DNA of 35,200 nucleotides from Oscillospiraceae bacterium. Its GTDB lineage: Bacteria; Bacillota; Clostridia; Oscillospirales; Oscillospiraceae. The notes beneath the pieces are model-generated. The model was not told the DNA's origin and ran no database searches. It saw only the letters and a program-made list of their open reading frames with translations. The first letter of the stretch is position 1; each line of letters starts with the position of its first letter. Shown in pieces: positions 1 to 35,200 of the stretch. Where the stretch lies: contig JAFQNL010000039.1 in assembly GCA_017395935.1 (NCBI GenBank), positions 1-35,200 on the forward strand, read 5' to 3'. The translations under genes were made by a program, and so were the position numbers.

Positions 1-456
1 GATCTGAACACCGTGGATACTGTGGTCAAGACCGGCAATGCCATGGCGGATGCTATCTTAAACAGTAAGATATCCCTGGCACAGTCCAAGTTCATCACTG
101 TCCATTGCGATGCCCATATCCCGGTGAAGCTAAAAATGTCCGAGTTGGATCTGTGCTGTATCATCGGTAATCTCTTTGATAATGCCATTGATGCCAGCCA
201 AAAACTGCCGGAGGACCAGCGTTTAATCCGTGTCTACATGGATATGAAGGGTACCCAGCTGTACATCTCCTTCACCAATTTCACCGCTTCCAGAAAGATG
301 GAGAAGGTGGGAGGCCTGTTCCATACTACCAAAGGCGAAGGTCACGGATTTGGCCTTGTTCGGATTGATAACATCATCGAGCGGCTGGACGGATACCTGA
401 GCCGCAACTCCGAGGACGGCGCCTTCACCACGGAGATTCTCATTCCGCAGATGTGA
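1..456 (+). CDS. GHKL-family sensor histidine kinase, C-terminal part (5' end outside window)
   Basis: The reading frame is open to the left edge, so only the last 151 codons are visible; the GTG at position 13 is internal. The visible part is the ATP-binding domain of a GHKL kinase: an N-box (IIGNLFDNAIDAS) and a G-box (GHGFGLVRIDNII), followed by the usual short beta-strand end. No H-box is visible; in the AgrC/NatK-type kinases that carry this domain it lies further upstream. The protein probably phosphorylates a LytTR-type regulator encoded upstream (inference from family habit). A hairpin terminator follows, so the ABC genes downstream are at least partly a separate unit, although a kinase next to ABC exporters suggests peptide or antibiotic sensing. 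Confidence 0.85.
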   Translation, partial: DLNTVDTVVKTGNAMADAILNSKISLAQSKFITVHCDAHIPVKLKMSELDLCCIIGNLFDNAIDASQKLPEDQRLIRVYMDMKGTQLYISFTNFTASRKMEKVGGLFHTTKGEGHGFGLVRIDNIIERLDGYLSRNSEDGAFTTEILIPQM

Positions 457-486
457 TTTTGCAATTCATCACCGAGAATTAACGAT

Positions 487-518
487 TCGTCCCCGAAATC
501 ATCCGGGGACGATTTTTT
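487..518 (+). terminator. Rho-independent terminator after the sensor kinase gene
   Basis: A 9-bp perfect stem (TCGTCCCCG / CGGGGACGA) with an 8-nt loop is followed directly by six T residues. It lies between the kinase stop codon and the start of the first ABC gene. Confidence 0.85.
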
Positions 519-549
519 ATGATAGAGTACACTCACGAGGTGAGGCAAA

Positions 550-2358
550 ATGAAAAACAAAAACAAGCCAAAATATAACATCGCCCAAAACGTCGGGTGG
601 ATGGTGAAGATCGCCTGGAAAACAAGAAAAAGTGTAATGCTCTTCTGTGTTCTGACAGCAACCCTGGAAATTCTGTATAATTTAACACAGCTTTACGTTG
701 CGCCTGAAATATTACAGCGTGTAGAGAGCCACGCCTCCTTATCATCCCTGTTTGGTACGATTCTGACTTTTACGGCGTTGCTCTTCTTGATCCTGGGCGT
801 TAAAGATTATATTAAGCAAAATACAATGTTTCCCAGAGTAGATGTACGAAGCGCAATTGTTGGAATGGTCACATTAAAGTGTAACATTACATCCTATCCC
901 AACACACTAAAGGCTGACTACATCAAGCTTCGTGAAAAATCCTATAATGCCTGTGACGGTAACCGAGAGGCAACAGAGCTGATTTGGCAGACGATTACAC
1001 TGCTCCTTCAAAATATCGGCGGTTTTCTGATCTATTTGACAATTCTGTCCTATTTGGATTGGACATTGATTGCGGTGGTCATTACTACCTGCGTTATTGG
1101 GTTCTTGGTATCCAGATACACAAATACCTGGATGTTCACCCACCGGGAAGCGGAAGATGTTTATTATGCTAAGAAACGCTATATCCGCGATAAAGCAGAG
1201 TCTGTGGAATTGGCGAAGGACATTCGTATCTTTGGCCTGCAGAACTGGCTGAATGATCTTTTGGATCATGTTCACGATGTATACCTCGACTTCAGACTAA
1301 AGGTGGAGCGCAAGCGTTTGTTGGCTGATATCACCGAAGCGGTATTGACCGTGGCGCGCAATGGTATTGCCTATGTATATTTGATCAATATGGCACTGAA
1401 TGAAAGCCTCGGTGTACCGGAGTTCTTGCTGTATTTCACGGCTGTTACAACCTTTACCACCTGGGTTATGGGTATCTTACAGCAAGCGGTAAAGCTTCAT
1501 CAGCAAAGCCTGGATCTTTCTCAGGTCCGTGAATTTATAGAATATCCAGAGCCGTTCAAGTTTGAAGAAGGTGCACCGGTTCCTTCCGCAGAAGTCTATG
1601 AACTCAAACTGGAAAATGTGTCTTTCCGCTACCCTGGCGCAGAGGAAGATACCATCCACGAACTGAACCTAACAGTACATCCCGGCGAAAAGCTTGCCAT
1701 CGTTGGACTGAACGGCGCAGGCAAAACCACCCTTGTCAAGCTGCTGTGCGGTTTGTTTGACCCCACGGAGGGACGCGTGCTTCTCAATGGTCAGGACATC
1801 AGGGATTATAACCGCCGGGAGTATTACAGCCTTTTTAGCGCCGTGTTCCAGGAATTCTCTGTTTTGGATGTTACGGTTGCAGAAAATATCGCTCAAACAG
1901 ACAAAAACATAGACTACGACAAGATGTGGGATTGTATCGACAAAGCAGGACTGACGCAGACGATACAGGAGCTTCCAGATGGGTTGGATACCCATGTGGG
2001 CAGAGAAGTGTATCTGGATGGTGTCTTGTTTTCCGGTGGACAGACTCAGCGGCTGATGCTGGCAAGAGCACTTTATAAAGACGGACCGATCCTTATGTTG
2101 GATGAACCTACAGCTGCCCTTGACCCTATTGCGGAAAATGACATTTATATGAAGTATAACGATATGACGGCGGGTAAGACCTCTATGTTTATCTCCCACC
2201 GGCTGGCATCCACCCGTTTCTGTGACCGGATCATCTTCGTGGCTGATGGCCATATTGCGGAAGAGGGTACCCACGAAAGCTTGCTTGCTGCAGGTGGAGA
2301 ATACGCAAAGCTGTTCGAAGTACAGAGCCGCTACTACCAGGAAGGAAAGGAGTTTTGA
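550..2358 (+). CDS. ABC transporter, fused permease and ATPase (half-transporter 1)
   Basis: This 602-residue protein has the order of an ABCB-type exporter half: a membrane domain with about six hydrophobic segments in residues 25-330, then a nucleotide-binding domain. The ATPase motifs are complete: Walker A GLNGAGKTT near residue 385, signature FSGGQTQRLMLARAL and Walker B ILMLDEPTAALDP, then an H-loop (FISHR). The start is an ATG 4 nt after a GAGGTGAGG ribosome binding site. The next gene starts a few bases past this stop, so the two very probably form a heterodimeric exporter. Substrate unknown; neighbours suggest a peptide, drug or lipid. Base composition is clearly richer in A+T than in the genes from 4.3 kb onward, which may indicate acquisition. 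No convincing promoter is visible in the short gap upstream (a TATGAT at 518-523 lacks a -35), so expression may depend on readthrough. Confidence 0.93.
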   Translation: MKNKNKPKYNIAQNVGWMVKIAWKTRKSVMLFCVLTATLEILYNLTQLYVAPEILQRVESHASLSSLFGTILTFTALLFLILGVKDYIKQNTMFPRVDVRSAIVGMVTLKCNITSYPNTLKADYIKLREKSYNACDGNREATELIWQTITLLLQNIGGFLIYLTILSYLDWTLIAVVITTCVIGFLVSRYTNTWMFTHREAEDVYYAKKRYIRDKAESVELAKDIRIFGLQNWLNDLLDHVHDVYLDFRLKVERKRLLADITEAVLTVARNGIAYVYLINMALNESLGVPEFLLYFTAVTTFTTWVMGILQQAVKLHQQSLDLSQVREFIEYPEPFKFEEGAPVPSAEVYELKLENVSFRYPGAEEDTIHELNLTVHPGEKLAIVGLNGAGKTTLVKLLCGLFDPTEGRVLLNGQDIRDYNRREYYSLFSAVFQEFSVLDVTVAENIAQTDKNIDYDKMWDCIDKAGLTQTIQELPDGLDTHVGREVYLDGVLFSGGQTQRLMLARALYKDGPILMLDEPTAALDPIAENDIYMKYNDMTAGKTSMFISHRLASTRFCDRIIFVADGHIAEEGTHESLLAAGGEYAKLFEVQSRYYQEGKEF

Positions 2359-2360
2359 TC

Positions 2361-4232
2361 ATGGGAAAGAAGATAAAGTTGGGTCATGCTCTTTCTTCCC
2401 ATTTGCGCGCAGCAAAGCAGCTGCATAAGATTAGTCCAAAGTTTTTCTTGGTTACAACACTTTATTCTTTTACTGCTGCACTTACTCCGTATGTTACCGT
2501 GTTCTTTTCTGCGCAGATATTGAAAGAATTAGCGCTATTGCGCCGTGCAGATGTTTTGTGGCAGTGGGTTATAGCTGGTGTAATGTGCACAGGGCTGTTC
2601 GCTGTACTGAAGGCCATTTTCTATCAAAGATATGAAACCCTTTTTGACGATCTATATGGACGCAAAGAGATCCTCTTTGCACAGAAAATGTTCTCTATGG
2701 ATTATGCCGATATGGATAAGCAAGAGAACCATGACCTTCGGGCACAGATCAGCCAGAATGAAAACTGGTCTGCCTGGGGCCTAATGCGGGTGCCGGAGGT
2801 ATACGAATACGGACTGAAAAGTATTTTCGGATTACTTGCTGGCAGTGCACTGACAGTAAGCCTGTTTACATCACCTGTGCCGGAAACAGCCGGTTGGCTG
2901 ACGATTTTGAATAACCCTGTTTTTGTTCTTGTGCTGGCAGCAATTATGGTGTTAGTCAGTATGCTGGCTGGTGCATGTAATGTAAAAGCGATTTCTTACT
3001 GGAGCAGCGCTGCAGAAGCCGCAACCTTTGGTAATCGCCTGTTTGGTTTCTTTGGTTTCATCGGAACTCATAAGGGACGCGGCACGGATATCAGAATGTA
3101 TAACCAACAAAATTTGGTTTCGACCTATTGGTCTAAAAATTCTGACTTTGGTGCAGATGGCCCAATCGGCAAGATATCAAGAGGTCCTTTGGGAATTTAC
3201 TCGGCACTGGGTACAGGAATTACCGTTCTGATCACAGGCTCCGTTTATGTATTCACTTGCTTGAAAGCCTGGGCAGGTGCATTTGATATTGGCAGCATTA
3301 CCCAGTATGTGGGTGCAGCCACAGCTATGGCAGACAGTATCTTCGAGTTAACGGGGCTGCTTGGAATATTAAAAACAAACACGGAGTATTTGGATACCAC
3401 ATTCGAGTTTCTAGACATTCCCAACGCTATGTACCAGGGCAGCCTGACTACAGAAAAACGCTCTGACCGGCAGTATGAGGTAGAATTTAAGAATGTTTCT
3501 TTTAAGTATCCCGGGTCACAAAATTGGGCTCTGAAGAATGTCAGTATGAAGTTCAAGGTCGGTAAGCGGCTGGCGATTGTTGGCGAAAACGGCAGCGGTA
3601 AGACTACCTTTATAAAACTCTTGTGCCGCCTGTATGATCCCCAAGAAGGTCAGATTTTGCTCAACGGCATCGACATTCGCAAGTACAACTACCGGGACTA
3701 CATGGATGTGTTCTCTATCGTGTTCCAGGACTTCCAGCTGATCTCCCAGCCTTTGGGTGCCAATGTAGCAGGCAGTTCCACTTATGATGAAGCAAAGGTC
3801 CGTAAGGCGCTGATGGATGCCGGCTTCGGTGAGCGTTTGGCAACCATGCCCGATGGCCTCAATACCCAGCTTTATAAGGACTTTACCGAGAACGGTGTCG
3901 AGGTCTCCGGCGGCGAGGCTCAGAAGATCGCTATCGCCCGCGCGCTCTACAAGGATGCTCCCTTTATCATTCTGGACGAACCCACCGCCGCCCTTGATCC
4001 CATTGCGGAGGCGGAGATTTACAGCAAGTTCAATGACATCTCCGGCGACAAGACGGCTATTTATATCAGCCACCGTCTGTCAAGTTGTAAGTTCTGCGAC
4101 GAGATTGCCGTCTTCCATCAGGGCGGTCTCATCCAGCAAGGCACCCATGAGAGTCTGCTGGCGGACACGGCCGGCAAATACCATCAGCTTTGGCACGCTC
4201 AGGCTCAGTACTACGCCGAGTGTGACGGGTAA
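2361..4232 (+). CDS. ABC transporter, fused permease and ATPase (half-transporter 2)
   Basis: A 623-residue partner of the preceding gene with the same order: membrane domain (about residues 20-340), then ATPase domain with Walker A GENGSGKTT, signature VSGGEAQKIAIARAL, Walker B FIILDEPTAALDP and H-loop YISHR. A TTG at 2355 overlaps the previous stop, but the ATG at 2361 lies 8 nt after a GGAAAGGAG ribosome binding site that ends inside the previous gene, so 2361 is preferred. The pair is translationally coupled. Both ATPase domains look intact, so this should be a symmetric-type heterodimer rather than one with a degenerate site. Base use changes within the gene: up to about 3.6 kb it is A+T-rich like its partner, and from about 3.7 kb to the stop it matches the GC-rich flank. 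Confidence 0.93.
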   Translation: MGKKIKLGHALSSHLRAAKQLHKISPKFFLVTTLYSFTAALTPYVTVFFSAQILKELALLRRADVLWQWVIAGVMCTGLFAVLKAIFYQRYETLFDDLYGRKEILFAQKMFSMDYADMDKQENHDLRAQISQNENWSAWGLMRVPEVYEYGLKSIFGLLAGSALTVSLFTSPVPETAGWLTILNNPVFVLVLAAIMVLVSMLAGACNVKAISYWSSAAEAATFGNRLFGFFGFIGTHKGRGTDIRMYNQQNLVSTYWSKNSDFGADGPIGKISRGPLGIYSALGTGITVLITGSVYVFTCLKAWAGAFDIGSITQYVGAATAMADSIFELTGLLGILKTNTEYLDTTFEFLDIPNAMYQGSLTTEKRSDRQYEVEFKNVSFKYPGSQNWALKNVSMKFKVGKRLAIVGENGSGKTTFIKLLCRLYDPQEGQILLNGIDIRKYNYRDYMDVFSIVFQDFQLISQPLGANVAGSSTYDEAKVRKALMDAGFGERLATMPDGLNTQLYKDFTENGVEVSGGEAQKIAIARALYKDAPFIILDEPTAALDPIAEAEIYSKFNDISGDKTAIYISHRLSSCKFCDEIAVFHQGGLIQQGTHESLLADTAGKYHQLWHAQAQYYAECDG

Positions 4233-4236
4233 GAAA

Positions 4237-4272
4237 AAGCCCGCGGGTCACGAAACAATGACCTGCGGGCTT
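4237..4272 (-). terminator. Convergent terminator between the two ABC regions
   Basis: The arms AGCCCGC-GGGTCA and TGACC-GCGGGCT form a long stem around a short loop. On the minus strand the stem is followed by TTTTTC, which suits the end of the minus-strand ABC permease gene. It can also serve the plus-strand ABC gene that ends a few bases away. Confidence 0.75.
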
Positions 4273-4287
4273 GCTGCGTATTCAGAC

Positions 4288-4896
4288 TCAGAATTCTTTC
4301 CCCGCATAGATCTTCAGGCTGATCCGGTAGGACACCAGAAGGATCAGCAGAGACAGAAGAAGAGCGACAAAAGCGAGCAGCGGGAAGAGAGGCAGGGAGA
4401 GCGGAGTAAGATCTCCTTCCTCCAGCAGATTGCCGGCCCCGGAGCTGACGCCGATCATTACGCCAATAAAGACGGTCAGGATCAGGCGCATTTTGGTATT
4501 GCCGAAACGGTAGGCCAGAGGCAGCAGCACAGCCAGAACAAGGACGGCCGTTGTCGCTTCTGCCAGAGCAACCAGACAGTAATCCCAGCTGTGGATCAGA
4601 CCGCTCAGCAGACTCAGCAGCAGGACAGGGACAAGGGCGATCAGCACGCTGAGATAGCGCTCCTGAACGATGGTCTTTCGGCTGCCGGGCAGGATAAGAA
4701 AGAGTGCGTCGGACCGGTAGCTCTCGGTGTACTGCATGAGGTAATAGGGCATCATCATGAGAAAGAGGGTGCTGAAGCCCAGAAAGATAGCGTTAGGAGT
4801 GGCCAGAGCAAAGGCGAAATAGAACAGGATAAAAAACAGAAAGAATTTCAGCTGCCTGATCACCGTATAGCCGTCGAGAAGTAAGAGCGAACGCAT
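4288..4896 (-). CDS. ABC-2 type membrane subunit of a YtrA-type ABC cassette
   Basis: A 202-residue hydrophobic protein with about six predicted membrane segments, no ATPase motifs, and the appearance of the permease subunits paired with YtrA/GntR-regulated ABC ATPases. The start ATG lies 2 nt after the stop of the ATPase gene, so the two are co-translated. Together with that ATPase it should form an exporter or an efflux/stress transporter of the ABC-2 class. Substrate is not evident. The family assignment rests on context and hydrophobic pattern, not on a diagnostic motif. Confidence 0.75.
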   Translation of the reverse strand: MRSLLLLDGYTVIRQLKFFLFFILFYFAFALATPNAIFLGFSTLFLMMMPYYLMQYTESYRSDALFLILPGSRKTIVQERYLSVLIALVPVLLLSLLSGLIHSWDYCLVALAEATTAVLVLAVLLPLAYRFGNTKMRLILTVFIGVMIGVSSGAGNLLEEGDLTPLSLPLFPLLAFVALLLSLLILLVSYRISLKIYAGKEF

Positions 4897-4898
4897 AT

Positions 4899-5735
4899 TC
4901 AGTCCCTCCTTGCCAGAGCCACAATGAGCTCTTCCAGTGTAATACGTTCTACGGGTACGCCGGCGGGGATCAGATCCCGGCGGACCAGTGCCTCGGCCCC
5001 GTAGTGATAGAGCCGCTTGGACAGAATGGCTTCCTGAGGCAGCTGGTCCAGCGCTTCGGCCGACAGCTTGAGCAGACCATGACGCTCCAGCAGCCGGTCT
5101 TTCTCGTCTGCCAGCAGAAGCTTGCCCTCGTGAAGAAAGGCGATATAGTCGCAGATCTTTTCCAGATCGCTGACAATATGGGAGGAAATCAGGATGGCGT
5201 GTTCCTCGTCGCAGAAGTCGTAGAGGATATCCAGAATCTCCTGCCGAACCATGGGATCCAGCCCGCTGGTGGCCTCGTCCAGAATGAGCAGTCTGGCCCG
5301 GTGGGACAGGGCGGTTGCCAGCGCCAGCTTCATGACCATGCCCCGGGAGAACTCTTTGAGGGGCTGTCTGGCAGGCAGGTGAAGCCGGGCCAGGTAGGCG
5401 CTGTAGGTCTCCGGCTCCCAGTTCCGTAAGGCGGCGGCCATGAGCCGACCCAGCTCGTCGGCGGTGAGAAAGGTGGGGAAGGGTTGGGAATCCAGTACCA
5501 CGCCGATCTCTTCCTTCAGGGCAGGGAAGTGCTCCGGTGTCTTCTGGCCCAGCAGGGTAATCTGACCGGCGGTGGGGCGGATCAGATCCAGAATAGCTTT
5601 GATGGTGGTGCTTTTGCCCGCTCCGTTTTCGCCCACCAGTCCCATAATCGTACCCATGGGAAGCGTCAGGTCGATGGGACCCAGCTGAAAGGTGGAATAA
5701 GTCTTGGTCAGACCCTTCAATTCAATGGCATTCAT
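4899..5735 (-). CDS. ABC transporter ATP-binding protein
   Basis: A 278-residue ATPase of the ABC-2/drug-export type. Visible motifs are Walker A GLVGENGAGKST, signature FSRGMVMKLALATAL (the FSRGM form common in this class instead of LSGGQ), Walker B LLILDEATSGLDP and switch histidine ISSHI. The length is normal for ATPases with a C-terminal extension after the catalytic core. It sits between the GntR regulator (3 nt upstream) and the membrane subunit (2 nt downstream), so the three genes form one transcript. In Bacillus the related ytr operon is induced by cell-wall-active antibiotics; a similar role here is inference only. Confidence 0.93.
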   Translation of the reverse strand: MNAIELKGLTKTYSTFQLGPIDLTLPMGTIMGLVGENGAGKSTTIKAILDLIRPTAGQITLLGQKTPEHFPALKEEIGVVLDSQPFPTFLTADELGRLMAAALRNWEPETYSAYLARLHLPARQPLKEFSRGMVMKLALATALSHRARLLILDEATSGLDPMVRQEILDILYDFCDEEHAILISSHIVSDLEKICDYIAFLHEGKLLLADEKDRLLERHGLLKLSAEALDQLPQEAILSKRLYHYGAEALVRRDLIPAGVPVERITLEELIVALARRD

Positions 5736-5738
5736 AGA

Positions 5739-6113
5739 TCAATCCTCCAGATGCAGGATGGAGAACATCTCCATCAGATCTTTATTATCCAGTCCACAGC
5801 GCTGGGCCAATTGGGCGATGGCGTCCATATGGGTCTCAATCTGCCGGAGATGCTCCTCCCGGACCAGTTGCGCGTTTCTCTCGGCTACAAAGGAGCCTTT
5901 TCCGGGAACGGTATAGATCAGCCCCTCCCGCTCCAGCTCCTCGTAAGCCCGCTTGGTGGTAATAACGCTGATGCGGAGGTCCTTGGCCAGCAGCCGGATA
6001 GAGGGCAGGGGCTGGTGCTCGGCCAGCCCACCTCCCAGCACCAAATCCTTGATCTGGCGATAAATCTGCTCGTAGATCGGCTGGCCGCTGCTGTTGGAGA
6101 TCATTAGATTCAT
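5739..6113 (-). CDS. GntR-family transcriptional regulator, YtrA subfamily
   Basis: A 124-residue protein made of an N-terminal winged helix (PIYEQIYRQIKDLVLGG, then PLPSIRLLAKDL and the recognition region ITTKRAYEELEREGLIY, wing PGKGSFV) and only a short C-terminal helical tail. That short tail is what separates YtrA-type members from GntR proteins with an effector-binding domain. These repressors usually control the ABC genes they are encoded with. The inverted repeat over the promoter 23 bp upstream is the obvious operator, so the cassette is probably autorepressed. Start at 6113 is likely; the in-frame ATG at 6104 cannot be excluded. Confidence 0.93.
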   Translation of the reverse strand: MNLMISNSSGQPIYEQIYRQIKDLVLGGGLAEHQPLPSIRLLAKDLRISVITTKRAYEELEREGLIYTVPGKGSFVAERNAQLVREEHLRQIETHMDAIAQLAQRCGLDNKDLMEMFSILHLED

Positions 6114-6135
6114 AGTGAACCACTCCCTGTGATTG

Positions 6136-6160
6136 ACTGTATATATACAGTATATACAGT
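6136..6160 (-). promoter_or_regulatory. Inverted-repeat operator for the GntR/ABC operon
   Basis: ACTGTATATA, a 5-nt spacer and TATATACAGT form a perfect 10-bp inverted repeat. It overlaps the -10 box and the expected transcription start of the GntR gene, the placement expected for autorepression by the encoded regulator. Confidence 0.75.
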
Positions 6161-6177
6161 TAGTGAAGAAAAGTCAA
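6149..6177 (-). promoter_or_regulatory. Sigma-A type promoter of the GntR/ABC operon
   Basis: On the minus strand TTGACT (6177-6172) and TATACT (6154-6149) are separated by exactly 17 nt. The -10 box lies inside the inverted repeat. Confidence 0.8.
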
Positions 6178-6187
6178 TAGCAAAGCA

Positions 6188-6217
6188 GAAAAAATCCGCG
6201 GACGACGGTCCGCGGAT
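6188..6217 (-). terminator. Rho-independent terminator of the GH3 gene
   Basis: The arms AATCCGCGGAC and GTCCGCGGATT (minus strand) enclose a very short loop, followed on the minus strand by a run of six T. It separates the GH3 gene from the GntR promoter. Confidence 0.85.
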
Positions 6218-6227
6218 TGTCTTCGAT

Positions 6228-7439
6228 TCAGGAGGGATTGGTTCCGATCAGCCCGGCCCGCGCCTTCCATGTGAGCACACGCAGGACGCTCTTTTCCAGC
6301 CGCTCCCGGGAGATGACACCCTCTTCTGCAGCCTGAAGCAGACTGTCAAAGGCCAGAGCGTAGTCCTCGGGCATAAGCAGCAGATCGGCGCCGGCCTGAA
6401 AGGCCATCAGAGCGGCCTGACCGGAGTCATAATGGTCGGTGACGGCGCCCATGGCCAGAGAGTCGGTGACGATCAGGCCCTGATAGCCCAGCTCATGGCG
6501 GAGCTTTTCGGTAATAAGCTGATAGGAGAGGGAGGCGGGGAGCCCGTCGGTGGTGACGTTGGGGAGGGTGATATGAGAGACCATGATCAGCGGGGTATCC
6601 TCCAAACTGGCGAGGAAGGGGATCAGCTCGCAGTCCAGCAGTTCCTCCCAACTCTTTTCCAGCACGACGGCGCCGTGGTGGGTGTCGTCATGGGTGTCTC
6701 CGTGACCGGGGAAATGCTTCAGGCAGGGCAGAATACCGGCGGCCTCATAGCCCCGGACCATCTCCCGTACCAGCAGCGCCACCTGCTGGGGATCGTCGCC
6801 AAAGGCACGGTCACCAATGATCACATTGTCCGGATTGGTATTCACATCGGCCACCGGGGCGAAATTGATCTGAAAGCCGTAGTCCTTCAGATAGCTGCCA
6901 ATGGCGGTTCCGGCCAGAAAGGCGTCCTCCGGCCGGGTGATGGTTTCCATGCTCTCGTACCGGGGAACGGAGAAATGAGGGTTATTTCCAATCCGGGCAA
7001 CCCGGCCGCCCTCCTCGTCGATGGCCAGAAAGAGGGGGTAGGGAGCGGCCGCGGAAAGCTGGTCGAGAAGAAGAGTAAGCTGATCCGGGTCGATAATATT
7101 CTTGCCAAAGAGGATAACGCCGCCCGGAGGCCGCTGGGTCATCCGGCCTGTCAGAGCCGGGTCCCACTGCGTGAGGCCGAAAAAGGTGCCGTGATGGACC
7201 ATGGCCGGAGTCAGGTCTTCGGACAGCGATTCCGGCCGGATCAGAAAGAGCTGACCGATCTGCTCCTCCAGCGTCATCTCGCGCATCAGACACCGGGCCT
7301 GCAGGCCGGGGGCGGAGAGAAGGGTCTCGTAGGGCGGGAAAAGAAAACCGGCTTCCCGGGACTCGGAGGCCGGGTCGGAAAGCATGGCTCCGGTGCTCAA
7401 AAGCAGTGCCAGCAGAAGAGAGATCAATCGTGACATCAT
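6228..7439 (-). CDS. nagZ: Secreted beta-N-acetylhexosaminidase, glycoside hydrolase family 3 (NagZ-like)
   Basis: A 403-residue single-domain GH3 enzyme expected to remove beta-1,4-linked N-acetylglucosamine, probably from peptidoglycan fragments. Residues 1-20 are a hydrophobic signal peptide, so it should act outside the membrane, possibly as a lipoprotein-free secreted enzyme. The NagZ signature KHFPGHGDT is at residues 241-249 with the DDTHHG Asp-His dyad directly after it, and the nucleophile Asp is D326 in VTDSLAMGAV. A GGAG site lies 6 nt from the ATG at 7439; the second Met (7436) is equally possible. It stands alone between its own promoter, at the end of a ~180-nt leader, and its own terminator. 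Confidence 0.92.
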   Translation of the reverse strand: MMSRLISLLLALLLSTGAMLSDPASESREAGFLFPPYETLLSAPGLQARCLMREMTLEEQIGQLFLIRPESLSEDLTPAMVHHGTFFGLTQWDPALTGRMTQRPPGGVILFGKNIIDPDQLTLLLDQLSAAAPYPLFLAIDEEGGRVARIGNNPHFSVPRYESMETITRPEDAFLAGTAIGSYLKDYGFQINFAPVADVNTNPDNVIIGDRAFGDDPQQVALLVREMVRGYEAAGILPCLKHFPGHGDTHDDTHHGAVVLEKSWEELLDCELIPFLASLEDTPLIMVSHITLPNVTTDGLPASLSYQLITEKLRHELGYQGLIVTDSLAMGAVTDHYDSGQAALMAFQAGADLLLMPEDYALAFDSLLQAAEEGVISRERLEKSVLRVLTWKARAGLIGTNPS

Positions 7440-7622
7440 ACAGGTCTCCAGTTAAAGAGATTAAGGGGGATCCAGAGAGAGGAGGATCTTCCGTCAGTTC
7501 TGGCAGCAGCCCTGAGACCAGCGGAAGTCCTCTGACAGGATTTCGCGGGAGTAGGGGGCGGGAGGCGGCAGAACGCTGCCCCGCTTTGATTCGGAGAAGA
7601 AAAAGGGACAGAGATCAGCTTT

Positions 7623-7651
7623 AGTATAGCATACAATCCCCTGCCGGGCAA
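7623..7651 (-). promoter_or_regulatory. Promoter of the GH3 gene with a long leader
   Basis: On the minus strand TTGCCC (7651-7646) and TATACT (7628-7623) are 17 nt apart. Transcription would begin near 7616, giving an untranslated leader of about 175 nt (7440-7615). I see no recognisable riboswitch or further gene in that leader. Confidence 0.6.
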
Positions 7652-7669
7652 CGACGCCGGGCCTTGCCC

Positions 7670-7698
7670 TTGACCATTGGCCGCCGCTTTACTATAAT
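7670..7698 (+). promoter_or_regulatory. Promoter of the cation efflux gene
   Basis: TTGACC (7670-7675) and a perfect TATAAT (7693-7698) are separated by 17 nt. The start near 7705 leaves a 30-nt leader before the ATG at 7735, which supports that start codon. Confidence 0.85.
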
Positions 7699-7734
7699 AG
7701 GTCAGGTACAAAGAAAAAGATGGGAGTTGGTCTC

Positions 7735-8907
7735 ATGATCGCCTTGCTGTCCCGGTTCTTTCTCCGGGAAGGAATGTCGGAGGAGAGCAGACGGGGCGCT
7801 TACGGCGTTCTCTGCGGTGTAGCCGGCATTATTCTGAACATTCTGCTTTTCGCCGGCAAATTCTTTGCCGGTCTGCTGAGTAATTCGGTGGCCATTACCG
7901 CCGATGCCTTCAATAACCTGTCTGACGCAGGGTCTTCGGTGGTGACGCTGGCCGGATTTCGTCTGGCCGGGCAGAAGCCGGATGCCGAACATCCCTACGG
8001 CCATGGCCGGATGGAGTATATCGCGGGTCTGGTGGTCTCGGGGGTCATTCTGCTTATGGCCTTTGAGCTGCTGAAGGAGTCGGTGGGAAAGATTATTACG
8101 CCCGAGGAGACGATCTGCTCCCCGCTGGTGGTGGCGATTTTGATCGTCTCCATTCTGGGCAAGTGCTACATGGCCAGCTATAACTTCCGGATTGGCCGCC
8201 AGATCGACTCGGCCGCCCTGAAGGCTACCGGCACAGACAGTCTCAGCGACTGCGTCTCCACCGGCGTGGTGCTGATGGCTACGCTGGTAAGCCATTTTAC
8301 CGGCCTGCATATTGACGGCTACTGCGGTGTGGCTGTGGCCGTGCTGATCTGTATCGCCGGCATTAAAGCGGCCAAGGAGACGCTGGATCCCCTGCTGGGT
8401 CAGCCCCCTGAGCAGGAGTATCTGGATCGGATTGAGCGCTTTGTTGCCGATTTTGACCAGCAGATTCTGGGAATTCACGACCTGATGGTTCACGACTACG
8501 GCCCCGGCCGTAAGGTCATCTCCCTCCACGCCGAGGTGCCTGCCGAGGGGGATATCCTGCTGCTGCACGACATGATCGACAACGCCGAGAAGGCGCTGGC
8601 CAAGGAACTGGGCTGCTCGGCCACCATCCATATGGACCCGGTGGTGACCGACGATCCCGAGGTGGACCGGCTCCGGGAAGTCACACAGCAGGTGCTGAAG
8701 CAACTGGACCCCGAGCTGTCTATGCATGATTTCCGGGTGGTCACTGGCCCCACCCATACCAACCTGATCTTTGATATTGTCCTTCCCTTTGGCTACTGGC
8801 TGGAGGAGAAGGAGGTCCGGAGCCGGATTCGGCAGGCGATTGCGCAGGAACTGGGCGAGCGTTATTTTGTCGTGATTCAGGTAGACCGGCTTATGGTCCA
8901 AAGGTGA
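7735..8907 (+). CDS. Cation diffusion facilitator family transporter
   Basis: A 390-residue member of the CDF family, which exports divalent metals such as zinc, manganese or iron by proton antiport. The membrane domain shows the family hallmarks: NSVAITADAFNNLSDAGSS (metal-site Asp residues in TM2), HPYGHGRMEYIAGLVVS, and the TM5 motif GTDSLSDCVSTG. A cytoplasmic domain follows (HDLMVHDYGPGR, then HAEVP) with a long C-terminal extension typical of the Clostridia members. An upstream in-frame ATG at 7720 exists, but GGGAG at 7722-7726 lies 8 nt before 7735 and would be part of the coding region otherwise. Single-gene unit with its own promoter and terminator; metal specificity cannot be told. 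Confidence 0.92.
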   Translation: MIALLSRFFLREGMSEESRRGAYGVLCGVAGIILNILLFAGKFFAGLLSNSVAITADAFNNLSDAGSSVVTLAGFRLAGQKPDAEHPYGHGRMEYIAGLVVSGVILLMAFELLKESVGKIITPEETICSPLVVAILIVSILGKCYMASYNFRIGRQIDSAALKATGTDSLSDCVSTGVVLMATLVSHFTGLHIDGYCGVAVAVLICIAGIKAAKETLDPLLGQPPEQEYLDRIERFVADFDQQILGIHDLMVHDYGPGRKVISLHAEVPAEGDILLLHDMIDNAEKALAKELGCSATIHMDPVVTDDPEVDRLREVTQQVLKQLDPELSMHDFRVVTGPTHTNLIFDIVLPFGYWLEEKEVRSRIRQAIAQELGERYFVVIQVDRLMVQR

Positions 8908-8912
8908 ACAAC

Positions 8913-8956
8913 GCAGATCCCCCCTGAAAAAACGGGGGGATCTGCTTTCTTTTTTG
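8913..8956 (+). terminator. Strong rho-independent terminator after the cation transporter
   Basis: A perfect 12-bp stem (GCAGATCCCCCC / GGGGGGATCTGC) with a 9-nt loop is followed by a T-rich tract. It isolates the long operon that follows. Confidence 0.92.
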
Positions 8957-8976
8957 TAAAAGGTTGTATTAAAAAC

Positions 8977-9023
8977 GATTGTAATTTTTTTGGAAATCAG
9001 ATATGATAGTGTAGGATTGTAAT
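8977..9023 (+). repeat. 9-mer direct repeat flanking the operon promoter
   Basis: GATTGTAAT occurs at 8977-8985, over the -35 box, and again at 9015-9023, at the expected start of transcription. A related GGTTGTATT lies at 8962-8970. The placement suits a regulator binding site, but no regulator gene is in the operon. Confidence 0.5.
8979..9007 (+). promoter_or_regulatory. Promoter of the fifteen-gene ESCRT-like operon
   Basis: TTGTAA (8979-8984) and TATGAT (9002-9007) are separated by 17 nt, with an A+T-rich stretch upstream. The start would be near 9014, about 40 nt before the first ATG. No comparable promoter was found further inside the run of genes. Confidence 0.7.
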
Positions 9024-9055
9024 ATGCAAATTCTGACCATTTTGGAGGTGAGTCC

Positions 9056-10879
9056 ATGTCCCGGTTTGACGCTCATAACGGCTTTGTCCATTTCGTTTTT
9101 GCAAACGAGGACCTGTACTGCCTCAAAAGCCTGATGGCGCTGGATCTGGAGGGGTATCTCTACTACCTGCTCAAGCGGCAGGGCTATCGGGGGATCTATT
9201 TTGTAGGCCGGGAGGAGGAGCGGTTTGCTGTCTCCACCTATGACGCGGCCTCGGAGGAGCTCTATGCCCGCAGCGACATGGGCGCCTTTATGACCAAAAT
9301 GATCGGCCTGTTGGGCGGCAAGGATGAGCAGCGGAGAGGCCGGACCACCGTTCCGGTGGCCAATGCCGAGATGCTCTCCCGAAAGTGGTTCCCCATCCTG
9401 CGCAAGGAGCAGGAGCAGGCCTTTGTCTTCCGGCTGGACGTCTTTTGCCAGATGTTCTCCAAGGACTACCACTGGTACTTAAAAGAACTCATCCGTCTTG
9501 GCCGGCAGCAGCCTCAGGGCAAGCGGAATATCCTTGTTCTGGTGGCGCCCATTGCCGCCAGTGAAACGGCCCGGCAGCTGCTGGACGAGTCGGGCGTGTT
9601 CCATATTACCGACCGGGACGGCAACAGCCTCTGCTGGGAGATTCAGTCGCTGCTCCGGGGAGACCGGAATATCCGCCTGTATGAGCAGCTCCAGCGGGAG
9701 CTGGATGAGCGCTGTCTCTTCCTCAACTCCTTCGATCGGCGGCAGCTTCGCTCGCTGGTCAGCTATCACTATCTGATCCGGCAGCAGGAGCAGACTGAGG
9801 CCGCCTTTATTGAGGACGTGGCCGACCTTGCCTACTGCTGGTACCATTCTCCTGCCTTCCGGGCGGCGGCAGGCCCCCTCTTCTCCCAGAACGAGCGGCA
9901 GGCCTTTAGCCAGCTGCTGGCCGACCTGAGCAAGGGGGGAGCGGAGCGGAGCTTCCGCAGCGCCATTTATGATCTCCGGGGGAAGGAGCAGGAGAAGTCG
10001 CTCTTCCAGCTGGTGGAAGAGCGCTACGGACTGGAGCCTGCCCGGATCTGTATGCCGGCCGACGATCTGATTGCCAGAAAGACACGGGTGATCAAGGTCA
10101 GACCGGGCATCCTGCCTCAGGAGCAGAATCGGCGCCTGCACCATATTATCTCTGAGTTTCAGATCCAGCGGAGCCGGATCATGCCTGAGGAGCTGACCGA
10201 TCTGCTGCTGGACTGCGTGGGCGAACTGGAGAGCGCGATCTATCGCCGGGATATCTCCACTGTGGGCCATGTGCTGACGGCGCTGGAGGAGGCGCTGCAG
10301 GACGAGCTGACCTACGGAGAGCGGGAAAAGGTGATCTGGGAGAGCCGAAAGACGATGATCCGCCTCTCCGAGGCCAATTTCCATCTGGATCAGCGGAGAA
10401 AATCCTTCCTGGCCCAGAAACAGAACTACCTGTCCCAGATGGCCCAGCTGCGCCGGGAGATCGAGGAGAACGAGGCGGTCTGTGCCTATCTGGAGCCGGA
10501 GGATCCCCGCCGGAGCCAGCTGGCCGAGCTGAAGGCCAGCTTCACCCGACTTTATCAGGACTGCCGGAATCTGGATTTTACCATGACTCAGGATGTCAAG
10601 ACCAGCAACGCCAACGACAACTCTATACGCAAGTTGGATCTCTCCATTGCCGCCCTCAAGCAGCCTGATGTCAAGGATCTGACTCAGGTGCTGAAGACGG
10701 CGCAGGAGATGCTGGTGGATGTGGAGACCGAGCGACTGAGCGAACAGCGTGAGATCGAGGATCTCAACGATAAGATTAACTATACCTTCCGGGAGCTGGC
10801 TGCCATGGACGAGCTGCCCAATGCTGCCGAGCGCTATGAGGCGGCAGTCCGGGAGCTGGATCAGTTGATGAGCAACTGA
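9056..10879 (+). CDS. Unrecognised 607-residue protein with C-terminal coiled coil (operon gene 1)
   Basis: I do not recognise this protein. Residues 1-400 are a mixed globular region without signal peptide or membrane segment. The stretch RNILVLVAPIAAS near residue 157 resembles a buried strand of a P-loop or AAA-like fold and is echoed by FAILVAPDTES in operon gene 9, but no Walker A is present; a catalytically dead ATPase is possible (speculative). From about residue 430 to the end the sequence is helical with coiled-coil character, rich in Gln, Arg and Glu, and ends in a short amphipathic stretch (ELDQLM). The start is an ATG 5 nt after GGAGGTG. It is the first gene behind the operon promoter and the next gene follows after 40 nt. 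Confidence 0.75.
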   Translation: MSRFDAHNGFVHFVFANEDLYCLKSLMALDLEGYLYYLLKRQGYRGIYFVGREEERFAVSTYDAASEELYARSDMGAFMTKMIGLLGGKDEQRRGRTTVPVANAEMLSRKWFPILRKEQEQAFVFRLDVFCQMFSKDYHWYLKELIRLGRQQPQGKRNILVLVAPIAASETARQLLDESGVFHITDRDGNSLCWEIQSLLRGDRNIRLYEQLQRELDERCLFLNSFDRRQLRSLVSYHYLIRQQEQTEAAFIEDVADLAYCWYHSPAFRAAAGPLFSQNERQAFSQLLADLSKGGAERSFRSAIYDLRGKEQEKSLFQLVEERYGLEPARICMPADDLIARKTRVIKVRPGILPQEQNRRLHHIISEFQIQRSRIMPEELTDLLLDCVGELESAIYRRDISTVGHVLTALEEALQDELTYGEREKVIWESRKTMIRLSEANFHLDQRRKSFLAQKQNYLSQMAQLRREIEENEAVCAYLEPEDPRRSQLAELKASFTRLYQDCRNLDFTMTQDVKTSNANDNSIRKLDLSIAALKQPDVKDLTQVLKTAQEMLVDVETERLSEQREIEDLNDKINYTFRELAAMDELPNAAERYEAAVRELDQLMSN

Positions 10880-10919
10880 GACCGGAGGGAGACGACAGAT
10901 CCGGAAAGGAGGAAGCGGA

Positions 10920-12347
10920 ATGTATGCGGGCGCGACCATTTCCGATGGTATGCTCTGCCTGTATGCGGTGGCCTCTCAGGCTGTGCAGCAGGATGTAAGC
11001 AAGACGGGAAAACTTTATATCTCCGGCGCCGGCAGCAAGCAGGGCAAGACGAAAAACTGCTTCCTCCGGGTACAGATGGATCAGATCAGCCGGACTGAGG
11101 TGGAAAACGCCTTTCTGCGGCTGAGCGAACGGATCGGAGAAAAGACCGTAGACAAGCTGGTTCTGGCTGTGGGAAAGGAGACTCTCCAGCAGCGCACGGA
11201 CCGGGAGCAGCTGCTCCGGCTGTGCCGCCAGCTGGTCCAGATTGAGGCGGTAGAACAGGTTAGTCTGACTGCCGCCGAGACCGTCCTCTTCTGTCGGGAC
11301 TGGCAGCGGGAGAACGGCAGAGGCTATAGCGGCTATCTGCTCCTCTTCCGGCTGTCCGAGCACGGGGCGCAGGCCGAACTGCTGAAGATCAAAGAGCAGA
11401 AGAACCTGATCTTCCGGGAGGAGTCAGTAAAGATCGAGGTGCCTCTGGCGGGACTGGAGAGCAAATTCTACAGCCGCACGGCGGCCGAGGCGCTGTCCAC
11501 CTCTCCTGAGCGGCTGACGGCAGGCCGACAGGCAGAGCTGGTCAACGCGGCTCGTCGGACCATCAATGCAAACAGAATGGCCATCAATCAGATCTTTGAC
11601 GAATACGGCACCGGCTGCCCCGAAGATCTGGAGATAGAGCTGAAGGACCAGAACTGGCGGGAGAAGCACGCGCCTCTGACCTGCCGCCATATTCTGACAG
11701 CCTATGAGGCGGTTATCCAGCCCAAGCTGGCACAACTGCTGAAGAGCGTAGAGCGGGAGCTGCGGGAAAAAAACGTCCCGTGGAGCAGCCGGAGACAGAG
11801 CCAGTTCCGACTGGCCTTTGAGGGAGGACTGTCCAACTGCTGGCTGGTACAGAAGCAGGTGGCCGACTTCTTCCGGCTCAGTACCATGGATGCCCGGCTC
11901 TCCCGGATTAACCGGCAGGGCCTTTTGGAGATCCATTCAGGGGCCATGGGAGCCTCCATGCTGGCAGCCGGCCGGATGGAGATGGGAATGCTCTCCCCCT
12001 GTGACGTGACCATCCTCTCTCAGGACGAGGAGGGAAAGCAGGTCCGGGACACGGTAGTAAAAAGACATCAGCTGCTGGCATGGGGCCGGATCAACTATCC
12101 CCTCTGGCCGGGAGACGGTCAGCCGGTCACATATTTAATCAATCCCGGAGAAGCGATCCGGGTAGAGCTGGACTGGAAGGGCGGCCAGAAGAAACGGGAG
12201 TATGCCCTCCAGCTTACCCAGCTGGGCAGCTGGACAGCACGGCTGGGCCTGTCTCTGAACGAGCAGGGCAAATGGAGCCTCCACGGCGTCCGGTGCGATC
12301 CGGACACAGGCAGCTGTCAGGGCGAGGAAGAGATCGTCCCCCTCTGA
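10920..12347 (+). CDS. Degenerate Hsp70/actin-fold (ASKHA-like) protein (operon gene 2)
   Basis: A 475-residue protein whose central layout can be followed against an Hsp70 nucleotide-binding domain. KLVLAVGKETLQQRTDREQ (79-97) sits where Hsp70 has its 'VPAYF..AQR' strand and helix; SLTAAETVLF (115-124) where it has 'NEPTAAAL'; a strand LLLFRL follows. EGGLSNCWLVQKQVADFF (301-318) corresponds to the 'GGSSRIPxVQxxVxxFF' adenosine region and GAMGASMLAAG (341-351) to 'AVALGAAIQAG'. The phosphate-1 DLGTT and phosphate-2 DLGGGT glycine motifs are absent, so nucleotide hydrolysis is unlikely. The C-terminal ~110 residues may be a beta-rich domain. AGGAGG precedes the ATG. Role is unknown; a scaffold or client-binding adaptor is inference. 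Confidence 0.65.
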   Translation: MYAGATISDGMLCLYAVASQAVQQDVSKTGKLYISGAGSKQGKTKNCFLRVQMDQISRTEVENAFLRLSERIGEKTVDKLVLAVGKETLQQRTDREQLLRLCRQLVQIEAVEQVSLTAAETVLFCRDWQRENGRGYSGYLLLFRLSEHGAQAELLKIKEQKNLIFREESVKIEVPLAGLESKFYSRTAAEALSTSPERLTAGRQAELVNAARRTINANRMAINQIFDEYGTGCPEDLEIELKDQNWREKHAPLTCRHILTAYEAVIQPKLAQLLKSVERELREKNVPWSSRRQSQFRLAFEGGLSNCWLVQKQVADFFRLSTMDARLSRINRQGLLEIHSGAMGASMLAAGRMEMGMLSPCDVTILSQDEEGKQVRDTVVKRHQLLAWGRINYPLWPGDGQPVTYLINPGEAIRVELDWKGGQKKREYALQLTQLGSWTARLGLSLNEQGKWSLHGVRCDPDTGSCQGEEEIVPL

Positions 12348-12389
12348 AACCGGGGAAGGACGGCCACAGAGAGAAAAGGGTAGATACCG

Positions 12390-14345
12390 ATGAAATTTTC
12401 CAGAATCAAAGACGATCTGGCTCAGCTGGAGCGGAAATCGGACGTGACGGCGGCCGACGTGCTCAACTGTGTCTATGATCTCTGTCAGGATATCCAGACG
12501 GATACAGGAAGCCCTGTAGAGCGGAAGGAGCCGGGCAGCGGCGATGATCTGAGCCGAATGCTGCCATGGGTGGGCCGACTGATCTGCCGGCTCTACCAGA
12601 AGGGGGAGAGCCAGATTATGAGCCCTGTCCTCCGGCAGCGCCTGAGCGAGATTGGCGCGGAACTAACCCAGCTGGAAGGAAAGATCCAGAACGCCGAGGG
12701 CGAGAGCAGCCGTCTGGCCGAGCAGGAGCGCCAGCTTCAGGACAAGAAGACCAAGCTCCGGAAGAATCAGGAGCTGATCGCCCAGATCAGAGCCCGGTGC
12801 GCCGAGCTGGAGACGGCCAATGAAGCTGCCCAGACAGAGGACGTGCTGCCCCTGTACAGCCGGTGGGAAGAACTGAAGCAGCGCCAGCAGGAGCTGCGGC
12901 AGGAGTGCGAGAGCTGCCAGAGCGAGATCGACGCGCTTACCGGAAAAGTGGGTGAACTGGAGGCGGAGAACAGAAGCCTCTCCGACGAGGCCGGAGCGCT
13001 GGCGCGGCGCAATGAGCAGGCCATGGAGCTTCGTCAGCAGCTGACAGAGCAAATGTTCCAGACCCAGCTGCAGCTGGAGCAGTGGGAGCAGGAACGGGGC
13101 ACGCTGGATGAACGAAAGCAGGCCCTGGAGGAGTGTTGCCGGACAGCCGGCCAGGAACTGGACAGGCTGAAGGAACAAGTCCTCCGCCCGGTAGAAGCGT
13201 CGCTGGGTCTGCTGGAGCAGGAGCGACAGACCCTGCTGGAGCAGCAGAGTCAGCTGGAAGACCGCCGCAGCCACCTTCAGCAGCAGCTGGAGCGGCAGAG
13301 GCAGGAAAACGAGACCCTCCAGACCCGCTGCCGTGAGGCAGAGGATCAGGCGGAGGAGCAGGAAACCCTCCGCGCTGCGCTGGAAGAGAAGCTGGCGGGC
13401 GTCCGGACCCGGACGCAGAGGGGCAAGGACGAGCAAATGGAGCTGGATGACCGGCTGGCCGCCGCGCTCTCGGCTTGTCAACAGCTGGAACAGGAACTGC
13501 TCCCCCAGCACCGTCGGCAGCTGGAAGACCAGCAGGGCAGACAGATGGCTCTGGCCGGCCAGCGGGAAAAGCTGGAAGAGAGCATCCGGAGTCTGCAGGA
13601 GAACATCTCGGCGCTGGAACAGACCATCGGTCGGGACGAGGACAACTTCCGGCAGCTGGGTCGGCAGCGTCTGGAACTGGAAGAGAGACGCAGTCAGCTG
13701 ACAGCGGACCGGAACAGACGCAGCGGCGAATGCGACGGCCTGCGGCAGAAAATCGAGCAGCTGAACGAAGAGATCGCCCGCCGGGACTTCGACCGGGTCA
13801 GAAGAGATCTGGAGGCAGTTCTTCGGGAGAAGGAAGGGCTGCTGGAGGAGTGCCGCCGGTTGGAGCGGGAGCTGATTGGCCAGCGGGAAGCGGCAAAGGA
13901 GCAGCGGGCGACTGCCCAGAACCTCATTGGGCAGAAGAAGACCGACCTTGCCGCCATGGAGCAGGCCCGGCAGGAAACCCAGACGGCTGTGAGCAAGCTG
14001 GATGCCGAACTGACCCGGCTGAGCAAGGACCGCAGCCAGCTACTGGCCCAGCTGGAACAGCTCCGGCAGGAGCGGGACGAACTGGTGCTCTGGTTTGGAC
14101 AGACGGATGCCCGGCGCTGCCGGGAGGAGATCGACCGGCTCTTTGCCCGGGTAAGACAGATGAAACAGGCGCAGGAATCTCTGCGCGGAGAGTACCGCTT
14201 CTTTGCCCAGACGTACGGCATGACCGATCAGGAGTTGGAGGAGAAGCTGGCCTTCCAGACCAGCATCGACCAACTCTCCCAGCAGCTTGAGCGCTTCCGG
14301 GAGCAGTACCGGCAGCTGCTGCAGAGCTTTGGCGGCGAGGTGTAA
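12390..14345 (+). CDS. Long coiled-coil protein, no ATPase head (operon gene 3)
   Basis: A 651-residue protein with a small N-terminal globular region (about residues 1-85) and then an almost unbroken, Gln/Glu/Arg/Leu-rich heptad pattern to near the end (about residue 620). It resembles the arms of SMC, golgin or myosin-tail proteins but has no Walker A, no ABC signature and no hinge, so it is not an SMC protein. It has no signal peptide or membrane segment and should be cytoplasmic. A fully extended coiled coil of this length would span many tens of nanometres, suiting a tether or spacer. The ribosome binding site is weak (AAAAGGG). Gene 4 starts 4 bases after its stop. Such repeats attract false family hits, so no name is given. 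Confidence 0.75.
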   Translation: MKFSRIKDDLAQLERKSDVTAADVLNCVYDLCQDIQTDTGSPVERKEPGSGDDLSRMLPWVGRLICRLYQKGESQIMSPVLRQRLSEIGAELTQLEGKIQNAEGESSRLAEQERQLQDKKTKLRKNQELIAQIRARCAELETANEAAQTEDVLPLYSRWEELKQRQQELRQECESCQSEIDALTGKVGELEAENRSLSDEAGALARRNEQAMELRQQLTEQMFQTQLQLEQWEQERGTLDERKQALEECCRTAGQELDRLKEQVLRPVEASLGLLEQERQTLLEQQSQLEDRRSHLQQQLERQRQENETLQTRCREAEDQAEEQETLRAALEEKLAGVRTRTQRGKDEQMELDDRLAAALSACQQLEQELLPQHRRQLEDQQGRQMALAGQREKLEESIRSLQENISALEQTIGRDEDNFRQLGRQRLELEERRSQLTADRNRRSGECDGLRQKIEQLNEEIARRDFDRVRRDLEAVLREKEGLLEECRRLERELIGQREAAKEQRATAQNLIGQKKTDLAAMEQARQETQTAVSKLDAELTRLSKDRSQLLAQLEQLRQERDELVLWFGQTDARRCREEIDRLFARVRQMKQAQESLRGEYRFFAQTYGMTDQELEEKLAFQTSIDQLSQQLERFREQYRQLLQSFGGEV

Positions 14346-14348
14346 GCG

Positions 14349-14855
14349 ATGACGTGCAGAATTTGCGGCGCCCAGCGGCCGGAGGGAATGAGCCGATGCC
14401 CCAAATGCCGGTTTCCCGTGCTGCGCAGCTTTGGCAGTCAGGGACAGGCTGAGCGGCAGAAGCTGGAGCAGCTTTGGAAGAAGACCCATGGCTATGACCG
14501 GCTGAGCGGGACCGAGATTGGCGTTCTGGCCTATTTCTGGGACCGTGACAGCGACGGCAAGGTACGGGAGAGCAGCCGGTATCGGGTTTTGCTTCCCGCA
14601 GACAAGGAGCTGGATCAGCAGCTGCTGTGGCTCAACTGCTTCTTTGCCCGGACAAGCCGGGAGGAATATCTGCAGCTGCCCCTGCGTTTTGTCCGGGGCA
14701 GAGAGGTCCGGGAGCAAACGGTCCGAATCCGGTGCCCGGCAGACAAGGGGCCGGGCTTTTGGAACGTGGCTCTGGCAAAGACCGACGATGGACAGCTCAG
14801 GATTGCTCTGGGCGGTCCCAGAAACTATGAGCAGTCAATCTGTGATATCCCCTGA
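14349..14855 (+). CDS. Zinc-ribbon protein, 168 residues (operon gene 4)
   Basis: An N-terminal zinc ribbon (C3, C6, C17, C20; CxxC-x10-CxxC) is followed by a Gln/Lys helix and a C-terminal mixed region of about 120 residues that I cannot assign. It starts with a repeated pattern of strands and has no membrane segment. The ATG is only 3 nt past the stop of the coiled-coil gene, so translation is coupled. The ribbon probably holds a structural zinc and mediates protein contact. Three more zinc-module proteins are encoded later in the same operon. Confidence 0.75.
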   Translation: MTCRICGAQRPEGMSRCPKCRFPVLRSFGSQGQAERQKLEQLWKKTHGYDRLSGTEIGVLAYFWDRDSDGKVRESSRYRVLLPADKELDQQLLWLNCFFARTSREEYLQLPLRFVRGREVREQTVRIRCPADKGPGFWNVALAKTDDGQLRIALGGPRNYEQSICDIP

Positions 14856-14866
14856 TGGGGGGATAT
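14845..14866 (+). other. Mid-operon RNA hairpin across the stop codon of gene 4
   Basis: ATATCCCC and GGGGATAT form a perfect 8-bp stem with a 6-nt loop that contains the TGA stop. No T-run follows, so it is not a standard terminator. It lies in the largest spacing of the operon's first half and could be a processing or stability element that separates genes 1-4 from the rest. Confidence 0.45.
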
Positions 14867-14923
14867 TCCTGAACATAGAAATTAAAAGTGAACCATCCCA
14901 ACACTACTGAGAGGAGAATCAAT

Positions 14924-16009
14924 ATGGGCTCGTTAGATGTTTTCATGAATACCGCGGCTTCTGTTTTCGGCAAAAAAAAGAAGGAGCAGTCCCCCCAGGA
15001 CAAGGCTGCCAAGGACAGACAGGAATGTAAGGATATTGCCTCTGTCCTCGGCAAAGTCCGTTATAAGGACTATTCCGACCGGATCGCTCCTGAGAAGATG
15101 GAGCACTACAAGGAACTGGGCGCCAGTCTGACCACTCTGATCGGCAACTCTTCCGTCATCCGGCTCCCCGCCGAAGATATCAACAGCCAGCTCAAGGCCA
15201 TTGCCGAGTATCTTCAGGACGCCCTGTATAACGGCAGTGCCCGGACGGTGGAGCATACCCTGCGGGCGCTGGATTACGGCATCCGTGAGGCCCGGAAGGA
15301 TCTGCCTGAGAAGGATATGGAAAAGATGGAGCGGATTCTCAAGGAGCGGGTAGAGTGTCTGGGCGCCTACCGGAGCGTAGTGGAGATCTCCAGTAAGGCT
15401 GACAAGCTGGATGAAGTTATCCGGGTTCAGATGAGCAAGCGGCGCAAGGACGCCGAGGAGCTCAAGAGCGCCTGCAAGGAGCTGCAGAGAAAGATCAAGG
15501 AGCGTCCCGATCTGGTTCAACAGCTGGAGGAATACGGCCTGAGCAGCAATCTGCTCCGGGGCGAGGCCAAGGATCTGGATACCGAGCGTGTCCGTGTGAT
15601 CCAGCTGGGCGAGAACGTGGAGCAGCTTCAGGCTCTGATTGCCACCAACCGGGCAGCCCTGCAGCAGGATCTGTCTACTATGAATACGCTGATCATTCAG
15701 CTGAGCCAGAAGAATGTGCTGCTGGATGACGAGACCCTTAACGCTCTGCAGGAGCAGCAGGAGCGGCTCAAGAGCGAGCTGATCCGTCAGGACGAGCAGA
15801 TCCGGGAGATGGAGAAGCTCAACCACGGCTTCACGCTGGCCATTCGGGAACTGGGCAGCTCCCCCGAGGCAGTCAACGACGTCATCCGTCACGAGAAGGA
15901 ATACGGCGAACTTCTGGCCCGTATCGAGGCCGAGGAGGAAGGCCGCAAGCTTGGTCAGCAGCTCCTGCGTCAGGCAGAAAACGAGCAGAAGCAGACCCTG
16001 AGCAACTGA
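14924..16009 (+). CDS. Helical protein with basic amphipathic N-terminus (operon gene 5)
   Basis: A 361-residue, nearly all-helical protein. The first ~20 residues (LDVFMNTAASVFGKKKK) make an amphipathic helix ending in a lysine cluster, a typical membrane-contact element and similar in style to the next gene product (MGIMDKIFKPKK). The rest alternates helices with a charged coiled-coil stretch near residues 150-210 and 260-310; the C-terminus is hydrophilic. I do not recognise a family. It might be another ESCRT-III-like or PspA-like coat protein, or an adaptor; TelA was considered and not supported. A GTG at 14888 is in frame, but GAGGAG lies 7 nt before the ATG at 14924, so the latter is chosen. 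Confidence 0.7.
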   Translation: MGSLDVFMNTAASVFGKKKKEQSPQDKAAKDRQECKDIASVLGKVRYKDYSDRIAPEKMEHYKELGASLTTLIGNSSVIRLPAEDINSQLKAIAEYLQDALYNGSARTVEHTLRALDYGIREARKDLPEKDMEKMERILKERVECLGAYRSVVEISSKADKLDEVIRVQMSKRRKDAEELKSACKELQRKIKERPDLVQQLEEYGLSSNLLRGEAKDLDTERVRVIQLGENVEQLQALIATNRAALQQDLSTMNTLIIQLSQKNVLLDDETLNALQEQQERLKSELIRQDEQIREMEKLNHGFTLAIRELGSSPEAVNDVIRHEKEYGELLARIEAEEEGRKLGQQLLRQAENEQKQTLSN

Positions 16010-16038
16010 CGGCAGTTTGGAAAGGATGGTAAACCGAT

Positions 16039-16689
16039 ATGGGAATCATGGATAAGATCTTTAAGCCCAAGAAGAGCCGCAGCGAGGTCATTCTGGATCT
16101 GGGCATTGAGCTGAGACGTCTGGAAGAGCGCTTTGAGGTGCTGATCGAGGGCGAACTGCGCACCATTAAGTATAATCGGAAGAAGGGAATCTCCAGCACC
16201 CGGTCTGTGGATAAGCTGAAGAACGCCTACTACAGTCTGCTCATTATCCGCCGGGCCAAGGAGAACCTGCGGGATATCCGTACCACGGGCGAGCTGACCA
16301 AGAGCATGAACGAGATGGGCGCCGCCCTTAAGGTGCTCAACGGCATCTCCGGTCAGTCTGTCCATGTTCGCAGATGGCTGATCAACTACAACGTTCAGGC
16401 TATGGACGCCAGCGCCGAGCGCCGGAGCGACGGCATCAAGCAGGTCTTCCCCGAGTCTATCAATGAGCTGGTGGGCGACGACGTGGTGGAGCGTCTGATC
16501 AGCGGCGAGAGCCTGGAATCCTGCCTCTCCGGCAGCGACGAACTGCTGGACGAGACCGGCGGCATGGGCCTGAAGTTTACTGATGAGCTGATCAGCCAGA
16601 TCAACAGCCTCTCCGGCGGCGATGGCACCGGACTTGACGAGCAGATGGACGCCGTCAACGCAGCCATGCGTTCTCTCCGGGACGAATGA
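16039..16689 (+). CDS. ESCRT-III/CHMP-like protein A (operon gene 6)
   Basis: A 216-residue protein with the layout of eukaryotic and archaeal ESCRT-III subunits. It has a short N-terminus with hydrophobic and basic residues (MGIMDKIFKPKK; compare CHMP4 starting MSVFGKLFG), a basic helical hairpin at about 15-105 with IELRRLEERFEVLIEGELR and TTGELTKSMNEMGAALKVLN (82-101; compare Vps2 'QMTRSMSEATGLLAGMN'), a further helix 108-135, then an acidic half with LLDETGG. The last 14 residues (MDAVNAAMRSLRDE) are an amphipathic tail like the MIM1 motif that binds MIT domains. ESCRT-III proteins polymerise on membranes and are remodelled by Vps4. The next gene is a paralog and the one after it a Vps4-type ATPase. 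AAAGGATGG precedes the ATG. Assigned by hand alignment, so the fold is likely but unproven. Confidence 0.65.
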   Translation: MGIMDKIFKPKKSRSEVILDLGIELRRLEERFEVLIEGELRTIKYNRKKGISSTRSVDKLKNAYYSLLIIRRAKENLRDIRTTGELTKSMNEMGAALKVLNGISGQSVHVRRWLINYNVQAMDASAERRSDGIKQVFPESINELVGDDVVERLISGESLESCLSGSDELLDETGGMGLKFTDELISQINSLSGGDGTGLDEQMDAVNAAMRSLRDE

Positions 16690-16690
16690 T

Positions 16691-17257
16691 ATGCTGGGCC
16701 GTAAAAAAACGCTGGACCAGAACGAGCTTAAGAGCCGCCTCTTCCAAACGCAGATTGAACTGCGGCGGCTCCACGAGCGATTTGAGCAGCTGATGGAGCA
16801 GGAGCTCCGGGAGGCCAGACGTCAGCGGAGCGCCGGCGAGGGACGGCCTGCCAACTATGAGCGGATCAAACTCATCTACCGTCTGCTTCAGGTGACGGAG
16901 AAAGCCTACCAGCAGACCAAAGCCATCCAGACCACCGACCAGCTCAACCGGCTGACCAACGAGCTGTCGGCTGTGCTGGGTCAGCTCAACGGCCTCTCGG
17001 CCGCCAGCCCGAGCCCCAAATCCGGCCAGATCCGGCGGCAGATGGAGCGGATGGACCGGCAGGCCCAGCGCCGGGAGGAGGCTCTGACCTCCATGGCCGG
17101 CGGTCTGAACGCCGGCGGCACCGACTTCGATCTGGAGCGGCTGCTGGAGGGAGAGGGACTGGAACGAGAGGAGCCCCGGGAGCGGAACGCGCTCAGCGGG
17201 GACGAGGAACTGGAGCGGATGAACAAGAAGCTGAGCGCCCTCATAGATCAACTCTAA
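16691..17257 (+). CDS. ESCRT-III/CHMP-like protein B, paralog of A (operon gene 7)
   Basis: A 188-residue paralog of the preceding product: IELRRLHERFEQLMEQELR (22-40) matches IELRRLEERFEVLIEGELR, and IQTTDQLNRLTNELSAVLGQLNG (79-101) matches the equivalent block of protein A. It begins with a basic stretch (MLGRKK), has the same helical hairpin, an acidic region rich in Glu and Gly (145-172), and ends in LERMNKKLSALIDQL (174-188), which follows the core MIM1 pattern LxxRLxxL with K for R. The ATG is one base past the stop of gene 6 with only a weak binding site, so translation depends on gene 6 and a fixed ratio is likely. A pair of distinct subunits recalls the Vps2/Vps24 co-polymer (inference). 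Confidence 0.65.
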   Translation: MLGRKKTLDQNELKSRLFQTQIELRRLHERFEQLMEQELREARRQRSAGEGRPANYERIKLIYRLLQVTEKAYQQTKAIQTTDQLNRLTNELSAVLGQLNGLSAASPSPKSGQIRRQMERMDRQAQRREEALTSMAGGLNAGGTDFDLERLLEGEGLEREEPRERNALSGDEELERMNKKLSALIDQL

Positions 17258-17273
17258 GCAAGGAGGATCAGAC

Positions 17274-18530
17274 ATGGACGACGATTACATCGGCAAAATG
17301 CAAACAAAGGAAAACCTCTGCCTGGCCAATCTCCAGAAGGCAGAGGAGGAATATGAGCGAAACGGAAAGCATACCAAGGAGGAGTGCGTCTACCTCCAGC
17401 GGGCAGCCAACCTCCGCTATGAGATGGCCCGTATGAGCGTGGGCGAGGAGCGGCTGTATCAGCAGCGCAAGCTCCGGGAGATCAACGAGCGGATCTTTAA
17501 GATCATTAAGATTCTGGATCCCAAGCTGGCAGAGCAGATGGCTCAGAAGAAGGCTCCGGCCAAGGCGGAGCCCAAAAAGACTGCCGGAAGCCCGGTTTCC
17601 AACCCGGTTACCGCAGGCGAGAACTCCGACGATGTGGCCGGCTGGTTCAAGGAGGCTCCCCGGCACAGCTTTGAGGACGTGTCTGGCATGAGCGATCTGA
17701 AAGAGCATCTGAAGGAGTGCATTACCGACACCCATCTGCAGGAGCTTAAGGACTATCTGAAGCTGAAAAAGCTCCACTCCTTCTTCTTTATTGGCCCTCC
17801 CGGCTGCGGTAAGACTTATATTATTGAGGCCTTTGCCCATGAGCTTATGGACCAGAACTATAAGTACCTCTCTCTGGTGGGCTCAGATATCCTCAGCCGC
17901 TATGTGGGCGAGGCAGAGAAGATCGTTACCCGGCTCTTTGAGGAGGCGGAGAAGAACGCGCCCTGTATCGTCTTTATCGACGAGGTGGACGGCGTGTGCA
18001 AGAATCGCTCTCTGCCCAACCTGCCCGAGTATGCCGCCTCCATTACCACGGCATTCCTCACCGGTTATAACCGGATCAATGCCTCGGACAAGCCCATTAT
18101 CTTCATCGGCGCCACCAATTACCCCAATCAGGTAGATGACGCCATGCTGGACCGTGTGGAGCTGATCCGGGTCCCCTTCCCCGACCGGGACGCCAGAGAG
18201 TCGGCCTTCCAGCGCCAGCTGGGCAAGCTGATCACTCTGTCGGAGGATCTGAGCTTCGGTTATATGGCTGAGATGACCGAAAGCTATAACTACCGTGACA
18301 TCGACCGCCTCTGCACCCGGCTGAAAAACGACCTGCTCAAGGACGTGCTCCGGGAGTATGGCAACGAAAAGGATGCTCTTTGGGCCCTTAAGAGCGGCGA
18401 ATATACCGTGTCCCGTGCCCTGTTTGACAAGGCCAAGGCCGCCTGTATTGCCACGCCCAAGGACGAAATCCAGAAGGAACTGGACGAGTGGGAAGAGCGC
18501 TTCAAGATGGGCGCTGCCAGCCAGGGCTAA
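17274..18530 (+). CDS. Vps4-like AAA ATPase with MIT-like N-terminal domain (operon gene 8)
   Basis: A 418-residue AAA ATPase. Residues 10-82 form three amphipathic helices of the size and spacing of an MIT domain; 90-125 are a Lys/Ala/Pro linker; 130-330 are the AAA core. Motifs: FEDVSGMSDLKEHLKE, Walker A GPPGCGKT (174-181), pore loop SRYVGEAEK (208-216; Vps4 has SKWMGESEK), Walker B IVFIDE (232-237), sensor 1 GATN (279-282), then VPFPD as in Vps4 'IPLPD'. The arginine-finger segment is reduced to a single Arg (LDRVE, R294). The C-terminus ATPKDEIQKELDEWEERF (393-410) matches the Vps4 C-terminal helix; the Vps4 beta-domain is missing, as in katanin and spastin. AAGGAGG precedes the ATG. It should pull subunits out of ESCRT-III polymers; the neighbours fit this. 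The AAA call is secure, the MIT call less so. Confidence 0.85.
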   Translation: MDDDYIGKMQTKENLCLANLQKAEEEYERNGKHTKEECVYLQRAANLRYEMARMSVGEERLYQQRKLREINERIFKIIKILDPKLAEQMAQKKAPAKAEPKKTAGSPVSNPVTAGENSDDVAGWFKEAPRHSFEDVSGMSDLKEHLKECITDTHLQELKDYLKLKKLHSFFFIGPPGCGKTYIIEAFAHELMDQNYKYLSLVGSDILSRYVGEAEKIVTRLFEEAEKNAPCIVFIDEVDGVCKNRSLPNLPEYAASITTAFLTGYNRINASDKPIIFIGATNYPNQVDDAMLDRVELIRVPFPDRDARESAFQRQLGKLITLSEDLSFGYMAEMTESYNYRDIDRLCTRLKNDLLKDVLREYGNEKDALWALKSGEYTVSRALFDKAKAACIATPKDEIQKELDEWEERFKMGAASQG

Positions 18531-18533
18531 ACG

Positions 18534-19613
18534 ATGGGGGACTACTATCATGACCTTCCCCGGCTCAATCGCCGGGAAGTCTGGCTGTCCAACGTTTTTC
18601 AGGACCCGCCTCCCCAGCAACTGGAGACGGGAGAGCAGGCTTCTTACTGGACCCGGATTATGGCGGGGGCTCTGCCAGACGAGGATCTGGACGAGATGCT
18701 GGAGATTCCCGCTGCCCGGTGCTACCTGTTCTGCGGCCCTCTGGGTACCGGACGAAAGACGGTGGCCGTGGCCACTGCCGGCAGTCTGGGCAGACTGGGG
18801 TACCGCTTTGCCTTGCTGACCGCCTCTGACTTTCAGGGGCTGGACGGGGAGACCCTCCGGGACTGCATGGAGGGCCTGTTCGAGCTGGTGCGGCCGGGAG
18901 AGCCGGTCTGCATGGTCCTTGACGGCGTGAACGAGTGGGAAAACCGGGAGCAGGTCTGCCGGCTGCTGGCCGGCGGCTTCGCCCGGAGCAAGGCGCTGAA
19001 TCTGCCTCTGTTTGCCATTCTGGTGGCCCCGGATACCGAGTCGGTAGGGGACACCCTGTTGAGCCAGATGACCGTCTGCGGCTTTACCCCGCCGGGAGAA
19101 GAGGAACGGACGGCGTTCTACCGGGAGGGAATTAAGGATAACTGGCTCTCCCTGAAGCAGGGCATTACCGCCCTTGACCTTGCCAAGGAGACGGAAGGCC
19201 TCAACTATTACCAGCTCAAGCAGACCCTCTACTGGATGCGCCTGATTCTCAAGGGTGAGGCTGTAGCTGCCGCCGGCAGCACCAATCCCAGAGCGGTCCG
19301 GGAGCAGCTGCTGTCCAAGTCGGTTCGGATCGACACGGAGAAGTTCCGTGCCATCGTCCGTCGAATTCGTCAGGATAAGCCGACCCCTGCGCAGCAGATT
19401 CAGGTAGTGCCTCAGCCTCAGCTGACTGCGGCCGCGGCTTACCAGATGCCTCCGGTATCTATGGGCGGCGTCAGCCAGCAGACAACCGTCTATCGCCCGG
19501 CGAATATCCGGCCGGGCAGCGCGGTGGATTTTTCCGCCCTGAAGATGGCCGACACCATGAGCCAGTTCCAGTCGGCTTTGGATCAGTATGCCAAAAAGCT
19601 GGATGAAATTTGA
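18534..19613 (+). CDS. Degenerate P-loop/AAA-like protein with MIM-like tail (operon gene 9)
   Basis: A 359-residue protein with a P-loop GPLGTGRKT (68-76) and a hydrophobic strand ending in VCMVLDG (125-131), where the Walker B Glu is replaced by Gly; the following strand ends VAPD instead of sensor-1 GATN. An ATP-binding but poorly hydrolysing protein is likely. After a helical lid (210-275) comes a Pro/Gln-rich linker (about 285-335) and a C-terminal helix ending LDQYAKKLDEI. That tail has the same spacing as the tail of gene 7 (LERMNKKLSAL), which suggests it also docks onto the MIT-like domain of gene 8. The ATG is 3 nt past the stop of gene 8, so the two are coupled. Confidence 0.65.
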   Translation: MGDYYHDLPRLNRREVWLSNVFQDPPPQQLETGEQASYWTRIMAGALPDEDLDEMLEIPAARCYLFCGPLGTGRKTVAVATAGSLGRLGYRFALLTASDFQGLDGETLRDCMEGLFELVRPGEPVCMVLDGVNEWENREQVCRLLAGGFARSKALNLPLFAILVAPDTESVGDTLLSQMTVCGFTPPGEEERTAFYREGIKDNWLSLKQGITALDLAKETEGLNYYQLKQTLYWMRLILKGEAVAAAGSTNPRAVREQLLSKSVRIDTEKFRAIVRRIRQDKPTPAQQIQVVPQPQLTAAAAYQMPPVSMGGVSQQTTVYRPANIRPGSAVDFSALKMADTMSQFQSALDQYAKKLDEI

Positions 19614-19627
19614 AAGGAGCCTCCGAG

Positions 19628-19867
19628 ATGAAGCCCTGCTCTGTCTGCGGCAAGACGACCGCCAACCATATTTGTCCTACCTGCGGCTTTGATGCCACCC
19701 GGGACTATTTTCGTTATCCCACGCTGAACCGGCCTTCGCCGGAGGACTGGGCCTATCTGAACGAGGCCCGGCGGAAGTGGCAGGAGAAGCAGAGTCAGGC
19801 CCGGAAGGCTGCCAGCTCCAGCAATCTGAAGTTCGGTAAGGACATGAATTTCTGGAATAAGGGCTGA
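19628..19867 (+). CDS. Small zinc-ribbon protein, 79 residues (operon gene 10)
   Basis: An N-terminal zinc ribbon (C4, C7, C16, C19) is followed by a Trp/Lys/Gln-rich helix and a hydrophilic tail. No membrane segment. AAAGGAG lies 8 nt before the ATG at 19628; a TTG overlapping the previous stop is in frame but has no binding site. Probably an adaptor for another operon product; function unknown. Confidence 0.75.
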   Translation: MKPCSVCGKTTANHICPTCGFDATRDYFRYPTLNRPSPEDWAYLNEARRKWQEKQSQARKAASSSNLKFGKDMNFWNKG

Positions 19868-19899
19868 TTGTGAGAAGATAAGGCAAAGTGGAGGACGTA

Positions 19900-20373
19900 A
19901 TGACAATTGAAATAATCGGCCTGTTGGTAGTGCTGTTTATCATCTACCGCTGTCTGACGGCCAGAAAACGGAAAAAGAAGAGGGAAGAGGAGGCAGCCAG
20001 AGCCGTTACCAAAGCCGCCGCTCAGAAGAAGGCTCGCGAGGAAGCTGAGCGGGCGATGAAAGCGCGGATCAAAGCGACGGAAGAAGCCAAAGCCTCGACA
20101 GGAAAAAAGACCAGTGAGCCAAAGAAGCCGGAGACGGTGAAGAAGACCGAGCCGAAGAAAAGCTCCACCAGCAAGCTGGTCATCAATATGAAAGAAGACG
20201 CCGGCCTGAAGCGGACTGCCGCCGCAGTCGCACCGCCGGTGGATACCGCTATTATCTACAGCTACGACCACTCCTACGCAGCCAGTCAGGGACTCTGGGT
20301 CTGCCCCCGGTGCGAGACCACCAATCAGAGCTCCAGCCGGTACTGCTGCGTCTGTAATGGTCAGCGAGGCTGA
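19900..20373 (+). CDS. Single-pass membrane protein with RanBP2-type zinc finger (operon gene 11)
   Basis: A 157-residue protein. Residues 3-17 are a membrane segment directly followed by a dense Arg/Lys cluster, so the rest should face the cytoplasm. A charged Ala/Lys/Glu helix (25-65) and a Lys/Pro/Thr linker (66-95) lead to a C-terminal finger W133-x-C135-x2-C138-x3-N142-x6-C149-x2-C152, an exact match to the RanBP2/NZF pattern. In eukaryotes such fingers bind RNA, Ran or ubiquitin; here the ligand is unknown. GGAGG lies 5 nt before the ATG at 19900; an in-frame GTG at 19888 overlaps that site and is rejected. Likely a membrane anchor for the complex (inference). Confidence 0.75.
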   Translation: MTIEIIGLLVVLFIIYRCLTARKRKKKREEEAARAVTKAAAQKKAREEAERAMKARIKATEEAKASTGKKTSEPKKPETVKKTEPKKSSTSKLVINMKEDAGLKRTAAAVAPPVDTAIIYSYDHSYAASQGLWVCPRCETTNQSSSRYCCVCNGQRG

Positions 20374-20387
20374 GAGGAGGAAGGGAA

Positions 20388-21080
20388 ATGTACTGTAAAA
20401 GCTGCGGCTATCAGCTGGACAGCAGAGCTGCCAGCTGCGCCCATTGCGGCGCCCCGGTGAGTGGACTGGAGGCTTGCGGCGGCTTCTGGGGGCTGGTCGG
20501 TGAGCCAGAGCGGCCGGCTGTCGTTCCGGTCGTGGCTGTGACCCCCGATCCTGTTTCCAGCCCTGCCAGACCGGAAGAGACGGGCTCTGCCCCTGACAAC
20601 GAAGCAGCGGGCAGACGGACGCGTCAGACAGAACGGACCACGGCCCAGTTTCCCACCCTTATTAAGCTGCTGCTGGCCCTGTGCGGGCTGCTGCTCATTC
20701 TGGTTCTGGTGCTGACTGCCGCACTGCTGGGAGGCAAGGCAGAACGGTCGGCGCAGGACGCTTCTTCCGCCCGACTGGAAGCAGAGCTGGAAGAGAGTGC
20801 CCGGAATGCAGAGGCGCTGAGACAGGAAAACGACGCGCTGGCGGGGGAGAACCGGCGGCTGGAACAGGAGCTGAACGAAGCTCTGCGGGAAAAGGCACAG
20901 GCAGAGGACGCCCTTGCTCTGACTCTGGAGGAAGAGGCAGAGCCGGAAGAGGATGGGGCGCTGGCAATGAATGAGCCGGAGGCCGATCAGACTGAATCCG
21001 GCCAGACGGCAGGAGTCCACCTTCCCTCTGACGCCGAAGGGGAGGAAGAAACCGCTGTCATCGCGCCTATGGGTCAATGA
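20388..21080 (+). CDS. Zinc-ribbon, membrane-spanning, coiled-coil protein (operon gene 12)
   Basis: A 230-residue protein with an N-terminal zinc ribbon (C3, C6, C17, C20; YCKSCGYQL type), a Pro/Ala/Thr-rich linker (40-88), one strong membrane segment (91-114), a coiled coil (about 125-180) and an acidic tail. It lacks a signal peptide; the ribbon probably stays in the cytoplasm and the coiled coil lies outside, but the opposite orientation cannot be excluded. GGAGGAAGGG precedes the ATG. With gene 11 it is one of two membrane proteins in the operon and may connect a cytoplasmic machine with the envelope. Confidence 0.75.
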   Translation: MYCKSCGYQLDSRAASCAHCGAPVSGLEACGGFWGLVGEPERPAVVPVVAVTPDPVSSPARPEETGSAPDNEAAGRRTRQTERTTAQFPTLIKLLLALCGLLLILVLVLTAALLGGKAERSAQDASSARLEAELEESARNAEALRQENDALAGENRRLEQELNEALREKAQAEDALALTLEEEAEPEEDGALAMNEPEADQTESGQTAGVHLPSDAEGEEETAVIAPMGQ

Positions 21081-21106
21081 CACGAGACAGATAAGGAGAA
21101 ACTGAC

Positions 21107-21802
21107 ATGGGAAGCAATCATCATCGACTGACATACGCAGTGGACCTGGTCTTCTGCATTGACGCAACGCTGAGTATGGATCATATCCTTGATATGGTCA
21201 AAAAGAACGCGCTGAACTTCTACAGCGATCTGACCGCTCTGATGACCCAGAAAAATAAGACCGTCGAGAAGCTGCGTATCCGCCTTGTGGCTTTCCGCGA
21301 CTATATGTACGACGGCAAAGAGGCTATGACCATGACCGACTTCTTCCAGCTGCCTGAACAGGCTGCCAATTTTGAAGCCTGCGTCCGGAGCATCCAGCCC
21401 AAGGGCGGCGGCGACGATCCGGAGGACGGTCTGGAGGCGCTGGCCTATGCCATGAAGTCCAACTGGAACCGGGATGCCGCCCGGAGCCGCCATGTTATCG
21501 TGGTTTGGAGCGACGACGGCACGCATAAGCTGGGCTACGGCAAAAAAAGCACGTTCTATCCCAAGGGGATGCCCGCCGACTTTGCCGCCCTCTCCGACTG
21601 GTGGGGCTCCCGGGCCAATCCCAGCGAGATCATGGATCAGGCCTCCAAGCGGCTGCTTCTGTTTACCCCGGATAAGCCGGGCTGGTCCGACGTGCGGGAG
21701 AACTGGGATCGGGTCATCCACTATGTCTCTGAGGCCGGCAAGGGTCTGGAACACTGTGACTATGAGATGATTCTGGAAGCGATTGCCAACTCTATCGCCT
21801 GA
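21107..21802 (+). CDS. von Willebrand factor A domain protein, TerY-like (operon gene 13)
   Basis: A 231-residue protein consisting of a single vWA domain without signal peptide, hence intracellular. The metal-ion-dependent adhesion site is present in variant form: DATLS (19-23; DxTxS instead of DxSxS), a GGGDDPEDGLEAL loop and an Asp after a strand (VVWSDDGTH). Intracellular vWA proteins encoded next to a PP2C phosphatase and a protein kinase form the TerY-P triad described for tellurium-resistance-type systems, where the vWA protein assembles complexes through a bound metal. The phosphatase and kinase genes follow directly. AAGGAG lies 6-7 nt before the ATG. Confidence 0.87.
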   Translation: MGSNHHRLTYAVDLVFCIDATLSMDHILDMVKKNALNFYSDLTALMTQKNKTVEKLRIRLVAFRDYMYDGKEAMTMTDFFQLPEQAANFEACVRSIQPKGGGDDPEDGLEALAYAMKSNWNRDAARSRHVIVVWSDDGTHKLGYGKKSTFYPKGMPADFAALSDWWGSRANPSEIMDQASKRLLLFTPDKPGWSDVRENWDRVIHYVSEAGKGLEHCDYEMILEAIANSIA

Positions 21803-21815
21803 GCGGACCGCTGTT

Positions 21816-22802
21816 ATGAAGAGAACGATGAAGCAGTGGGGCGACTGCCTCTATGTATTCAGCAAGGAACAGATCCCCGGCAAAGGTGAGGACAGCCAGT
21901 TTGCTGCGCTGGACGAGCACATGGCTGTGGTGGCTGCTTTTGACGGACTGGGCGGCTCCGGCGCCCGACGTTATGACCGCTACGGAAAGCATACGGGGGC
22001 CTATATGGCCTCCCGAATGGCCAGCGGCGCCCTGCGAGACTGGTACTATGCGCTGAGCCGGGCTGCAGCAGAGGGACGCTGCCGGATCCCGGAGTCGGTA
22101 GAGACCTATATCCGGACCGGCATGGACCTGTGCAGCAGCATGGCAGATCAGCGTCGGGGCGGCCTGATGGGCTCCATGATCCGGGATTTTCCCACTACCG
22201 CCGCCATGGCCTTTGCCATTGGCCGGGAATATGGAGCCGAGCTCTGGGTGGGCTGGGCCGGTGACTCCCGGGTCTACCTGCTGGATGCCATGGGACTTGC
22301 CCAGCTGACGGTGGATGACAACGAGGAGCAGGACGCTTTTGCCAATCTCTATGCCAGCTCTGCCATGACCAATGTGATCTCCTCCGACGGGAAATGGACG
22401 CTCAACTGGCGGAGATACCGGATCGACCATCCCTGTCTGGTCTTTGCCGCTACCGACGGCTGCTTTGACTACCGGCCTACGCCTATGGAGTTTGAGCATA
22501 TGCTGCTGGAGAAGCTGATGCAGGCAAAGAGCCCCGCCGCGTTTGAAGAGGGGCTGGAGCAGGCAATGGGCTTCTGGGCAGGAGACGACTATACGATGGC
22601 TATGATCAGTATGGGCTTTGGCAGCTTCGGACGGACACAGGATATGCTGCGCCGGCGCTATGAGACGCTGACGGAGGACTATATCCGGCCTCTGGACGCG
22701 CTGGAAGCGTCGGAGGACAGCGGAACGATCCGTCAGGGCAGAGGACGGCTCTGGTCGGTCTATCGGGAAAACTATTACCGCTGTCTGGAAGGAGGGAAAT
22801 AA
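21816..22802 (+). CDS. PP2C-family Ser/Thr protein phosphatase (operon gene 14)
   Basis: A 328-residue PPM/PP2C phosphatase. The metal-binding motifs are all present: GED (24-26), DGLGG (43-47), GDSR (149-152), TDG (213-215) and GDDYT (256-260), so it should be an active manganese/magnesium enzyme. About 60 further residues after the core are helical and unassigned. No membrane segment. The ATG at 21816 is 13 nt past the vWA stop and has a poor binding site; the ATG at 21828 is possible and would also keep all motifs. It presumably reverses phosphorylation by the kinase encoded next, which starts exactly at its stop codon. Confidence 0.9.
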   Translation: MKRTMKQWGDCLYVFSKEQIPGKGEDSQFAALDEHMAVVAAFDGLGGSGARRYDRYGKHTGAYMASRMASGALRDWYYALSRAAAEGRCRIPESVETYIRTGMDLCSSMADQRRGGLMGSMIRDFPTTAAMAFAIGREYGAELWVGWAGDSRVYLLDAMGLAQLTVDDNEEQDAFANLYASSAMTNVISSDGKWTLNWRRYRIDHPCLVFAATDGCFDYRPTPMEFEHMLLEKLMQAKSPAAFEEGLEQAMGFWAGDDYTMAMISMGFGSFGRTQDMLRRRYETLTEDYIRPLDALEASEDSGTIRQGRGRLWSVYRENYYRCLEGGK

Positions 22803-23735
22803 GTGGCAAATGGCAAATTAAATCAGGGACAACTCTGCCAGTATGAGCTGCTTGAGTCCTTCCAAAATCAGAGCGCCGGCAGCTGCCGGTGGACAACGGG
22901 GAAAAAGGGCGGCCAGACCTACTTCATTAAGGAGTTTCTGGAACCGGTCTATCCGGTGAAGGAGCTGTCCAGCCCGGAGCGAACCCGCCGGCAGAAGGAT
23001 TACTGCAAGCGGTTTGAAAAGAATAAGAAGCGGCTGTATATGACCATCTCTGCCGTCTCCGACGGCAATCTGGTCCGGGTGGAGGAGTTCTTCCGTTACG
23101 GATCCAAGTACTATATGGCCATGCCTATGGTCAACGGCTGTCAGGTAGATCTGCAGAAGTTGAGCTTCGACGAGCGGCTGCTGGTCTGCAAGACGCTGGC
23201 TCACAGTCTGCTCTGCCTCCATCGGGAGGGCATCGTCCATGCCGATATCAAGGCTTCCAACGTGATTATGCACCGGACCCGGAGCAACAGCGTGGTGGCC
23301 AAGCTGATTGACTTTGACTGCAGCTTCTTTGAGGATGATCCTCCCACCAGCGAGGAGGATCTGGGCGGCGATCAGGTCTATCTCTCTCCCGAAGCCAACT
23401 GCTTCATTATGGGAGAAGAGGCCAGACTGACCTGCAAAATGGATGTCTTTGCCATGGGACTGCTCATCCACGAGTATCTCACCGGCAACCTCCCCTGGTT
23501 CGATCACGATCAATACGAGACGGCCAGCGAGGCGGTTCTCAACGGCGAGGAGCTTCAGGTGGCGCCCAGCCTTCCTCATAAGTATCAGACTATGATCCGC
23601 CAGATGGTCAACTGCGATCCGGACAAACGGTGGACCATGGCTCAGGTCTTTTCTCTGCTGGCTGACAAGCAGCCTGAGCCGACCCGGGCTTTTGACCCAG
23701 CCAGAGCCTTCTACTCCGGCGGCGATCTGCTCTGA
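22803..23735 (+). CDS. Eukaryotic-like protein kinase, divergent (operon gene 15)
   Basis: A 310-residue cytosolic protein kinase without membrane or PASTA domains. Motifs: the ATP-binding Lys in YFIKEF (K43), catalytic loop HADIKASN (146-153; Ala for the usual Arg, with D148 and N153 kept), metal site DFD (170-172; Asp replaces Gly of DFG), YLSPE in place of APE (193-197), and DVFAMGLLIHEYLTG. The Gly-rich loop is not obvious. Loss of the Arg of HRD suggests it does not need activation-loop phosphorylation. Start is GTG, 6 nt after GGAGGG, immediately next to the phosphatase stop. As part of the vWA/phosphatase/kinase triad it probably phosphorylates other operon products (inference). Confidence 0.9.
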   Translation: MANGKLNQGQLCQYELLESFQNQSAGSCRWTTGKKGGQTYFIKEFLEPVYPVKELSSPERTRRQKDYCKRFEKNKKRLYMTISAVSDGNLVRVEEFFRYGSKYYMAMPMVNGCQVDLQKLSFDERLLVCKTLAHSLLCLHREGIVHADIKASNVIMHRTRSNSVVAKLIDFDCSFFEDDPPTSEEDLGGDQVYLSPEANCFIMGEEARLTCKMDVFAMGLLIHEYLTGNLPWFDHDQYETASEAVLNGEELQVAPSLPHKYQTMIRQMVNCDPDKRWTMAQVFSLLADKQPEPTRAFDPARAFYSGGDLL

Positions 23736-23751
23736 GCGGGCAATATAATGA

Positions 23752-23796
23752 AAAAAACCAGACTTGCAAGGGGAAACAGGCAAGTCTGGTTTTTTC
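23752..23796 (+). terminator. Bidirectional terminator at the end of the long operon
   Basis: AAAAACCAGACTTGC and GCAAGTCTGGTTTTT form a 15-bp stem with a 12-nt loop, with T-runs on both strands. It ends the ESCRT-like operon and the convergent rsmH unit. Confidence 0.93.
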
Positions 23797-23826
23797 TTTT
23801 CTGTCTGAGCAGCGGAGGGACGTATC

Positions 23827-24867
23827 TCAGGCGCGAATGGCCCAGCGGAGCTTGGTGGACCGGGCTCTGGGATTGCGGAAGCATTCCTCCTGACTGGGTC
23901 GGGTCACATCCCGGGAGATCTGGGAATAGATCCCCTCCCGGAGACCCTCCTTGAAGGCCTGTTTGACCAGCCGGTCCTCGCCGGAATGGAAGGTGAGGAT
24001 GGCGGCCCGCCCGCCCGGCTTTAAGACCAGAGGCAGCTTGGAGAGAAAGGCGTAGAGCACTTCGTACTCGCTGTTAATGTCAATCCGAAGGGCCTGAAAA
24101 CAGCGCTGACAGGACTTTTTCACCGCCTCCTTCCGCTCCTTCTGGGGCAGGAAGGACAGAGCCTCTTCTACAGCGGCATAGAGCTGGCGGGTGGTCTGGA
24201 TATGGCGGCCCTTTTTCCGGCCGCGGAGGATGACCTGCGCGATCTGCTGAGCGTAGGGCTCGTCAGCGTTTTCCACCAGCATACCGATCAGTTCTTCCAG
24301 ATCCAGCTCCCGCAGCCGCTGGGCGGCGGTGATACCGGTGGAGGGGTCCAGCCGGAGGTCCAGAGGGCCGTCCTGCTTAAAGGTGAAGCCCCGGTCGGGA
24401 TTGTCGATCTGCATGGAGGAGACGCCCAGATCGGCCAGCACAAAGTCAAAGAGGACCCCGGGCGCCACCTGATCCAGCTGGGCAAAGTTCATGCGGCGGA
24501 CGGTAAGCAGTTCCGGCCCGTAGCCCAGACCGGCCAGACGGCGGATGGTTTTCTCCGACTCAATAGGATCTACGTCGGTAGCGTAGAGATGCCCCTGACC
24601 ATTCAGCTGTTCCAGCATCTTCTGGCTGTGGCCGCCGTAACCGAGGGTGGCGTCATAGCCCACCTGACCGGGCTGGATATCCAGCACCTCCAGAATCTCG
24701 CTGACCATAATGGGCAGGTGCATTCCGGCAGGAGTCTTGCCGCTCTGAATGATCTTTGCCACATCCTCCTGATACTTCTCCGGCTGATGTTCCTTATATT
24801 TTTCGCTGAACTTACGGGGGTGGGTGCCTTTGTAGCGAACGCGTCGCTTGTGGGGCTGCTGGTCCAT
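23827..24867 (-). CDS. rsmH: 16S rRNA (cytosine-1402 N4)-methyltransferase, RsmH-type
   Basis: A 346-residue SAM-dependent methyltransferase expected to modify C1402 in the decoding centre of 16S rRNA. It shows HLPIMVSEILEVL (50-62), the SAM motif DATLGYGGHS (72-81), DLGVSSMQID with DRGFTFKQDGPLDLRLD (146-174), and FHSGEDRLVK near residue 290. The ~48-residue basic N-terminal extension (HKRRVRYKGTHPRKFSEKY) is absent from usual RsmH (~310 residues). It is not in a division/cell-wall cluster as rsmH normally is, so it may be a second, divergent copy. AAGGAG precedes the ATG. It is co-transcribed with the small gene upstream, 36 nt away. Confidence 0.88.
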   Translation of the reverse strand: MDQQPHKRRVRYKGTHPRKFSEKYKEHQPEKYQEDVAKIIQSGKTPAGMHLPIMVSEILEVLDIQPGQVGYDATLGYGGHSQKMLEQLNGQGHLYATDVDPIESEKTIRRLAGLGYGPELLTVRRMNFAQLDQVAPGVLFDFVLADLGVSSMQIDNPDRGFTFKQDGPLDLRLDPSTGITAAQRLRELDLEELIGMLVENADEPYAQQIAQVILRGRKKGRHIQTTRQLYAAVEEALSFLPQKERKEAVKKSCQRCFQALRIDINSEYEVLYAFLSKLPLVLKPGGRAAILTFHSGEDRLVKQAFKEGLREGIYSQISRDVTRPSQEECFRNPRARSTKLRWAIRA

Positions 24868-24903
24868 AGGGGACTCCTTTCTGGATGAAAAAACGGATCT
24901 GGG

Positions 24904-25293
24904 TCAGGGGAGCTGTCTGCCGCACTGGCTGCAGTAGGCAAAGCTTTTTTCAGCCCGGGCGCCGCAGTAGGGACAGTACCGGCTTCCGGTGGCCGGGCCG
25001 TCCTGATGGGAGGAGGGGACTTCCGGGCGGACGGAGATATCCAGCGGATCGGGCTCTTCCGCGCTGTCTACGACATCATAGACGGAGTAGCGGTTCTTGC
25101 CGGAGGCGTTTCTGAAGTGGTAGATCGTATGGATAACGGTGACGATGAGAAAAAGAAGACCAAAGATGGGAAAGAAAATGGGGGCGCCGAGGGAAACGGC
25201 GGCAAAGGTCCAGATGAGCGCCCAAATGGAGGCGATAATACCCATATAACCACTCAGTCTGGAACGGCCCCTGCCGGGCTTGATGCTTTTCAT
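24904..25293 (-). CDS. Small membrane protein with C-terminal zinc ribbon
   Basis: A 129-residue protein with two membrane segments (about 15-36 and 40-60), a charged linker and a C-terminal zinc ribbon (CPYCGARAEKSFAYCSQCG). The ribbon should be cytoplasmic because both ends face the same side. No family name can be given. An AAAGGTGG site precedes the ATG. It leads the short operon that ends with the rsmH-type gene. Confidence 0.78.
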   Translation of the reverse strand: MKSIKPGRGRSRLSGYMGIIASIWALIWTFAAVSLGAPIFFPIFGLLFLIVTVIHTIYHFRNASGKNRYSVYDVVDSAEEPDPLDISVRPEVPSSHQDGPATGSRYCPYCGARAEKSFAYCSQCGRQLP

Positions 25294-25331
25294 AGAAAGA
25301 CCACCTTTCTGCTAGCAGAATGAGTTGCGGT

Positions 25332-25360
25332 TATTATAGCATAAAAGCGGGGAGCTGTCT
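25332..25360 (-). promoter_or_regulatory. Probable promoter of the zinc-ribbon/rsmH unit
   Basis: On the minus strand a perfect TATAAT (25337-25332) lies 17 nt after GAGACA (25360-25355), a -35 box with four of six consensus bases. Confidence 0.55.
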
Positions 25361-25395
25361 CTAGTAGGGAGGAAAATGGCCCGGGAAGCTGGTCA

Positions 25396-25424
25396 TTGAC
25401 AAGAAAGTGGGAAGAGCATATGAT
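25396..25424 (+). promoter_or_regulatory. Strong promoter of the asparagine-synthetase-like gene
   Basis: A perfect TTGACA (25396-25401) and TATGAT (25419-25424) are 17 nt apart. The start near 25431 gives a leader of about 60 nt and rules out the upstream TTG at 25430 as start codon. Confidence 0.85.
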
Positions 25425-25492
25425 GATACTTGAAAAACGGAACCCACAGCCGGAGAAAAGACAGAGAGCAAAGAAAAACGGAGGAAGTCAAT

Positions 25493-27844
25493 ATGGAGCG
25501 CATGACAGCAACCCAGCAGGGACAGAATCAGAATCTGTTTGATCTGGAACAGGTCTTTTTTGTTCTGGACTCCCGAAAGCTTGAGGCGGTGGAAGACCGC
25601 CTGTATGGCTACTGTCTGCTGGAGGACGGTATTTATGAGGATCCGGACCTTCGGCAGGGACGGAAGATCCAGCCCGATGGCCGGGGCGTTTATGTTCTGC
25701 TCTGCCGGGAGGGAGACCGGATCACCATCCACCAGGACTTCAACGGCTCCTTCGGCCTCTATCTCTACGAGACTGAGGGCTGGTATGCCATCAGCAATTC
25801 CTTCCTGATGCTGACTGACTATGTGGGAAGACAGGGCCCGCTCACCCTGAACGAGACAACGGCAAAGCATTTGACGGTTTCCGGCCTGACCTCCATGGCC
25901 TATACCGAGACGCTGGCCAATGAGATCCGGATCATTCCCAAGAATGCCCGGCTCACCCTCCATGTCGGGACCGGAGCGCTGGAGACGGAGTATCTGGACT
26001 ATGGCGAGAACTCTCTGGAGCTTAACTCTCCGGAGGGCATTCAGGCGCTGGACCGCTGGTACAGCCGATGGGTGTCTGTATTCCGGTCGTTGAAGCAGGC
26101 GGAGGCCAGTATTCAGGTAGCGCTCTCCGGCGGCTGTGACAGCCGGATGGTCATGGCGCTGGCGCTGGCTTCCGGAATCGACCTGTCTCAGGTCCATGTC
26201 CGCTCGATCAATGACGGTCTGCACACCCACAGCGAGGACTACGAGATTGCCAGCGAGATTGCCGCCAGCTTTGGCTTCCCCCTCAATGAAGGCAGAAACG
26301 ACCAGTCCCGCGTCAACTATTCGCTGGAGGATACGCTCAATATCTCCTTCTACACCAAGCTGGGCTTCCATAAGCAGATGTACTTTAAACACTTCCGCTA
26401 TCGGGAACGCCGCTTTGCCTTCCCCGGCGCCGGCGGCGGCTGTATCCGGGGCCATCTGAACCAGACCAGAGAGGAGTTTGTCTGTTCTCAGGACCAGAGC
26501 GCCCGCCATCAGTTCAGCCGGGGCGTCTGCGATCAGGTGGTTCCCGCTCTGGTGGCTATTCTGAACAGCGGCTTTGAGGGTATTGCTCAAAACCATCACC
26601 GGGTCAACTGGGACCCCACTTATGACGGCCTGAGCCACTACCGGGAGACCCGGGGCAGAAACCATTTCGGAAAGGCCGGCGTAGAGGACTACTGCTCCAA
26701 TGTGATCAACTTCTCCCCCCTGATGGATCCGGAAATCTGCCGGCTCAGGATTTCAGATCAGGTCTGTCCGGATAAGAATCTGCTGATGGCCCTGATCTAT
26801 GTCCGCTACTGCCCCAGACTGCTGGACTTCCGGATCGAAGGCGGCCGGAGCATTGACGAGGCGACAATCGCTTATGCCCGGCAGATCCATGCCCGCTTCC
26901 CCAGACAGGAGGAGCAAATGCCTCTCTTTGACCGGGTGCCGGATGGCAGTCTGGTTTGGAACGACCCGGAAGAGCAGGTGAATGAGCCGCTGACGAAAGA
27001 GGAGATCGAGAGCTGCCTGGCCGACGTCTTTGCCAGCCGCCGGGTAAAGGGCCTGTTTACCAGTCTGCTGGATGAGGAGATCTACTCTCACGCCGAGGAC
27101 TTCAAAAATACGCAGAAATACTTCCCCCTCCGCCACTGCTATACCGTTCTGGCCATTTGCCATATGCTGGAGGAGGTCTATGGACGCCAGTGGCGTCCGG
27201 CGGAGCCCACGATGGCCCGGCTGAACCGCTGGAGAGACGAGGGCAGGGACATGGCCACCAGAAGGCATGACCAGATCGTGGAAACGCTGAAAGACTATAT
27301 TACCGCCCGGATCGACGCGAAGATTTTTGACAAGGAGCCCACCGATATCCGGCTGCTCTCCGTCTCCGACGGAAGAGCCCGGATCCAGATCCCCCAGTGG
27401 TTCCAGAAAGGAGGCACCGGCTATGTGGTCGAGTCCTACAATCTGTCGCTGGACTTGGAGTTTGAATGCCTCAGCGATGGCGAGTTGAAGCTCAGCCTGA
27501 AGGGCCGTTTCGTTCCCGATGGGAAGGGCGGCCGTGTGCCCTACTGGATCCGGTATACCAGCCTGGTTTGCTGCGGGAAAGAGATGCTGAAAAAACCGGA
27601 GGACGTCTGGCATGACAAGCCCCATATCTGCAAGCGGAAAGTGAAACGGGGAGACCGGATCACGCTCCATATAGAGTGGACCATGTTCCACGATACCGGC
27701 CGGCAGGAAGCTTCGGCCGCACCGAAAACGGCGCCGGAGCCTCAGCAGATGGCCGAGGAAGAAAAACTCCCCCCTCAGGAGAAGAAAGAGAGCAGGGGCC
27801 TCTTCCGGAGCCTTGCTGAAAAGATGGGCCGGGGAGGAAAATAA
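25493..27844 (+). CDS. Asparagine-synthetase-like PP-loop protein without glutaminase cysteine
   Basis: A 783-residue protein. Residues 15-170 resemble the beta-rich amidotransferase part of asparagine synthetase (DFNGSFGLYLYETEGWYAISN), but the Met-Cys start with the nucleophilic Cys is missing, so glutamine hydrolysis is not expected. The synthetase part has the ATP pyrophosphatase loop SGGCDS (212-217), consistent with adenylation of a carboxyl group. Residues from about 590 to the end form an extra region with a beta-rich block (SVSDGRARIQIP..., LKLSLKGRF) and a charged, disordered tail. Related enzymes make lasso peptides, beta-lactams or modify surface glycans, but no partner gene is next to it. 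GGAGG lies 8 nt before the ATG at 25493. Confidence 0.8.
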   Translation: MERMTATQQGQNQNLFDLEQVFFVLDSRKLEAVEDRLYGYCLLEDGIYEDPDLRQGRKIQPDGRGVYVLLCREGDRITIHQDFNGSFGLYLYETEGWYAISNSFLMLTDYVGRQGPLTLNETTAKHLTVSGLTSMAYTETLANEIRIIPKNARLTLHVGTGALETEYLDYGENSLELNSPEGIQALDRWYSRWVSVFRSLKQAEASIQVALSGGCDSRMVMALALASGIDLSQVHVRSINDGLHTHSEDYEIASEIAASFGFPLNEGRNDQSRVNYSLEDTLNISFYTKLGFHKQMYFKHFRYRERRFAFPGAGGGCIRGHLNQTREEFVCSQDQSARHQFSRGVCDQVVPALVAILNSGFEGIAQNHHRVNWDPTYDGLSHYRETRGRNHFGKAGVEDYCSNVINFSPLMDPEICRLRISDQVCPDKNLLMALIYVRYCPRLLDFRIEGGRSIDEATIAYARQIHARFPRQEEQMPLFDRVPDGSLVWNDPEEQVNEPLTKEEIESCLADVFASRRVKGLFTSLLDEEIYSHAEDFKNTQKYFPLRHCYTVLAICHMLEEVYGRQWRPAEPTMARLNRWRDEGRDMATRRHDQIVETLKDYITARIDAKIFDKEPTDIRLLSVSDGRARIQIPQWFQKGGTGYVVESYNLSLDLEFECLSDGELKLSLKGRFVPDGKGGRVPYWIRYTSLVCCGKEMLKKPEDVWHDKPHICKRKVKRGDRITLHIEWTMFHDTGRQEASAAPKTAPEPQQMAEEEKLPPQEKKESRGLFRSLAEKMGRGGK

Positions 27845-27855
27845 GCCTGCCTGAT

Positions 27856-27892
27856 ACACACCGCTGCCTGACAGGGCGGCGGTGTGTTTTCT
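27856..27892 (+). terminator. Terminator after the asparagine-synthetase-like gene
   Basis: ACACACCGC and GCGGTGTGT form a 9-bp stem with a GC-rich loop, followed by TTTCTTTT. Confidence 0.85.
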
Positions 27893-27924
27893 TTTGTGGA
27901 AGGGCATCTACATTCACAAAAGAC

Positions 27925-27953
27925 TTTACATTGCGGAAACGTTATTGTACAAT
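27925..27953 (+). promoter_or_regulatory. Promoter of the pullulanase gene
   Basis: TTTACA (27925-27930) and TACAAT (27948-27953) are 17 nt apart; the start would be near 27960, about 64 nt before the ATG. Confidence 0.75.
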
Positions 27954-27964
27954 AATCATAATAT

Positions 27965-27985
27965 GGGAAACGATTCCAGTTTCCC
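27965..27985 (+). promoter_or_regulatory. Inverted repeat / cre-like site just after the pullulanase transcription start
   Basis: GGGAAAC and GTTTCCC form a perfect 7-bp inverted repeat around GATTCCA. The left part (27965-27978) matches the CcpA cre consensus TGNAARCGNWWWCA at 12 of 14 positions. A LacI-family repressor site is likely; which regulator binds cannot be told. Confidence 0.5.
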
Positions 27986-28023
27986 TTCAAAGACGACGAT
28001 TTGAGAAAGAAAGAGGAGATCGC

Positions 28024-30768
28024 ATGAAGAAAAAGGCTCTGGCTCGGCCCATTGCTCTGCTGCTGGCACTGGTGTTCGCGCTGACTACTCTGCCAATGCC
28101 GGCTGTGGCGGCAGAGGGAGATGACGAGGTAGTCATTAAGCTCCACTACAACCGGCCTGACGGCGTGTATACGGACTGGAGCACCTGGTTTTGGGCCATA
28201 GGCGGCGAAGGAGTGGACATTCCTTTGGAAGAGGTGGATGGCGAGTACGTCTCCACCTATGTGGTAGCTCCTGGTATCACCTCCGTGGGCTTTATCGTCA
28301 AGCTCCCCAACTGGGCGGCCAAGGACGTTGATATGGACCAGTTTGTCGACGTTTCGCCCTATGTCTCCGGCGTAGTGCATATCTATGTGGAGTCGGGAGT
28401 AGAGGGATATGAGACCGTTCTGGGCGAGAACGTGGTTTCCGGCCTGAAGGTGAAGGAGAGCGTCTATAAGGAGGGCGCCGGTATCCGTGTCGCTCTGACC
28501 GGTGCTGTGGCTGAGCCTGAGCAGGCCTTCCGGGTAGCCGGCCCTGAGGGGGAGGTGGCAATCGCCTCTGTCAGCGATGACGGCGGCAATGTCTATACGC
28601 TGATCCCGGAGGCAGACCTGGATCTCTATGCCTCCTATACCCTGATTTTTGGCGAAGAGGAGTATCAAGTGAAGATGCCCAACGTTTACTCGACTGAGGC
28701 CTTTGAGGCTGCATATACCTATGCCGGCGACGATCTGGGTGCCCTCTGGACGGCAGAAAAGACCAGTTTCCGTCTCTGGGCCCCCACCGCCTCCTCCGTT
28801 CAGGTCAACCTCTACCAGAGCGGTACCGCCGGCACCGATGACCTGCTGGAAGAGCTGGAAATGACTGCCGACGTCAACGGCACCTGGATCGCCGAGAAGG
28901 AAGGCGACCTGAACGGCGTCTATTACACCTACAGCGTAACGGTCAACGGCGTCACGGCTGAGGCTTGCGATCCCTATGCCCGAACCACCGGCGTCAATGG
29001 CCAGCGGGCTATGATCATTGACCTGGATGCCACTGATCCCGAGGGCTGGGAGCAGGACGTTGATCCCCATGCCGGACAGAATATTACCGACGCGGTTATT
29101 TACGAGCTCCATGTGCGTGACCTGAGCGTGGACGAGAGCTCCGGTATTGAGCATAAGGGCAAGTTCCTTGGCCTGATCGAGACCGGCACCACCAACCCCG
29201 AAGGTGTGCCCACCGGTCTGGACCATATTAAGAATCTGGGCATCACCCATATCCATCTGCTGCCCAGCTATGACTATGCCTCCGTGGACGAGAGCAGACT
29301 GGACCTTCCTCAGTTCAACTGGGGCTATGACCCGCTCAACTACAACGTGCCCGAGGGCTCCTATTCCACCGACCCCTATAACGGCGCGGTCCGTGTCTCT
29401 GAGATGAAGCAGATGGTCAAGGGCCTCCATGACAACGGCATCAGCGTCATTATGGACGTGGTCTATAACCATGTTTACAGCGCTGAAAGCTTCTGCTTCA
29501 ACCGGATTGTCCCCCAGTATTTCAGCCGTGTCAGCGACAGCGGCGTATACTCCGCCGGCTCCGGCTGCGGAAACGACACCGCCTCCGAGCGCAGCATGGT
29601 CAAAAAGTATATCGTCGACTCCGTCAAGTATTGGGCTGACGAGTATCATATCGACGGTTTCCGCTTCGACCTGGTAGGCCTGATTGACACTGAGACCATT
29701 AACGCTGTAGTGGAAGAGGTCCATAAGACCCATCCCAACGTTATTTTCTATGGCGAAGGCTGGTCCATGAGCACCGAGATGACCAAGGAAGGCTACACCA
29801 TGACCACTCAGGCCAACTCCACCCAGACTCCTGAGTTCGCCTTCTTCTCTGACACCATTCGCGATATGCTCCGGGGCAGTGTCTTCAATAACGATGAGAT
29901 CGGCTACGTCTCCGGCGCCGGCGGCCATACCGGTACGGTGAAGGATTGCTTCATGGGCGCCGCCACCTGGTGCAAGAGCCCCACCCAGACGGTGAACTAT
30001 GCCTCCTGCCATGACAATATGTCCCTCTTCGACCGGCTGACCCAGTCCAACCCTGACGCCAGCGTGGAGGACCGGATCCGGATGAACAATCTGGCTGCCG
30101 CCATCGTCATGTCCTCTCAGGGCGTCCCCTTCTTCCAGGCCGGCGAAGAGATGCTCCGCTCCAAGCCTCTGGGTGACGGAACCTTCGACCATAACAGCTA
30201 TTCCAGCCCCGACTCGGTCAACAGCCTGAAGTGGAACGACCTGAACAACGAGAGCTATCAGAAGGTGTATGACTACTACACCGGCCTGATCGCCTTCCGT
30301 AAAGCCCATCCCGCCCTGCGCATGACCGACGCCGCTGAGGTGGCCGAGCATATCTCCATCCTCCGGGAGCTGGAGTTCAATGTCACCGCCTTCCAGATCA
30401 GCGCCGGCGCGAACGGCGAGGACAAGAGCATTGTCGCCATCTTCAACCCCAGATCCGAGGCTACTACCGTCAACCTCCCCGAGGGTGAGTGGACCATCTA
30501 TGTCAGCGGTGACACCGCCGGCACCGAGGCACTGGGTACTGCCCAGGGCCAGGTGAGCGTGGATGCCATCAGCGCTATGATGCTGGTTCAGGAGACCGCT
30601 CCCGTGGCCGGCGAGGACGCCCCTGCTGCGGAAGAAGAGACTCCCGCCCAGCAGGAGCCGGCTCAGGCTCCCGCCCAGCAGAATGAACTGGGGGCCATTC
30701 TGGCCGCCGCCGGCATTGCCGCTGCCGCCCTGCTGCTGGTCTATGTGGTGAAGAAGTTCAAGAAGTAA
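28024..30768 (+). CDS. pulA: Secreted, membrane-anchored type I pullulanase (GH13)
   Basis: A 914-residue alpha-1,6-glucan debranching enzyme. Order: signal peptide (1-29, ending AVAA), a CBM41-like starch-binding domain (about 35-120), a spacer domain, a CBM48-like domain beginning near residue 245 (TSFRLWAPTASSVQVNLY), and the GH13 barrel. The pullulanase hallmark appears as FNWGYDP (431-437, Phe for Tyr); the nucleophile is D549 in FRFD and the acid E578 in YGEGW, with CHDN later. An acidic Pro/Ala/Gln stretch precedes a C-terminal membrane helix and KKFKK, so the enzyme stays attached to the cell face. AGGAG lies 5 nt before the ATG. A cre-like site at the promoter suggests carbon control of starch or pullulan use. 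Confidence 0.95.
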   Translation: MKKKALARPIALLLALVFALTTLPMPAVAAEGDDEVVIKLHYNRPDGVYTDWSTWFWAIGGEGVDIPLEEVDGEYVSTYVVAPGITSVGFIVKLPNWAAKDVDMDQFVDVSPYVSGVVHIYVESGVEGYETVLGENVVSGLKVKESVYKEGAGIRVALTGAVAEPEQAFRVAGPEGEVAIASVSDDGGNVYTLIPEADLDLYASYTLIFGEEEYQVKMPNVYSTEAFEAAYTYAGDDLGALWTAEKTSFRLWAPTASSVQVNLYQSGTAGTDDLLEELEMTADVNGTWIAEKEGDLNGVYYTYSVTVNGVTAEACDPYARTTGVNGQRAMIIDLDATDPEGWEQDVDPHAGQNITDAVIYELHVRDLSVDESSGIEHKGKFLGLIETGTTNPEGVPTGLDHIKNLGITHIHLLPSYDYASVDESRLDLPQFNWGYDPLNYNVPEGSYSTDPYNGAVRVSEMKQMVKGLHDNGISVIMDVVYNHVYSAESFCFNRIVPQYFSRVSDSGVYSAGSGCGNDTASERSMVKKYIVDSVKYWADEYHIDGFRFDLVGLIDTETINAVVEEVHKTHPNVIFYGEGWSMSTEMTKEGYTMTTQANSTQTPEFAFFSDTIRDMLRGSVFNNDEIGYVSGAGGHTGTVKDCFMGAATWCKSPTQTVNYASCHDNMSLFDRLTQSNPDASVEDRIRMNNLAAAIVMSSQGVPFFQAGEEMLRSKPLGDGTFDHNSYSSPDSVNSLKWNDLNNESYQKVYDYYTGLIAFRKAHPALRMTDAAEVAEHISILRELEFNVTAFQISAGANGEDKSIVAIFNPRSEATTVNLPEGEWTIYVSGDTAGTEALGTAQGQVSVDAISAMMLVQETAPVAGEDAPAAEEETPAQQEPAQAPAQQNELGAILAAAGIAAAALLLVYVVKKFKK

Positions 30769-30854
30769 CATCGCCTGCTCTGTCCCACTGACGGGCAGAA
30801 GAGAGGTTCCCGTCCCAATGAGCAGGGTTGCTAAGGACAGCTGTCTGTAATAGG

Positions 30855-30867
30855 AACGCTGAGCGTT
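30855..30867 (+). repeat. Short inverted repeat downstream of the pullulanase gene
   Basis: AACGCT-G-AGCGTT is a perfect 6-bp inverted repeat in the 330-bp gap 30769-31098. Meaning unknown. Apart from this and the two terminators I see nothing in that gap. Confidence 0.35.
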
Positions 30868-30884
30868 GCAAAGGGAAAGAGAGA

Positions 30885-30915
30885 AGAGAGAAGCGTTACA
30901 GCTTCTCTCTTTTTT
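30885..30915 (+). terminator. Terminator of the pullulanase gene
   Basis: AGAGAGAAGC and GCTTCTCTCT form a perfect 10-bp stem with a 6-nt loop followed by TTTTT. Confidence 0.88.
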
Positions 30916-31046
30916 CGCGGCGGCATTGATGGGCAGATGAAAGGCGGCGGTGAGTTTGCGCCCAATTCATTCCCCGCGTTTGGGCCCGGGCTTCATTTGA
31001 CGAATGGCCGGGGCCTTTTCCTCTGGATGCAGACAGGCGCAAAAGG

Positions 31047-31075
31047 AAAACCCCGGACAGGCTGTCCGGGGTTTT
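31047..31075 (-). terminator. Terminator of the subtilase gene (probably bidirectional)
   Basis: AAAACCCCGGACA and TGTCCGGGGTTTT form a 13-bp stem with a 3-nt loop directly after the minus-strand protease gene. The A/T arms supply a U-tract on either strand. Confidence 0.9.
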
Positions 31076-31098
31076 GGTTCGTTTTGGCGGGGAAGAGA

Positions 31099-34000
31099 TC
31101 AGTCTTTTTCGGCACTCATGGAAGCAACCGAGACGCCGCTGGCGAAGTAGTCACTGCCCAGTACGCTGCCGGGATCTTCCCTGCTGGTCATGGAGTTAAT
31201 GGCAATGACCTTGCCCCGGGCGTCCAGAGCGAAGACATCCCACTCGGTGCCCACAGCGTTGGGATTGATGGTAAACCGGTTGAGCAGCTGACTGCCCTTG
31301 TAGACCTCAACGGTGGCCTGAGAGCCTGCCATAGCCTTGGAGTTGGACTGGGTTCGGCTGCTGAAGTCGTGGACGGCGTAGCGGATATTTCTAAGCTGGC
31401 TGAAGTTGGTAATGGTAATGGTCTCGGGACCGAAGAAATCGGTATCGTCCACGTCCAGATTGGCCTGAGTGAATGTGCTCTGGGTCATGTAGCAGAGATG
31501 GACGGTCTGGCCGGAGACTGTCTCCGCCACCAGATGGGAGTCCAGATCCGGAACCTGATCGTTCCAGGTCAGGACGATCCGGTACTCGGTCTCGTCCAGA
31601 GCGGGATTAAGGGCGATGGTACCCACGTTGATGGTGCCGTTGGCCCGGAGCGCGGTCATAGGTCCAAAGGAGAACCGGCTGGAAGTGTAGCCCTGCGCAT
31701 TGATGACCAGCAGATAGCCGTCGGTATTGGTGGTCAGTTTGGGCAGGGTGAATTTGCCCTCGCTGTCGGTGTAGACGGTGTCGGCCATCAGCATGCCGTC
31801 AACGCCGTCGTTGAGCACGATAACTTCGGCCCCCTCAAGGGGCAGACCGGTAGTGGCGTCGGTGACATAGCCGTAGTAGGTGGGCAGCGTGGAGATGGCC
31901 TTCTCGACTGCGTTCAGGGCGTTGACAATCTTCATGCCGCCCTTGGCCGAGTGGCTGTCCGGATTGGTCTGAGCAGTGCCCGAGGCGGTATCCAGAAGGA
32001 TATCCACTACCTGGGGGCCGGTAAGATCGGGATTGACCGACCAGACCAGACCGGCAATACCGGAGACGATGGGAGCAGCCATACTGGTGCCCGACAGCTC
32101 ATCATAGCCGTTGATCACCGTGCTGTAGATCTCATGACCGGGCGCGGCGATCAGGTTGAACCCACCGGAGGAGGGGCCGCCGTTGGACTTGATGGACAGC
32201 ATACCGTCCGGCTGAATATTGGAGACGATAAGTACGCGGCTGAGGGCGGAAGTCTCATCGGAATCAATGGAGGAAAAGTAGCCGTTAACGTTGTAAGGAC
32301 GGCCCTCGTTGCCGGCGGCCTGAACAATAACAAAGTCATAGCCCTTATCGGTGAGCTTGTTGAGCATTTTCCGGGCAGTGTTGGCTGTATTGCTCCGTAT
32401 CATGTCGCCGTTCCAGTCATAGGAGGTATCGAGACCCATGGAGACGTTGACCACGATGGCGCCGTTTTCGATCACCTTGGTAATACCGGTGGTAAGACCG
32501 AAGTTAATGCTTTCACCAAAGGCGTCCAGCCCGCAGTCGTAGCCCAGCAGGATGCCGTTTCCGTAGGTGGTACCGGCAATGCCCTTGCGGTTGTTCACGT
32601 GGGCGTCCATAATGCCGGACACGTGGGTGCCATGATCGGAGGCGGAATCATTGCCGTAGACATGCTTAAAGGTCAGATCCTCGTGGTCCTGATCAAAGCC
32701 TTCGTCTACTACGCCCAGATGAATCAGACGGAAAAAGTCCATGTTCTTCTCGTCGGAATAGTCCCAGGCGTCGTCCAGATCCACATACTCGACCCACCAC
32801 GCGCCCTTGTCAAAGGCGTCAGAGGTAGTCTTGTTGGAGCCGGTGTTGTCCCAGGGGTCTTTGGTATCGGTGGCCTGCAGCGTGACCTGAGAGGGGAGGC
32901 CGATCTCGGGAAGAGCCAACTCCACCTGGTCATAGGCGTCGGACAGAGCCTGTCCGTAGGCGGTCAGATCGCTGAAGGTGATTTCATCCAGAGCGGTGGG
33001 GCCGGTATAGTCCATACCCTCCGGTACCAGCAGGGGGTCCGGGAGCCAGATTTGGACCAGGTCCAGCGTATTCAGATAGCCGGCCACATGGCCGCCCAGC
33101 TGCTGACTCAGGAAGGACACGCTTTGCTCAAAGGAGATGGTGTCGTCGAAGTAGACGGACAGCAGATTTGCCACATAGTAGACGCTGCTTTCGGAAGAAG
33201 GCTGCTCTCCCTCTGCCGGCTCCGACTGCTCAGTGGGCCGGAGGAGGGTGCGCTCGTGGGCAGGGTCAAAACTCTCACCGCTGTCGTAGGTCAGCTGGAG
33301 ACTCTTGGTGGTAACCGAGCCGTCCGCCGTCTCCACCAGCAGAGTGAGTGTGTTCTTTCCGTCCCGGAGATGAAGCTGGATGGAGAAGCTGCTGTCTGTG
33401 AGCTGGAGCTCACCCTGCTGCAGATCGTCGGAGGACTCCAGCTGCCAGCACACCGAGAGGATATCCAGATTGGATGTCACGGAGCCCACAACGGTGGGAT
33501 TCACCAGATCGCTCTCATGGCCGGGCGCGGACAAAGTGATTACCACATCCAGCGCGCTCCAGTCGGCGTAAAGGTCGAGATTTTCGGTAACGGGGCTGGA
33601 GAAGTCATAGGCCTGTTCCAGCGCCGGGTCGGAATACCAACCGGCAAAGACAAAGCCTTTTCGGACAGGAGCTTCCGGATCATACGCGCAGCCGCCGGAG
33701 TAAATATTCTGAGGGGTAACGTCGCTGCCGCCGTTGGAGTGGAAGGTGACAACGTAAATCTCCGGAGCAGCCGGCTCATCGGGCTGATCGGGCTGATCGG
33801 GATTGTCGGGGGTATCGGCAGCCTGACTCTCACAGAAGAAGCTAACCGCGCCCCGGAGGGTGACGATTTCATCGCCGGCACCGAACTCATACGTCAGATC
33901 AAAGGAATACTTCTTCCGCTCCGCCGCGCTGGCCGTCCGGCTCAGACCGGGCAGCAGGGAGGCGCTCATGGCAAGGGCCAGCAGCAGGGACATGAGTCGC

Positions 34001-34602
34001 TTGCCCTTGTAGGGCCGGGGCAGGAAGAAGAGAGGGGCGAGCACAAGAGCGGACAGGAAAAGCAGCGTCAGCCACAGAGCGCTCTGACTGTTGTCGCCGG
34101 TGTCTACAGCATCCGGATCCTTCCGGCCGTCGTCCTTCTGGCTGCTGTCGGAGGAAGTGCCCGATCCGCCGGAAGAGGAATCTCCGCCCTCATCCTCCGG
34201 GCTGCTGCCGCTGCCGGATCCCTCTCCGCCAGGGGCAGGCTCTTCCGGCTGGTCGCCGTCCTCGCCGCCATCTTCCTCCCCGTCGGAGATGGGGACCAGC
34301 GTGGCCGTCAGCTCGGCGCTCTCCATAGAGGCAAGCTCATCCAGAGTACGGCTGCTGCTGTCTCCTTCCAGCAGGGCATAGCCCTCGGGGATCTCAAAGG
34401 ACAGGGTCAGATCGTAGACCGGGATGCTGTCATAGTTTTCCGCCATCATTGTGACCATAACCGACTCGTCGGCGGCATAAGACGCCTTATCGGTGGACAG
34501 ATAGCCGGTGGGGCCTACCTGCGCCTCTCCGGCCCGGGCCGGGAGGGTCAGAGACAGACAGAAGATCAGCGAAAGAAGCAGAGCGGTAGCATTTCTTCTC
34601 AT
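31099..34602 (-). CDS. Large subtilisin-like (S8) surface protease with duplicated export signals
   Basis: A 1167-residue protein. Residues 1-24 are a signal peptide; 30-105 a beta-rich domain; 108-168 a disordered Gly/Ser/Glu/Asp stretch ending DTGDNSQSALWL; 175-195 a membrane helix followed by RPYKGKR; 203-227 a second signal-like segment (MSLLLALAMSASLLPG...ASA). An InlB-type beta-grasp repeat then lies near 285-350. The S8 domain has all three catalytic residues: D633 (GVVDEG), H657 (DHGTHVSG), S840 (LSGTSMAAP). A carboxypeptidase-regulatory-like beta domain (GYVTDATTGLPLEGAEV) and a further beta region end the protein. AAGGAG lies 7 nt before the ATG. It probably cleaves proteins outside the cell; the front looks like a separate anchored surface protein joined in frame. 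Confidence 0.9.
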   Translation of the reverse strand: MRRNATALLLSLIFCLSLTLPARAGEAQVGPTGYLSTDKASYAADESVMVTMMAENYDSIPVYDLTLSFEIPEGYALLEGDSSSRTLDELASMESAELTATLVPISDGEEDGGEDGDQPEEPAPGGEGSGSGSSPEDEGGDSSSGGSGTSSDSSQKDDGRKDPDAVDTGDNSQSALWLTLLFLSALVLAPLFFLPRPYKGKRLMSLLLALAMSASLLPGLSRTASAAERKKYSFDLTYEFGAGDEIVTLRGAVSFFCESQAADTPDNPDQPDQPDEPAAPEIYVVTFHSNGGSDVTPQNIYSGGCAYDPEAPVRKGFVFAGWYSDPALEQAYDFSSPVTENLDLYADWSALDVVITLSAPGHESDLVNPTVVGSVTSNLDILSVCWQLESSDDLQQGELQLTDSSFSIQLHLRDGKNTLTLLVETADGSVTTKSLQLTYDSGESFDPAHERTLLRPTEQSEPAEGEQPSSESSVYYVANLLSVYFDDTISFEQSVSFLSQQLGGHVAGYLNTLDLVQIWLPDPLLVPEGMDYTGPTALDEITFSDLTAYGQALSDAYDQVELALPEIGLPSQVTLQATDTKDPWDNTGSNKTTSDAFDKGAWWVEYVDLDDAWDYSDEKNMDFFRLIHLGVVDEGFDQDHEDLTFKHVYGNDSASDHGTHVSGIMDAHVNNRKGIAGTTYGNGILLGYDCGLDAFGESINFGLTTGITKVIENGAIVVNVSMGLDTSYDWNGDMIRSNTANTARKMLNKLTDKGYDFVIVQAAGNEGRPYNVNGYFSSIDSDETSALSRVLIVSNIQPDGMLSIKSNGGPSSGGFNLIAAPGHEIYSTVINGYDELSGTSMAAPIVSGIAGLVWSVNPDLTGPQVVDILLDTASGTAQTNPDSHSAKGGMKIVNALNAVEKAISTLPTYYGYVTDATTGLPLEGAEVIVLNDGVDGMLMADTVYTDSEGKFTLPKLTTNTDGYLLVINAQGYTSSRFSFGPMTALRANGTINVGTIALNPALDETEYRIVLTWNDQVPDLDSHLVAETVSGQTVHLCYMTQSTFTQANLDVDDTDFFGPETITITNFSQLRNIRYAVHDFSSRTQSNSKAMAGSQATVEVYKGSQLLNRFTINPNAVGTEWDVFALDARGKVIAINSMTSREDPGSVLGSDYFASGVSVASMSAEKD

Positions 34603-34621
34603 GACGATTCTCCTTGCTAAA

Positions 34622-34651
34622 GGTTACAAAATGTTACATAAATGGTACCAT
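34622..34651 (-). repeat. Palindrome and tandem repeat in the subtilase promoter region
   Basis: ATGGTACCAT (34642-34651) is a perfect palindrome covering the proposed -10 box. On the minus strand it is followed by two tandem 10-mers, TTATGTAACA and TTTTGTAACC. A regulator site is plausible. Confidence 0.4.
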
Positions 34652-34670
34652 ATCCGAAAGAACGAGTCAA
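34642..34670 (-). promoter_or_regulatory. Probable promoter of the subtilase gene
   Basis: On the minus strand TTGACT (34670-34665) and TACCAT (34647-34642) are 17 nt apart. The weak -10 box suggests that an activator or repressor at the overlapping palindrome controls it. Confidence 0.55.
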
Positions 34671-34735
34671 TGAGAAAATAGAGAAATTCTGGAAGAGGAA
34701 GGGGGAAGCTGGGCGGAAAGGCTGGAAGAGAAAAA

Positions 34736-34763
34736 GACGGTCATCCCCGGAGGGATGACCGTC
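34736..34763 (-). terminator. Terminator of the pgi gene
   Basis: GACGGTCATCCC and GGGATGACCGTC form a perfect 12-bp stem with a 4-nt loop, followed on the minus strand by TTTTTCTCTT. Confidence 0.92.
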
Positions 34764-34800
34764 AGAAGGGTGGTCAGAGCGGAGGGCGGGAAGGCTGGGA

Positions 34801-35200
34801 TCAGATATTGAGCAGATCGCTGTAGACCTTCAGCGCGCCATCGGTATCATGAGCCAGAACGCGCTTGGCCAGCACCTTGCCCAGCTGAACGCCTTCCTGA
34901 TCGAAGCTGTTCAGATTCCAGGCAAAGCCCTGGAACATAACCTTGTTCTCAAAGTGGGACAGCAGGGCGCCCAGAGTCTTGGGGGTCAGCTTGTCACCGA
35001 TAATAATGCTGGAGGGACGGCCGCCGGCGAAGTACTTGTTCTGATCCTCGTCCTCCTTGCCGCAGGCGAAGGCGACGATCTGAGCGGCCACGTTGGCGCA
35101 CAGCTTCTGCTGGCTGGTGCTGCCCTCGATGACAACATCGGTAGCCATCTGGCTGTTCTTAAAGCCCATGAACTGCAAGGGAATTATGTCAGAGCCCTGA
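34801..35200 (-). CDS. pgi: Glucose-6-phosphate isomerase, C-terminal part (5' end outside window)
   Basis: The minus-strand frame is open to the window edge, so only the last ~132 codons are visible; the TTG at 35178 is internal. The visible part fits the end of phosphoglucose isomerase, which interconverts glucose-6-phosphate and fructose-6-phosphate: SDIIPLQFMGF, then the catalytic-region pattern GRPSSIIIGDKLTPKTLGALLSHFENKVMFQGFAWNLNSFDQEGVQLGK (compare E. coli 'NRPTNSILL...LGALIALYEHKIFTQG...FDQWGVELGK'). The length to the stop is as in the shorter bacterial enzymes. It is followed by its own terminator. Confidence 0.93.
   Translation of the reverse strand, partial: QGSDIIPLQFMGFKNSQMATDVVIEGSTSQQKLCANVAAQIVAFACGKEDEDQNKYFAGGRPSSIIIGDKLTPKTLGALLSHFENKVMFQGFAWNLNSFDQEGVQLGKVLAKRVLAHDTDGALKVYSDLLNI

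Follow-up and report, generated by a model that had tools for sequence, protein, structure and literature searches.

Three adjacent genes on the forward strand of the window (the whole 35,200-nucleotide stretch of DNA that was analysed) encode two small paralogous proteins, E1 and E2, and a classical AAA ATPase, here called AAA (Table 1). E1 and E2 are 1 nt apart, and E2 and AAA 16 nt. A preliminary description, made from the sequence alone, had read this trio as a bacterial ESCRT-III/Vps4-like module. The three open reading frames lie at the coordinates it gave, and the paralogy it claimed is confirmed: with E1 as query, a search of the genome returned E2 at E 6.2e-18 and 35% identity over residues 19-161, and both quoted blocks, IELRRL.ERFE.L.E.ELR and TT..L....NE...LNG, occur in both translations. 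The AAA motifs are also as described, with Walker A GPPGCGKT, DE, GATN, VPFPD and the aromatic pore loop SRYVGEAE.

Table 1. Genes of the cluster and its downstream neighbours in the window
Feature	Position	Strand	Description	Basis or occurrence
upA	9056..10879	+	607 aa, partly homologous to hel361	blastp; 29/35 loci
upB	10920..12347	+	Hsp70/actin-fold-like protein	31/35 loci
CC651	12390..14345	+	Long coiled coil, SMC-like composition	Below-cut-off matches only; 32/35 loci
Small protein	14349..14855	+	N-terminal zinc-ribbon-like motif	Weak Zn_Ribbon_1, below cut-off; 30/35 loci
hel361	14924..16009	+	Helical protein, FGKKKK near N-terminus	26/35 loci (jackhmmer)
E1	16039..16689	+	ESCRT-III-like small protein, 216 aa	ORF, paralogy, hhalign
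E2	16691..17257 (longest-ORF start 16622)	+	ESCRT-III-like paralog, 188 aa	ORF, paralogy, hhalign
AAA	17274..18530	+	Classical AAA ATPase, N-terminal three-helix (MIT-like) domain, 418 aa	
P359	18534..19613	+	Degenerate AAA relative	32/35 loci
Two genes	19888..21080	+	161 aa (zinc-ribbon-like C-terminus) and 230 aa (N-terminal zinc ribbon, hydrophobic segment, coiled coil)	
Triad	21107..23735	+	vWA, PP2C, Ser/Thr kinase (TerY-P-like)	Pfam matches above cut-off

Distribution of the trio

An AAA-profile scan of contigs from 84,980 species genomes, from which 80 loci were kept, yielded at least 35 loci of the same family (L008-L042; 37-66% identity, E 2e-85 or better), separated by a gap in E from other AAAs (E 1e-35 and worse). 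Clostridia account for 34 of the 35 (Lachnospiraceae, Oscillospiraceae/Ruminococcus, Eubacterium and others), the remaining one being labelled 'uncultured bacterium'. Walker A K/T, D236, E237 and N282 are identical in all 36 rows of the alignment (window plus 35 loci), while R294 (one row truncated) and the pore aromatic are each kept in 35 of 36. By its sequence, AAA combines intact ATPase motifs with an aromatic pore loop, as a Vps4 would.

Small proteins are encoded in 34 of the 35 loci (38 proteins). The order from small protein to AAA is conserved. Of the 35 clusters compared, made up of the window and 34 loci, all but one have a gap of 0-173 nt; the exception, L014, has 1563 nt between them and a degenerate AAA copy in the interval. 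At L024 no small protein was found with one query, and the contig begins ~0.9 kb before AAA. Whole-genome searches of ten genomes from the loci found one or two small-protein copies in every one, the pairs side by side. In related or evenly sampled genomes the small proteins are rare: they occur in 5 of 59 related genomes, own genome counted (three of the five at E ~5e-4), in 2 of 392 genomes of the order to which L016 belongs (the L016 genome counted), and in 1 of 391 class genomes and 1 of 398 phylum genomes, both being the own genome. Viral contigs held no family member, only distant AAAs (best 27% identity), and plasmids gave no match at 1e-40; a viral or plasmid origin finds no support in these scans.

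A larger conserved cluster

The trio sits inside a larger, conserved and rare Clostridia cluster (window 9056-19613), whose gene counts come from jackhmmer over the 35 loci, many of them on cut contigs. The preliminary description proposed an ESCRT-III/Vps4-like pair, a reading that our analysis partly supports, but missed this cluster, with its Hsp70-like protein, its degenerate AAA and the BrxL or DndH-type HerA seen at 14 of the loci. The Hsp70-like assignment of upB draws on a relative in L012 that matches PF00012 above cut-off (1.5e-8); the window protein itself had no match in the profile scan and lacks the nucleotide-binding motifs, which all seven aligned relatives keep (8-member alignment). 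P359 retains a canonical Walker A in only 3 of 33 members, in contrast to the preserved catalytic residues of AAA. By blastp, P359 and AAA fall into one component and upA and hel361 into another. No Pfam family matched upA above cut-off, and no known family explains the hel361/upA proteins (24 members), which gave scattered coiled-coil matches. A hel361 counterpart, f9, occurs in 8 loci, 2 of which are among the 26 with hel361. Profile scans of the cluster proteins recognised no ESCRT-II-type gene. In L012, P359 lies ~9 kb from AAA.

After P359 the window has a 274-nt gap and then five same-strand genes, the last three encoding a vWA protein, a PP2C and a Ser/Thr kinase in a row, which by sequence form a TerY-P-like triad. 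The first two, with zinc-ribbon matches below cut-off, were not found in the 35 loci. Nor was the triad, which we therefore rejected as part of the cluster core.

Small proteins and ESCRT-III

ESCRT-III and Vps4 form membrane-cutting machinery in archaea and human cells. The expectation that Snf7 would be recognisable by HMMER was not borne out: PF03357 (Snf7), PF04012 (PspA) and PF09336 (Vps4_C) had no match in the own genome, and Snf7 is absent among the 25 of 60 Pfam families listed for 40 small proteins. Profiles of 6 and 32 small proteins matched no solved ESCRT-III among PDB sequences, where the best match of the 32-row profile was a myosin light chain, at 0.11.

Profile-profile comparison did show a resemblance. 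Using hhalign, we compared the small proteins with an archaeal Snf7 profile of 62 rows, in which a seed was joined by 61 more sequences, the seed's own ORF among them (loci L088-L122, Asgard searches). All 40 small proteins matched it at 39.1% in their first alignment; realigned by the local-pair method they gave 55.0%, and with match columns 49.5%. Without eight long, divergent members the remaining 32 rows reached 82.6-89% over a nearly full-length alignment; the subgroup choice was explored after the first score (39%) had been seen, and omitting different subgroups moved the value between 3.4 and 89.8%. Leaving out the window's subgroup (13 members) lowers the match to 4.3%, and leaving out the long members as well lowers it to 3.4%. 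Tested alone, the second paralogs (n=5, including E2) reached 79.7% and the window's group (n=13) 53.0%, and the other four of the six subgroups at most 2.2%. When Snf7 was divided by length, the shorter class matched at 83.6% and the other at 2.1%.

Reversed profiles, decoys and block permutations served as controls. Reversed small-protein profiles reached at most 2.1% to Snf7, and none of ten decoys, reversed or taken from other families, exceeded 0.4% with the 32-row set, as against 92.3% for Snf7 with PspA as positive control; a reversed profile reached 8.2% with hel361 in the first hhalign comparison. The Snf7 score of 45.3 exceeded the maxima of block permutations (36.1 for blocks of 28 and 29.2 for blocks of 14; 0/200 each), as did the score for all 40 rows (33.7 against 30.8; 0/200), a null that probes collinear order and not fold convergence. 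Two further helical families of the cluster were compared with Snf7, hel361 giving 1.9% and CC651 1.0%. PspA was rejected as nearest relative: the small proteins matched it at 3.6% at most (0.6% with the 32-row set), and its score of 14.3 was equalled or exceeded by 79 of 100 permutations. The HMM-HMM comparison proposed in the preliminary description thus gives a match beyond permutation and reversal controls, but one that shrinks to 3-4% without the window's subgroup.

Charge and N-termini add to this picture. In eukaryotic ESCRT-III, hydrophobic and basic N-termini insert in membranes, and the C-terminal tails bind MIT domains. The polarity of a basic N-terminal and an acidic C-terminal half is seen almost throughout: the first 100 residues carry a net positive charge in 39 of the 40 small proteins, and the last 70 a net negative charge in all 40. 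An LF-KK pattern (a hydrophobic-aromatic and then basic N-terminus), written after looking at the sequences, is present in 26 of the 40 small proteins, in 12 of 29 hel361, 27 of 61 Asgard Snf7 and 0 of 15 PspA proteins. The background of 249 other ORFs from the loci, longest-ORF calls of which some are surely not genes, has it in 8. Motif and polarity together suggest an ESCRT-III-like layout. The predicted structure of E1 is consistent with ESCRT-III but tied with unrelated helical bundles: the best Foldseek E is 1.0, with none below 1, and ESCRT-III is equalled or outscored by designed bundles, gp41 and BAR domains. Because the ESCRT-III rows are intermixed with unrelated folds, we do not count this comparison as proof. 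Taken together, E1 and E2 are best read as very distant ESCRT-III-like proteins, their resemblance lying at the limit of detection.

The ATPase between Vps4 and CDC48

AlphaFold2 predicts three N-terminal helices in AAA (2-30, 35-54 and 57-81; block-mean pLDDT 85-93 over residues 11-80), in keeping with the three-helix domain of MIT size that had been proposed. Its relation to MIT is weaker: the domain matches an archaeal MIT profile collinearly at 2.0-15.3%, with 1 of 200 permutations as high, but MIT is absent among the HMMER families listed for AAA. The C-terminal helix, described earlier as Vps4-type, does match Vps4 (72-77% in profile comparison), but CDC48-D2 tails match it almost as well (69.7%), and PF09336 is not matched. 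AAA aligns end to end with archaeal Vps4 in profile-profile comparison; its AAA domain shows no specificity for Vps4, since p97-D2, Vps4, spastin and katanin come out tied.

Trees gave mixed results on a placement of AAA in the Vps4/meiotic clade. Free trees put it away from Vps4 on a long branch, but the AU test allows AAA to group with Asgard Vps4 (p 0.66) as well as with CDC48-D2 (p 0.65), and both constrained trees scored better than the free tree. These were quick searches with 19 of our 36 AAA domains and without eukaryotic meiotic ATPases (katanin, spastin), 26 locus prefixes having been dropped for size and six more for long or odd branches.

These results bear on a different explanation, in which AAA acts as a single-ring unfoldase of the CDC48/p97 kind, in partnership with the Hsp70-like protein, and E1 and E2 are its coiled-coil adaptors or substrates that resemble ESCRT-III through convergence of basic helical hairpins. 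CDC48/p97 leads the NCBIfam, PDB-sequence and Foldseek lists of AAA, and sister-like AAAs in Bacteroidales and Dojkabacteria adjoin Hsp70-like upB relatives, with no E protein found there; the shared character of the C-terminal helix and the reliance of the E-Snf7 match on one subgroup favour it as well. Convergence is less easily reconciled with permuted and reversed helical profiles that fall short of the Snf7 score, with the low values of hel361 and CC651, and with LF-KK N-termini that point to the membrane. We regard the unfoldase explanation as a serious but doubtful candidate.

Links to defence genes

Of the 35 loci, 14 have BrxL or a DndH-type HerA within the cluster or next to it, both familiar from anti-phage systems. 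BrxL is found between AAA and P359 in seven (L026, L028, L030, L032, L034, L035 and L036), and a HerA matching the C-terminal part of DndH in another seven (L018 and L037-L042), where it follows P359 at five loci and stands between P359 and AAA at the other two. The other 21 loci, several on cut contigs, have neither. Ten of the 35 loci have RCC1-repeat proteins close to the cluster. In the IetAS anti-phage system an IetA-type AAA stands beside the subtilisin-like IetS; IetA models match AAA residues 103-351 (best 2.7e-23), as other AAA models do, and no protease above cut-off was found among the cluster proteins scanned.

The presence of BrxL and HerA would fit a nucleic-acid defence, directed at invading DNA or RNA, that is built from the coiled coil, the Hsp70-like protein, the two AAA proteins and either BrxL or DndH-type HerA, and in which E1 and E2 serve as structural adaptors and not in membrane remodelling. 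A precedent exists in the CoCoNuT restriction systems, which, in the part of PMC11090510 available to us, combine coiled coils, Hsp70-like domains, TerY-P and a CDC48-like AAA. We consider this explanation unlikely, given that the scanned cluster proteins gave no nuclease or methyltransferase match above a curated cut-off, that the E and hel361 N-termini look membrane-seeking, and that most loci carry neither BrxL nor HerA.

A putative membrane-remodelling machine

We propose, as the best single reading and with about even confidence, that E1, E2 and AAA form a machine that remodels membranes in the manner of ESCRT-III/Vps4, perhaps as a defence against phage or envelope attack. From sequence comparison, both halves independently lean to ESCRT counterparts, and the small proteins lean away from PspA. 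Because the matches lie at the detection limit, and that of the small proteins comes mainly from one subgroup, we do not file the three as ESCRT-III/Vps4 members; that they work like ESCRT-III/Vps4 is favoured, and family membership is not proven.

In such a machine, E1 and E2 would bind the inner face of the cytoplasmic membrane via their LF-KK N-termini and polymerise via their helical hairpins. AAA would dock on their acidic C-terminal tails via its MIT-like N-domain, thread them through its aromatic pore and, like Vps4, remodel the polymer or take it apart. The near-constant partners (Hsp70-like protein, coiled coil, hel361 and degenerate AAA) probably serve in sensing and scaffolding. The variable BrxL, DndH-type HerA or TerY-P-like genes suggest that the machine may answer phage or envelope attack. 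A more far-reaching version, which we hold only tentatively and think more probably wrong than right, is a true bacterial ESCRT-III/Vps4 branch, separate from PspA, in which an Hsp70-like sensor and exchangeable defence motors (BrxL, DndH-type HerA, TerY-P) cooperate to remodel or seal the membrane during phage attack.

A near-constant ESCRT-III-like/AAA pair, present in the window and at least 35 further genomes, would serve as a compact bacterial model for membrane work by a polymer and its disassemblase. It would also bear on the origin of the pair, whether older than archaea, transferred or arisen twice, and the BrxL/HerA link would connect the remodelling of membranes with defence against phages.

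Comparison with known systems

We found no description of this cluster among the papers listed on bacterial ESCRT-III/Vps4, TerY-P, Hsp70/MoxR/vWA or BrxL-Hsp70-HerA-AAA, a survey that subscription papers and preprints mostly fell outside. Type III-A CoCoNuTs, as portrayed in the accessible part of PMC11090510, share coiled coils, Hsp70-like domains, a vWA-PP2C-kinase triad and a CDC48-like AAA with the window. They are, however, centred on McrB/McrC homologs and HEPN nucleases, none of which we recognised in the window cluster, and their AAA has two tandem domains.

Bacterial PspA/Vipp1 resembles the proposed machine as a membrane-bound helical polymer in bacteria, but its profile does not match, and the own genome has no PspA match. 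The accessible sections of PMC11237479, a computational study, report transfers of VPS4-like AAAs to bacteria and, in some bacteria, PspA or Snf7-clade genes beside AAA genes, for which ATP-dependent membrane remodelling was proposed. As far as those sections go, the cases differ from ours: in the transfers a TPR/6TM protein displaces Snf7, a PspA partner has two AAA domains, and the Snf7/AAA operons carry ABC transporter, permease and OmpA-type genes, with no Hsp70/BrxL/HerA cluster noted.

The nearest comparison is archaeal ESCRT-III/Vps4 (CdvB/CdvC and the Asgard systems). Unlike these, the window system is bacterial, lies below HMMER detection, has an AAA domain that is not Vps4-specific, and adds a near-constant Hsp70-like protein, coiled coil and degenerate AAA, with no ESCRT-II-type gene recognised. 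Like them, it has an AAA that carries a predicted three-helix N-domain and is flanked by one or two small helical proteins; LF-KK N-termini are common to its small proteins and Asgard Snf7, the AAA profiles align end to end, and the small-protein match exceeds permutations.

Defence-type genes and other neighbours of the cluster

We find defence-type genes within or beside the cluster at a subset of the 35 further loci that carry it. A BrxL gene is flanked by the AAA ATPase and its degenerate relative P359 in 7 of these clusters. In 7 of the 35, a HerA protein that aligns with DndH over the latter's C-terminal portion is encoded 3' of P359 or between the AAA and P359. RCC1-repeat proteins lie close to the cluster in 10/35 loci, and DUF285/leucine-rich-repeat proteins occur in 4/35. 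At two loci, degenerate additional AAA copies adjoin the intact AAA. Despite their separate cluster positions, the window's upA (607 residues) and the helical protein hel361 are united in one blastp component.

Features discussed, with example loci
Feature	Locus	Position
BrxL (five more loci)	L026	11672-13138
BrxL	L034	11719-13224
DndH-type HerA (six more loci)	L038	11991-13949
RCC1-repeat protein	L039	496-1638
Degenerate AAA copy	L011	11143-11691
Degenerate AAA copy	L014	8978-10378
upA	window	9056-10879
Hsp70-like protein (upB)	window	10920-12347
hel361	window	14924-16009
AAA near upB-related gene	L046	4318-6183
AAA near upB-related gene	L051	9056-10840
AAA near upB-related gene	L071	8990-10837

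Hsp70-like proteins and a bacterial Snf7 match

In the alignment, the seven other Hsp70-like members keep the phosphate-binding motifs DFGST and DYGGGT; because both are missing from the window's protein, it is probably not an ATPase. An upB-related Hsp70-like gene is also found near other AAAs in Bacteroidales and Dojkabacteria, and the N-terminal part of these AAAs resembles a protein kinase in sequence.

Alongside archaeal genomes, we searched one labelled Actinomycetota (that of L067), which yielded a bacterial Snf7 match (L090; 28.6 bits with neighbours in the frame, above the cut-off).
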